Below are positions 1 to 64,000 of a stretch of DNA of 64,000 nt, in pieces. The notes beneath the pieces were generated by a model. It did not search any database. It was not told the origin of the DNA and saw nothing but the letters and a program-made list of their open reading frames with translations. Within the stretch, counting starts at the first letter, position 1; the number at the start of each line of letters is the position of its first letter. A program made the translations under genes and the position numbers. The stretch is from positions 2,046,001 through 2,110,000 of the forward strand of contig NC_018214.1 in NCBI RefSeq assembly GCF_000219625.1, read 5' to 3'. This DNA comes from Zymoseptoria tritici IPO323. Taxonomy: Eukaryota; Ascomycota; Dothideomycetes; Mycosphaerellales; Mycosphaerellaceae.

Positions 1-109
1 TATTACGACTGCTTAGCAAGCTGCTAAAGATGTTGCTTATTATTAAAGCTTGCTTCTTCGCTAGCGTAGTCTCCGGCTCGGGGCTGCTAAATAGGTCGGT
101 AAGTGCTAG

Positions 110-1045
110 TTTCTTCCTTTTAGATTTCCGGGCCGAAGGGACGACTAGATCGTCTTTATCTTTAACGTCTATTTCTCCGAAGCTGCCGGGCAAATTCTTT
201 CGATCCGAGCGGCGCCTAGAACAGTCCTCGTCGATAGGAACCCTCCTACCTTAAGTTAGTCGCTCTAATCTCGTACTCCTATACTGCTTGCGCTCTCGGA
301 CCTTAGCCTTCGGCATGCTAAACACTAGTATAGAGTCTTTAGATCCGGATAAGGACATCTATCTCTCCTCGGCCGTAGCTATCTTAGTTTAGTCTCGAGC
401 TATAGTAGCATTCCTAATAGCAGTCCGACATGCTTCTATAGTCTTAGCTGCTACGCTTTCTATCCGACTAACGTAAGCCTCTGCAGTATTGTACTAGCTA
501 AAGACGAATAGAATGTTAAGTGTACCTACTATGTAGTCTTCTCGTAGGATAGAGTCGTTCGAAGTAGGATAGCTAACGGCATCTAGGATACTATCTCCGT
601 CGAAGATGTCTGTAATATTAACTTCGGCTAGGACGCGTCTAAGTAATGCTAATAGCGGATCGTTACGCCGTCTGGTCGACGTATTAGCCGTATTTTTAGA
701 TGCTAGCCTGTTATAAACTCGCGATAACTTCCTTCTGCTAATGCTGTATCCCTTCTTATTGCCGTCTAGTAGGCAGTTGGTATACGCGCCCGACTAGAGC
801 TTGGACAAACTATCCGGCGCCGGGAATATATAGTAGCCTTTAACGAAGCCTTTCTGGTTATCGTATAGACCGCATTAGTCGCAGCCGCGTTAACTATCCT
901 TCTCCTCCGGCTCGCCTATACGCTCGGCACCTACTATAAAGCTAGCTAGGATCGCAAAAAGCGAAGTAGTGCTTATATACAGGTAGAAATCGTTGCGGCC
1001 GCGCATACGCGTAGCGATCTTGTCCCGGGGAATAAGCTTCGCCTA
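110..1045 (-). pseudogene. unidentified protein remnant in RIP block
   Basis: Reading the minus strand downward from about 1045 gives one frame of roughly 300 codons with only a few TAG/TAA stops, as expected of a RIP-killed gene. The part near 830 reads GYYIFPAPDSLSKL and is followed by a basic Arg/Ser-rich stretch and then an Arg/Lys-rich tail near 120-300. I do not recognise the family. It lies downstream of the DUF6589-like remnant on the same strand, so it may be the same element or even the same protein's C-terminal part. It is non-functional as read. Confidence 0.4.
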
Positions 1046-2099
1046 GTCGGCTCGGCTGTCGAGGAGAAGCATAAGTTCGGTGTGCGGTCTGCTAGAGGTG
1101 TGTAACCTAGGTATAAATCTCTTAAGTGGATCTAGTATAGCACTATCCTCCTATGTAAGGACGCTATAAAGCTTAACGATAAACGCTATTACCTCGAGCT
1201 CTAATATCCGTATTTTTAGCTAGCTGAACTAGTTCGCCTATATCTAGATGCATGCCGCGTTATACTAGTCTTAATTAGTGCCTAGTAGGGCTTCGCCAAA
1301 GTCGGCTAGTCGCTAGAGACCTAAGAGGTTTCTGCCGCTCGTAGGAGTGCTTATAGTAAGCTAGTATTCGAGTTCGCGTATGTTCGCGAAGGTAGGTAAT
1401 AGAAGAGATAGTTAATTAGTAGATAAAGTAGATAAGAGAGTAGATAAGGAAGTAGATAATAAAGTGGAATCGAGATGTTGTTAGTAGATAGAAGAGTTCC
1501 GAGTAATAATATTAATAGGGCGGTAGATATACTAGGAGGCACCTATGTAGTTAACACAATTAATGCCCGTAAATTTCGGTGAATTAGCTAACGATAGTAG
1601 GCGCATAACAGCGCCCTACTACGCCCGGTTTGCTCCTATGTAGCACGTAGCGACTAGCGAAGTAACTAACATTACTCTACCTCGCCTTGTTATAAAAGCT
1701 CTAATTCGTATCCGTCTATCGGATCCTAGGATAATATAATAAGTCCAGGTGTTAGGTCGGTCGCTACCGCTCGTTGTAAGTAAGGGTCCGTCCTTAGGTC
1801 CGGAAGCTCTATACTAACAGACAATAAGGGCTAGTCGGCCTATACAATCTATTGTCCTTTAACTACTACGTTCTTATTAAAGCGTTCTAGACAGCTAATA
1901 TTCTTAACTAGAGTTACTAGGTTCTTAACACCTATAGCATATAGGTCTATAGCGTAAAACTAGGCTACTACGTTAGGATCCGGATCGACTTCTTTAGTCT
2001 TTAACGTCTCGTCCTAGCATACCGCTGCGACGGTATGCACCTCTTTAACTAATTTTAGGGACGTATGCTTTATGTTTGTAGACTCCCCGAAGCTAGCCT

Positions 2100-4215
2100 C
2101 TATAACCTCTCGCAGATAGCTAGTATACGTTACTAAGAGGGTTGCCTCTTCTAGTTAATTCTCGACGTCGAATGTCCTATTACGGCGGCTGCTAATAAGA
2201 GTCTTTAGGTATCGATTAAGGAACTCGTTTGCCTAGTTAATCTCGAACTAACTGTCCTCGGCACCTACTATGTTTACGAACCCGTTCGCTAGCATCGCTC
2301 TTTATAGTACCGGATCTAACACCTTAGAATCGGTTAGCTATTTTATCTATAGCATAATAAAAGCGTAATTCTTGTAGCTACGTGCATAGAAGATTAGGAT
2401 ACAGCGGTTAACAACTCGACGTAGTAGGCTAATGTCCGCATATTTAATAGCCCGGCTAAGTATATAATACGTCTTAACGATATATAGGAATCGGACATAG
2501 TTTCTCCGCTCTTCGTTTCTATCGATCCGGGCAGCTGCCTTTTTAGTCGCCTTTGCCTTCTTCCCCTGCTGCTTCTTCGAGGAGTACGAATTCTTTACCT
2601 TCTAGGTGTTAGCTTTAATAGCATCGGGTTCTAGGCGACGAGCAGACGGCGAGAACACCTTCTCGTACACCTTTCCGACTAGACTTATAAAGCCGTCGGC
2701 TAATAGCGCCTAGATATAGTTAGATATAACATACCTCTTAGGAACTACCGAGTCGATTTCTTCGTACACGAATGCTAGTACCCTTATATTAAAGCTGTCG
2801 AGTGTTAGTCGTTCCAGGTAGCTATACGGCGCGTAAAATAATAGACATATCTTCCGCTCTATTATCTCCTAGTATACTAGGAGTAACGATTTAGCCTAGC
2901 AGCCCTCTCTACTATTAAAATTGTTCTCGATTGCCTATATTAGACATATCTTAAGGTAGAAGAGCCTAGGCAATAGCAATACCTATTATATGCAGTTAAA
3001 ATCGTCCTTATTCTCCCGGGACTCCTTTAGCTACGTCCGCATATTACTTACGGAGAGCTAATCGCTGTACATTAGTAGAATATACCTAGAGGGGTTATAT
3101 ATACTACCCGTAAAGTCCTCGACTAGCCGTCGAACACGTAGAACGTCGTCCTTAGCACGTTCTCCGTCCGTAGGTAGTCGATTGCGAGTACTAGAGGGCT
3201 AGTCTCGACTAGTAGGAGGCGGATTCTATAGCGTAGGAAGGCGGTTCTGCGAGGTAGGCGGCTAGTATTATAAGCTAGGAGGCTAACTCTATAAGGTAGG
3301 CGGCTAGTACTATAAGCTAGGAGGCTAACTCTACGAGGTAGGCAGCTAATATTGCGAGCTAGGAGGGCAGCTTTACGAGGTAGGCGGCTAGTATTATAAG
3401 CTAGGAGGGCAGCTTTGCGAGGTAGGTAGCTAATATTATAAGCTAGGAGGGCAGCTTTGCGAGGTAGGCGGCTAATATTGCGAGGAGGGGGGCTAAATTT
3501 GTATGCTAGGACGATAGTTATTAGCTGTAAGCGACTAATTTAGAGGAGCGGGCACTTAGGTCTGCCTAGTAGAGGGCTAGGTCTAAGTAGTAGAAGGGTG
3601 TTCGTAGTAGTCGAAATTACTAGGGCGGCAGATCTAGTCCGCGTTCTGTCCTTTAACAGCCTATTCGTACAATTCCCTAAGCTTAAGTTGCTCCTCTAGT
3701 ATATTCTCTATAACGTTATAAGTGCCTTCGGTCGTGCCCTCTTATTTATAGATTAGATTTATAGTAGTACTAATAGTTTTCTACTTTACTATATAATTAA
3801 AAGCCGGGAATTAAGGGAAGCCCTTTACTTTAGTCTAGTCGATGCTATTAGGGTTAGCTTTGCTACTAGTAGCGGTATCTCTACTAATACTAGGGTCCTA
3901 GCTAACATTCTTCTTCTTCTTCGGTTTCTTTTTTAAAATAGAATTGTTAGATTCGATACTAAATGCCTATACAACGTCGGCTAGATATACCCTTGCTATA
4001 GCGCTTACGATTAAGTAGAGTAAGATCGCCTTCTGCTAAGCGTCGTGCTAGTTGCCCGGGCTATCTAGGATATCTTATAGCTAAAGCAGCCTATCCTCTC
4101 GGAATAGTTCTTTCTTTAGGCCTAAGCGTAGTACCTCGATGCTCTTAAACTATTTTGCGGTAGTAACATATTTTAGGACGTCCCGCCTACTAAAGCTATG
4201 CTAGCCGACGCGGGC
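2100..4215 (-). pseudogene. DUF6589-like protein remnant, RIP-inactivated
   Basis: Between about 2600 and 2100 the minus strand reads a Lys-rich stretch (KKQQGKKAKATKK) followed by segments such as IKYADISLLRRVVNRC, then ANGFVN and ANEFLNRYLKTL. The order and spacing (a His/Tyr-Ala-Asp-Ile helix, an Arg-Cys segment, AN-x-x-VN, NEFLN) match my memory of the DUF6589 domain found in fungal repeat-associated proteins. Further upstream, near 4200-3910, the strand reads another coherent stretch ending in a KKKPKKKKN nuclear-localisation-like run. Stops are nearly all TAG/TAA where Trp or Gln would fit. Family assignment is from pattern memory and is moderate; coding origin and RIP inactivation are clear. 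Confidence 0.55.
3251..3490. repeat. 42-bp tandem repeat, about 6 copies
   Basis: The motif beginning GAGGTAGGCGGCTAGTAT recurs at 3251, 3293, 3335, 3377, 3419 and 3461, an exact 42-bp step. 42 bp is 14 codons; one minus-strand frame reads a Pro/Gln/Ser/Tyr-rich unit (for example QSCPPS, QPPTS) once RIP-type stops are read as Gln. It is probably a low-complexity linker of the DUF6589-like protein. Confidence 0.85.
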
Positions 4216-6959
4216 AAAGTAGTCTAGGTTGTCGAATATACTATAGGTAAGGTTAGACCGGCCGAATGCCTTAATACGACCGGCAGCTAGGTCGTAGAGC
4301 ATCTAGTTGCAATAGTATATACTCTTTGAGTATCCGTATATACCTAGTCTAGCTAGGACCGTAAGAACGCGACGTTTAATACCTTAACTCTATAGGTATA
4401 CTCCTAACTGTATAGCGAACTAGTTCCCGGATCGAGGATGTCTTATGCGTAGAAGTATACTAGAAATAAGACTAATACGGCGGAGCATTAACTTAGAGAG
4501 ATCCTAAGTTGCCGGCAAGCCTAAGAGCTCCTTTACGAGAGCCTAAATAGATAGGACGTACTAACCTATAGCTGCTACCGCGTCTCTGTAATCTAGTTCT
4601 TCTACGGGCAGTTTTCTGTCCTAAGACCCGAATTCCTATATAGACTTAGCAACAGAACCTATACGTGCTAATATTACTTACCTTCCGTCCCTTTAGATCC
4701 TCGAGCTCTTTCGCTAGACTCGCAGCACTTAGCTACTTACTATTAGATATATATAGTGCGATGCACTCTACTACTTTATCCTCCTGTAGAATCCGTGCTA
4801 ACTTTGCTGCCCTAGTAGCCGCCCGCTCGCCCTAGTTAGGTATGTTCTATTCTTTCTTAGTCGTTACATAAAGCGTTAGGAAGTCCTCGAACGACAGGTA
4901 CTGCCCGCGAATAGTCTATAGTATAAAGTCTACTTTCTCGCGAGCGGACTTCGAGTCGCTATGCTAGTTGTTCCCTCTCTTCCTCCTAGTCGGCTTAGGT
5001 TTCGTCTGCTAGCTAGCTTTAGTCGTAAGTAGCAGCGAGCCCTCGGGCGAATTAGATAGCGACTAGGGGGCAGGTAGACGAGGACTACGCATACGGCGAG
5101 AACTAGAAGCTAACTGTTGTTAATCTATATTATAAGATATTAATATTAACTTAGCTTAAGATAAGGTCGACGACAGTGTTAACTAATGTTAACTAAGAGC
5201 CTAGTAGCTAAAAATACACTTATAACTTAGCATTCTTAGCAAAACAAACTACCTAGCGCCGACTACCTCTTCTCTCTATTTAGCTTATCTATATAATTAT
5301 TAATCTACCTAAGTCGATGCCGCTAATAAACCCCGTTTACAACCCGCTTCCTGCCTCGAGATGTTTCCGCAGTTATAGGCGACTAGGCTGCTTCGGAGGA
5401 TGCTAGAGAAACAGGAGTAGGCGTACGAGAGCCTCGACGATTAGGATCTAATTCTATGCCGAATCTGCGCACTAGCGAGGCTTAGGCAACAATAGGACTA
5501 GAAGCCGCGCTCTTACCCTTCCGAGAGCCTACCGCTATAAGGCTAGGAACTACTATAGGAGGTAGAGGCTAGGCGCTAGTAGATAGGCTAGGAGCAGGTA
5601 GAGGAGGAGCTTTCGCCTTCCCTCGGCGGCGCTTAGAACTAGTAACGACTAAGAAGGTAGGCGATACTAAGGAGGGTGTACGAGCAAGGACCGAACGAGC
5701 ACTACTAGTAGTAAAGGCGACAATACGAGGGTCCGGAGCACTAGCAGACCTTACTTCCTAAGAGGCTACGAAACAATCCTATTCTCGACTAGAAGAGGCC
5801 TCTTCTCGTCGGAGCCGCTAGCGCTAGCGCTCCTCCTAGCGCTCCCTCTCCCGACCCTCGCGCTTAGTCGCAAGCTCTTATAGCCGCTAGGCTTTAATAG
5901 ACTCTACGACCTTACGTAGGGTCGACAACTACAGTACTAGCATGTCGCACAACTTAGAAGAGACTGCGAAGTCGACACCTATATAGAGTCCCTAGATCCG
6001 GCTATAGCTAAAATCGGGTAGCGCGTCCTCTATACTATACGCTTTAGCGAGGTAGTTAACTACATACGAAGGCAGTAGAGACCTAGGAACTCCCGGAAAG
6101 ATAGCGTTGCTATAGTATAACTAAGCGGCTCCGGACTCCTATTTAATTAGACTATCGCGGATCGACTTAAGGTATAGCCGGGTAATGCTTGCCGCCGTAC
6201 GAGTACCTAGATTAGTCGCCTATTCGAGCATATAATCCGAAGGTAGAGCGGACGCCGGCGAGCAGATATCGCAATAGACACGTCCTGCTACTAGCCTAGG
6301 TACCTCGGAAAACAACTTAAGTGCTATAACGCGGCGATAAGACGGTAGAAAGGACGTGCTGCTCGGCGGATAAGCGTTAACAAACTTCTAGACATATCTA
6401 TCTATCTTGTCGCGCTTCTGCTAATTCGTTAGTTTACCTTTTTTTTTCTTCGACTAGCTAACCTAAAGAGGCTTATCGACATCTAAACTAGCGTCTAACA
6501 GGCAATCTATGTTAGCGTTAGAGCTCGTAGGCGTTGCGGTATCGTCGTCTACTTAGCTCTGCTATCTCGTAGGGACCTAAGAGTCCGGCGGCCTTTATAT
6601 AACCTGATTACCGAGCATCTACGGATTATGCAGGAACGTAAACAAACTAGCTCCCTATTTTCGACTGTCTCGGACTGCGCGGCTAGTACGCTAGATAATA
6701 GTACGTATAGTGCCGTTTATAGCTAGTCGGTACTGCACAATATGTTTAATGTTAGGTAAGTTAACCTTTAGGCTAAGCGCCTTAGTAGCTAGAAGGATGC
6801 GGATGCGGGAGTCGGGCTTCTAGAACTCTCGGATAACATTTGCCTAAGTCCTCCTTATAGTCCTGCCGTAGTAAGTCCTTACGAGCTAGTATACTTCGTC
6901 CGAACTTAGCTAACTAGGATACCTTACTTAGATATAGGCCCGGAGACTAGTAGCAGCGG

Positions 6960-7780
6960 CATAGATGCTAGCATAGCTGTTAATAAAGACAACCGTCTTC
7001 TCTACGCTCTAAGGTCTAGCAACGCCGTCTAGGCCGACTAGGTCTACGAGCAGATACCAAAGCGCCCGCTAGTTCGTTAGCATCCTGTCTGGAATAGTAT
7101 AATACTGCATTAATATCTCCGGCCGATCGATCGGATCGCGAATAAGCTAAGTGTCCGGGTCGAACCCGGCCGCCTCCTAACATTTAAGTAGAGTAGACGC
7201 ATTAAGTATCGCAGAGCAGCCGTAAAACTTTACCTGCTCGTAAAGTATAGTCCGGAGGTTCTTTAGCTAGGTATACTATTTCCGGAATCCTCCTCCCTTA
7301 ATGCCCTACTAGTAGACGAGATAAAACTTATCGTAGACAAGTATTCCTAGCCTTTTCCGTACGTCGGTCCTTATTATAAGCTTCTAGAACTAGGACTATA
7401 TAGCTATCTCTAGAGATAATATTAAGTAGGTGCACCTACTATAATACAGGAGTTTCTAGTCGTCCGCTGTAGTACTAGCCTTTGTATTATGTGTTAGTGC
7501 AACTAGCTTGCCTCCTATGCCTTCGATCCTTTTAAACTATTCCCTACTAATCTAGTTTAAGGGCAAGATTAGGATCGACATCTTGTTGCGGATAATAGGC
7601 TATACCTAGAAGACAAGGCTCTTGCCTACGGACGTAGCAGCGATCTAGATAAGATCTCGGTTATTAAATAGTAGCTAGTAGAGTACCCGGACCTGTAGCG
7701 GGCGAGCGTAGTAGGGAAGGAGGAGTCGTACCGCCTGCTAAACTAAATGCATCTGCTAAGTAGTAGTTATAGGTAGCCCG
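6960..7780 (-). pseudogene. RecQ/telomere-linked-type DEAH helicase remnant, RIP-inactivated
   Basis: The minus strand read from about 7780 downward gives helicase motifs in the right order: an upstream Q-rich lead ending LLFNNRDLI, motif I as ATSVGKSLVF (7640-7610), motif Ia as ILILPLN, a segment VRKRLGILVYD leading into motif II, motif III as FYGCSAIL (about 7230), RPEILMQYYTIPDRM (about 7100), and motif IV as KTVVFINS (about 6990). Motif II, normally DEAH, reads D-K-F-Y, so the Walker B Glu and the His are lost by TG-to-TA and CA-to-TA changes. The similarity is to fungal RecQ-like helicases of subtelomeric repeats. The remnant probably extends further on both sides (about 5300-8440). Confidence 0.75.
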
Positions 7781-8540
7781 CTATTAACGAGGACAGGCTC
7801 GTCGATCGCCTAGTTAATTATATTACGCACCTAAAGAAACGCCCGCCGGCGCGATAGTATAAACAGACTGCTAACTATATCTTTAGGTATCTCGAGGGTT
7901 AGCTTACTATTAGCGCCTACCGGACCGAGCTAGGTAGAACGTATAGCTTCCGGGTTAGTGTTTTGCCGCTATACATTATGTAGCGCCTAAAGCACGACCT
8001 TCTCTATGCCTGCGTTGTTAACCTCTACTAGCGTACGTAACAGAGCGGCGGTTATCTTAGCTACCTATTCGCGTCGCCTGGCGAAATAGATCCTTATATC
8101 CCCTCTACCTAGGACTTTCTATATAGACAAATCTTCCTCGGACGCCTTAACGGATGCTTATAGACTACCCTAAAGCCCTCCTATATCGTCGAAGTTACTA
8201 GGTACGTCTAAAAGCCCGCTGTTACTACTATCGTCGTCGCCTAGGTACCTATCGAACTAGTCGAGTAGGGTAGCTATACGTTTAATATCTATACTAGGAG
8301 ACTACTTTTACGATCGATTTTCCTCGACGACCGACGTCCCTATACTGTTCTTATCTTATCCGGTACTGCTAGTACTAAAGCTGCTCGAGATATCGCTAGC
8401 GCAAAATCGGGGATTAGCGACCTTTAGTTGTCTATAGCGGGCCTTCGGGGGAGCTATTAGAGAATCGGGGACTGTAACTTTGCAAAGGGAGCGCGTGCGG
8501 TTCTAGTAGATATAGTTTTGTTAGTATTAGTCGCTAACTA

Positions 8541-8618
8541 CGACCTCTAATAGAGCTCGCGTCCTGCTATATAAACGCGTTATTAAGATGCGAGGTACGC
8601 GAGCTCTATTAGAGGTCG
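8541..8618. repeat. 22-bp perfect inverted repeat
   Basis: 8541-8562 and 8597-8618 are perfect reverse complements (CGACCTCTAATAGAGCTCGC plus GT), separated by 34 bp. It survives intact inside heavily mutated DNA, 250 bp from the edge of the RIP block. It could be an end structure of the element or a hairpin. Confidence 0.85.
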
Positions 8619-8819
8619 CTACTAAGGAGGTATAGACAAATAGATAGCAGGAGGTTGTTTAGTAGGTCTAGTTGTACAAAGTTATAGTATCCGAAATTTG
8701 AATATTATACCTAGTATCGCTGTCGTCGCTACTAGCCGTTATTAATGCTACACTGTATGTTAGTAGTGTTTATATACTAATGCTGCGCTCTATTACGAAA
8801 AAAGCGCGTCTAGACCCTT

Positions 8820-8879
8820 AGACCACCTACAGTAGGGCCAGCTGCTTGCAGCTAATAGGCCCGTTAAGCGAGGTGGTCT
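8820..8879. repeat. nested hairpin at right edge of RIP block
   Basis: Outer arms AGACCACCT (8820-8828) and AGGTGGTCT (8871-8879), middle arms GGGCC/GGCCC, and inner arms AGCTGC/GCAGCT with a 2-nt loop form three nested stems in 60 bp. It sits exactly where RIP-type composition ends, so it may mark the element boundary. Confidence 0.6.
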
Positions 8880-9631
8880 GAGCGCCTGAGACTACGTTGG
8901 GAGCTTCAGAAACCGTCTCATGTCCTCACGTGACCAACAAGCCCGCTACTCCCGCCCGGCGTCATTGGTTGTTCCGAACGCCGTCCTTCATTTTCGCACC
9001 TCATGTTGTGCCAAGGTCAACGCTCGTAGCGGGAAGTTGCGACTTCACGGCCATGGGAACGTGCCTGTTAGCATTGGTTTCAAGTCAGCGACCTTATAAT
9101 ATACAATGTGCCCGGCGCTGGCACGCGCCGCTCAGTCGCGTAGGCCAAGCAGAGGAGAGTGCGCAACACCACGGTCGTGAGCGTCCAATGGATCTCCAAG
9201 CTCCCGCGGCCTCGACGAGACGACAGACGCTCGGAGGTATCTGCGCCTTGTAGGGTGAGCTGCGCCGAGTCGAGTTCTGGGACAGACTGTTCGGAGTGGC
9301 CGGATGTCAAGCCAGGGAAAGCTGGCAACATTTCGTCACGGGCCTCTTTTCTGGCAATCGAGCTCTTGATCGCCTTGATGCGCGGGCGTGGCTTTGAATA
9401 GTACATCGGATGATCGGAGTGATCGTACCCTATGACCAGGAAAAGCCAGACATAGGCCCTCTCAGACCATTTCCTTGGTCATGCAGCCCGGCGTCTAGAC
9501 GACCGTATATTCGCCATGGTTCCTGCCCTCCATCACAGAGTACAGCTTTTATCATCGCGAAGCCGCCGCCGTCGCCATCTCTCATCCGTTCTGACCTCAA
9601 GATCTGTCCACGACTTACACGACGAGCAAAC
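8880..9631. other. gene-free spacer and upstream region
   Basis: Normal composition. Several overlapping open frames lie on both strands, none with recognisable protein features. It presumably includes the promoter of the secreted-protein gene starting at 9632. Confidence 0.4.
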
Positions 9632-10529
9632 ATGAAGCGAACAGGCGGCTTTGCGCTTGCTGTCCTCTTTGCCACTGCTGTTGCTGCCCCAATCGTACGC
9701 CCCATTCGATTCTGGAACAGCAATCTCTTGCTGACTAGTTCTGCCTCTGCAGTCCACAGATCGTCTTCTACCTGCTACTGCTGCTCTTTCGGCTCGCAGC
9801 AAATGCCCACCTACCGGAGTAGGTCTCCCCGAGCTGCAGCGAAGCCAAATTTACCTGTACTGACGCAATTTTGCACAAGGATCCTGCATCTAGATACACG
9901 ACTGGCAATAACCCCAATGCGCACAAGCACCCTTGCGATCACAAAGGCGGCGCTGACAGTCCGCCTGCTGCTGACACCGAAGCTCGCATCGAATCCAACC
10001 CGGTATGTTCTCTCATGGCAGCAAACATCGATTTCGCTCATATTTCTCTTTAGCCTACAAGGCGCCCCAACAGCCACGGCGTCGAGCCACTGCCGCCGTA
10101 CGAGGGAGGTCACACCCCTGCTGACCTTGCAGCTCGCGATCAAGTTGCTACGAATGACGGAACCAAATGTCCGCCGTCCTCGCAGGTATGCTCTCGGAAC
10201 ATGAAGTCTGGCAACAGTAATTCACCTTACTGACCAATCTTCTTAGGGCTACCACGGCTCCGTGGCCTCAGGTCACAATCCGACCCCTCACACGCGACCA
10301 TGCGATCACGCTGGTAGCGGCGGCGGCAGCCCGCCTGATACTGCAGCACTCGAAGCTCGCAAAGATAACTTCGACCCGGTATGCTCGTTTTCATCCGTGT
10401 TCGACATTGTCGCTGCTATCGCTAATTGAAAATCCTTAGGGCGTAAACCCACATCATAATGAGGGCAATGAGGGCCCGACGCACCACTGTCCAAAAGGTC
10501 ACCATTGCGGTGATGAAGCTGACGATTGA
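9632..10529 (+). CDS. small secreted His/Cys-rich protein with duplicated exons
   Basis: The ATG in context AAACATGA opens a clear signal peptide (MKRTGGFALAVLFATAVAA). The 5' splicing after residue 20 is unresolved; a mature frame is picked up by about 9841. From there four exons are joined by three phase-0 introns: 10003-10053, 10186-10246 and 10379-10439, each GT..AG. Exons ending at 10002 and 10378 are clearly related: both carry HNP/NNPN...PCDH followed by a Gly/Ser run, SPP(A)DT and EAR, so an exon was duplicated. The last exon is His-rich (HHCPKGHHCGDE) and ends at TGA 10527-10529. I recognise no family. It could be an effector or metal-binding secreted protein (inference). It is the first intact gene beside the RIP block. 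Confidence 0.6.
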
Positions 10530-11326
10530 GGTTGTTTCTTTCGTCCTGCGCGATGGCTTGTCTGATTGGGATTTGTCCTGGACACCGTGCTATCTCCCCA
10601 CCAGCGCAATCATAGACAATATGTCGAAATTGCTCGCGTTCCGCGTCTTTATTCTTAAGCCAACTGGTGGATTTACAGGCCCTCGATTGTTTTGCAAAAA
10701 CGATCACGGTGCACGCGGGAGCGGACGTTGGAGGACTTCGGCGCACAGGGATGCGGACAGTTTTGGCAATATCGATCATTAATTATTCTCTAGGTATATG
10801 CCTCAAGCACTCGCCTGTCCTTAGCCACTTCAATGACATGTGCTCACGATGAAGTCGCGAATGAGACCAACGGTGCACAAGTAAGTCGATTGCATAGTAT
10901 CGAAAGATGGAAATCAAAGCCAAGGCGTGTCTCAAGATCGACGCCGCGCCCGGCGGTAAATACAAGAAGAATATCGTGACGGTGGAACCTCGTCAACTCA
11001 AAACGAGCGAGCGCCTGCGGGCGCTTGAGAAGAAGAGACCCTATCCGCTCCAAGTGCCGCCGGTTCGCGCATAGAAGAAGAACTGCCCGCTGCCTCAACC
11101 ACTCCCACTCCATCCCAGACCAGTTGAAAAGCTCCGCAGCCACGACCCGAACCCCATCCCCGCGAAATTGCTGCCATCGTCGAGAGGTCATAGTCCTCAA
11201 TCCAGATCGATCGTGCGGGCGAGACACGCAGCGCGTCCAGGAAGGAGTGGTAGGGACACACAGGTCAGCTGTTCCTGTTGAATGGTGGAGGCTGCGGGCG
11301 TGGAGAGGTACTCACAGGTTGAGAAT
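10530..11326. other. spacer, no convincing gene
   Basis: Overlapping open frames on both strands but nothing with a supported start, splice structure and protein-like composition. A 58-codon plus-strand frame starting at ATG 10908 is Lys-rich and might be an exon; I do not call it. Confidence 0.3.
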
Positions 11327-11695
11327 TCATTTAACGACGCACGCAAATTTTCCTTTCTCGCCGTTCACGACGCACTCGTCGTTGGACCAAGACCAAAAGT
11401 GATATTCACTTGGGAAGTTCGGATGGCTGTGTTCGCAGTTGAGCTCCTTCTTAGAAACGTCGCCGACGGCCTGAAGTAGAAGGAATTGAAGTCAGAAGTG
11501 GTACAAAAAGAGCATGTAGAGCGTGGCGAAGGATGTTCTTACGCAGAACGAGGTCAGCCAGTCCACGCCCTCAGGACAGCTGTGACCAGGTTGACCCTGT
11601 CCACTAAACCAGACGCAGACATGTGGGTACTTTGCCAGAGCGACCGAGAAGCAAAGCGCGAGGGCTGCGACAGTGTTGGAGAAGATCCTTGTGAT
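11327..11695 (-). pseudogene. small secreted protein with six cysteines; start codon missing
   Basis: Two exons joined by a good 72-bp intron (11471-11542, donor GTAAGA, branch CTGAC, acceptor TTCAG) encode a typical secretory leader (NTVAALALCFSVALA) followed by about 75 residues with six Cys and many aromatic residues (YPHVCVWFSG..., FWSWSNDEC). Stop is at 11327-11329. In frame, the leader begins T-R-I-F-S but the codon where Met is expected (11693-11695) reads ATC, with an upstream stop and no other in-frame ATG. So either the start has been lost by a point change, an upstream exon supplies it, or the base is miscalled. The six-Cys pattern is effector-like; no family recognised. Confidence 0.5.
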
Positions 11696-12119
11696 GAAGT
11701 GTTGGAGTGGTGGGTGAGAAGGGTTCCTTCACTTATGGGCAGACTGGATTTGTTACCTCTTCGGAAGGGAAGTCTACGTGGTCTTATAGCTTCGAGTTCT
11801 TTCGTGCTTTTGAGATTACTTGTAGGGATCATACGAGGGCAATATGCGTTCGAAGAGCTTGGACGAGCTCGGACTGTCTAAATAGGGAATGGACGACGCC
11901 TGAAGCAGGGAATCAAATGATCGGCATTTTGCTGAGGCATCGCTGAGATGTGTGCAGCGATGAGCGCATCCGGGGTAGTTGCAACTTTAGCCCTGCCCAA
12001 GGTCACATGGTCCGAATGCCAGCGAGCAGACTAATCGAGTGGTTCGAGTCCATAGCATAGTAGAAATCGCCTTGTGCCTCCGTGAGATACCGACAGACGG
12101 CACTCGATCCCCTGCCTCA
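11696..12119. other. spacer
   Basis: No gene supported. It contains a degenerate copy of the palindromic motif described elsewhere (TTGCTGAGGCA, about 11930). Confidence 0.3.
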
Positions 12120-12730
12120 GCGGCATGTGTACCCCTGACAAACATATAATGCCTAGCCTGATATGGGAATGGCGCTTACTCTCGGAAGTCCAATCGATGT
12201 ACCTTCCGGGCAAGTGATATCAAAGATCCCTCGAGCTGAGAGTAGCGCGGGATGGCTTCAAGGGGCAGCTACTAGTTCCTGTATGCAGGATAGGGGTTGT
12301 ACAAACTCTGGACCAAAAGCAAGAAGTAGTGCCCATCCCCTGGCGGTCACACCGGCGGCTCCGCACCAATCTCGTTTTCACAAGACGTCGATACTTGCCT
12401 AAACAAGGCAGCGACAAGGTCTCCGGAAGTTAGCGCTTCTTCCCGTATGCAGGATAGGGACTGTAGCACCAACTACCGGGATCCTCGAGAATCCTGGTGG
12501 AGGTCTCGGATCGCAAGGGTTGTTATCGTAACACTTTCATTCCACAGGCTTTCCTATATTCCGATTCCAGTCTTGATTGTCGATGATCTTGCACGCCGGC
12601 ATATGTACCCCTAACAATGATTGCACCGCCAGGCCTCGTATCGCAAGGACGACACCCTCGCGTAACATTCGTTCCCCAGGCCTACCTACATACCGGTCTC
12701 AGTGCCCATCGACAATTACCTTGCACGCAC
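12120..12730. repeat. degenerate tandem and dispersed repeats
   Basis: 12501-12597 and 12631-12730 align along their whole length as a diverged duplication about 130 bp apart, sharing CTCGNATCGCAAGG at the start and CTTGCACGC at the end. GTATGCAGGATAGGG occurs at 12281 and 12445, and GGCATRTGTACCCCTRACAA at 12121 and 12598. These shared blocks suggest an older, larger duplicated unit, now decayed. No coding sense seen. Confidence 0.6.
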
Positions 12731-13815
12731 CCTGTCCGAGCAGACGTTGCCAACTGCTCGAGGCGTACATGCACGGGCGCGGAACTGTCGAGCGTACCCG
12801 GAGCTCGCGCACTGATTCCTGCTTGGGGCATGGAACCTGGACAATGCCGTGGTCTGATGGTGATGCTTTACGCACGGGGCTTGTGCATCTCTTTACCTGC
12901 TTGATCTCGGCAGATGCGTCGGCACTGGGGTATGCGAGTTCCTTCGGGGTCCCTCCCGAACACAACTCGTCTTCGCCATACAAGAATTAGTGTTATACGG
13001 TTTCTCGCCATTCCTTGCGCGGCGGCGAGGATCGTCCTCCTTCACAGGGCAGCTGACACAAAGTTCTTACGGTATTGCTTGAATCAAAGGCCTCCAGTTG
13101 AACGAACATCCCTGACAACTGGACCGTGTTCTGCGGACGCGCTCCGTGTGCATACTCCTGTATGCACAAGACAGGCTGTACATTCATTCCACCACAAAGC
13201 AGCCGCTTCTGCCTTCCTGCCCTCATCTACCTTCACCGGATCCTGCTTCTTCGCAGCCTGGCAAGTCAGCGCCTGACACGACGCAGCCACTACCGTACCT
13301 CTGCGAGTCTGACGGGATCCGCCAGCCAGTCGATCTCACACACACGCACGTTCCCGCCAATCACAGTTTGCTTCTTCGGTTTCTCATACCACCCAGCCAG
13401 AATGACCAGGAAGCTTGTTCTTACTTTGCTCTGCACGGGACTCGACTCTCAACAGTGGAAGGGCTCGTCGCTGATTTCGTGGTCAGTCGAGGATTCTCCA
13501 GAGCTAGCTTTGTGGTTCTTGGTCTTCAAACGTTCGTTGTATGGCAGCGGGCTTCCTACCGACAGAGCTCGACGTCTCAACCTGTTCATACCAGGTTCGT
13601 GACAATCGGGCGATCCGCGATGTTGTACACTAAGCTCAGCTTATTCCCAACGGGAGAGAGATCGGTGAGCAGGGACAGGCCTTCGATTCTCGTTCGTGGT
13701 GGCAGAGCCCTGATCCCTGGAGCATGCACTGGATCGGAGGGGCGCTTACGATCGCGACCGTGCTCCGCTCAAGTCGCTCGGTTTCGATGGCAAACAACGT
13801 TCCAGGATCACAAAG
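12731..13815. other. spacer with long but unconvincing open frames
   Basis: Long open frames exist on the plus strand (one runs 13146-14300) but their composition is rich in Arg/Ser/His and they overlap others on both strands. No domain, signal peptide or splice pattern supports a gene. Confidence 0.3.
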
Positions 13816-14331
13816 ATGAGGCATCCTGTGCCGCAAGCAGAGACCAGTGCCGTCCCAAATTGGGTACCGACATTGTGGTGCCAAACCAAGCTCGGGAATC
13901 TACTCGCACGAGGCGTCTGCAGGGGTTTATCGACGAGCATGATTTGCTGTATAGAAAAGTATGTGCTCTTCCAGGACCAGGACATCGCCACTCCTGGCAC
14001 TTCAGAACCAGAAGAAGAAACCTCGGACTGGGTCAAAGTTCATCTCACAAGCATCAGCCATGTGCTCCAGCTCGGACCGCAGCACGTGGTGAGCAAGGCT
14101 CTGGCTGGCACGATCATGCTGGAGGTGTGCAGCCTCGAGTCGTCGCGCGTGGACGCTGTCATCAGATGTTCGGGGATGATTCGTGCCATGCGTATTCCAA
14201 CATCGGACATCCCGGAGTTTCGAGTTCGCAGCGACAGCCTGAGGGCTCTGCGTGGGCAGTGCCGCGATTTTCTTCGCCCAAGGGGAATAGCCTGGAATGA
14301 TTTCCACTCTCGCATTCTAGATAGGATTTGA
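13816..14331 (+). CDS. hypothetical protein, 171 aa, weak
   Basis: An uninterrupted ATG-started frame ending ILDRI-stop. The second half has a fairly protein-like composition with an acidic stretch (EPEEETSDW) followed by alternating hydrophobic and charged residues. No signal peptide, membrane segment or family is recognised, and overlapping minus-strand frames are also open, so it may be chance. Length alone does not prove coding at this base composition. Confidence 0.25.
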   Translation: MRHPVPQAETSAVPNWVPTLWCQTKLGNLLARGVCRGLSTSMICCIEKYVLFQDQDIATPGTSEPEEETSDWVKVHLTSISHVLQLGPQHVVSKALAGTIMLEVCSLESSRVDAVIRCSGMIRAMRIPTSDIPEFRVRSDSLRALRGQCRDFLRPRGIAWNDFHSRILDRI

Positions 14332-14603
14332 AAGTGGAAGAAGAAGATACGATGAAGATCGCTGCGCCTCATGGTAAGTCTCACCTTTCTGTCCTGGTCA
14401 GCCAGCCATCGCTCTGGACTGTCACGAGCCCTGCGATCGGTGACTTGACTCAGTGTCTTGGAATGTGGACGAGATACTCGCGCCGGAGTTTTCTCATTCT
14501 TTGCTCAGCCGACTGCCCACTCCAGTCTCATCTTCCAACGAAGCATCTGCCCACTCAAACTCCATTCACAAATCAACTGTGAGTTCAACCGTCCTCAAAC
14601 AAC

Positions 14604-14804
14604 ATGAAGCTCTTCGCCTTCGTCTCGGTCATGATCGCCGTCATGACCTCTGGTGTTTTTGCCGATCTGGTCGTCCTCGCATCTGACCCAGTCTCCGTTA
14701 CAGGATGCGTGTTTCAACGCTGCAAAGGCAAAATGCGGCGAAATAATGCCAGCTGCAAGACCAGCATACGCAAAGGCAAGGCGACTTTCAGCATCGACTG
14801 CTAG
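14604..14804 (+). CDS. small secreted cysteine-containing protein, 66 aa
   Basis: A single-exon gene starting in good context (CAACATGA). The signal peptide is clear (MKLFAFVSVMIAVMTSGVFA), giving a mature peptide of about 46 residues with four Cys, a basic core (QRCKGKMRRNN, SIRKGK) and a final Cys immediately before the stop. Size, four Cys and net positive charge resemble fungal secreted effectors or antimicrobial peptides (inference). The 5' region 14530-14603 is rich in CT and CAA as in expressed fungal genes. No family recognised. Confidence 0.65.
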   Translation: MKLFAFVSVMIAVMTSGVFADLVVLASDPVSVTGCVFQRCKGKMRRNNASCKTSIRKGKATFSIDC

Positions 14805-15308
14805 ATTGCTCTAGCAGGCTCTTCCCGATTGGCATCGCTCGGCCCACACACCCTCCAGTCCGAGCCGAAACTGGCCGAGCAAGGTTCAAAGCTCCAACGC
14901 GGTCCTCTCCAGTCACCGTCCTGTGCACTCGCCAGGTTGTGCACGCCGAATCGCACCTCACTGGTCACATCATTCCGTATTTGCATTGACTTTTTCTCGC
15001 ATCTCGACGAGCAAGTTTCAGAGCTTCGCCGCGCACTTTTCGGTCGCTGGACTTGCCAAATCATTCCAGCCGAATCTCCTCTCCACGGTCCCATCGACTC
15101 GCATCTCGCATTGGTTTCCTTCGGTTCTCGACGGCAGACGGGTCGCGGCTGGCTGTGTGGTCAGTCGAGGAAAGGGTGGAAGTCAGAGAGTATCCAGCCT
15201 TGGAATACTGTACATCCAACTACGTTGACCCGACGTTGCTCCTGTGGCAAATGGCTACCTTGGGAACTCGACCAAACCTCTGATCGCTCCACAATCACGT
15301 AATCCATA
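14805..15308. other. spacer
   Basis: No supported gene. Part (about 15125-15180) resembles 13445-13495, sharing GTGGTCAGTCGAGGA and flanking bases, so it may hold a decayed duplication. Confidence 0.3.
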
Positions 15309-15594
15309 GTGCTGTCTGTCATGCAAGTTACTTCTTTTCGTAACGTTCGGAGCTCCTGCTGTCTTGTCGACCGCCAACTCAACAGGCACTGCCCGTCCGT
15401 TACGTCCGAGTTGCAACCAGCTCTTCTGGCAAGAGAACACCACAGTATGTCGCTGGCGTGGAAGGTGCGCCGTCTCATACAGTTTCGGGACTTGCCACCA
15501 GACGGAAGAACATTCATCGATGATCAATGCAACAATGGTCCCAATTCCGGCAATGCTATGTCGCGGTGGTTTGTGTTTGTTGCCTGAGGCATGA
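15309..15594 (+). pseudogene. possible small Cys-rich secreted protein with shifted start
   Basis: A frame ending at 15594 has six Cys in about 75 residues (CNQ, VCRW, RCAV, TCHQ, LCRG, LCLL) and is preceded in the same frame by a hydrophobic leader-like run (KLLLFVTFGAPAVLS). The only nearby ATG (15309) is one base out of frame with that leader. It looks like a secreted Cys-rich gene with a frameshift just after its start, or a miscalled base. Without the shift there is no start. No family recognised. Confidence 0.35.
15581..15591. other. palindromic motif TGCCTNAGGCA, copy 1
   Basis: TGCCTGAGGCA, preceded by a T-rich run and followed within about 20 bp by TGAGTCAT. One of five copies in the window. 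Confidence 0.8.
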
Positions 15595-15956
15595 AACAAG
15601 TGGCACGCTGAGTCATCCGGCAAGACCTCGCCTCCAGATGATCACCCACGTCGACAAACTGCATCACATCTCATCGCCCACGGAACATGCTCGGCTCCCG
15701 CATTCTGTGGGGCCAAACTGGAGCAACGGCAATGGCTAGACCGTCCGCAAGGCACTTCACCCAAGCGATGCGGGGACGAGGCCAGATAGTCATGCGTGCA
15801 TCGAATCTTGCCGTCGACGGAAGAGCCTTCAACCAGCCGATGGCCGCATCTGGCATACTCGCACACCGCATGGAGAGGACTATATGAGGTGCCCGCCGCA
15901 TGCCATCTCAAGGCTGGATACGGCAGTCGTCTCCTTGCTTCTCTCTTCGAGCGGCC

Positions 15957-17583
15957 ATGCAGTTATCTCTTCGCACACTGGCACTGCTTGCCGTTCCGGC
16001 CCATTTCTCAGTGGCTTCGCCGGTCCATGGCTCACATGAAGGCCGCATAGTCCGCAACGATGCTTTTGCGGTCCAGGGAGCATCCTGGCCGAACAACATC
16101 GACGTCGACTTCTTTGGGAACATACCCTACGCAGAGCCGCCCATTGGAGACCGACGTTTCAGGCCGCCAGTTACGAAAGCTCCAGTGCCGGATACTGTCA
16201 TCAATGGATCGTGGTTTGGACCATCATGCGTGCAATATTCGAACGGTGCCACAACTGTCTACTCGCAGTACTTGACGGGCTTCCTTCTATCTCCTGGCCA
16301 GACTCAGGATGAAGGTGCGTATGCTCGGTATAGACTGGCCTGTGGTCCTTGTTGATGTGAACGTACAGACTGCCTGACACTCAATGTGTGGGCTCCGAAA
16401 GGTACAAGGGAGGGCGATAACAAGGCGGTGATGATATGGATCCACGGCGGCGGCCACACGAGCGGCGGTTCTGCAAGCCCGTACAAGTATGGTGATCGCC
16501 TTGCTGCGGATCAAGATGTCATCGTCGTGTCTATGAAGTAGGTCCTGTTGAGTTGACCACTTGACCAAAACTTACCATCTCCGCAGCTACCGCTTGAACA
16601 TCTTCGGCTATCCAGGTGCCGCTGCGCTGGATGGGAGGAATCTCAATCCCGGCTTGATGGACCAGCGCAAGGCCGTCGAATGGACCTATAATAACATCAA
16701 CGCTTTCGGCGGAGATCCGAAACACATGACTTTGTTCGGACAGAGCGCCGGCGGTACCAGCGTGGACTACTACAACTACGCCTACTGGCAGGATCCGTTA
16801 ATAGCTGGCTTCATCACGCAGTCTGGGGTTGCCAAAGACGAAGACGAATATGATGCTTCCGGAAGTAACTTCACCTACGTCGCCTCGGCAGTGGGATGTG
16901 GCGACGACACCACCAACAAAGACGAACTCTTCAAATGCATGCAGACCGTCGACGCCACCGCAATCATCAACGTGTACAACAACTACAACGCCACCCTGAA
17001 CGGAGGCAAATCACTCTCCTTCTCTACCCGTGCGGACAACCAGACCAAGTTCTCCAACTACACCGACCTGCAAGCCCGCGGCCTCTTCGCTCGCCTCCCC
17101 ACAATCTACGCCCAGGTCAACAACGAAGGCACCTCACTCATCCAGTATAACGAGTCCGGTGTCAACCAGACCGAAGCCGACGCCCGAACCCTCAGCCTCG
17201 CCACTTGTCCTGGCGCAGCGGCCAGCGCTGCTCGAGTCGCGTACGACGTTCCCGTCTGGAGGACCAGGTATTTTGGCGAATGGCCGAATTTAAATCCGTT
17301 GAGCTGGCTGGGCGCATATCATTCCAGCGACATTCCTCTGATTTTTGGAACCTTGGATCTTCGAGGGCCGGATACGGAGCAGGAGCGGAAGGTTTCGGAG
17401 GACTTTCAGACGGCTTGGGCTACGTTTGCGAAGGATCCGGCTGCTGGTTTGGTGGAGTATGGATGGCCGACGTACAAGCCAGACGAGAAGACGTTGGTAG
17501 AGCTGGGTGTTCAGGGCAGGACCTCTGCGACTTTCGACGTTGGAACGGCTTTCGATGGACCATGTGCTGACCTTCGTACGTGA
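15957..17583 (+). CDS. secreted type-B carboxylesterase/lipase family protein
   Basis: Three exons (introns 16315-16368 and 16538-16586) give 507 aa, the usual family length. A signal peptide (MQLSLRTLALLAVPAHFSVA) precedes the alpha/beta-hydrolase fold. Visible signatures are PYAEPPIGDRRF, EDCLTLNVW across intron 1, WIHGGGHTSGG (oxyanion hole), and GQSAGG with the nucleophile Ser229. Glu356 in NNEG and His421 in GAYHSSD complete the triad by family position. It hydrolyses carboxylic esters; the natural substrate cannot be told. Several N-x-S/T sites fit secretion. The start was chosen because the leader begins there. It lies among small secreted genes. Confidence 0.9.
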
Positions 17584-18232
17584 GGGAAGACAGATCATCC
17601 GTCGAGCTCACGCAAGGCCAGTATCAAGATGTCTAGCAGCAATGCAATGCCATGATTCTCGTTCGCACAATACCGGATAGCCAGGAAGCGGTCTCGACTC
17701 CTAAGAGCGCTTGGTCTACAATCAGTGCGGTTGTCCAAGGTATCGCCATTATTCTACAAGCTTCTTCAGTCAGCCAAGGTGGTCATACCACGACGTTCGA
17801 TCAATGGCTTCGAGTTGTTCCACAGATACTGAGTACTGACTGTATGACCTTGACGCTGAGCAGGACGACGACGATGGTAAATCCAAATCAAGCTAGATAC
17901 AAAGAAAAGCCACTGACCCGCGGGATGCGACTTGTCCTAAATGTCCGAATCGTTCTCGAATCCTGAATTCTCGCCGGCCAATGCATCAAAACCAAAGAGA
18001 AGAGAAAAGACCCGAGCCTGCTCAAGACCAAGAAAGCCCGCTCCTTGGGTATGAAAGAAGATATCCGCCACACAGGTCTGCCACTCCACAATGCTGAATC
18101 TCACACCGGATGTTCTTCCGAAGCTCTTTTCACCATTGTCGAGATGCGGGCTGTATTTGATGTTAGCGTAGTGTCGAGGAAGGAGAAGTATGGATCGGGA
18201 GTCGACACACATCCGTTCGTTGTTTGGCGCAA
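17584..18232. other. spacer, 3' regions of converging genes
   Basis: Lies between the esterase (plus) and the repeat-peptide precursor (minus). No supported gene. Confidence 0.4.
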
Positions 18233-18829
18233 TTAGCAGCCCATAACGCATGATGGGGGATAAACTGAAGCGTCTGGTTTTTCTTTTCCATCTGCGGCTT
18301 CTCGCTTGACTTCGCAATCTCCAATCATTCGGCAGTCTGGGTTCTCGGGGACGACGCTAGCACGGCTTTCGAGCTGGTCTTGGAGCTGAGCTGCAGCGGC
18401 GGAGTCCTCTCTTTTGATCTTGCAATCGTTGTCGACGCAGGTTTGGGGATATACGCTGGCCCGGCGATTCAGATCGTTTCGAACCTGAACTGCGGCGGTA
18501 GCGGGTGCGTCTCTCTTCCTGTCGCAGGGGGGATCGGCGCAAGTGTCGGGCCACGGGACAGAGCGGCGATCGAGATGGTCCTGCAACTGAGCTGCGGCGG
18601 CAGACTCATCTCTCTTTCTGCCGCAGTCGCTGTTGGCACAGATGGCGGGAACGACGCTGGCACGGCGGTCAATGTCGCCGTGAGGGAGAGCCGCGCCGAC
18701 TTGGAGCCAGAGAGGCGAACTCGGCGAAGAGGGCGTAGACGGCTGCTTTGCGAGTCTCGCCAAGCGGACGGTCAAATTTCCAAAGGGCCAAACCCCATTT
18801 GTTGCATATGGTAGCACAAGACTGACCAT
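18233..18829 (-). CDS. Kex2-type repeat peptide precursor with five Cys-pair peptides
   Basis: A 198-codon frame whose residues 52-198 are built of five diverged repeats. Each holds (A)SV-x-P, one to a few residues, then a pair of Cys 3-5 residues apart: C64/C69, C97/C102, C131/C136, C166/C172 and C194/C198. Repeats are bounded by basic sites (RR at 55-56, 88-89, 122-123; KR at 72-73, 105-106, 139-140, 175-176) and separated by acidic/Ala spacers such as ESAAAAQLQD. This is the layout of precursors cut by Kex2-type proteases, as in alpha-factor pheromones and fungal KEP/RiPP precursors. The N-terminus is uncertain: the annotated ATG gives no good signal peptide, but a leader-like run (AAVYALFAEFASLA) lies in another frame near 18750-18700, suggesting a frameshift, hidden splice or miscalled base. 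Product function unknown. Confidence 0.6.
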   Translation of the reverse strand: MVSLVLPYATNGVWPFGNLTVRLARLAKQPSTPSSPSSPLWLQVGAALPHGDIDRRASVVPAICANSDCGRKRDESAAAAQLQDHLDRRSVPWPDTCADPPCDRKRDAPATAAVQVRNDLNRRASVYPQTCVDNDCKIKREDSAAAAQLQDQLESRASVVPENPDCRMIGDCEVKREAADGKEKPDASVYPPSCVMGC

Positions 18830-19016
18830 GGTCGCTGGTGCATAACAAGGCGGTGCTGGAGGTCGCAGGTCGGAGTGGTTAGCATCGAGTCGGATGTTTA
18901 TAGGTGCCTAGTGACCACCAGTTTCCAATCGAGCTCGCACCGCGCTGGGACAAAGACATATTCATACCGGCTCCATGCTCGTTCTCGATCTCGCTCATTG
19001 CCACAAACCCCGCCTC

Positions 19017-20126
19017 CTACGAACAATTGACTTCCACCCTCGCCGTCCTGACCGCAATCAGATTCCCGTTGAAGCTCGATCCGCTCATCGTTCCCTGAAC
19101 CTTCACAGTCCATCCAACAGTAGGCGCCGAACTGCTCGTCGTCTTTCCATTACAGCTGACCTGCGCACTGACACCTCCATCCGTCAACGCCGCCCTCGCT
19201 AGCCCAGTGCTCGTACCGCTGCCCGAAGCAGCTCCACTACTCCTCGCACTCACGCCCGACTCGCAGAATATCGAACTCACACTTCCGCTGGTGGCTGATC
19301 GTCCGCTAGACCCGACGGGATAAGTCACCGTCGTGACGACTTGTGCGCTTGCTGACGCTCCGTTTGCGGCGGCGGCACAAGTCCCTGCGGCGAGAGCGTC
19401 TTGAGGGCTGCCTTGCAGTGTGGTTGAAGTTGATGCGGAGGGCACATCGGCGGAGCTGAAGATGCTGACCGGGTTGGTTGAGCCGGTCACTGTGGCGGTG
19501 GAGTCGGCAGTACCGGACGAAGAGGTGCTGGAGATTGTTTTGCGGCGTTGAATTGCGCCGCCGGATCTGTAGAGGACTGATCGTCAGGACTGAGATAGCG
19601 ATTGAGTCCATCATCAAAGACGCAGTCGTCGTTGGATCAAGCTGGATCCTTTCCCACATGCAATCGGCATCTGCATTATATGTTGCCATGATGGTACTTA
19701 CGAAGCCGCATTCCCGTCACTGAATGAGAACGCCGAGACCAGATTCGTGTCCGCGGTTGCAGAGATGTTGGTGTAGGAAGCATCACCGTTCAAAGTCGTC
19801 GAATCCGAATCCGTCTGTATGGCATCGCTGTTCGGAGGAGCGAGTGAGTTTGTCGAAGTAGTGGAGGCAGCTTTGCTCGCAAAGTAATTTTCGGTCGAGA
19901 CGATAGTCTGAGAGAGCTGGTTATAGTTGAGATTATAGTTGTAGCCTTGGGACTGCAGGTAGGATTTGAGAGTGGCAGAGTTTTCGAAAGACCTGAACTG
20001 AGAGTCGGAAACGGAGAGGGTGATGGAGACTTGCTGAGTTTGGCGAGCTTGAAGCCGAGAACCGGGGAGAGGATTTGCGTTGGCAAAGCAGAGCAGGGCT
20101 GTGAGTAGGAAGGAGAGGGAAAGCAT
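19017..20126 (-). CDS. secreted Ser/Thr-rich hypothetical protein
   Basis: Two exons joined by intron 19567-19701 (donor GTAAGT, branch CTGAC, acceptor CTACAG) give 324 aa. The start at 20126 was preferred to the in-frame ATG at 20189 because the signal peptide (MLSLSFLLTALLCFANA) begins there. The mature N-terminal half is rich in Ser, Thr, Asn and Gln, with aromatic NYN repeats. The C-terminal half has four Cys and a compact beta-like stretch ending EVNCS. No family is recognised. It looks like a cell-wall or extracellular protein with an O-glycosylated region (inference). Confidence 0.7.
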
Positions 20127-20695
20127 CGCTGCAACGATTCTGGGAGGGCGAACCTGTGGAAGCGGTTGTAGACCTGTCTCTGCGGACATAGTCTTCGCTT
20201 TTTATACTTCTGTTCACTCCGATTCCTCTACTCCAGGATCGTGGGGCACACTGTGTCAATAGTCTAGGTCGACCAAGTGGAGTACGCATCCGAAACCACA
20301 TCCCCGAATTGGTGACATATCGCAAGCGCCATGTCGAGCGCTGAGAGAGTCTCCACGGCATGGCAGGCGCAATCGCGGTGGGATGTGTTCGATGCTATGC
20401 CGTGACCAGTATCGCCAAAGGGCTAGTCGGAACAAACTTCAGTCCAGCACCAAACCACTTGAGCCTCGACGAACGGCAGACATGGCTTGAAGTTGTATAA
20501 GTGCTGGCGGTTGACCTTTTCCAATCAGAAGCTCCGAGTGCCATATACACTAAGGTCTTCGTGCATGTGGAGGTATGCCACTTGTGAGCTATTGAAAGGC
20601 ATAGCTGTCAGTCAGTTGACCAACACATGGAGAGAAAAAATACTAACGAGTCAAACCTGTAAGAAGCAGGCACTGCATACAGGCTGCTTGTTGGT
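20127..20695. other. promoter region and spacer
   Basis: Upstream of the minus-strand secreted gene. Nothing else seen. Confidence 0.3.
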
Positions 20696-21022
20696 CTGGT
20701 TACCAATGGCAAAACGGTCCTCACCAGCACCAACTAACAGGTCGGGCAGTCCCCACCAACTGCACTAGTGGTATACCACCAAATTACGTAAGTAATTTGG
20801 GGGCCAAAAGGATACGTTTTAGGTAGGTTGGACGACGTCGTTCTGGCCTGTTCCCGGTCAGCATCGATGCCAGCTCGGTGTTTGGCTTCGTCCTTTATAG
20901 ACTTCGACCTTGCTGCCCTCGTCCGATTGGCTGCGGACCTGTTTCCGGCTGGTTACCAGGTGGCGAGCGACTCTAACCAACACTAACTAAAAGGTCGGCG
21001 AGTGCTCACCACACCAACTAAT
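20696..21022. repeat. diverged direct repeats with palindromes between (possible element remnant)
   Basis: About 70 bp at 20696-20766 recurs at 20949-21022 (both run CTGGTTACCA..., ...CTAAC/CTAAA...GGTCGG, ...CACCAACTA). Directly after the first copy are a perfect palindrome GTGGTATACCAC (20768-20779) and a hairpin CCAAATTAC/GTAATTTGG (20779-20787 and 20792-20800). It may be a relic flanked by short terminal repeats. No coding capacity seen. Confidence 0.55.
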
Positions 21023-22772
21023 AACCACACCAACCATGACCAGCCACCAACCCCACCACACCAACAAGAAGCCTGACTGCATATGAAGTCGATGTCCATT
21101 TGACTCTTCTCTGGCAGGGAAGTCTTCTGCACAGCTACAGCCAAACGGCCTGGGCTGAATGTTGGGATGAACATAGATTTATTGAAAATTGACGGTATGG
21201 AGTTGCTATGGCTATCTGTGCGGTCCACAGGAACTCCCTCCGAGAGCTGTTGAGGATGATCAAAGCATCTCCGCGAGAAGGTGCCGTAGTCGAACTCAGC
21301 AAAGGGACTGCATGAAGCCGGCAATAGTCGAAGTCCGAAACAGGAAGGAGGGGAATGAGGATGGCGGCATCGGAGGTAGGGAGGCAAAGTCGAAATAGAG
21401 TTGATCTACAGAATTGCCGCTAAGGTAGACGCGCAATCCTGATTGTTGTCGAGGAGCTGCGGCAGTCCGCGGATAGATGGTCGATTAGTGCGAAGCAGCT
21501 CGACCACAAGAGGATACCTTATCGATGTTTTCTTTGGATTGATGCCTAAGGCATGAGTGTACGCTTAGTCATGATTTGGACTGAGGTGGTCCGGGTCGGG
21601 CGGCGGGTTTCTTCTTTCTTCCTTCTTCTACCATACCTTTTGATCTATATAGCCATCCCAGAACGTATGGGGCCATACACTCAGTCGACAACAATATCCG
21701 ACATTTGAGCACTGCCAGCATACCTCTCGGTGTTGTCTCATCTGTGCTCGAGCCATTTGCGCCTGGATCTCACGGCGGCCGCGTGAGATGAGTGCGGCCT
21801 GGATTGGGCCAGCATCTTGTGTGCCAACCAGGATTCTAACGTGGTCAGACCGTCAGAGATGTCGTGATGGCGTGACATGGCGTATCATCACGCGCTAGCA
21901 CAGCACGCTCAAAGATTGCTTCATCGGCCGCCCCGGGCTTGAGAATCAAGATCTCATCTCTGCGAAGTCTTCCGGCCGATCCCTCATGGAGTCCGCCCCT
22001 CTCAAAATGATCCCTTCGCTCTCCTCGCTTCCTAGCCCATACCACTATCACAGTCTTGCAGCTTCTCCGTGTTGTTCACTCCGCGTACGGAAATACGCGG
22101 CTTCAGGGCCAGGTTCACGCCCTGTACCCTGTATCCAGGATGTCCCGCGCGGAAGTACAACCCAACCTCCTCTGACAGCGGGTGAACGCATGGGGTGCTG
22201 TCCGTCTCGAACGCATCGCCAGGCTCAAGACCGGAGCTGTACTGCTTTGTGATGCGTAGCAGACATGTCTACGGCGACGGGCAAGATCTGGTCGACACTT
22301 TAATGGGTTCGCATGCAATGTTCCCAAAGCAAGACCTAGGAATCGCCTCTGATCTGAAGGATACCGAAACTTCCATGCCGATGTAAGCTCGTGCAAATGG
22401 CGATGTTTGCTCGAGCAGGACTTATGCAGGGTTGTCGTCCATGGGCATTGATTACCATATGCAGGAGACATTCGATATTTGACGTCCCGCTCCGAGAGCA
22501 TGGAGCATGAGACAAATAGAACCACCTGGTCCGTAATTTCCGGCCCCAGGAGCGTTCGGCCGCAGTGAAGTGAAATCGCTGATTTTGGAGAGCAGCCATA
22601 ATCCCGTCCAGCCACGTTCAAGTTCACCAAATCCTACTCCATCCTGTCTTTACATCTTTCTTCAGTCCACACGCGTTGTGGCACTGGACCCCGCGCTGCC
22701 TTTGCATCTTTCTTAGCCGTCATGGCTCAAAACAACTCTTCCCACTTCTGGCGCTGCTCGTCCGCCAACGCC
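21023..22772. other. long intergenic region
   Basis: About 1.75 kb without a supported gene. It holds motif copy 2 at 21543. The last part is the promoter of the M3 peptidase. Confidence 0.4.
21543..21553. other. palindromic motif TGCCTNAGGCA, copy 2
   Basis: TGCCTAAGGCA in context GATGCCTAAGGCATGAG, followed within 15 bp by TTAGTCAT. Confidence 0.8.
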
Positions 22773-25761
22773 ATGAAATTCTTCCTTTTACTCACAGCCA
22801 TCTTCGAGCTTGCCTATCGTGCCGAGGCTCAGTCGTATGGTTCATTTGCCTCCGGCAACAGGAGGCCTCCGCAAGATGTATACGTTTTCAACGATACGGT
22901 CGCATCTATCGAGCAATTGGCGGCCGCGAATGCCGACCTGTACAACACTACCGTCCAGCTGATCATAGATACCGTTGGAGATCCGAGCAACGCCACTTTC
23001 ACCAATGTCATTCTACCATTCAGCGTAGCGTACGGTAAGATACTGAAGTGTAGAAGGCCTACGTGGTCCGAGATTGTCTCGGGAGCCGGCGCGCTCTTCC
23101 ATTCCATCCGACATGGGCTGACGTATACGCTTTGCTTTCCAGGCGATGTCGACGCACACTGGAATCCGGTCAGCGGATACGGACTCTCCGACAAAGAGGA
23201 CCTCGCGGACGCCTACGAGACTGGTACCGCAAAGCTCGTCGCCGCTCTAAAAGCCGTCTTCGTTAATGATGCGTAAGTCGATGCGAGGTCTAAGGCTTGA
23301 CCTGACGTTGCTGTCTGAGCATCGCTGACCACTGTATCCTCCGGCGCTCAGATTCTTCAAACTGGTGGACAGTGTCTACAAGGCGGACCAGACCAATCTG
23401 GATGAAGAGGACCGAATCATTCTTCAGTGGACATGGAGCCAGTTCGCCACTTCAGGCTTGAACATTCCAGCGGGTGCTCAACGTGACGAGTTCACCGCGA
23501 ACAATGCACGAATCGACGAGCTGTTCGACTATTGGACTGGCAACCAGAGCGAGCCAGCCTACGTATACTTCGCAGCTGAGGAGCTTGAGGGTGTACCTGC
23601 CACCATCCTCAGCGAACTCGACAAAGACTCATCCGGGAAGTATCAGCTCGACGCCAGCAACATCGATGATATTCTCGCCATCTCAAACAACGCTGTCAAC
23701 GAAACCACAAGATACACCATGTTTATCGCGGCCGACAACACGGCGCCCGGAAACGTCTATGTCCTTGAAGAGATGACGCAGCTGCGATTCCAGGTTGCAC
23801 AGGCGCTAGGCTACGCCTCGTGGGCCGAGTATGTCCTCGCCAGAGCACCGGCAGCAGTCGCCGGAACACCCGCCGCTGTGACTGACTTTCTGGAGCAAAT
23901 CGGTACCGCCGCCGCCCCTCTTGCCGCCGGTGAACAAGCACGACTGAGTGCTTACAAGTCGAATGATACGAATGTGATCAGCCCCATTGGCGAGAAGGAC
24001 GTCGTCTACAGATGGGACACGTAAGTTCAGCTGCTTTCTTCTTGACCTGCTTGTCTCAGACAATAGATGCCCGGAGTTCAAACGCTGACAATCGTCTGTA
24101 GTCTGTTTTATAGTCAGATTTGGAAAGAGACCGAATATCAGATCGACGATGAAGCAGTTTCGGCGTACTTGCCCTTCAATGTCACCTATGCTGGAATCTT
24201 GAAGGTAAGGGAAGATGGCAAGATCCTCTTCAACCACGCAAGCGTTCAATGTGCTTCATTCCCTTTTTGTTTCAACCGTAGCTGACTATCCCATTCTGTG
24301 ACTTCCAGATTTACGAGGAGATCTACGGGTTGACGATCCAACGGATTGAGGGCGCGGATCTCGACGAATTCTCTCCGACAGGTAAGTAGCCTCAGGTCCT
24401 CGTTGGCGGGAGATGTTCGAGCTTGCTGACCTATTTGCCCTTCGATTCCAGGCAAAGGGAGTGATTTGCTCTGGCATCCCGATGTAATGCTTTTCGCTGT
24501 CTGGGACAGCCAAGACTTCATCAGCAAACATCCTGACCCAGAATATGGCTTCCGGGGCTTCATCCTTGTCGACCCCTTCTTCCGCAAGGGTAAATCCACT
24601 GGGTCGACGTACATCTCGACGTTGAGCCCCTCGTACTTGAAGGCCGACGGCTGCCGAAACTACCCTGTTTTCGGGATTGTGTACAATTTCGTCCAATCCG
24701 AGGACGAGGTGAAGCCATCCCTCCTCCGGTACAGAGGTAAGGAAACGAAGTGCAGATGGTCCGCGTGGTTTAAAGCTTATCTCGCGTGCCGAGCATTCGT
24801 CCAGTGCAGAAGGTCTGAGACATCCGCTGACATTTTACGCTTTGCCATCCAGATCTGAACAACGCCTTCCATGAGCTGGGCCATTCCATGGCCGGGTTGA
24901 CCTCGATTAACAAATACGAAAAGACCAATGGTCTCGATGGGTCTCCAACGGATTACGTTGAGGTAGGTCGGGTAGAAGACTTGCTGTGCACACTAAAGAG
25001 ATGTGAGAAGAGTCTAACAAACAACAGTTCCCAAGCCAAATGATGGGAGAGAACTTTATCAAGGTTCCCGAAGTGCTCAAAAGTATTAGCACACACTGGT
25101 CTTCGTTCTCGCCGCAAGCCGCCGCCGCCTGGCAAGCCGAGCAGAACTCTACTACGGCTGCCCTTCCTCCGGTCACTCTGCCCGACGATCTCATCGAAGG
25201 ACTCATCAAGTCCACCTCACTCTTCCCGAGAACGAGACCATCGGGACAGGATGTAGAAGGCAGAGTCGCCCGCTTCTCCTACGACCAGGCCATCTACAAC
25301 CAGACCAGCCTGGATGCGGTCAAAGCTATTGATCAGGGCTCACTGTACGAAACGCTCATCAAGAGATACTCTGGTGTCCCGGACCCCAGCGACATAGGCC
25401 AGCCCGCCGACTGGGGCCACGGAGAGACTTCGATCTACCAATACGGCGCCGACAACTACGCTGCTCAGTACTACTCCTACCTCTTCTGCCAGATCTTCGC
25501 AGAGGACGTCTTCTATACCAAGTTCGCTGCGGATCCGTTGAACCCTGACATTGGGTACGATTACCGTTTGCGGGTCCTCCAACCTGGTGAGTACATTGGC
25601 TGGGCGTCTTTGCGTGCCCTGAAAGATACTAACGCCTTCACTCTTTACTTTCAGGTGCATCTACCAATCTCACGCAGCTCCTGACCAACTACCTTGGGCG
25701 TGAGCCGAACCAGAACGGATACTACCAGTTCATTGGCCTCGGTCCGGCCCTCGGAAATTGA
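22773..25761 (+). CDS. secreted M3-family zinc metallopeptidase (oligopeptidase)
   Basis: Nine exons (introns at 23035-23142, 23273-23351, 24021-24101, 24205-24308, 24382-24451, 24737-24852, 24963-25027 and 25587-25654, all GT-AG) give 765 aa, close to the usual 650-750 for thimet/saccharolysin-type enzymes. The zinc site is H514-E-L-G-H518 with the third ligand expected at E544 in DYVEFPSQ, the conserved M3 spacing. Upstream EEMTQLRFQVAQALGY and downstream GYDYRLRVLQPG also fit the family. Unlike most fungal M3 enzymes it starts with a signal peptide (MKFFLLLTAIFELAYRAEA), with many N-glycosylation sites, so it is probably extracellular. An in-frame ATG at 22722 would add 17 residues before the leader. 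It cleaves short peptides. Confidence 0.9.
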
Positions 25762-26133
25762 GCGCTGTCGCATCTGGCTCGGTGCTGAGGGATGCCACGA
25801 TTTCTTTTCTCTTTCGCTTCTACTGTATGCTCTCTCTTGGAATTGGACGTTCGACGAGTCGTCCACTTTCCATCGAAACGTTCACATCTACGATTTTGAG
25901 AGTCCTGCTTGTTTTGCTTCGACAGGTGGTTGACCATGTTGTTCTGCATGTGTAGCACCGTCGCATAGTCACACTTTTCTGGCTCCCTGTCTGTCCCACG
26001 TTGTGACATGTTCCAATCGTCCTTTCGTTATACAGCTGAAGTGAGGGCTGGTTTCAGAAGCCTGAACTTGAGGACTGATCGTAGTCTACGTGTTCCAGAA
26101 GTGAACACCTCGATCTCGGTATATTTGTGTTCA

Positions 26134-26144
26134 TGCCTTAGGCA
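26134..26144. other. palindromic motif TGCCTNAGGCA, copy 3
   Basis: TGCCTTAGGCA, 64 bp upstream of the kinase ATG at 26208; here it could act as a promoter site. Confidence 0.8.
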
Positions 26145-26207
26145 CTAAATCCAAGCCCACCATTCCAGCTTTGACATTCCTTTCACCCTCACGCACATCA
26201 GCCTTTG

Positions 26208-27302
26208 ATGCCGCTTACATTGAAAGTTGGACAATTATTGAAAGGGAAGACTGGCTGCTATGAGATCATCAAGCAGTTGCAAGATTCGGTGTGGCAAGCA
26301 ACGCAAGCTTATCCCTTCGTTTGCTCTGCTCACGCACCTGGCTGACGTACCCACAGAGACTCGCTGCGCAGCCAGCAAGTCATCGTCAAATATGCAGACC
26401 ACTGGCGGATACGAAACGAGCGAGATGTCCTTCTCCGATTCCAGACCCGGACACCTCGCGTTCGACCTTTGCTCGATGAAGTGGAAGACGGGTCCGGCAA
26501 CCCCATTCTCATCCTGAGATTCCTGGCCGAAGATGCACTGCACACTCTCGATCGTCGTCAATTCTCTCGAAGTGAGGTCAAGCGCATCGGTAGAGGCGTG
26601 TTGGAAGCTCTAAAAGCCCTGCACGAAGCTGGGTTTGTCCACACTGGTAAGCGAACCAGTCTGACGCCCACACCGCTCCGAGGACTGATCTCCGCAGACG
26701 TCAAACCCAGCAATATTCTCCTGGACTTCGATTCGAATAGTAAGCAAGTCACCGAAGTGCAGCTAGCGGACTTTGAGAGCACAGTCGCCGAAAATTCTCA
26801 ACACGCAATAGACGGCGATGCGATTGGTACAGCAATCTTTAGAAGTCCGGAAGCACATCTACAGATGTCGTGGAGCACGCCGACGGACATATGGTCATTC
26901 GGTGCGACAGTACGGCTCGCCCCGTTCTTTTCAATCTCCAACAGAGCTGACGAGCTCTTGTAGCTGATCAGTCTCCTCTATGGCGGTGGTTTCCACATAT
27001 TCAGCCCGGGTGTGCCGGTCGAGGACGATGTTTACGATCTCAAGATCTTGATGAAACACCATCAGTGCTTCGGACCATTCCCCATATCGTACGATGAGAT
27101 CGCAGATGAAGGTCGGCTTGGAGTTTTGATGTGGATCATGGAGAACACGCCGAAAGAGTCTCTGAAACCCTTCGCTCGAACAACGATTCGCGAGATCTGC
27201 GAGGAAGACAAGAAGTTCGTCTTGAGGATCATGAAGCTGGATCCTCGAGATCGGCCGACTGTTGGACAATTGCTGGAAGACGAGTGGTTCAGGCATGTCT
27301 GA
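26208..27302 (+). CDS. divergent protein kinase-like protein
   Basis: Four exons give 311 aa. Visible kinase features are the beta-3 Lys43 in VIVKYA, an ILILRFL core, a catalytic loop H-T-D129-VKPSNILLD formed across intron 26647-26697 (HRD is HTD here), ADFE with Asp153 (DFG is DFE), GTAIFRSPEA in place of APE, and DIWSFGAT in the F helix. The Gly loop is weak. Conserved metal and phosphate residues are kept, so it may still be active. The first intron (26303-26356) uses a GC donor (GCAAGC) rather than GT; intron 26910-26963 is ordinary. It belongs to the expanded, fast-evolving small kinases of filamentous fungi; substrate unknown. Confidence 0.8.
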
Positions 27303-27763
27303 TCGTCGCATATGGGAAGCAATTGTCCCATCCAATGATCTTCGTCTCTCGACCTTCATGCTCCTCCGCCTAAGCCAACAGATAAGACCAGGTCTCACTT
27401 TCTATCCAAGACCACTTCTTAGCGGATGTCGGGGCCGACATATCATGGTCCTTACCTTCTCGACGCCATGCGCCGTGTCTTCTCATCTCTCTTTCACTGC
27501 GACTCCGCAAATGAGTGCTTCCCACAAAGCACAATTTTATCTCATGCGGCATACCTGTATCAAAGTATAAAGTCCTGCTCATGTGGGAGCATGTCAGTAA
27601 GGATACAAACCTTCCTCAACCCGACCAAATCTTCCACACGCGCGGTGCCTTCCCAAAGTGTTCAACGTCACGCACACCTTCCCAAGTCGACGCCCCTGGA
27701 CGAACAACTCTGCTTCAATCGATATCGCCGCGTTCAATCGACCTCTCTCCCCCTGTTCCAATC
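27303..27763. other. spacer
   Basis: 3' end of the kinase and promoter of the small gene at 27764. Nothing else supported. Confidence 0.3.
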
Positions 27764-28129
27764 ATGCCCAAAGTTTACGAGGTCTACGTCGCTCGGTGCA
27801 TCGTTGACTCATACCACGAAACTATGCTGTACGTCGACACAGCTCCAGACGAATTCACCGGGCTCTGCTTCCACATCATATTGTCGGTTTCTAAGGAGAT
27901 GGAACACGAGGAAAAAAGCTGCCGTGGTCCCAGGCGATCACCCCTTTTCCTCGGTCGCACTCTCATCGGAACGGTCAAGGAGTCGGATATGCAGCGTTTC
28001 AGGGCAGTCTGCAAGGCTGTGGAAGTCCAAGCAATCTCCGGCGTACTCACTTTGCGCGAATTATCGACTCGTAACGCAAGGGAAGCGCTGCTCGTCGAAG
28101 GCATTGTGTGTACACAAGATTGTCAATAA
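27764..28129 (+). CDS. small hypothetical protein, 121 aa
   Basis: ATG in good context (CAATCATGC) opens MPKVYEVYVARCIVDSYHET, a globular, non-secreted protein with well-mixed hydrophobic and charged residues and Cys scattered through it. The first two thirds resemble, from memory, small lineage-specific proteins that recur in many copies in Dothideomycete genomes. The C-terminus after the Arg-Asn-Ala-Arg-Glu segment looks abrupt, and a 3' intron or truncation is possible. No function known. Confidence 0.45.
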   Translation: MPKVYEVYVARCIVDSYHETMLYVDTAPDEFTGLCFHIILSVSKEMEHEEKSCRGPRRSPLFLGRTLIGTVKESDMQRFRAVCKAVEVQAISGVLTLRELSTRNAREALLVEGIVCTQDCQ

Positions 28130-28190
28130 ACCTTCCATACATACTTCTTCTGCCACGTTTACGAAAGCTGCGAGAGATTTCATTTCCCCA

Positions 28191-29137
28191 CTAAAACCCC
28201 TGTATCCAAATGAATAACTGCATCCAACACCAGTACTCCTTGGAGTAGACAGGCACAATGTTTGGAATCTCCCACTCCCAGCTTGTTGCGTTCCTCAACG
28301 TGAACCAGATAGGCGAGTGGCACCTAAAAAGCAAAGCGTATATGGTCAGCGGACGTCGTAGACAGTTTGGAATGTCCGAGACATTCTTCGGCTCTCGCAC
28401 AGGCCTTGTGCACATAATTTTCTACCACTCCCACCACTCGGGGTACCATCCCGCTATCTCCCAATCGATAATGGAAACTTTGAACACGCCGCTTCCGTCA
28501 TCGTTGGTGCCTTGCTTGTGTACCATAACGTTCTTCGCCGACAGATCTGCATGGGTAAAGACTGTTCGGAAGTCGCCGAGCGCTTCGTCCATCTGTAGTC
28601 TCATTATCTCAACAAACTTCGGACTTATGAGTTGCTCGTTCAAATTCCCAAGTCGAATTGCCAGTACGTCTTTGAAATGTTCGGCGTTTCTGAACGGCCC
28701 ACCAAGGGCGGGATCCTCATTCAGCATGTCAAAGAATGCTTGTCCGAGCGGCCCTTTGACGACGGCCCCGAGATAGTCCGGGGGCGGTAGTTTCGGTATT
28801 CAGATACCTGATCGCGGAGTTGTCGTACGATCTGGTCCTTGTCCATTGTGGCGAGGTCGGGCCACAGCTTCTCAAGAGTGTCGCCTTCGATAAAATCCAT
28901 GATAACGTACTTTCCAGTGCTGTTGGGTAAGATACCGGAGCCGTAGCACTTCGGCACAGGCAAATTTGTGTTGGCGGCGAGGTACCGTAGGCTGTCGGCT
29001 TCCTCAACACGCGTCCGTCCGTTGTATTTCATAACGTACTTCCCGATCCTTGCGACGGTTGCGCATCTCCCACCATGGTCGTCGTCGTATATTACATCGT
29101 TGCTGGCGAGGAGTTCGGCGACAGTAGGCACGTCCAT
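28191..29137 (-). pseudogene. APH-type aminoglycoside/choline-kinase-like phosphotransferase with one frameshift
   Basis: The minus strand encodes a complete APH-family fold: start at 29137 (MDVPTVAELL), VMKYNGRTRVEEADSL with the ATP-binding Lys, YVIMDFIEGDTL (hinge), FTHADLSAKNVMV (catalytic H-x-D-x4-N) and IIDWEIAGWYPEWWEW (metal-binding Asp), then an intron 28324-28425 and a Trp-rich C-terminus. Between VSEYR and the next conserved block the frame changes by one base near 28791-28793, at an AAA run (minus strand) one base short. The rest is intact, so it is either a young pseudogene or an assembly indel. Such fungal proteins phosphorylate small molecules; the substrate is unknown. Confidence 0.75.
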
Positions 29138-30235
29138 TGTCAACGATATGGAGAAGCAAAATGAACAGGGCGATTTGTTGTAGGTCAAGAGATGTCTTAA
29201 GCAAGTCGAGGCGCTCTCCCCGTGCGTGCGAACTTTGATAAAGAGCAGTACAAGGGATAGAGTGACAAAGACGTGTGTGGCTCCGTTTACATCCGGACTG
29301 GATCGCTCGTGCTGCGTGCTGGATACAACAGAGAAGTGGTTGAAATGAAAGCGAAGGCGGCGAACGCAGGCGGCCGCGCTATGAGCATATACCTGCCCTT
29401 CAAGCTGGGCCGACTCTTTTCTTTCATCCAGTGGGCCTTACTCCGTTTCGATCCCACAGCCATCGTGTTCGAATCGGCGGGAATGATCAGTTATCGCACT
29501 GTCTCCGGTGTGTGGCACTGCCTTGTCAGCACGCTGTCAACACATTGCAGTGCGCATACTTTGCATCTCCGGCCAACCAGCATCCGTCCGAACAGACGGG
29601 AGCTATTCAGGGGGTTCAATCGTCGCGAGGTCTGTCAGCTAGTCAGCAGTTTCGCGCCATCCTGAGCCGACTGTGATCTCTTTCCAAATCGTCAACGTGA
29701 GAAGGCAGATAGATGGTGTGAAAGGTACCTGGGATCTTTTGTTGCCTGAGGCACCAAACGCCACGCCGCTTTCCTCCGACCATTCTTGTGTTTTCCTAGA
29801 CAAACATAACAATCCGTCAACCAGTCGAACTGCCGTGGTCACGATGGATACCCAAGCGGGTGTGCTAGGCGCAGAGGACCAGGAACATGGCCGCGAACGA
29901 TTACTCCGTCGCCGCTAACACCGAGCTGGAAAGGCCCGATGAGAAGGGTAGGCACGGCAATTCTACATTGTCAAGGGTGGTCAAGTAAGTCGTGAAAGAA
30001 ATTGCATATGCGGGCGAATCGGAGTGGCCTGGCAGAAGGCCGGCCTCACACTCAACGGCGAGTCTCCCGGGTTCTCCGCATCCGACACGCGTGCAACGAT
30101 GCGGAGAAGCCTGCCATGTCACAACCACGAGACCACGTGCGCGAGCGCGGCAGCGTGGTGTATATCAAAGGCATGCTCAGAACGTAGCCGGTCTTCGAGG
30201 TACTACATGCTCCCCTGGCATGACCCGACATCAAG
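29138..30235. other. intergenic region between divergent genes
   Basis: About 1.1 kb between the phosphotransferase and the MFS pump, presumably both promoters. It holds motif copy 4. No gene supported. Confidence 0.4.
29743..29753. other. palindromic motif TGCCTNAGGCA, copy 4
   Basis: TGCCTGAGGCA in context TTGTTGCCTGAGGCACCAAA; the same flanking pattern (TTGT before, then Y-N-AAA after) is seen at copy 1. Confidence 0.8.
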
Positions 30236-32253
30236 ATGGCAAACGACGCATCCGTCACGAGAGTTTCCAAGGACGATGTGAGCGTCACGATGATAGATGA
30301 CCTCAAGCAGATACCATCAATCCCAATTGATCTCGACGATCCGCACCGTGGTGCCTTGGAGGACAATCCTGAACATGCAGAAAGGCTCTCCGGTCGATTG
30401 GTCCTTGCTGTCATCGTAAGTAGACTCCGCACCGACCACGTCGATAGCATCTCAGACTGACTGCGACGTAGTCTTTGTGCCTCTCATACGTCTGTCCGAT
30501 ATCATGCGGCTTCATCATGCCCTCGGCCATCCTGGTCCAAATCGGCACGGACCTCGGAGACACGATCAACATCACTTGGATTGTGGGAGGTTGGTCCATC
30601 GCATCGTCCGTTTCGTTCTCGATCGCTGGCAGCTTGAGTGACATCTTTGGACGTCGATACACTGTCATTATTGGCGAGGTTCTCGCCATCGTCGGCTCTG
30701 TCAGTATGATCTTGAGGGGATCATTGAGCGAAGCTGACTTGGGGTCAAGGTCATTGCGTGTACATCGAAGACCACGCTGAATGTCGCCGCTGGTTCGACG
30801 GTCATTGGATTCGGCTGCGGCATCATCTTCGTGTCGTACGCGGGCATATCGGAGCTCCTGCCAAACAAATGGCGGTACGTCTGCCGCCCTCTCAAAATTC
30901 TTCACGGTCACTAACAGGACCCCATCAGCGGCACGGGCATCGGTCTCACAGAAACATGCATAACAATCCCATGGTCCACCGCCAGCGTCCTGATCGCATC
31001 GACCCTAAATTCTCGAACAGCAGCCGGCTGGCGCTGGTGCTACTACATCGGCATTACATACGGAGTCATCAGTCTGGCCGGCACAGTCGCCTTCTACTTC
31101 CCGCCCAAACGACCACAGTACGACTTTGACCGGACGAGATGGCAACAAATACGGGAGATCGACTACATTGGCTGTGCGCTATACGCCACCGGTCTGACTT
31201 CATTCCTGATCGGACTCACATGGGGAGGCCAAGCCAACCACCCTTGGAAGGGTGCTTCCGTCCTGGTCCCGCTGGTCCTTGGAGTCTTCCTGCTGATCGG
31301 CTGTTTCGCCTACGACTTCACGCTCGCCAAACAGCCCTTCTTCCCGCGGAAGCTGTTCTCGCAGTTCCGCGAGTATACACTCCTGCTGGTCATCGTCTTC
31401 GTGGCGGGAATGATGTTCTACTCCATGGCCAGTATTCTACCACAGGGGACGCTCTACATGTTCACCAGCGATCCCATTCAAATTGGCCTCGTCGCACTGC
31501 CGAATGGTTTCGGCCAGCTGCTTTTTGGCGGCTGTCTTACATTGCTGATGGGAAAGATCGGACACTTGAAGCTGCAGTTGATCGTCTTGCTGACGCTTCA
31601 GACGCTTTTCATCGCGGTGCTGGCTGCGACCATCCCGGACAATAAAACTGCTTGGTCGGCTTGTCAGTTCTTCGCCGTCGGACCGTTCACGCTGCTTACC
31701 CTCGTGTGCTATGTGATTGCCGGACTGAACGTCCCACTGCGACACATAGGTCTGGCATCCGGTCTGATTGGTACATCCCGCAGCGCCGGAGGCAGTGTAA
31801 GCAGCAAGCACAGTCACAACACAATCACATCCACCACTAACAAGACCCCCACAGCTCGGTAACGCCATCTTCGCCTCCATCCTCCGCGGCGTCGTCAACC
31901 CCCGCCTAGCGCCCTCAATCGCCCGCGTCGGCCTCGCCGCCGGCCTCACCCCCGAGGATCTCCAGACGTTCATCCCAGCCGCCATCACCCAAAACCTCGG
32001 CGTTCCCGGATCATACGCCGCGCTCCCACAAGTCAGCCCAGCGCTGCAAGACGCCGCGAACCAGGCGATCCGCGATGTGTACGCTGTTGGGTTCCGGCGG
32101 GTGTTTTATGCGACTATACCGTTTGGCGTGCTGGCGATTGTGTGTGCGTGTTTCATCACGGATCCGTCGATTTATCTTACGAATCATACTTCTGTGCATA
32201 TGGAAGGGGAGGGAAGGGAGCATGGGGCGAAGGGGAAGGGGGAGGATGGGTGA
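30236..32253 (+). CDS. TRI12-type major facilitator superfamily efflux transporter
   Basis: Five exons (introns 30416-30471, 30700-30749, 30875-30928 and 31797-31854) give 599 aa with about 14 membrane segments, as expected for DHA2/TRI12 pumps. The cytosolic N-terminus is about 55 residues. Signatures include WIVGGWSIASSVSFSIAGSL followed by SDIFGRRY (the MFS loop 2-3 motif), GFGCGIIFVSYAGISELLPNKWRG, a conserved Trp-Arg-Trp-Cys-Tyr-Tyr segment after TAAGW, and LASGLIGTSRSAGGSLGNAIF in the C half. Family knowledge: such pumps export toxins, drugs or siderophores at the plasma membrane by proton antiport. No biosynthetic core gene lies nearby to suggest the cargo. Confidence 0.88.
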
Positions 32254-32908
32254 GGAGGTAGGAGAGGGAATGCTTTGTGGAGTTCTGCTCGGATAGAATC
32301 TCTTCTTGTTGTTGGTACTTGCGTAACTCATCGCCGGCAATGAAAGTGTCTCCCATCAAGGATGTCCTCGCCTGCAACGTCTTGGGGAGATTTCCTTGCG
32401 ACACCTTTCTGGCGCCAATCTGAATCATAAGATTCTACGCCAAGTCGTCTGTCCTTGTATGCGTATCAACTGAAGGAGATTTGACTTGGCACTCTGGTCT
32501 GACCAAATGATGCTTGCGACGATGAGCCTTGTCTCCGGACGACCATGGCTGATATGTTAGATCGAACCTTTTGTTGCGAAGCTACTGTCGTCTGAGCAGA
32601 TCTAAAGGTTGCAATTTCTTGCCACCTGCAAAGCACTCCGATCAATGTGTCTGCATGTCCACTGCGAAGACATCTCAGCCCTGTGCATAGCGAGATTGAT
32701 CTGCTCATTCGCACGTGCCATGCCGCTCCTCGGAGAAGTTCGCCCCCAATCGGAATCTGGCCGGGAAGCCTATAACAACGACAAGCCCCACCCCTACATC
32801 TCCGTGACAATCAGACCAGCACACCCACGCGACGAGTCTTGGTATTGTGCTTCTTTGTCACGGACGAAATAGGCACTTTGTCCAAGCCCTACGGAGGCGC
32901 AAGCTTGA
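32254..32908. other. spacer
   Basis: 3' flank of the MFS gene. Nothing else seen. Confidence 0.3.
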
Positions 32909-33202
32909 CTGGAAGACAATAGCGATCTCTTTGTCTCAACGGACACAGGATTCTGCCTCTCACAAGCAACCGGGCCATCGGCTGACAACCTTCTTGACCG
33001 ACCCGGAAGCGACATTCCGCCTTGGACACCACCATGGAGCGAGGGCATTTCGCTCGAGGGAATTAAGCAAGCGCAAAGCCTCACCCAGCAGGTACGGAAA
33101 TTCGGACTCCTGCAGGCAAAGATTGCCAGTGGCGATGAGATGGGATTGAGGCTTGAGCACGTCTTCATGGGCCAGTCAAGGAATGGGACCTTGGCAGTGT
33201 GA
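32909..33202 (+). CDS. possible gene fragment, about 97 codons, no start
   Basis: An open stretch between TGA 32906 and TGA 33200 reads like real protein (DLFVSTDTGFC, SDIPPWTPPWSEGISLEG, then a Gln/Lys-rich helix LTQQVRKFGLLQAKIASGDE and a short tail). There is no ATG near its 5' end, so it would have to be a 3' exon or the remnant of a lost gene. No family recognised. Confidence 0.25.
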   Translation: MEDNSDLFVSTDTGFCLSQATGPSADNLLDRPGSDIPPWTPPWSEGISLEGIKQAQSLTQQVRKFGLLQAKIASGDEMGLRLEHVFMGQSRNGTLAV

Positions 33203-34007
33203 GTGAAACTGCGGCTGGCACGCAAAGGCTAAACTGCAAGGAGCCATGTTCCCTGAGCACGCCATTGCAAAGAGACCCGCTATCTGCGTAATGTCCCATC
33301 ACATCATCGCAGGAAAAACGTTGATGATGGCAGAGCGGACGAGATGAGTGATCTGGGTCGTGGGAAAATGGCATTGTTCTCGATGGTTTTCTCACCGAGA
33401 CTTCGTTGTCATCATGCTTTGACGACATTCCTCCCTGAAAGCACTGATCCCCGTCGTGTTCACCGACAATCTCATCTTGCGAGGGACGAACCCTGAACCT
33501 CACGACAGGAATATCTCTCACGTCCAGCACCACCCACGAAATGCTTTCGAGCAATTGAAACGGCCGCCGCTTTTGATCCGCGTGCCTCGAACATAAGGTA
33601 CTTCCCGCCCACTACCATTGCCGCCACGCAATATCGCGACTCGAACGAGTGCGAGCCTCATACCTGCCGCGTGGGATCGAAACCTAACAATCGACCAGCA
33701 TCTGGACTGCAGTCTGCTGTCGTGATCGCTCGCCATCCACTCGTTCGGCGAACCACGAGTCTCGCAGCCCTGCATCCCGCGACTCCCTCCCACTCACCGC
33801 AGCACCGTTCCAGACCAATCCAGGATTTGCTTGTGCTCGATACTCTGCCTAACCTTTGGCTCCCTTGCTATAAGGTTCATCTTGCTCCAGACCGCTCCCG
33901 GCTCGACCGAACATCCTTCGCCCCATCTTGGAGGTCACCTACATATCTCGGCCTCATCCCCGTGGTGATCCTCTTTCTCACCACCGGCCGCTGTCGATTT
34001 GATCACC
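33203..34007. other. upstream region of the sulfate permease
   Basis: The last 200 bp are CT-rich, as in expressed fungal genes. I looked for the CYS3/MetR-type palindrome (ATGRYRYCAT) and did not see a convincing match. Confidence 0.4.
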
Positions 34008-36645
34008 ATGGCTTCGACATCTAGCAAGATCGGCCATGGCCTGGCGAAAGTGCTTGGGATCAAACTGGATTACCGCAATGAGACCGGCGCGCCCAACAAA
34101 CTCACTCGCGGCGAATCCGTCTTCTCCGTCGACAGCGCCGACAGCTATGTCGAGGCGGAACCCACCACCCTCGACTGGTTCAAAGACGTCCTTCCGACGC
34201 CTCGCGAGATTGGAACATACGGTCGCAATCTTTTTCCCTTCACACGCTGGATCATGAGATACAATCTGCAATGGCTGTATGGAGATCTGGTCGCCGGCAT
34301 CACCGTCGGCGCTGTTGTCGTGCCGCAGAGCATGGCCTACGCGAAGCTGGCACTGCTCCCGGTCGAATACGGATTATACTCGTCGTTCATGGGAGTGCTC
34401 ATCTACTGGTTCTTTGCTACCTCGAAGGATATTACCATCGGTGTATGTGTGATGGTATCTCATCCTATAGATGAAAGCTGACAATTATTCTCAGCCCGTC
34501 GCCGTCATGTCGACCATTGTCGGCAATGTCGTGGCCAAAGTCACAAAAGAAAACCCAGACCTCGAGCCTCACGTCGTTGCATCGGCCCTTGCCGTTCTCG
34601 CGGGCGCAATCGTCTGTGCCCTGGGTCTTGCACGTCTGGGTTGGCTCGTCGAGTTAATCTCGCTGTCCGCCATCTCGGCTTTCATGACTGGCTCGGCCAT
34701 CAACATTTCCGCCGGACAAGTCGCGAATTTGCTGGGATTGCAAACAACATCATCGAAACCTCCCGGATTTCTCAACACTCGCGATTCAACATATCTGGTC
34801 ATCATCAACTCTTTCCGAGCGCTGCCCACCGCGAAGCTCGATGCCGCTTTGGGTCTGACTGCATTATTCATGCTCTATGCCATCCGATCGGGATTCAATT
34901 TCCTGGCGAGGAGGCAGCCCAACCACAAGAAGCTTTGGTTCTTCATGAGCACGCTCCGTACGGCGTTCGTAATCCTGCTGTACACACTCATCAGTTGGCT
35001 CTGCAACTTGAACCTCCCGGACCACAACGCTGCCAAGTCGCCATTCCGCATTCTCGGCTCCGTCCCTCGAGGTTTCCGCCACGCCGGTGTTCCAACAGTC
35101 AATTCGAGCATCATCAAATTGTTTGCGTCGGAACTGCCGGCCTCCGTCATCGTCCTCCTCATCGAGCACATCTCCATCGCAAAATCGTTCGGACGAGTTA
35201 ATAACTACACAATCGACCCTTCGCAAGAGCTTGTTGCTATTGGTGTGAGCAACCTGCTCGGGCCATTCCTCGGCGCCTACCCGGCGACAGGATCATTCTC
35301 CCGCACTGCTATCAAGTCCAAAGCTGGTGTGCGCACTCCCTTTGCCGGTGTCATCACCGCGCTTGTGGTTCTCCTTGCAATCTATGCCCTCCCCGCTGTC
35401 TTCTTCTACATTCCCAATGCGGCTCTTTCCGCTGTCATCATCCACGCCGTCGGAGATCTCATCACTCCACCCAACACCGTCTACCAGTTCTGGCGCATTG
35501 CTCCGATTGAAGTCGTCATCTTCTTCGCCGGTGTCATCGTCACCATTTTCACCAGCATCGAAATCGGCGTCTACGTCACGGTCACCACCTCCATGGCCGT
35601 GTTCCTCTTCCGCGTATTCAAAGCCCAAGGTCGCTTCCTTGGTCGCGTCAAGGTTCACTCGGTCATCGGCGATCATCTCACGGACGGCGACGATAACAAG
35701 CCAGCCACCACCCGCATTGGCGCTGACAACGACCCAAACACATCCGCTCGCAACATTTTCCTTCCCATCAATCACAAGGACGGCTCCAATCCTTCTATCA
35801 AGGCTCAGCACCCGTACCCCGGTGTCTTCATCTACCGCTTTTCCGAAGCCTTCAACTACCCCAACGCAAATCACTATCTCGACTACCTCACCCAAGTCAT
35901 CTTCGCCGAAACTCGCCGCACAAACGCCAACTCCTTCGCCCGCCCAGGTGATCGGCCGTGGAACGACCCGGGTCCGAAGAGGGGCCAGGAGCACCTCATC
36001 GAGTCCGATCCCCGCCCAACACTCAAAGCCATCATCCTCGACTTTTCCTCCGTCAACAATGTCGACATCACTTCCGTACAGAACCTCATCGACGTTCGCA
36101 ACCAACTCGACCGCTACACCGACCCAGAACGAGTCCAGTGGCACTTCGCCTGCATCAACAACCGCTGGACCAAGAGAGCCCTGGTCTCCGCTGGCTTCGG
36201 ATACCCGTCCTTCTCCGACGACACCGCCCCCGGTTTCGAGCGCTGGAAACCAATCTTCTCCGTCGCCGAACTCGGCGGCTCCTTCTCCGCCGCCGCCACC
36301 GCCGAGGAACGTCAGAACAAAGACCTCGTTCGTCAGCGTACCCGGGATCTCGAGGAGAGTCGCCACGGTGGGACGAACCACGGACATGACGAAGACAGCA
36401 TCGAGCGCCATTCCGACTCCGGCTCCAGCGAAAACGACATCGACAAGCAGCTGCAGAAGAGCGATGCGTATGGCGTTCACGGCGGCGGGAGCAATGAGGG
36501 AATGCTGAGGGTCGCGGTCGTGCAGGGTTTGAACAGGCCATTCTTCCATATTGATTTGACGAGTGCGGTGCAGAGTGCTGTGCATAATATCGAGGCGCAT
36601 GGGAACGAGGGACGGAAGAGTGGAGATGGCTTGAAGGCGCTGTAG
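34008..36645 (+). CDS. SulP-family sulfate permease
   Basis: Two exons (intron 34443-34494) give 861 aa, typical of fungal SUL1/SUL2/CYS-14 permeases (about 800-900). The N-terminal cytosolic region carries WLYGDLVAGITVGAVVVPQSMAYA, the SulP signature. About a dozen membrane segments follow (for example GVSNLLGPFLGAYPATGSFSRTA, a conserved motif). The C-terminal STAS domain starts near residue 530 (YRFSEAFNYPN ... LKAIILDFSSVNNVDITSVQ) and ends in an acidic/Ser tail. It imports sulfate with protons at the plasma membrane for Met/Cys synthesis. Start at 34008 (CACCATGG context). The gene is intact. Confidence 0.93.
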
Positions 36646-37084
36646 AAAGAGGAGAGACTTATATTTGGGTTGCATGTAACGGCCGCATACTTCTTCGTTG
36701 GAGAGGAGGATTTGGGATATAGATATTGTGCGTGGAGATGTCGCTATACATGAGAGCGAAGACTTTGTTCATCAACAGTCCCTTTCTCGAAAGGTTGATC
36801 ACTTGAGTTGCTGTCTTCATCTCTTCCCTTTTCATGCTGCTTCGCATCTTTTCTCGTCAACCTCGCCAAGTATCTCTTTTCCCTCGAGACAAGATTAACC
36901 ACGGAGACGGAGTGGTGTAAAACCAGACTGGAACTCCTCATTTGCAGCCCTCTTCTGAGGTGGAGTGTCCTCACACAACAACAAACCCGTCGATTCGCTG
37001 CAGGACCGAGAGTCCTCCACGCCGATCATGCATTCGACATACAGTGACATGCAGGAAGTCTGCGCCTTGGCGTCGAATTCCGAG
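36646..37084. other. 3' flank of the sulfate permease
   Basis: Ordinary composition up to about 37080, where RIP-type sequence begins. Confidence 0.4.
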
Positions 37085-38230
37085 AATCTTATAAATTAGC
37101 TTATGTCTTTAACACCGGATAACACAAGGTGTTGTTGTCGGATTAAGCTAGTTTATAGCTTATTTAAAAGCTAGCATTGTGCTCTACAGTTCTTGTATAC
37201 ATTGCTTGTCCTTAATACCTGGTGTGCTAGCCCTGTGCAGCGATTAATGCCTTAACCCTCCTTAGCATTGAACTAATTACTTCCTCGATAATATCGCGTG
37301 AAATAAGCTTCTACGCGCAGCTCGTAGACCTTCTTTTCTAAGTGCCACTACACGTGTTTAATCGGGTTTATATCCGGGCTGTAAGGTAGCTAGCTAATAT
37401 GCAGCTAGACCGTGTTATCGCTTATCTACTGCGTTGTAAGATGCGCAGTGTGCACCGGTACGTTGTCCTGTTAAAAGCACTAACCCTCGTAATATAGAAG
37501 GAGTCCTTCTTCAAGAGTCTTATAGTAAGAACGTGCTAAATACCCTCCGCGTAGACTATCGGCATTACGCTCTATTATTACAAGGTGTGTGTCCTCGATT
37601 TCTATGCTAATTATGCCCTAAACTATTACGGAGCCTTGCTTGCCCTTTAGATATGTTGTAATGCGTTGTTTAGTCTACTTCTCGTATAGGTATCCGAATG
37701 CCTAAGCCGTCTCTTTGCCGGTGCCTTTCTCGACTGAACACTCGTCTAAAAACAGCTACCGTAACTAGTCTATGTTACGGTGTGCATACGCCTAAGCGAG
37801 CCGGATTCGAGCATGTTTATCTATAAGCTCCGGACGCTTCTTACAACGCTAGTTTATTAAGCCGTGGTTACTTAGAATCGCTCGAAGAATCTACGCGCTA
37901 AGATTCGAGCTATAGCCGTCGCGTAGCTGCGCATACGTAAATTTCGGGTCTTTTCTCGCGATTCGAACGACGAGTCTCGCGTCGCGTGCGGTATAGGTTC
38001 GAGGGCGGCCGGTGCGTAGTTTGTTATCGAGGGATTGTCGTTGTGCGATACGCGTTAAACAGTCCCTTACAGTCGTATATAGAAGCTATTCGAGCGTCGC
38101 GATCTCGGCGTTAGTCTAGCCAGCCGCATGTCGTCCCCACAGCCTTCCCTTTTGGTTAGGTGTTAGTTTAGTATTAATTACACGATTGTGTGCAATTAGG
38201 GCCAGAGGGGTGCGTAGTGTAGCCATCAAG
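37085..38230 (-). mobile_element. Tc1/mariner-type DNA transposon, RIP-inactivated
   Basis: TA-rich, CA-poor sequence between normal flanks. Minus-strand translation from about 38150 to 37290 gives a full Tc1-like transposase: an N-terminal helix-turn-helix region, an RTGRPRTYTARDARLVVRIA linker, the first catalytic Asp in LFLDECSVEKGTG, the second in FQQDNVPVHTA, and LPYSPDINPIKHV where the third acidic residue (usually Glu in NPIEH) has become Lys. About ten TAG/TAA codons interrupt the frame, most where the family has Trp (for example IV-stop-GII for VWG). Ends are unclear: I could not pair terminal inverted repeats with confidence. The element is dead. Confidence 0.85.
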
Positions 38231-38351
38231 AGCGTGTGGAAGAATGGTGTTGAAAAACGCGATCACGAAGTTCGCGCGCCAAGGCGTAGATTTAGTGCCT
38301 AGTACTGTACTTACTCGCGATGCGAAGACTTTGAACCCGACGTCAGACAAC

Positions 38352-38406
38352 CACGACAGCAACAACAGCAACAGCAACAGCAACAACAGCAACAGCAACA
38401 GCAACA
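38352..38406. repeat. AAC/AGC trinucleotide microsatellite
   Basis: An interrupted run of CAACAG/AACAGC units about 55 bp long just outside the RIP block, followed by ACC-rich sequence. Confidence 0.85.
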
Positions 38407-39312
38407 CCACCGTCACACCACCACCACAATGACACCTGCACCACGACGACAACACACCAGCACACCATTAATGCTGCCTGCATGGCCGAGTGACGAGTGA
38501 AGCCTCCACACCGTAACGCTCTTCCCAAACCATCGAGAGCGGTGACCGAGTCATATACCAAGTTGCATCCTTGCAGCACTGCCGTTGCGGTGTGCGTTCC
38601 AAAATGCCGTACATGCTTCTTCTATCATCTTGGACCGAGATCAGGTCTGGATCTGGAGAGCAGAGCGGGAGTGAACTCGTCGCAAGAAAAGTCTTCTCTC
38701 GATGCCTGAGGCAGAAATGCCTAGTCATATTCGATGTCGCGACAAACAACAAACAACGATGTGCTGAGCAAACAGTCAATCCCACTCAGCAGTCTCAATC
38801 GCGAGCTGCTCATTCAACCTGAGTACGTGCCTCTCGCGACCAAGCTGCACCAAGCATGGAGATCTCGCTTCGCGAAGAGCTTCTGAGGTCGCAGTAATTC
38901 GCTTCGGAGAGCTGCGTTGGCTTGGATCTTGCACCTCGTTCGACAAGGCATGTGCTGCGCCGTCAAACCTGGTCTTGCTCGGGCTCTGCGCGAGAGAATG
39001 TTCAATCAAGCAGGCCTTGATCACTCGATCAGCTTGAGGTGGCAGTCTGAGCATGTCTCTTGAAGAAGATAGCGGCGATGAGAGCTTGTAGTACGACGTC
39101 TGTCGAACAGCTGCAATCACGTCGTCCATTGCAGCGTGTCAAAATCGGCCGTTGAGTATACATCCTTACGAGAAGCCCACCCGCTTCTTGCCAACATCCC
39201 TGCCGCCAAGGAGACGCTTCAAGCTTGCATTGACTGTTGCCTACGAAGGCTACACCTAAATGGGCATCATCTGCACAGCGCTCCTCCGCATTGCAAAGCC
39301 TGGGGGCACGAT
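38407..39312. other. spacer
   Basis: No supported gene. It holds motif copy 5 at 38703. Confidence 0.3.
38703..38713. other. palindromic motif TGCCTNAGGCA, copy 5
   Basis: TGCCTGAGGCA in context GATGCCTGAGGCAGAAATGC, followed by CTAGTCAT, as at copies 1 and 2. Confidence 0.8.
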
Positions 39313-41108
39313 ATGTGGCTGATAATGCACCTCATTCTTCGCCTCCTCCTCTATCTTGCCGTGTTCCTCGCTGCGTTGATAGCAAATGTGGTTGCGACAA
39401 GAATCATACGCATCCCCAACCAAACGATCCCGGGCGTGCCATAGGTCGGATTGAAAGACAGGAAGATTTTTCCGGGGCTCCGAGCATGCCTTGGAGAGCT
39501 GGGTGCCGGCCGGGCAGCGATTGAAGAAGGCTGGCAAAAGGCAAGCTGGGCATTACCTCTCAAGTACATCCTCCTGACCATGATCAGTATGGCAAGCGCG
39601 GCCGGCCGTTCATGCTGCCGGGACTCGAATGGAGTACTGTTGTACTGCCTCCACATCTTGCCGACTGGATGCTACGGCAATCTGACTCCGTGCTGAGCGA
39701 CGTCACGCCGATGAGCGATGCGATCGGCGCGAAATACCTCGGTCATGGTGAGTGGCAGCGTCGACGGTTGGGGGTCAGTAGGCTCCGGGGGAGGCTTGTT
39801 TGTGGTCATTGCAGATTGATCTGGTCAATACGTTTATACTGACATGTTTGTTTCTTCAGGCCCGGGAGAGGCATCTGTTCTCGATTTTACCGTCCTACGT
39901 CGGGGCACTCACGTCACACCGCGAAGCTGGTCAGACAGGTCCAGGATGAGATTGATGTAGCCTTCGATGCGTATTTGAACACTAACACCGAGGGACAGTG
40001 GAAGGAAGTCAAGATCAAGCCAGTGATTGAAAGCGTGGTCTTCAACACGACCAACCGCATCTTCGTCGGACTACCACTCTGTCGAAGCGAGCGCTTCAAG
40101 AAGGCGATAAACAGATGGACCATGGCTCTCGGCATCGGTCTTTTGTTCTGCAGGTATCTCATTCCCGGCCCGATGAGACCTCTCATCACGCCTGTCATTG
40201 CCGCTCCAGCAAACTTCTTTATTTGGCGGGCTGTGTCCTATCTGACGCCCACCATCAAAGACCGCATTCTCGAGAAGAACCTCTGCCGCGCATCGACGAA
40301 GACATCGTGCAATAGTCAACCGAATGACATGGTGCAATGGATCGTCGATCACAATGCACAGAAGGCTGATCCGGCGGAACTCAAGCCATCAAATATCGCT
40401 GGCTAAATCATCCTTCTGAATCTGTTCGCCTTTGGGACGACTACCATGATCGGTACCGTGGCCCTCATCGACATACTATCGTACAAAAACGCTCCGACAT
40501 TGTTAGCAGAGCTCCGAGAGGAGGCAGACCGGGTCCTGCCGCTGCTTGAACATGATAGCACAGCAATTCGTCAATGACCAAGCTGGATTCTGTCATTCGA
40601 GAGACTTTACGTCTGCATCCTCTGAACGCGCAAGGAATGGTTCGCGAGGTTGTGGCGATCGGCGGTCCTGAGACGCCGGATGGCCTGCTGCTTCCCCAAG
40701 GAACTCATATCTCCCTCCTGACGAGTACTATGCACAGTGATCCAGATGTCTCAGGCGGAGATACGGCTGAGTATGATCCGCTGCGCTTCTACAAGCAAGG
40801 ACTTGGAGGGGGACAGACTGCAGCTGTTCAGGTCAGTGAAGGGTATTTGTCGTTTGGGCTGGGCGAACATGCGTGTCCGGGGTCAGTACTACTGACGCTG
40901 CAGCAGCTATATGTCTTTTGCTGACGACATTCCATATGCCAGGAGATTCTTCGCAGTGAACGTCATAAAGCTCATGCTCGCACATTTGCTGGTGCGGTAC
41001 GATATAGAACCATTTGCTGAGCGACCCGGGTTCACAGCATTGGCAGGGGCTATGATACCGAAGGCCAAGACGAAGGTCAAGATGCGGAAACGTAGCGTGA
41101 TTGTGTAG
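39313..41108 (+). pseudogene. cytochrome P450 (ent-kaurene-oxidase-like), inactivated
   Basis: The order of P450 features is complete: N-terminal membrane anchor (MWLIMHLILRLLLYLAVFLA), RPFMLPGLEWSTVVLPPHL, I-helix region (LNLFAFGTTTM), ExxR in KLDSVIRETLRLHP, GGPETPDGLLLPQGTHI, and the heme site FGLGEHACPG followed by RFF. Introns: 39541-39587 (GC donor, GCAAGC), 39748-39859 and 40882-40942. The gene is broken by TAG at 39442 (where Trp fits), TAA at 40404 (where Gln fits), and frame changes near 39915 and 40573. Both stops are CA-to-TA or TG-to-TA changes, the RIP type, and the dead Tc1 lies 1.1 kb upstream. Such P450s oxidise terpenoids or other small molecules. Confidence 0.75.
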
Positions 41109-41548
41109 CAGCGCTGTATCCGGCGTACGAGGTCGGCAATCATGCTGTACGATTGTATTGGATTGGCGTCTCTACCATGATGACCCGGCGTATCTCGCAC
41201 GATGCGACTGCAAGAGCGAGGAGGCCCATCATAGGTCAAGGTAGCGCAGAGCGTATGGACGACGATCACGGAATGACGACGGTAAGGCAACCTGCACATC
41301 TTGAGTGCTTACCTTGTCACAGCCGACCTACACAAGCGACTTTCCTCAGCCTGATAGCTCATCAGATCGACGAATGTCACTGCATACAGGCGCCTCTTCA
41401 TGCGGTCAGACCGACTGCGTCCACTGTACGCAAAGGACGAATATTGCGACTCGTACTTGATAACTCGATCACCGCGCACTTCTTACTCTACCCTTCAAGA
41501 GTCACCTCAGAGCGGCAAGAAAGACCGTCTTCTGACACTCTATCATCG
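41109..41548. other. spacer
   Basis: 3' flank of the P450. No other gene supported. Confidence 0.3.
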
Positions 41549-41719
41549 ATGGCTACCACTGAGAATGTATACACTGGTTTCTGGATCAACCGGACCGATG
41601 GTCGCATTGCCGGCGCCACCCTCACGCTGGGTTCCACGAATGGCGTTTACTTGATTGCTTTTCTTGCTATCGTGGTCAGGATAGCTGGAGGGCACTTCTG
41701 GCAAGCCCAGCTGGAGTGA
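41549..41719 (+). pseudogene. N-terminal fragment of a fungal membrane protein
   Basis: ATG-started 56-codon frame MATTENVYTGFWINRTDGRI..., then a hydrophobic helix (GVYLIAFLAIVVRIAG), stops at 41717. The N-V-Y-T-G-F-W-I-N start and the following helix resemble the beginning of much larger fungal integral membrane proteins of unknown function. The rest of such a protein is not found downstream in any frame I could follow, so this is probably a truncated relic. Confidence 0.4.
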
Positions 41720-42226
41720 GATTGAAGTCTCACGTGCCTCTTTCGACAAGCAAAAGTCCGACACTTGATCCAGACGAAACTCTTCGACCTCGCCCATCAC
41801 TAAAGATGAATCAGTTATGGTTGATGCTGCAGGAGGCCTACCACACGAAAGACGACCACGTCCATGCTAGGATCGAGCTACCATGGCATTTGGGAGACTT
41901 GCCTCAGCATGAGCTCGAATGTTTCTTATCTGTAGATTGAGGAAAAGGCGGGCGTACTGATCGTGTTCAATGTCGTCTGCGAATGACGTACCATGATGGC
42001 TGTTCATTCTATCTATTGCTTCAAAGCAACTTTCCCAACAGCGCAAAGACAAACGACAATGGTCGACAGTCCAAGACAGCGGCAATGAGCGGACCGCCGG
42101 ATGGTTCCGACCTGGTCTTTGGCTACTCGAGCATGTGCCAACCTGTTGACAAATGCAGAAAGGTCGCGAAAAACGGAACTGCGTCGTCGGCGTGCAATGC
42201 GATTGCATACAAGAGCTACTTTCAAC
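41720..42226. other. spacer
   Basis: 3' flank of the sulfotransferase-like gene. A plus-strand open stretch near 42060-42250 is Cys-containing but unsupported. Confidence 0.3.
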
Positions 42227-43186
42227 TCATTCTTTGGAAGATCTCAGCACCCCGACCCAGAAGACCAACATCACAAACACAATTACCAGAACCAACAGTC
42301 CTTCCCTTCTAATTAACGTCCCCACAACGCTCCTCATAATCTTCGTCATCACAACCTTGACCATCTCACCATGCATTGCCGCCTCATTCACCCTCGGAAA
42401 CTTGACGTCCGGCGCTGGCTGTCCCAAGAACTCACACAGCGGTCCCCATCCCTCCTCCAGCTCGAAGTTGAGCAACCGCTCTGGCTGATCCGCCAACAGT
42501 CTACGGATTGAAGCGTAATGCTCCGTGTAGGTGGGCTTTGCATTCCGTCGCCACTCCACTGCGTTGCCCGCCCCGAACTGCCCTCTCATCATACCCTTCG
42601 TGACAAGAGGCGCTAGTTTCTTCACGACTGGATCGAGCTGCCCAAAGATGCTGCTAACAATGGGAAGCTCACTGGATTTGATCAGGGCCTGGTCGAAGGA
42701 CGGATACCATTTGTCGACGTCCCGCTCGGTGAGAATGACTTTGGTGTCCGGGTACGCGGCGATGAGCTCGGGACCGAACATGTTGGCAGGGAAGTCGGTG
42801 ATGGCTGAGACGTGGCCGAGCTGCATGTCCCAGAAGTCGGCGTTCAGATTCACGGGTTTTTTGCCGTACCACTGTTTTTGTCAGCAGCGAGGATGATGAT
42901 ACACAACTTGTGAGTCTGAGCCCACCTTCCCATCTATGGCCTCCATCCACAGGTCTGCGTCATTGGGATTCTCGTGCATGTCAAAGCCGTGCGAGGTTGG
43001 GTATCCTAGGATCTCCAGCGCTACTTTCATCGACGCTGTGCCGGTGCGGCCCATGCTCAGACAGAGCACTTTCATAGGAACGACCCGGTGACATTTGCGG
43101 CGGTCGATGTCGAGATCTTTGAAGACGTGTGGATGGCGAGCTTTCGTCTGGTCGGAGAAGCCGAAGAATAATTCGTAGAGACTCAT
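42227..43186 (-). CDS. sulfotransferase-like P-loop protein with C-terminal membrane segment
   Basis: Two exons (intron 42872-42925, phase 0) give 301 aa, the normal size. The N-terminal P-loop reads KVLCLSMGRTGTASMKVALEILGY, characteristic of the fungal Sulfotransfer_4 group often labelled NAD-dependent epimerase by mistake. Downstream AAYPDTKVILTERDVDKWYPSF matches the 3'-phosphosulfate-binding region, and LLNFELEEGWGPLCEFLG is the conserved C-terminal block. A hydrophobic helix (LLVLVIVFVMLVFWVGVL) just before the end suggests membrane anchoring. It presumably transfers sulfate or binds a related nucleotide; substrate unknown. Intact. Confidence 0.82.
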
Positions 43187-43700
43187 TGTTGCTGAGGCGA
43201 GGTAGTTGATCGAAGGCAGAAAACAGAACCAGAAGACAAGACTACTGTGCCTCTTTCTCGCTCGGTTGCACATGTACAACCACACCAGGCAGGATCGCAA
43301 GCTCTCAAACCTGCTGCTCTTGCAGGTGGTCGGCGAAGGATTCTCGCTACGGATCCCACGAGGCACATCGCCTCGCGACTAGAAGAAGATCCGCGTTTGT
43401 ATCTGTTGAGGCTCAAGCACTCTGCAAGGCCACATGGGAGGTTCTTGGAAGGATTTGCTGCGCCGACGGGAAAGACGTAGAAGAGATGTTTGGAACCACT
43501 CCATATCCGTGCCTCAGGGACCGATCACACAGCGATCGGTATTGATCAGGTAAGACAGCGGGCGAAGTGTCTGGAAGACTGAGAGGACGTTATCAGAAAA
43601 ATCAACATTCGTATAGCCCTGCCTCTCGATCCGATTCGACGTTCGCTGCAGAAAATCTGCTAAGTCCTACCATCAAGACATGTCTCTTCGTCCTTGCGAC
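43187..43700. other. spacer
   Basis: Promoter side of the sulfotransferase-like gene and 3' side of the GPI protein gene. Nothing else seen. Confidence 0.3.
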
Positions 43701-45016
43701 TTACATGACTGCCAGTCCAACCAGCACGGCACCCATCACGATCCAATTGCTGCCAATCACACGCTTTGGTGCCGCCGCGACGGTGACATCCGCTCCCGAG
43801 GACGAGCTGAGAGTAGCAGTCGGCGAAAAGACCTCCATTCCCGAGGCTGTCCGCGCATCCGTGTCCCCATTGAGAACGCCATTCGTAGGGATTGTCTCCT
43901 CAGCTGTGGAGCTCGCACGGTTGGTATAACTCGCAAGGTGTGTGCTTGCATCGGCCGGCGGGCTTGCGGTGATTGTGGCAATCTCACCCTCAGCTAGACT
44001 CGATGCATCAATGGAGTTGGTCGCTTGCACGGAGAAGATAGTCGTAGTCGTTCGAAGGTTCGACGTCACCACCGAGGCCTGTTGATAGATGGTGAAAGTA
44101 CCGGTAGTAGTACCAGGTGTATGTAAAAGTGTAGTAGACGGTGCGAGTGACTGCCACTTCGCGGGTAGTGGTGGTAGGGACTGCTCGTGAGATGGTGCTG
44201 GCGACACCGTTTTCGACACGTGCGGTGCAAGACCGGTCGGTACAGCAGAAGATGTCTTTGGGCCTTTCGTCGAATGCGTAGCAGTTGTTCCCGGCTTGGC
44301 AGAATTTTCGACGACCGTCTGAGGAGACTGGCAATGTTGCCAGCAGGTGGCACGACTCGCGCCATAGCAGAACAGCTACCTACAGCCGTCGCAGCATTGT
44401 GTGCCCTATGGAACACAACCTCCGCCTTCACAACACTGGGTAAATGGAGTCTCGCAATATGGGCCTAGAAAGTGTCAGCGCAGACCTCCCTGATTGCGAA
44501 GGCTCACATCGTACCACCGCTGCAGCAAGTGGCTCCATCTGGCGCACATCCACCACGACAGCATTTCTGGCGGTCTTGTCAGCGTCGAACTTCGCTCAGG
44601 ACGATGCATATCATCATTACCTCGCCAACGTCGCAAGCTCTCACACCAGCCGACGCATCACAACAAGTCTGACCAGCCGCGACACAAGAAGCTGAATACT
44701 GGCAACGGCCTGCTCCAGAACCATCAGGACAGCAAATACTCCATCCTGCCACACTGAGTCAGCGGAGCCTCTTGCTTCGGACAGAATTGCACGTACTGCT
44801 GCAATATCCATAGCCCACTTGGCACTGCTGGCGTTTGTCCAGGCCCGTGAATAGTAAAGCAGACGGATCGAAGCCGGAGCTCAGCCCGCCATTGAGCAAT
44901 TCCTGGCTTGTGTTGCTAATGTGGGCAATGTACCCTTCGTAGATTGCGTTCGGCTCCGTGGAGCATACGACCAGAGCGACCAGTGCAAACCGCGAAAAGG
45001 CCAACGAGGTAACCAT
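43701..45016 (-). pseudogene. GPI-anchored Cys-rich cell-surface protein, probably inactivated
   Basis: Start at 45016 with a signal peptide (MVTSLAFSRFALVALVVCS), then DKRQQCQVGYGYCS and a chain of short exons carrying Cys-Cys modules (ICCPDG, GQTCCDA, KCCRGGC, GATCCSGG, CCEGGGC, CCTDRSC), a Ser/Thr-rich stalk (TVYYTFTYT, NLRTTTTIFSV), and a C-terminal hydrophobic tail (NWIVMGAVLVGLAVM) typical of GPI addition. Introns with CTGAC branch points can be placed between modules. The reading is broken by TAG at 44406-44408 (CA-to-TA type if the codon was CAG) and a one-base frame change near 44091-44100 in the stalk. One exon junction also does not keep phase. Either a decaying gene or sequence error. 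Confidence 0.55.
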
Positions 45017-45696
45017 GCTGTAAGCAGGAATCTTTCGCACACAGCGAGCAAGACCGGAAACCGCCAGCAATCAGCATGCCTCTTATATACCTTCCGCATC
45101 GCCAAGCGTGGCAGGCAGCGATCTGATCATCGTGTCAGTGTCCCCGGACGCAAGGCTGAAAGGACAGATAAGCATTGGTCGGTCGCATTCGGAAGTGCTA
45201 CCGTGGCGGACGTTCTCTCCCGCATACAGTGGTACCAAGACAAGCGCGAGGGCAAAGTCCAATCACTCCACGGTACATGATACTTCCTCGCGTGGCCTGA
45301 TCTTTTTGCTTCTCCAGACTCAAGAAAGAGGCTTGCTGCGGCCTCACTTCTTACACCGCTTGTCGCTCTGGTTGGACGTAAGAAGTGAGCGCAAATGTAA
45401 ATGTGACCATGGAATGCTTCCTGGTAGCAGAATGAGCGGTGGGCCCTCGAAGTCCATACCCTAAGATTTTCCGGATGCCAGTGTAGTAGTGAGCCTGTAT
45501 GGCGGCTTGATGTCTTCCATTGTGATCCTGGCTCATGCGACAAGCCATTCTGCAGCGCAAACCGAAGAAGTCCAAGACCTCGTCTCCGGATGCTGTGGCA
45601 AGATCCAAGAGTTCCCGGCGAGTGGATTAGGAAGACAGAGGTCCACGGCATCGATCGACGGCACTCCTCCACCATCTCGAACCTCCCACGACAACC
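45017..45696. other. spacer
   Basis: Between two minus-strand genes. Open frames present but unsupported. Confidence 0.3.
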
Positions 45697-47286
45697 CTAC
45701 CCAGCAAAACACTTCTCCTTCAACCACTTCGACAACCACACACACCACCCATCCACCCTCCGAAACCCCTCCGCCGCCCAAATCGTCGCAAAAGTCATCA
45801 CAAGATACGCCGGAACAAATGGCCAAAACCTCCCCTCGAGCTTCCCAAAGTACATCCTCGTCCACTTCAACATCGCCCTCTCCCACAATATCCATCTCAC
45901 AGTGATATGCATCGCATAAATCCCAAAACTCAGTTCCCCCATGAATTGCGCAAAGCTGGACTCGAAAGGCCGCCGGAGGAGAGGGGAGGATTCGAGAGAG
46001 TAGATGCACAGGATGGAGCCGAGGGAGGTGGGCCAGTGTTGAAGGGCGGGGTGGGTGTAGGTTGGTGGCACGGTGTGGGCGATGAGGTTGAAGGGAAAGG
46101 GGGATTTTGAGTCGATGAAGGTAGGGCCGGCGGTGAGGATGTAGAGGGAGATGAAGAAGAGGAGGATTGAGGGGATTTGGTGGATAATTTGGCGGGCAAG
46201 GGTGGGTTGTGGGGTGTTGGGGGAGTTGCGAGAGGTTTTAGATAAGTGGGCGAGCCAGGTTTGCCAGCGAGAGGGCCGTGGAGTGATTTGTGGCTCTTCG
46301 ATAGTGAAGGAGTCGGATCTCGTTGTGTCATCGTCGTCGGCGTATGGCGTGTCCTTTCCTTCCTCGTCCTTCTCATTCGACTCCTCTTCAATCACAGCCA
46401 GCGGCGTGGCCTCTGACACAGCCGTCGACCTGACTCTACTCACGTCCGTTGGTAAAATCGCCACCTTACTCTCCTGCGCCGCCCTCCACTGTCTCCGGTC
46501 CGCCAACCACATCCCCGCCAGGAACAGTCCGCCATACATCGTCTGCCACCAAAAGCACGCCGCCATTCCCACCCACATCGTCAACGTCCTCGCCCACGGC
46601 TTCATCTTACACACCGCGGCACAAAACGCAAACACAATCATGCTCCCCTGGAACTCCACCGGTATGGTCCAAAGCTGCGCCGCATAATACGACCTCGTTC
46701 CGTCTTTTCCCTTTCGATACCACGACACAACATATACGAACGGATTGCTCGCATACGCCGTGTCCTTGACCCAAAACCACAAATTCCCCAAAAACGTCGG
46801 CTGCGGCACAACCGTATCTCTTTCGCCCGGAATATATATTCCCAACCCACTCGCAATCACCAGCATCCCCACAAACGTCGCAAACGCCGTGGGCAAGTAC
46901 AGTCGAATATACCTCCTAAACACCGACGAGGCCAACGAATCATACGCCTTGCTTGTGTTCCCGCGATGCACGGCTCCAAGGATGGAGAAACTCAGCGCGA
47001 ATCCAGAGATGACGAAGAAAAGGTCGACCATGGCGATGCCGTCAAAGAAGAGTTTTTGCGGCCATGCGGTGGGTTGGTAGGGTTTGTGGTTGAAGATGTG
47101 GCCATTGTACACGATCCAGGCGGCGAAGCCCCGGACGGCGTCGAGGTAGGCTGTTGGATGGAGTTCGTGGTGCGAGAGGTTGTGGGCGGGGCGGAGGCGG
47201 CGGGGGAAGATTATGGTGAGGTGGTGGAGGAGGAGGCAGAGGATGGACCAAGGTTTTGAGGCGTAGGTGAGGAGGGAGGAGAGCAT
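45697..47286 (-). CDS. acyltransferase-3 family membrane protein
   Basis: Single-exon gene, 529 aa. The family start is present: YLDAVRGFAAWIVYNGH (the R-G-x-A-A/x-x-V motif with the catalytic-type His), followed by MVDLFFVISGFALSFSIL and VFRRYIRLYLPT, all hallmarks of acyltransferase 3 (PF01757). About ten membrane segments are spread over the length; a polar, acidic insert (about residues 275-350) carries Ser/Thr/Asp/Glu runs and probably faces the cytosol. Fungal members are thought to move acyl groups onto sugars, lipids or secondary metabolites. No clear partner is adjacent. Confidence 0.88.
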   Translation of the reverse strand: MLSSLLTYASKPWSILCLLLHHLTIIFPRRLRPAHNLSHHELHPTAYLDAVRGFAAWIVYNGHIFNHKPYQPTAWPQKLFFDGIAMVDLFFVISGFALSFSILGAVHRGNTSKAYDSLASSVFRRYIRLYLPTAFATFVGMLVIASGLGIYIPGERDTVVPQPTFLGNLWFWVKDTAYASNPFVYVVSWYRKGKDGTRSYYAAQLWTIPVEFQGSMIVFAFCAAVCKMKPWARTLTMWVGMAACFWWQTMYGGLFLAGMWLADRRQWRAAQESKVAILPTDVSRVRSTAVSEATPLAVIEEESNEKDEEGKDTPYADDDDTTRSDSFTIEEPQITPRPSRWQTWLAHLSKTSRNSPNTPQPTLARQIIHQIPSILLFFISLYILTAGPTFIDSKSPFPFNLIAHTVPPTYTHPALQHWPTSLGSILCIYSLESSPLLRRPFESSFAQFMGELSFGIYAMHITVRWILWERAMLKWTRMYFGKLEGRFWPFVPAYLVMTFATIWAAEGFRRVDGWCVWLSKWLKEKCFAG

Positions 47287-48122
47287 GGTGAGTGTGCTCG
47301 ACGGCGTGGTGTCCTGGTTGGAGGAAGATGGTTGTGATGCTCGATGATATGGGATGATGGTGTAGAATTGTCCTTTGGAGTCCCGTGAACTGCGTCACTC
47401 TCCGGCAGCCCCTTGGACCGTGGTGGTGGGGAGGTAGGGATCTGATCCGGCTCAGTGCATATCATCAGACATGCATGCTGCCTCCCTTTGAGCCTCCAAC
47501 GGCGTCTCTTGGCGTGAGCGAGGGAATCATGCCTAGAAGTGACCTTTCTGCTCGGACTTCATCGAACGCCGCGCGGCTAGTGAAGTTGATGCTTTAGAAC
47601 ATGTTCTCTATCTCGACGGATGTCCGCAGATTGATCCGGATCCGCGTTTCAGCCTGTTCAGGCTGTTCAGGCGCGAACAGCACGCAAGGGATGAACCCGG
47701 CGGCGTAAATTCTGGCATATTCGATGGCGATTTGCGGCTCACATCATCTGACGGGGAAAGAGGTGAGGTTGTTTGGCTCAGGCAGGGGTAATGCCGGACA
47801 TCCGATGTATTGCCTATATTGCGTCTGTGATCACTTCGTTCGTGGCTTTGCCTATCGCGATCTCCGGAGATGAAGAAGTGGAGCTGCTGTCTGCAGGGAG
47901 ATCTGTTCGGGTCCTGCTTTGTCTACGGAATGTTTCATGTTAGAACAAAAACGCAATTGATCGACGGCTTGAAGTCTGGGTCGTGGGTTTCGACATTCTC
48001 ACAAGTACGCTCAGGAGTCTGTACTATCCGCACGACGACCAACGTGGCCATACTCTATACACACATCGCGCTCTCTTTCTCTGGACCATCGGCATCTTTC
48101 AGCTTCCCTTCTCCATCTACAT
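47287..48122. other. intergenic region
   Basis: About 0.84 kb, upstream of the acyltransferase gene and downstream of the MRJP-like gene. No gene supported. A short CAGGCTGTTCAGGC direct repeat lies near 47660. Confidence 0.4.
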
Positions 48123-49464
48123 CTACCGAATCTTGTTCCCTCCATTCGGCAACTTCGCCCTGAAAACCACATACGGCGGCTTCCTGCGATCGACCAATGG
48201 CAGACCTTGGCCGGGATAAATGGCGTTGAGGTAGTTCAGCTGGTTGACCGTGAAGTACAGATATCCGTCTTTTGCGATGGACATCGTGTCGACCCTGCAT
48301 CACAAGTCAGTACGCTTTCCAGTGGCACATGTACAGGAAAAATCAAGGATTCACTCACCAATTAATCCTCGGATCCCGCACAAATGTCGTCGCAAATCCG
48401 GTAAGTGGGTTATACATGGAGATTCCATTCTGCTCGACATTGCCATTGTACACGATACCGTTGCTGTCGCTCTCCAGACCATCAGAGATACCCTTCTCGC
48501 CCAAGTTCTTCACCAGACTCTGTGCGTTGTCAACGCTGTTGTTGCCTCTCAGCGCACTGGTAGGAAGGGAGTACAAGAATCGTCCTCCGATGACGGAGAA
48601 ATACAGCGTGTTGTAATCCGGAGAGATGGCGATACCGTCCGAGCCGAAGGTGATGTAACTCGGGTCCAGCGCGGCGACGGCGCCGGCGGTTTGGTACATT
48701 GGATCACCCCACACCCAGGGGAGAGTCTTCGGGATAGGGAAGGTTTCCTTCAAGGGGTAACGCTGGCCTTTGCCAGTTCCGAGGTCGACGAAGACGAGGG
48801 CGTTTTCACCTTCGGGACTGGAGTCGGTGAGGTAGGCGACGCCCTTGCCCGAAGAGCCGGAAAGGTTCGGGTTGCGGTCGATGCGGAGGTCGTTGAGGTA
48901 GGAGAGAGGCTTGACGGAGTCGGACTGGAGAACGATGGTTTGGATGATGGTATCGGTTGTCAAGTCGATGTTCACGAGTTTGGGACCGCCGGGAATGGTG
49001 GCGGGGAGGATGGGGTTGACTGGGTTGGAGAGATCTTGTACGCGGCCGGTGTCGAGGATCCAGAGGGTGTCTTTGCTGTCGATGATGACGGATTGTACGC
49101 CGAGGAGGTGGTTGGCGTCACCTTTTGTTGCAGGTGGGAGGGAGAGACGGTTGACGGCTCCACCGGGAGATTGGTTGTAGGAGGAGTTTGGATAAGCGGC
49201 CTCGGTATTCATGGAGGTGAGCTCGGCGACCTGGAATTTGGGGATGAGGCCATTGTAGGCGTTGTTGATGTCCAGGCCGGCGGGAAAGCAGGAGAACTTG
49301 CGGCCAGAGGCAGAGACTGCGATACCGGTTGGCCATTGTCCAGTAAAGAGATGGACGACCTCGAGCGATGGACCAGCAACGCCAGGATCGGTGCGAATGG
49401 ATTGAGCGGTGCTTTGATCAACAACAGATAGGCCGAGAAGGGCCAATGCTTTGAGGGACATCAT
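48123..49464 (-). CDS. secreted yellow/major royal jelly-like protein
   Basis: Two exons (intron 48295-48358) give 425 aa with a signal peptide (MMSLKALALLGLSVVDQSTA). The sequence matches the MRJP/yellow beta-propeller family: FTGQWPTGIAVSASGRKFSCFP, VQSVIIDSKDTLWILDTGR, LNDLRIDR, AYLTDSSPEGENALVFVDLGTG, DGIAISPDYNTLYFSV and a late KNLGEKGISDGLESDSNG block. Several N-x-S/T sites fit secretion. Fungal members are extracellular or cell-wall proteins of unclear function; some are thought to bind or modify aromatic compounds. The gene is intact. Confidence 0.88.
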
Positions 49465-50265
49465 CTTGGGCGATACGAGAGTGGATGTGCTGCGTTCTCT
49501 TGCGGTGAGAAATTCCGGAATATCGAAAGGTGCTGCACTCTTGGTCGACTAAAGTATACTCACCCAAGACCTCGGTGCGGTTAAGCTTGGCTGTCACATG
49601 GACGGATCGACAAGTCTAGTTTTTCTTATATACGTAGAGATCTTCATGCTCTAGCGTAGAGTTTCAATAGCTGGGGCAGTTGGGGGCGGGACTTTGTGCT
49701 AAAAGCGAGAGATCGTAGATGGAGGTGCGGGGAACGAGTTCAAGTACAAGCGCTTGACATCCAGTGATTCGCAATGTCGAGCATTGTTGATGATGCTTCA
49801 CTGACGACAGGGCCATGGAATGTACACCCACGGTCGAGACGATGTACGCTCGTCTTCGGCATCGAGTTCACGATTGAGATGACTTCTGCTTCCCACGGGC
49901 ATCATGCAGATTTGCGACACTGGCGGATCGATGCGACTGGAACAATGTCTTCAGGAAGCGCAGGACGTGACGTTGAAATTGAAGTTGTTCGTGCACGATG
50001 AGAGAGAGAGAGAGAGAGAGAAGAAGAGGACGGAAAAGACTCCGAGAGTTTGAGGAAGCCGAACCACGACTTCTGTCCAAAACAAACACGTCCCCCGCAA
50101 AAACACTTCCACGACAACGTGTCGACCTCGCGCAATTAGAAAACATCAATCACCATCAAAACCATCAAAAGAGATCAGAGCGACCAACTCACCGACAGCG
50201 ACATGACCTCCGCATAAGCCTGCAAAATCCAACATCCTCATTCACCAGGGCGGACATCCCCCACC
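49465..50265. other. divergent intergenic region
   Basis: Shared promoter region of the MRJP-like gene (minus) and the TBC gene (plus), about 800 bp. Confidence 0.4.
50000..50021. repeat. (GA)n dinucleotide run
   Basis: Eleven GA units (GAGAGA...) followed by AAGAAGAGG, in the 5' region of the TBC gene. Confidence 0.9.
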
Positions 50266-51348
50266 ATGACCGCCCTCGAATCCATCCTCCACAAAGGCCC
50301 CGCCGCGGGCGACCACAACGCCGGTCTCGAAGACCTCCGCCGTGCCATCCTCCTCGACGGCATCCCCTCCAACAGCGAAGGCATGTCCGAACTCCGCATC
50401 TACACCTGGCTCATCCTCCTCAACGCCCCACCCCTCCCGCACACCTCCTACGCCGACCTGGTAGCCCAAGGCGCCTCCCCCGTCTACGCCAAAATCCGCG
50501 CCGACACTCACCGCACCCTGACCACGGACCCGCTCTTCCGACGCCGCGTGACGGAAAACTCTCTCACTCGTGTACTCAATGCTGTCGCGTGGAAATTGCA
50601 GGATGCCCATGAAGCGCATGTTAATGGCTGGACTTCGCCCCGGGGTCCGCTGGGGGTGCCGAGGAGTATTGCGGGGGATGCGCCTGAGTTTGCGAGTCCG
50701 GGAAGGGGGAGTGTGACGGATGGGTCGGAGGCGGGGGAGGGGTTGGGGGCGAGGGAGACGCCAGCGCACATTGGGTATGTCCAGGGGATGAATGTTCTGG
50801 CTGCGCCGTTTTTGTATGCGAGCCACAGCGAGACGGCGGCGTATACTGCCTTTTCGACTCTCATCACGACGCAAGTCCCTGGGTACATCACCTCCAACAT
50901 GGCCGGCGTGCATCGAGGCTGTGCGCTCGTCGATCAGATTCTCGCCGTGGTGGATCCGAAGCTGGCGGCGCATTTGAGCAGTAAAGGGATGACGGCGGAG
51001 ATCTACGCGTTCGCGAGTGTTCTCACTTGCTGTGCGTGCACACCTCCTTTGCCGGAAGTATTGGTGCTGTGGGATTTTCTGCTGGCGTACGGAGTACATC
51101 TGAATGTTCTGGCGGTGGTGGCGCAGGTGGTGTTGATGAGGGATGGGTTGATGGGGAGTTCGACGTGAGTTTTCTGATCATATCCTCGGACGCGGTCGAC
51201 ATTCTGAGAGGATTGTGCTGACGAAAAGTGCAGACCAAAACCGGACTTTAAGCCGCTCCGGGCGAGAAAAGTGATTGACTACACGGTCAATTTCGCGAGA
51301 AAGGTGCCGAGGGATTTGTATGAGCAGATGTTGGTGCATGCGAAGTGA
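50266..51348 (+). CDS. Bub2-like TBC-domain Rab/Ras-type GTPase-activating protein
   Basis: Two exons (intron 51165-51233) give 337 aa, close to fission-yeast Cdc16/Bub2. The start MTALESILHKGPA leads into LRRAILLDGIPSNSEGMSELRIYTWLILL. The dual-finger residues are visible: Arg83 in IRADTHRTL and Gln173 in IGYVQGMNVLAAPF. EIYAFASVLTC and RKVIDYTVNFARKVPRDLYEQ close the domain as in Bub2. A Gly/Pro-rich insert lies at about 120-165. Family role: with Byr4/Bfa1 it holds the mitotic-exit or septation GTPase Tem1/Spg1 inactive at spindle poles. Intact core gene. Confidence 0.85.
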
Positions 51349-52370
51349 GCTATGTGCGAACTGAGCTGCGAGGAGGGTTGGCTTGGACGAGGTGTGCTTT
51401 TTACGACATGATGAGCATGGAATTGTACGAGGCATTGTACGAGTATGAACGGCGAGACGACTTGCATGGGATGGTCCGTGGGGTTGGGGCTCATTCCGAG
51501 ACAAGGCGGATGTATTATGGATTGTATAATAGTAGGCGGAGTGCAAACAAAAGTTGACATGCAATAGCAGACGATTTCATGATGCGGCAGAAGCCCGGTC
51601 TCTTTGCCTCATTGCCGCCTCGTGAAATGCCCTGTTGCTTTTCCTTCCAATTGTGCGCATTGCAATGCAATGGCCGACTTGTGCGTACCTCCAAGCTATC
51701 GACTACCAATAGCTGGCGGTTCATGGGTCGGAGAAGCGACGTCGAACGGAATTCCATGCATGAAGAAGCAGGATGGAAATAGAAAGTGGATGCACTGTCC
51801 GGATTCGGCCAAACCCCATGGAGAAAATTGACAGGGGTAACTTCGTCAAGCTGCACGTGTTTTCCACGCCACCCTTGTCGAGACATTTGACGGGAACATG
51901 TTCTTCCAGATGCTGACATCCAATTTCGACATGGATAGGAAAATGCTCACGATGCCGGGACAATCCATGCCAATCGAAATTGCATCCTCTTCAAGCTGCC
52001 TTGCCTCGCCTACGCCGTCCAGCATCATGGCTGCAGAATCCATCAAGCTTTTCGTCAAAATCGAAGCAGCCTCGTCATATCGAGTGGACAACAAGAGACC
52101 TCGACAACAAATCCCAGCTCGGAGACGAGGGGGAGGTCGAAGTTGCCTGTCCGCAATCTCACGCCATGCACGCAAGTCCACCGTCGGCCAGAATCTGGAC
52201 CATCCTCACGCTAGTCCAAAGGGAAGGATGACCCACAAACATCCTCCCTCAGCCTCACATCCTCTCCTCTTCTTCGTGCGACGACCGACACAAATCATGC
52301 CATACACACTCGTTTGATACCTTTCTCTCATTCCTTTCATACTTAATCGAACTAATTTTCCAGCGTCGCC
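51349..52370. other. intergenic region
   Basis: About 1 kb between the TBC and GH3 genes; the last 150 bp are CT-rich. No gene supported. Confidence 0.4.
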
Positions 52371-55080
52371 ATGCGTGCCGCTCCGTGGTTGGCGGCTGCC
52401 AGCTACATCACTCTCAGCTCTGCCCAGGACGCGACGAACGCAACCATCTCCTCGGACCCGATTGAAAAGGTTCTCAAGTCGCTCAAGCTCATTCCTGATG
52501 GACTGGTCGGAGTCGCCGCTGTGCTTCTCGCTGCGAAAGCCAACGATGCTCAGGATCAGATTCTCGGGACGCTGAAGAATCAGACGTTGAGCGATCCACG
52601 CAAATTGACGGATCCGGAGGCGTACTATTCGTATGGACAGAGTCCGGCGGTGTATCCTTCTCGTGAGTGGCGGAGCGCATTTTTATGAGGTTGTCTCACT
52701 CGTTACTGACTCGCCATTCAGCGCAAGGAACAGGCCCGGCCAACTGGTCCACCGCCTACGAAATCGCCCGCTCTCTCGTCTCGCAAATGACCGTCGAAGA
52801 GAAAGTCAACCTCACCATTCCGGCCTATGACTTCGCCGGCTGTTCTGGTTTCTCCGGCTCAGTTCCACGTCTCGGGTTTCCAGGTGTTTGCCTCAACGAT
52901 GGACCCTCTGGAGTTCGAGCCGGCAACACCAACCACACCAGCGGATTTCCTGCGCAGATCGCCATTGGAGCGAGCTGGAATCGCACGCTGTCTTATTGGA
53001 GATCGAAGCAGATGGGCGTGGAGTACCGTGCAAAGGGCGTAAATGTTGCGCTGGGGCCGGTGGTGGGACCATTGGGACGGGTTGCGAAGGGTGGGAGGAA
53101 TTGGGAAGGATTCACCAACGATGCATATCTGGCGGGACAGCTGGTTGGTCCGGCGGTGGAGGGACTGCAGGAGAGTGTGGTTGCTTGTGTGAAGCACTTC
53201 ATCGGCAATGAACAGGTGAGATTGAGGTCCAATTCGTGAGTATGAAGCACATCAAGCTGATCAACAACAAGGAAACGCAACGAAACCCATTCCTGGCGGG
53301 ATACCTGGCGGTGGCGGGCATCAACCTGAACAACTCGGTCTCGGCGAACATTGACGACCAAACGATGCACGAACTATACCTGTGGCCGTTCTACGATGCA
53401 GTCAGAGCTGGTGTGGGATCTGTCATGGCGTCGTACAATCGAGTGAACAACTCGTACGCTTCCCAGAATAGCAAGCTATTGAACGGCTTGCTGAAGACGG
53501 AGCTCGGGTTCCAAGGCTTTGTCGTCAGCGATTGGGGCGGCCAACACACCGGCGTCGCCTCTGCCAACGCAGGTTTAGACATGGTCATGCCGTACGGTAT
53601 CTGGTGGGGCAATGGTCAGCTCGAGCAAGCAGCGAACAATGGCTCTGTCGATGCCTCCCGCCTCGACGACATGGCGACTCGTATCGTTGCCAGCACATCT
53701 CGCTTCGCCAACATCACCAACCCAGGCATCGCCGCAAACAACGACACCGACCCATCCAGTGAGCTCACCACCCAAGTCCTCCTCGAAGCCGCCATCGAAG
53801 GCCACGTCCTCGTCAAGAACGTCAACAACACCCTCCCCTTCAGATCCCCCTCCGTCATCTCCATCTTCGGCTACGATGCCATCTCAGGACTAAACACCTC
53901 CGCCGACGACCCCGATCTCTGGCCCAACTCCCTCGCCAACACCCAAGCCTACGCCCCTCCCGACGACCGCACTTTCGGCTACCTCGACTTTGTCCAATTC
54001 TCCGCCAGCGTCATGGGCCCTCAAGACTACATGCCCTCCATCGCCCTCAACGGAACCCTCATCTCCGGCGGCGGCTCAGGAGGTGTCACTCCCTCCTCAA
54101 TCATCTCCCCTCACGAAGCCATCGTCCGCTACGCCCTCTCCCACGGCACAATCCCCTTCGCCAACTTCGTCTCCCCAAACCCCGTCGTCCTCAACCCCGG
54201 CGGCCCCTGCATCGTCCTCATCAACGCCCAATCCGTCGAGTCCGCCGACCGCCACGAATTATCCGACGACTACTCCGACACCCTCGTCACCAACGTCGCG
54301 AAACAATGCAACAACACCGTCGTCGTCATCCACAACGCCGGCATCCGCCTCGTAGACAACTGGATCGAAAACGAAAACGTCACAGCGGTAATCTACGCCC
54401 ATCCCGCCGGCCAAGCCACCGGCGACGCTCTCGTCTCCATCCTCTGGGGTGAGACATCCCCTTCCGGCCGCTTACCCTACACAGTCGCGAAGAAAGAGTC
54501 CGACTACGGCGCTCTCCTCGACCCCACTTACCCCACCACCGAACACCCACAATACGCCCAATCCGACTTCGACGAAGGCGTGGTAATCGACTACCGCCAC
54601 TTCCTCAAAGAAAAGATCGAACCCCGCTTCCCCTTCGGTTTCGGTCTGACGTACTCCAATTTCACCTACTCCAACCTCTCTCTCGAGCAACACCCCGAGG
54701 TCGACCGCTCGATCGTGCCGTGCGATATACCCACCAACTCCTCCTCCCCCCACCCAGAGGGAGGTCTCGACTCGCTGTACGACGTGCTGACGACCATCCG
54801 CGTCACGGTGGAGAATGTCGGCGAGGTGGAAGCGGCGGAGGTGGCGCAGTTGTACCTGAGCATTCCCGGGAGTGCGGCGGAGAAAGTGTTGAGAGGCTTT
54901 GAGAAGAAGGTGTTGCAAAAGGGGGAGAAGGCAGAGTTTACATTCGACTTGCGGAGACGGGACTTGAGTCTTTGGGACTCCGGCAAGCAGAGTTGGGTCC
55001 TGGGACAGGGCGTGTTCGGGGTAATGGTGGGCCGCAACGTGCTCGACACGGAGGGTTTGACGGGGGGATTTGAGTTGTGA
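52371..55080 (+). CDS. secreted GH3 beta-glucosidase
   Basis: Three exons (introns 52663-52721 and 53216-53271) give 864 aa, the normal length for fungal GH3. A signal peptide (MRAAPWLAAASYITLSSA) is followed by about 75 linker residues. The catalytic domain includes MTVEEKVNLT, LCLNDGPSG-type sequence (CLNDGPSGVRAGN), GPVVGPLGRVAKGGRNWEGF, CVKHFIGNEQ, and the nucleophile Asp349 in GFVVSDWGG. The second domain has LLEAAIEGHVLVKN and GRLPYTVAKKESDY, and the end is a fibronectin-III-like domain (RVTVENVGEVEAAEVAQLYLS). It removes terminal beta-glucose from cello-oligosaccharides or glucosides outside the cell. Confidence 0.93.
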
Positions 55081-55269
55081 GTTTGAGTGCAGTCGTGAAG
55101 AATGTAGTATGTATATTCTCCCGTTATTCTATCTATCTTGCGCGTCCAAACGATCTTTCAAGCTCAATGTGTCTGTTAACTTCTCATCCCCTGTACCAAG
55201 TAAAGATGCCATCCTACCTCCCTCTCTCTCTCTCCCTCTTACTCATCTCCCTTCAACTACTCCCCAGCG

Positions 55270-57166
55270 CTGCTGGACGACATCCGCCCCCTTCTCCGGC
55301 ACCGCATAAACCATACTCAAAATAATCCCCCTCGCCACAACCGGAAAAACACTCGCGTCCACGTCCCTCACACACCCCGTCCCATACATACACTTTCAAC
55401 TCCGCACTCACCACCCCTCCCTTCTCCCGCGACGCCATCCCCCCCCTTCCGCAAAAAATGATAATTCGTGCCCGCCGCCCTTCTACACACTTCATTCGCT
55501 CCCTCCAACGTCTTCACAACCGCTGCGGCCCCTGGTGGTAAGACTTGCCCGTCAGGGAGGATATACCGTGCGAGAGCCGGGGGGTGGATAATCTGACCAA
55601 CTGTGCGGAGATGCAGAGCGTGGACGTGTACGTCGAGAGGGGGGGGGGCGTGATATTTCGGATCTATCCTCGGGAGATCTTCAGGGGAAAGGGAGGTGAT
55701 GTGCACGTTGCCGGAGGAGAGGGGGTGGGCTAGCATGGTGTAGATTGAGATGTGCTTTTTCGGTGGAGGGTGGAGGGAAGCGGGTTTGCGGGAGAGGTAG
55801 ACTGTTGCGCTGGCGGAGGTGGGGGAAAGGAGGGTGGTGCGGAGGGAGTTGTTCATGCTCGGGTCGGAGGTTGGAGGGAGATGGTGGTCGATTGCGGTTT
55901 TGAAGCGAGGTGAGTGAGGAAGGGGAGGAGAGGGAAGTGGCCGAAGGTGGAGCAGGTGTTGTTTGCCCAGGGGCCGGAGCGGTGGGTTTTGTATAGTTTG
56001 CGAGCTTCGTCGTCTGTAAGGGGTTCTTCTCGGGGTTATAATCGGGCATCCCTTCGAAGGAGAGGCCGACGCGGATGTGGTCTTGCAGGTTCTCGCCCAC
56101 GTGGTCGTTGGGGTGGATGATGGGGATGTTGTATTTGCTGAGGAGAGTGCGAGAGCCGATACCTGAGCGTTCGAGGATAGCGGGCGAGCCGAAGACGCCG
56201 GCGGCGAGGAGGACTTCTTTGCGGACTTGGGCGTTGTGGAGGCTGTTGTCTTGCCAATATGTTACTCCGGTAGCGGTGGCTTCGGTGTCGTCCGCCCCTT
56301 TTTCGAGTTGGATCTTGTCGACCAGCACACCCGTCACAACCTTCAAGTTCACCCGTCCCAACGTCTCCTCGCCCAAGTACGCCACCCCAGCATGACTCCT
56401 CTCCCTCGTCGTCCCCGTAACATGACACGTAGAAATATACCCACCCACCACCTCCCCCTCCAACGGATCCTTCAAAATCTCCAACCCTAAACTCCTACAC
56501 GCTTCCAACCACGCCGGACCCAGTACATTCCCGCCCTGCGGCAAGCTCGCTTGAATCGGCCCATGATTCCCACCATTCGCATGAGGTGGATCCACAACCG
56601 GCAACCCATTCCCCTTCCCCCTTCCCTTCAGCAGGCACTTCACAAACCGTCCGAGACGTCAAATACCCCTTAACCCCCATCCCATCCCCACCCTTCATTC
56701 CCCAACCCTTCCCATAAATCCAATTCCCCTCGACAAGGATAAATCAGCGCCGACCAGGACTTTCCCTCTCGGGTGGACCACCTCCCATCCAGACAGTTCT
56801 GGCCGAGGGACGGTGGAGAGAAATTCCAGTCGTAGGATGGGGTTGCCGAGTAGTTTGGCGCTCAAGCCGGGGGTGGGAGATGAGGTCGTCGGAGCGCTGG
56901 TCCAGGCCGGCTTCGAGGAGGAGGAGGAGGGAGAGGTGGGGGAGGGAGTGGGAGAGGCGGTGGGCGAGGACGCTGCCGGCTGTGCCTGGAGGGGGTGTTT
57001 AGTTGTGGTTGGAAAAGGCAGAGAAGGGATTGGTACATACCGCCTCCCACGATCACGAAGTCGAAGGTTTTGCTCGTCTGCTTGCTTTTCCAGTCCCGGC
57101 TGACAGGAGGCCTGCATCCGATCCATGGTGTCCTCGAGAATCCAGTTCGTGATGTCCAGAACAACG
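55270..57166 (-). pseudogene. GMC oxidoreductase, frameshifted
   Basis: The minus strand carries the family's motifs in order but in different frames: KTFDFVIVGGG with an intron splitting GGG|TAGSVLAHRL (about 57040), VVHPRGKVL (about 56760), HANGGNHGPIQASLPQGGNVLGPAWLEA, EVLLAAGVFGSPAILERSGIG and HVGENLQDH (intact through 56643-55990), and a C-terminal DVDASVFPVVARGIILSMVYA near 55340. At least three frame changes are needed to connect them; one (about 56030) is a C-run one base short. GMC enzymes are FAD oxidases/dehydrogenases of alcohols such as choline, glucose or aryl alcohols. It is decayed, or the region has several indel errors. Confidence 0.75.
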
Positions 57167-57837
57167 CTGAAAATGCCTAATGTAGTCGGTCAAGTGAGTC
57201 TGTCAGAAGAAGACTACCTTACGAATCCACCCAATATCGTGAGGCGTCGAACTTTTGCCTGAGTTCTTGCCTCGAACGGCTGCTAGTCGTCTATTTGAAG
57301 CTCCCCAGCTGCTATTCATTCGCAAGCAAATGAATATACCAGGGTAGCTCTCCATCCTCCATCCTCCATCCTCCATCCTCCGCTGCTGAGCGAGCGACAC
57401 AGCCTGTACACGCCCAAACCCACCGAATAGCGAGTGACCGTCTCAGGGCAGCACGCAACATCGAGGCGAGATGCCACTTCTCGAATCCTTTATCTGCCTC
57501 GTCTCAATGGCGCCATCGATCCGTCGAGATGGAGGTCGATGACCAAAGCTGCTGTGCCTCTCCTGGCATTGCAACTGAGGGCGAGGTCTCCACTTCGAGA
57601 GGATGCCGGGGTGTCGCCGGGTTCGCGAAGATGCTGTAGAATATCAGTGATCGATCGTGAGAAAATCGTATTCCAGGGAGAAGAACAGAGAACAACCGGG
57701 TCCAAACCTCACAAATCAGATTGACATATCCATTTGAATAGATTTCCCGTCCAAAAAAAATCGAGTAAACATACATTTCCACTCACATCCTTCAAGTATT
57801 CATCCTCCCATCAATCGCCAAACACATCTTCGAAATT
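57167..57837. other. spacer between GMC pseudogene and FOX2 3' end
   Basis: No supported gene. It includes the heptamer repeat at 57350. Confidence 0.3.
57350..57381. repeat. CTCCATC heptamer tandem repeat
   Basis: Four perfect CTCCATC units and a partial fifth. Confidence 0.9.
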
Positions 57838-60806
57838 CTACAACTTCGCCCTCCCCCCATCAACCAACTCCGCCCCCGCCCCACTAATCGCCAACTTCCC
57901 CGTCTCCTTGACCCTAACCTGAAACACCACCAAATTCCCCTCCTTCCACATCTCCGTCTGCAACGTCTGCCCGGGAATCACCGTGCCCGCGAATCGCACC
58001 TTGATATTCTTGTACTGGCCGAAAGTCTGCAGCACCGCTTTACCCGCGATACCGAACGAGCACAGTCCGTGCAAGATGGGTTCGTTGAAACCTCCCACTT
58101 TCGCAAACTCGGGGTCGATGTGCAGAGGGTTGCGGTCACCTGATAAGCGGTAGATGGCCGCCAGGTCGGGGGAGGTGGGCGTTTCGACGACTTTATCCGG
58201 GTTGCGTTTCGGGGGCGTGTGGGTTCGGCTCGCGGCGCCGCGGTCTTTGCCGTTCTTCGCGCCGCCGAAACCGCCGCTTCCACGGATGAAGGTCGTCGAC
58301 TCGTTGTAGAACAATTCTTTACCCGTCGCCTTGTCCTTGGTGATGGAACCACTGACGACGCAAGCGGCTTTGCCTTTGTCGGTGACTTCGACGAGGTACG
58401 GGGAGGCGACGAGGGTGGCTTCGGTGGGGATGGGGAAGGAGCGGATTTCGAGGTATTGTTCGCCGTGGAGGAGCATGTTCATGGAGAAGTTTGGGACAAT
58501 GTCGGAGAGGGAGTAGGGGGCTTGGGCGGAGAATTGGGGAATCACGCCGAAGGTGGGGAGGACGTGGAAGTTGTCGGCGCCTTCGAAGACGAGGTCTAGT
58601 TCGGTGCGTTTGGAGCCGAGGCCGAGGTCTGGATGGACGTGTTAGTGGGAGAAGGGTGTTGGTGTTCTCGTCGGGCATTGACTCACTGTAGAGGATGACA
58701 TCCCGCTCGTCGTAGGTGAACTCGGTGCCTTCCGCCTTGGCCTTCTTCGCCTCCTCAATCGCCTTGTTGTAGTCGGTCTCGCCGCCGGAAGAAGACGAGT
58801 CACCACCGCTCTTGGAGGTGTTGGACATGTTGGCCATGATCTTCTCAGTTCCCGCGTTCGGGTCATCGGGGTGATCAGCCTTGCCGTCGTCAAAGTTGGC
58901 AATCTTCTGGTCCCACACGGTCTTGACGGTCTCAGGGGTGAGCTCCACATCAATCGGGAACTGAGCACCTCCACTGCGCTGCCATCTGGTCTCACCAGCC
59001 CATCCGGAGCCAGACTCGAAGAGACGGCCTGTAGGCTCGCCGGGCATCTTGTCGGACGCCATGATCAACACGACTGGGACGACGTGGTCGGGCTTGAAGG
59101 CGCGGACCATCTCCTCGGGCATGATCGTGGCGGTCATGGCGGTACCGGCATTGGGCGCGATGGTGTTGACGAAGATGTTGTACTTCTTGCCCTCACGGGC
59201 GAGAGCACGACCGAATCCAAGGATGCCACACTTGGCTGCGGCGTAGTTGGCCTGGCCAAAGTTACCGTAGATACCGGAGGTGGAGGTGGTGTTGATGACA
59301 CGACCGTATTTCTGCTTGAGGAAGTAGGGCCATGCGGCTTTGGTGGCCTTGTAAGTGCCGCGGAGATGGACGTCCATGACTTGCTTGAACATCTTGTCTT
59401 CCATATTGTGGAAGGACTTGTCGCGGAGGATTCCGGCGTTGTTGATCAGGCTGAGAGGAGTGAATCGTTAGTAAATTACGTGAAGAACGTCTTCCCGAGT
59501 CACTCACATATCAATACGGCCAAAGTTGTCAATCGCAGCCGCAACAACCTTTTCGCCGTCCTCGGCACTGCACTTGACACCAACAGCCTTGCCGCCCATC
59601 TTCTTGATCTCCTCGACCACGGGCTGTGGGTCAGCCAGATCGTTCACAACGACCGTAGCGCCATACTTGGCCAAGGTCAAGCAGTAGGCACGTCCGAGAC
59701 CAGCTCCACCACCGGTCACCACTGCGACCTTGCCCTTGAAGTCCAATTCTTGAGCCTTAGGGTTTGGTGGAAGCTTCTGAGCGCGCTCGAGGAGCTCCAT
59801 GAAGTCGTTGGGACCAGTCGGGTGCTGTGGGTCTGTGAAGTCTTCAATGTCGCTCCACTTTGCGAGAAGAGCACCTGGCGTGAAGGTATCGTCGGCACGG
59901 AGGAGAGCACCCTTTGATCGCTCCCAGCGGAGCTTAGCAACGTGACCAGCTCCTGCCTCGAAGATACCACCAGTCTCGGTCGTGTTCGACTTGTGGGTGA
60001 GGACAGCCACAATGGGAACAACCCAATCCGGCCTGAGGTTGTCCAAGACCTCCTTCGGCATGACTGTCGCAGTCATCCGCGATGCCGCAATCGGAGCAAT
60101 CGTGTTGCAGAGAATGTTGTATTTGAGACCCTCCTTGGCCAATGTCTCGGTGAAACCGACCAGCGCTAGTTTCGCAGCCGAGTAGTTGGTCTGTCCGAAG
60201 CTTCCAAACAGACCGGCAGCCGATGCCGTGCTGATCACTCGCCCGTACTTTTGCTTGCGGAAGTATGGCCACGCTGCCTTTGCGCATTTGTATGCACCCT
60301 CGACGTGCACCTTCATGATCAAATCCCAATCCTGATCTTTCATGTTCTTGAAGCTGATGTCTCGTAGGATTCCGGCGTTGTTGATGAGCTGGGAGGTGCT
60401 GTATCAGCCGACTGCTGCAGTCTGAGTGTATAGGCAGTGCCTCAACTTACGACATCGATGCGGCCAAAGGAGTCAATAGCAGTCTTGATGATGCGGTCGC
60501 CGTTCACGACATCGTCGTAGTTGGCAACAGCGCTTCCACCGGCCTTCTTGATCTCCTGCACGACCTGCTCGGCCATCTATTGTCGTGAAGAGTCAGTACT
60601 CGAGGTGTGGTGTATATCCCTCCTCCTCGGTTCATGCTCACCGTCGTGCTGCCACCGCCATCGCCCTTGAAGCTGCCGCCGAGATCATTGACGACGACAT
60701 TAGCACCTCTGCTGCCGAAGAAGATGGCATATGCTCGTCCCAGACCACCACCGGCACCGGTCACGACGACGGTCTGGCCGTCCCATCGTAGCTGTTCGCC
60801 AGCCAT
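57838..60806 (-). CDS. FOX2: peroxisomal multifunctional beta-oxidation enzyme (hydratase/3-hydroxyacyl-CoA dehydrogenase)
   Basis: Five exons (introns 60577-60641, 60389-60450, 59451-59507, 58629-58686) give 908 aa, the standard FOX2/MFE-2 length. There are two SDR domains in tandem: the first with [12 protein letters not shown] and NYSAAKLA, the second with [12 protein letters not shown] and NYAAAKCG (NAD site and Tyr-x3-Lys). The C-terminal hydratase-2/MaoC domain has [17 protein letters not shown]. The last residues are AKL, a type-1 peroxisomal targeting signal. It converts trans-2-enoyl-CoA to 3-ketoacyl-CoA through the R-hydroxy intermediate. A tandem CCGAGG pair lies about 205 bp upstream of the ATG. 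Confidence 0.96.
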
Positions 60807-61491
60807 GTTTGTGGATGTGAGAGGAATGCGTGCTCTGTGTGAGGGGAGAATCGCTGCACTCAGAGGGACAAGAGAGGCAGGATGATATGTGTAGGAGGAG
60901 GAGGTAGATGGAGTAAGATGTGGAGGAAGAAGGAAAGTCGACGCAGCTGGTGTATTCAATCCCCCTGCAAGTCTGGTTGTCTTGTGAGCGTCCAACACAA
61001 AGACTTGAGCCGAGGCCGAGGTTCACGTCGCTCGCCGAACGTCACCAGCGGCAGTGGACTGTTTGTGGCCTTGAGTGCTGATCCCGTGGACTTCTTCTTT
61101 TTGCTGCAATTCTCCCCACCAAAGCCACGGATTGTGGGGAATGATCCATCATCCACGAGACGAGTACATCCATGGACACAGCTACCGGCCGAAAGAGGGA
61201 CTTGCCGATGGTTTCCACGGCGGCCACGGCAATGGTTGATGATTGATGGATGTGGTTTAGTTGTGTGGCATATCGAAGTCTATATGGGAAACTTCAGAGA
61301 CAGCTCGCTCAAGATTACGGAAGGTGTAGATACACGGCAATGGAGTCTTGAATAGCGACCGCCAACCTTCACATGTCAACAGCCCTCTTCGCGGCTGAAA
61401 AATGAGGCACCAATCTGACCCTCTCGTCGCACTACAATAGCGCAGCTGTCACATGCCAAAGAAACCAAAACCCCCATGATCACGCTTCATC
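60807..61491. other. divergent promoter region of FOX2 and the TDA10-like gene
   Basis: About 685 bp. It contains the CCGAGG tandem listed separately. No gene seen. Confidence 0.6.
61010..61021. promoter_or_regulatory. tandem CCGAGG (CCTCGG) sites, candidate FarA/FarB-type binding site
   Basis: CCGAGGCCGAGG lies in the divergent promoter, about 205 bp from the FOX2 ATG and 470 bp from the other gene. CCTCGG is the reported core for fatty-acid-responsive Zn2Cys6 regulators (FarA/FarB, CTF1) in filamentous fungi, which control peroxisomal beta-oxidation genes. Confidence 0.6.
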
Positions 61492-62702
61492 ATGCCTGAC
61501 TTCATAGACGACAAGTCCGAACACTGCATTCCCTTTCTCCTCGAACGACTCAGACTACACCGCGAAGAACATGAGTCGAAAGGCGAGACTCCACCCCCAT
61601 TCTTCTTGGGCTTGAATGGAGTTCAGGGAGCTGGGAAGACGACGTTGGTAGGTGGAGATGTGATTCTTTCATGTTGGGTTGCTGGAAAAGAAAAGGAAAA
61701 GATTCTACCTTGAAGATTTTTGTTCACCTGCTATCACTGCACAACCTCCAGCTTGGTCAATTGCGTCCTTACATCGAAAATCACAAAACCGACCCAACTC
61801 AAACTCACAAACCAACAACAGGTCTCCACCCTCCACCGTACCCTAACATCCCCACCTCACTCCCTTCCCATCGCTGTCCTCTCAATCGACGACCTCTACC
61901 TCCCACATTCAGACCAGGTCGCCCTTGCATCCAGCAATCCCAAAAATCCATTGGTGCAACACCGCGGCGTACCCTCCACCCACGACATCCCCACCGGCAC
62001 TTCCCTCTTCACCGCCCTCGCCGCCCGCGCCTCCAACATTCGCATCCCCAAATACGACAAATCGAAATTCAACGGAGCGGGCGATCGAGTCCCTGAGGAG
62101 GAATGGGAAGTCGTGAATCGAGAGGGAGAGAGGAAAGTGGAGGTTGTGGTGTTTGAGGGGTGGTGTGTGGGGTTTCGAGCGTTGGGGAGGGGGGAGGTGG
62201 AGAGGAAGTGGAGGGCTGCGAGGGAGCAGGGGGAAGGGTATCGGGGTCGGTTGGGACGGTTGAGGTTGGAGGATGTGGTGTTTGTGGATGAGAGGTTGGG
62301 GGAGTATGAGGCGATTACGGGGAGGTTTGGGGCGTTTGTTCATATGTGAGTTGATGGGTCGGGGAGAGGGGTGGTGTGGGAGCTAATTGTTTTCGTAGTG
62401 ACGCGGAAGATCCGATGTATGTCTATCACTGGCGAGAAGAACAGGAGGCTGCTATGCGTGCTGAGAAGGGCACGGGGATGAGCAAAGAGCAGGTGGTGGA
62501 ATTTGTGAATGGCTGTGAGTCTTCGTCCAACTGCCGAGATGTTTCGTGTTCTAGAGGCTGACACACGACATTGACAGATTATCCCTGCTATGAACTGTAC
62601 ACGGAGCAGTTGAGGAAGGGCATCTTTGACGGTGAGAAGGGAAAGCAATTGAGGTTGATGGTGGGAAGGGACAGGAAGGTGAAGGAGGTCTTTGTGATAT
62701 AG
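61492..62702 (+). CDS. TDA10: TDA10-like P-loop kinase (D-glycerate 3-kinase-related)
   Basis: Four exons (introns 61648-61821, 62346-62398 and 62515-62577) give 306 aa, close to yeast Tda10 (about 290). The P-loop reads GLNGVQGAGKTTL with intron 1 just after it. Then IAVLSIDDLYLPHSDQ (Walker-B-like), PKNPLVQHRGVPSTHD and RIPKYDKSKFNGAGDR, EVVVFEGWCVGF, and the C-terminal EDPMYVYHWREEQE follow as in Tda10/plant glycerate kinase. It probably phosphorylates a small acid such as glycerate; the exact substrate of fungal Tda10 is not settled. Start: TCATCATGC context. Intact. Confidence 0.87.
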
Positions 62703-63092
62703 ACGGAGATGGATGTAGAAGTCCATCAAATATTTGATTGAATTTGATGGCTTGGTATTGTTTCCACCGATCTCGGCGGCGTCAAAGGCGTCATTTCTTC
62801 CTTCCTTGGGTGGGATATGCTGGCTGGGCCTCTGACTGACTCCACATGATTTTTGCCGAGAGACGACGGGAGACTCGAATTGACTGACCTTCAACTCCGC
62901 CTCCCTCCGCATAACATCCACTTCCCTCTAATTACCTACTCTCAACTTCAACACCACATACACAGCAAGTCTTCCCACACTTGCTGCAACAACCCGCCCG
63001 TCCACCTCGCCGGACTCGCCCACCATTCTACCCAAGTAGAACAACATAGGTCATTGGAGTCAGTCCTCAAACTGCTCCTCACAACTCCCACA
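62703..63092. other. promoter of the cystathionine beta-lyase gene
   Basis: About 390 bp with CT-rich stretches before the ATG. No other feature seen. Confidence 0.4.
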
Positions 63093-64000
63093 ATGGCAGG
63101 CAAAGGAACCCCCAATGGCATCGGCAAGAGCCTCCAGAACCTCAACCTGGACCTCGACGGTCACGAGATGCCACCTTCGCCCGCACCCTCCAGTCCCTCC
63201 AACGGCCGCCGTCGCTTCGCCCTCGCCACGGAACTGGTCTACACCGAGTCCGACGACCAGCACAATGCGAGCAGCTTTCCCATCTACCAGTCTGCCACTT
63301 TCAAAGGCGGTCCGGGGCAAGAGTATGATTACACTCGTAGTGGGAACCCTACGAGGACACACTTGGAGAGACACTTGGCGAAGATTATGAGCGCCAACCG
63401 TTGTCTGGCTGTGACGTCCGGTATGGGCGCGTTGGATGTCATCACTCGCGTGCTCAAGCCGGGTGATGAGGTTCTCACCGGAGACGATCTCTATGGAGGC
63501 TCCAACCGTCTCCTCACCTACCTCAAGAACAACGGCGGCATCGTCGTGCGTCACGTGGACACCACCTCTCTCGACGCAGTCTCCGAAGCGGTCAACAAGA
63601 ACACAGCCATGGTCCTTCTCGAATCTCCAACCAATCCCTTGATCAAAATCTGCGACATCGCCGCCATCTCGAACCTTGCTCACACCGCCAACCCGAACGC
63701 CATCGTCGCAGTCGACAACACCATGCTCTCTCCTTACTTGCAAAACCCCCTCGATCTCGGCGCCGACGTCGTCTATGAATCCGGAACGAAATACCTCTCC
63801 GGCCACCACGACATCATGGCCGGCGTCATCGCATGCAACAACACCGCTCTCGCCGACAAATTCTACTTCATGATCAATTCTACCGGCTGCGGCTTGTCGC
63901 CAGGTGACTGCAACCTGCTCATGCGTGGAATCAAGACCCTCTCCGTGCGCATGGACAAGCAGCAAGCTAATGCTCAGGCTATCGCCGAGTACCTCGAAAC
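63093..64000 (+). CDS. cystathionine beta-lyase, 5' part (runs off the window)
   Basis: 302 codons are visible without introns. After a Ser/Pro-rich lead (about 40 residues) the Cys/Met-metabolism PLP-enzyme fold begins: RFALATELVYTESDDQHNASS, then PIYQSATFKG, EYDYTRSGNPTR, CLAVTSGMGALD, TGDDLYGGSNRLL, MVLLESPTNPLIKICD, and the PLP-binding Lys233 in SGTKYLSGHHDIMAG. The YDYTRSGNPTR and SGHHD wording fits fungal cystathionine beta-lyases (met-2/STR3 type) more than gamma-synthases. It splits cystathionine to homocysteine, pyruvate and ammonia for methionine synthesis. The 3' end is outside the window. Confidence 0.9.
   Translation, partial: MAGKGTPNGIGKSLQNLNLDLDGHEMPPSPAPSSPSNGRRRFALATELVYTESDDQHNASSFPIYQSATFKGGPGQEYDYTRSGNPTRTHLERHLAKIMSANRCLAVTSGMGALDVITRVLKPGDEVLTGDDLYGGSNRLLTYLKNNGGIVVRHVDTTSLDAVSEAVNKNTAMVLLESPTNPLIKICDIAAISNLAHTANPNAIVAVDNTMLSPYLQNPLDLGADVVYESGTKYLSGHHDIMAGVIACNNTALADKFYFMINSTGCGLSPGDCNLLMRGIKTLSVRMDKQQANAQAIAEYLE

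What the first reader, a model, noticed from the sequence alone, without database searches (positions are those of the whole stretch)
18233..18829. Undescribed repeat peptide precursor with five Cys-pair cores and Kex2-type sites
Five diverged repeats each contain (A)SV-x-P followed by a Cys pair 3-5 residues apart, flanked by RR or KR and separated by Ala/Gln/acidic spacers. The layout matches alpha-factor pheromone or KEP/RiPP precursors, but the core does not match the W-C...C pheromone core or the ustiloxin-type core I know. It may give rise to a family of small disulfide peptides, with secreted proteases as neighbours.
Basis: partly seen in the sequence, partly recalled or inferred. Interest (0 to 1): 0.85.

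Follow-up and report, generated by a model that had tools for sequence, protein, structure and literature searches.

The report
Unannotated fungal repeat-peptide precursor, unresolved start
A wheat-pathogen fungus carries an apparently unannotated stretch of DNA that reads as a string of small cysteine-paired peptides separated by protease cut sites, laid out like its mating-pheromone precursor but with unrelated peptides; it looks shaped by selection, yet no secretion signal or relative was found, so it may be a young gene or a decaying one.

Summary
The array is real: minus strand, 18829-18233, Zymoseptoria tritici IPO323 contig C5. Five diverged units carry SV, P and a Cys pair; units 1-3 lie between RR and KR, unit 4 between SR and KR, unit 5 has no basic pair before it. 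In units 1-3 the six processing and disulfide residues (RR, C, C, K, R) are invariant; 0 of 20,000 random placements of the observed differences keep all six. Units 1 and 3 differ mainly at synonymous sites (p 0.011); the other two pairs do not show this significantly. The layout matches the fungus's alpha-pheromone precursor on C7; the peptides do not align. No homologue was found, although a matched control worked, and no second genomic copy. Against: codon usage does not single out this frame, and no start or intron model gives a convincing signal peptide. Best reading: a lineage-restricted Kex2-processed repeat protein (KEP), working (0.45) or decayed (0.35); a new member of a known, very diverse kind. 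Pheromone and ustiloxin readings failed their tests; 'secreted proteases as neighbours' is not confirmed.

The parts
18233..18829 (-). Whole ORF from the first ATG to the stop (198 residues); true start unresolved
18662..18829 (-). Leader as read in frame, ending IDRR; no convincing signal peptide
18611..18661 (-). Unit 1 core with C-side site: ASVVPAICANSDC-GRKR
18563..18610 (-). Spacer 1, ending LDRR
18512..18562 (-). Unit 2 core with C-side site: SVPWPDTCADPPC-DRKR
18461..18511 (-). Spacer 2, ending LNRR
18410..18460 (-). Unit 3 core with C-side site: ASVYPQTCVDNDC-KIKR
18362..18409 (-). Spacer 3, ending LESR (fits the extended LxxR Kex2 motif, no basic pair)
18302..18361 (-). Unit 4 core with C-side site: ASVVPENPDCRMIGDC-EVKR
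18236..18271 (-). Unit 5: ASVYPPSCVMGC, at the C terminus, no basic pair directly before it

Best explanation
A working, apparently unannotated, single-copy and lineage-restricted Kex2-processed repeat protein of Zymoseptoria tritici whose 5' end is not yet known. Inferred mechanism: the precursor enters the secretory pathway; Kex2 cuts before each of cores 1-4 after [I/L]-x-[R/S]-R and behind them after KR; a Kex1-type carboxypeptidase trims the basic ends; peptides of about 14-18 residues with one short disulfide loop are exported and act as secreted signals in the fungus's dealings with itself, its host or competitors; unit 5 would stay in a 22-residue tail. Shown: the array, its duplication history, and retention of Cys and cleavage residues between diverged units. 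Inferred: secretion, cutting, the disulfide and the function.
For: Six of six processing/disulfide columns invariant in units 1-3, three of them with synonymous differences; 0 of 20,000 random placements keep all six; hypergeometric 5e-4. Units 1-3 pair: dN 0.27, dS 0.88, reversed or equal in the other sense frames; Fisher p 0.011. N-side P4 residues I, L, L, L with R at the cut in 4 of 4, the preference described for Kex2 in PMC8528282 (passages). Same order of parts as the fungus's alpha-pheromone precursor. One Kex2-type P_proprotein match in the genome.
Against: No convincing signal peptide in 25 and 155 gene models; intronless leader hydropathy 1.03 against a median of 2.39 in 20 alpha-precursor homologues. 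Codon usage does not single out the frame: -8.3 against 0.3 in another minus frame and 5.9 in a plus frame; synonymous usage -0.004 per codon, between coding and off-frame values, and -0.001 in another minus frame. Excess of synonymous change not significant for pairs 1-2 (p 0.16) and 3-2 (p 0.33). No homologue at E <= 10. No expression data.
Confidence: 0.45

Rival explanations
1. A decayed KEP gene: the repeats are a relic of a precursor that once worked, and the leader is no longer usable, at least in this reference strain, so no peptide is made now.
For: Between-unit conservation shows past selection only. No usable signal peptide. A mildly hydrophobic stretch (best 10-mer 1.61) lies in the neighbouring frame just upstream of the repeats, has no ATG in that frame and runs into a stop. 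Units 4 and 5 have lost, or never had, N-side basic pairs. Weak codon signal and no homologous protein.
Against: The repeat frame is open over all five units. The hydrophobic stretch is weak and may be chance. Two of six cores of the working-type alpha precursor also lack an N-side basic pair (HR, QR).
Confidence: 0.35
2. Not a gene: a tandem duplication in non-coding DNA that happens to be open in one frame.
For: Codon usage ambiguous; a plus-strand frame is open over the same stretch (18269-18814); no homologue.
Against: Retention of the six named columns (0 of 20,000) and dN below dS between units 1 and 3.
Confidence: 0.12
3. A mating pheromone precursor: a second alpha-type gene or an h-type (hybrid) precursor.
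For: Same processing layout as the alpha precursor; two Cys per core, as in that pheromone.
Against: The alpha-pheromone precursor is a separate gene on C7 and does not align with this ORF (best 18.5 bits, E 0.16); cores lack W-C-G; the C terminus VMGC is not a CaaX box, which h-type precursors need (abstract of PMC3068285).
Confidence: 0.05
4. A ustiloxin-type cyclic peptide (RiPP) precursor.
For: Repeats between Kex2 sites; Z. tritici is reported to have such a precursor with YVIP cores (passages of PMC7329392).
Against: No UstYa (PF11807) match in the window; the nearest on C5 is at 2137547, about 73 kb away. Cores have no YxIx.
Confidence: 0.03

Closest known systems
Alpha-pheromone precursor of Z. 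tritici (MYCGRDRAFT_110066, G000 C7) and its relatives
   Same: Signal-less comparison of the array: RR before most cores, two Cys per core, (x)xKR behind, then an acidic or Ala-rich spacer
   Different: Core GNSF[VT]GWCGA[IL]GAPCA is nearly identical in six copies, Cys six residues apart; here cores are diverged, Cys 3-5 apart; no alignment; that precursor has a clear signal peptide
Kex2-processed repeat proteins (KEPs; PMC6339444, PMC7329392)
   Same: At least three similar segments between KR/RR sites
   Different: Both surveys require a predicted signal peptide on an annotated protein; neither was found here
h-type pheromone precursor HPP1 (PMC3068285)
   Same: Repeated Cys-bearing motif and Kex2 sites
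   Different: No C-terminal CaaX; motif is not (LI)GC(TS)VM
Rep1, Hum3 and Rsp1 of Ustilago maydis (PMC4617103, passages)
   Same: Imperfect repeats separated by Kex2 motifs in a plant pathogen
   Different: Described there as amphipathic or hydrophilic repeats of 18-55 residues; sequences not compared here

Membership tests
KEP (Kex2-processed repeat protein) | At least three similar repeats of 8 or more residues between Kex2 sites | tested here: met
   Cores 1-3 lie between RR and KR; the surveys' own scoring (FIMO, 0.6 repeat score) was not run
KEP (Kex2-processed repeat protein) | N-terminal signal peptide | tested here: inconclusive
   None convincing in 25 and 155 models; hydropathy only, SignalP not available; 5' end unknown
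KEP (Kex2-processed repeat protein) | Actual cutting by Kex2 | not testable with these tools
   A Kex2-type gene exists; cutting not shown
Alpha-type mating pheromone precursor of this order | Core homologous to the known pheromone | tested here: not met
   No alignment; real gene on C7
Alpha-type mating pheromone precursor of this order | Ste13 signature (XA/XP after the Kex2 site) | tested here: inconclusive
   DA and EA follow KR in 2 of 4 cases, but at the start of spacers, not of cores
h-type pheromone precursor (HPP1) | C-terminal CaaX box as one of three motif copies | tested here: not met
   Last four residues VMGC
Ustiloxin-type RiPP | UstYa (DUF3328) gene close by | tested here: not met
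   None in the window; nearest about 73 kb away

The most novel reading that the evidence does not exclude
A working, unannotated precursor of several different small one-disulfide peptides, born within the Zymoseptoria lineage by converging on the alpha-factor processing layout and used in dealings with wheat or other microbes rather than in mating; it would show that KEP lists drawn from annotated, signal-bearing proteins miss fast-evolving, sequence-diversified members.
Probability: 0.25. Interest if true: 0.6.

Novelty: new member of a known kind. Interest (0 to 1): 0.34.

Why it matters
KEPs include mating pheromones, cyclic toxins and surface peptides; PMC7329392 (abstract) counts 7878, of which 2560 have no homologues. 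A candidate apparently missing from the annotation of a reference genome of a major wheat pathogen, with every peptide copy different, would add to its secreted peptide set. If it is decaying, it is a natural example of how such precursors turn over. Either way it is one more candidate in a large, poorly understood class, not a new mechanism.

Tried and rejected
Alpha-pheromone identity: rejected after locating that gene on C7 and finding no alignment. Hybrid pheromone: rejected on the C terminus. Ustiloxin-type cluster: rejected. Paralogues in the genome: none found by protein at E <= 1 or by DNA. Codon usage as proof of coding: tried twice, does not single out the frame. Splice-model search for a signal peptide: 25 and 155 models, none convincing; the donor preferences used are recalled, not trained, and only one-intron models within 19320-18600 were tried. 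A resemblance between the Cys pairs in the tail of the alpha precursor and these units was a lead only; the pairwise alignment does not support it. A comparison of loop size with other short one-disulfide peptides was recalled only and is not used. Literature: seven searches listed no paper that I could see to describe this locus; only titles, abstract starts and the named sections or passages were seen, and supplements could not be read, so a listing in a supplement is not excluded. PMC10711317 (passages) and PMC6265332 (term search without a match) gave nothing on it. Structure prediction was not run. Related genomes are not held by the genome tool for this window, so population and sister-species tests could not be made.

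Full report
What was looked at. The finding lies on the minus strand, 18829-18233. The window is G000:C5:2046001-2110000 of a 39,686,251-base genome in 21 contigs. A neighbouring sulfate permease is 100% identical (99% of the query) to a Zymoseptoria tritici ST99CH_3D7 protein. The alpha-pheromone precursor on C7 is 100% identical to MYCGRDRAFT_110066 of Z. tritici IPO323 on a contig of 2,665,280 bases, the length of C7. The host is therefore taken to be the wheat pathogen Z. tritici, strain IPO323.

The observation. The frame is open from 18907 to 18236 (224 codons). From the first ATG (18829) it reads 198 residues. Cutting in silico at KR and RR gives a leader ending IDRR, core 1, a spacer, core 2, a spacer, core 3, a segment holding a spacer plus unit 4, and a tail holding unit 5. 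Cores: ASVVPAICANSDC, SVPWPDTCADPPC, ASVYPQTCVDNDC, ASVVPENPDCRMIGDC, ASVYPPSCVMGC. Units 1-3 have basic pairs on both sides; unit 4 is preceded by LESR; unit 5 by no basic pair. DNA copies match their reference copy at 65-75% over 40 bases (spacing 99 and 102) and at 72% over 104 bases (spacing 201). Four 'C-x(3-5)-C then KR or RR' motifs occur; 0 of 20,000 shuffles of the same 148 residues reach three, and no other stop-free stretch of the window in six frames has two. Because the units arose by duplication, shuffles overstate the surprise, so the units were compared with each other.

Selection between units. Units 1 and 3 align without gaps over 33 codons with 6, 7 and 16 differences at codon positions 1, 2 and 3; dN is 0.27 and dS 0.88. 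In the other two sense frames dN exceeds dS (0.42/0.19, 0.36/0.33). The antisense frame that shares the wobble position behaves like the repeat frame (0.29/0.74), as geometry predicts, so this test does not tell the two strands apart. By site counts pS is 0.52 and pN 0.23, Fisher p 0.011; for pairs 1-2 and 3-2 the excess is not significant (p 0.16 and 0.33). In the three-unit comparison (32 columns, one codon left out of each 33-codon unit and two of unit 2's 34) 11 columns are invariant, among them all six of RR, C, C, K and R, which the finding had named beforehand; three of the six show synonymous differences. The hypergeometric chance is 5e-4, and 0 of 20,000 simulations that place the observed differences at random keep all six (mean 1.1 kept, at least five in 22). 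The simulation ignores mutation bias and shared history. The residues four places up from the N-side cuts are I, L, L, L, with R at the cut in 4 of 4. PMC8528282 (passages) describes a Leu or other aliphatic preference there and an extended motif LxxR, which LESR before unit 4 fits. I take this together as good evidence that the array is, or was, a protein in which these cut sites and cysteines mattered.

What does not fit. A raw codon score gives the repeat frame -8.3, another minus frame 0.3 and a plus frame 5.9; true coding segments average 26.4 (sd 14.8) and off-frame ones -39.2 (sd 13.6). Synonymous usage alone gives -0.004 per codon for the repeat frame, -0.001 for another minus frame, 0.075 (sd 0.088, 158 segments) for coding, -0.099 (sd 0.061, 474) for off-frame segments and 0.129 for the alpha precursor. 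So codon usage does not single out this frame. No convincing secretion signal was found: 25 models with donor limits and 155 relaxed one-intron models; the two top ones (2.15) rest on a 285-base intron with a poor donor and carry an Asp inside the stretch. The intronless model scores 1.03 in residues 2-30, against a median of 2.39 (range 0.8-3.26) in the 20 rows of the alpha-precursor search (in the 0.8 row the annotated Met lies well upstream of a hydrophobic stretch), and 1.90, 2.62 and 2.74 in three neighbouring reading frames. With its Met and first 40 residues counted the intronless model reaches 1.53. These are hydropathy values, not a signal-peptide predictor. A mildly hydrophobic stretch (1.61) lies in the next frame just upstream of the repeats, has no ATG in that frame and runs into a stop. 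This is compatible with a leader out of frame in this assembly, or with chance. I describe it and go no further.

Relatives. The 198-residue query had 857 word-sharing candidates, none with E <= 10. The control is matched in kind: the alpha precursor, also a repeat precursor of this fungus, returned itself and relatives (20 rows at E <= 1 among 7996 scored). So the collection holds at least some IPO323 proteins and such precursors from related fungi, and an annotated copy of this ORF would have been expected if it were there within 0.55-1.75 times the query's length. That it is unannotated is an inference from this absence; I saw no annotation table of the locus. The genome shows no second copy by protein at E <= 1 or by DNA. 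No Pfam family matches at E <= 0.01; at E <= 10 one match of 10.9 bits falls below its cut-off of 25.

Comparison with known kinds. The fungus's alpha precursor has six cores GNSF[VT]GWCGA[IL]GAPCA, preceded by RR in four and by HR and QR in the other two, followed by KVKR, RVKR, KAKR, KR, KVKR and KDKR and then D, S or E. The order of parts is the same as here; the sequences do not align (18.5 bits, E 0.16). KEPs were defined by two surveys (PMC6339444: abstract, Results, first part of the Discussion and the pipeline section; PMC7329392: abstract, sections 8 and 13 and passages). Both start from annotated proteins with a predicted signal peptide, so both would be expected to miss this ORF; their supplements were not readable. 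HPP1-type precursors (PMC3068285, abstract and passages) need a C-terminal CaaX box, which is absent. UstYa has 61 listed matches in the genome, counted by exon, none in the window, the nearest about 73 kb away. One Kex2-type P_proprotein match was found. KEP knock-outs tested in a mushroom showed no phenotype and synthetic peptides no antibacterial effect (PMC9769878, passages), a warning that function is hard to assign in this class.

Verdict. It is best read as a lineage-restricted KEP of Z. tritici: I put 0.45 on a working gene whose 5' end is not yet known and 0.35 on a decayed one. It belongs to a known, highly diverse class; I found no record of these peptides in the collection and papers searched.

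Noticed in passing
locus L007 (G000:C7:272000-276000), minus strand: The alpha-pheromone precursor of this fungus, six cores, is listed in the collection only as an uncharacterized protein (MYCGRDRAFT_110066); its tail holds two further Cys pairs close to KR or R.
   Followed up: partly
window 1-8000: G+C of 43-47% against 50-59% in the rest, with only short reading frames; looks like degraded repeat DNA.
   Followed up: no
window 19020-20201 (-): Two open stretches (19701-20201 and 19020-19583) that look like two exons of a Ser/Thr-rich protein with a hydrophobic start; no Pfam match.
   Followed up: no
window 14583-14801 (+): Short reading frame with a strongly hydrophobic start (MKLFAFVSVMIAVM...), no Pfam match.
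   Followed up: no
window 18269-18814 (+): The strand opposite the array is also open for 181 codons, no Pfam match.
   Followed up: partly
window 38177-38467 (-): Reading frame with a long poly-Leu run, probably a simple-sequence repeat.
   Followed up: no
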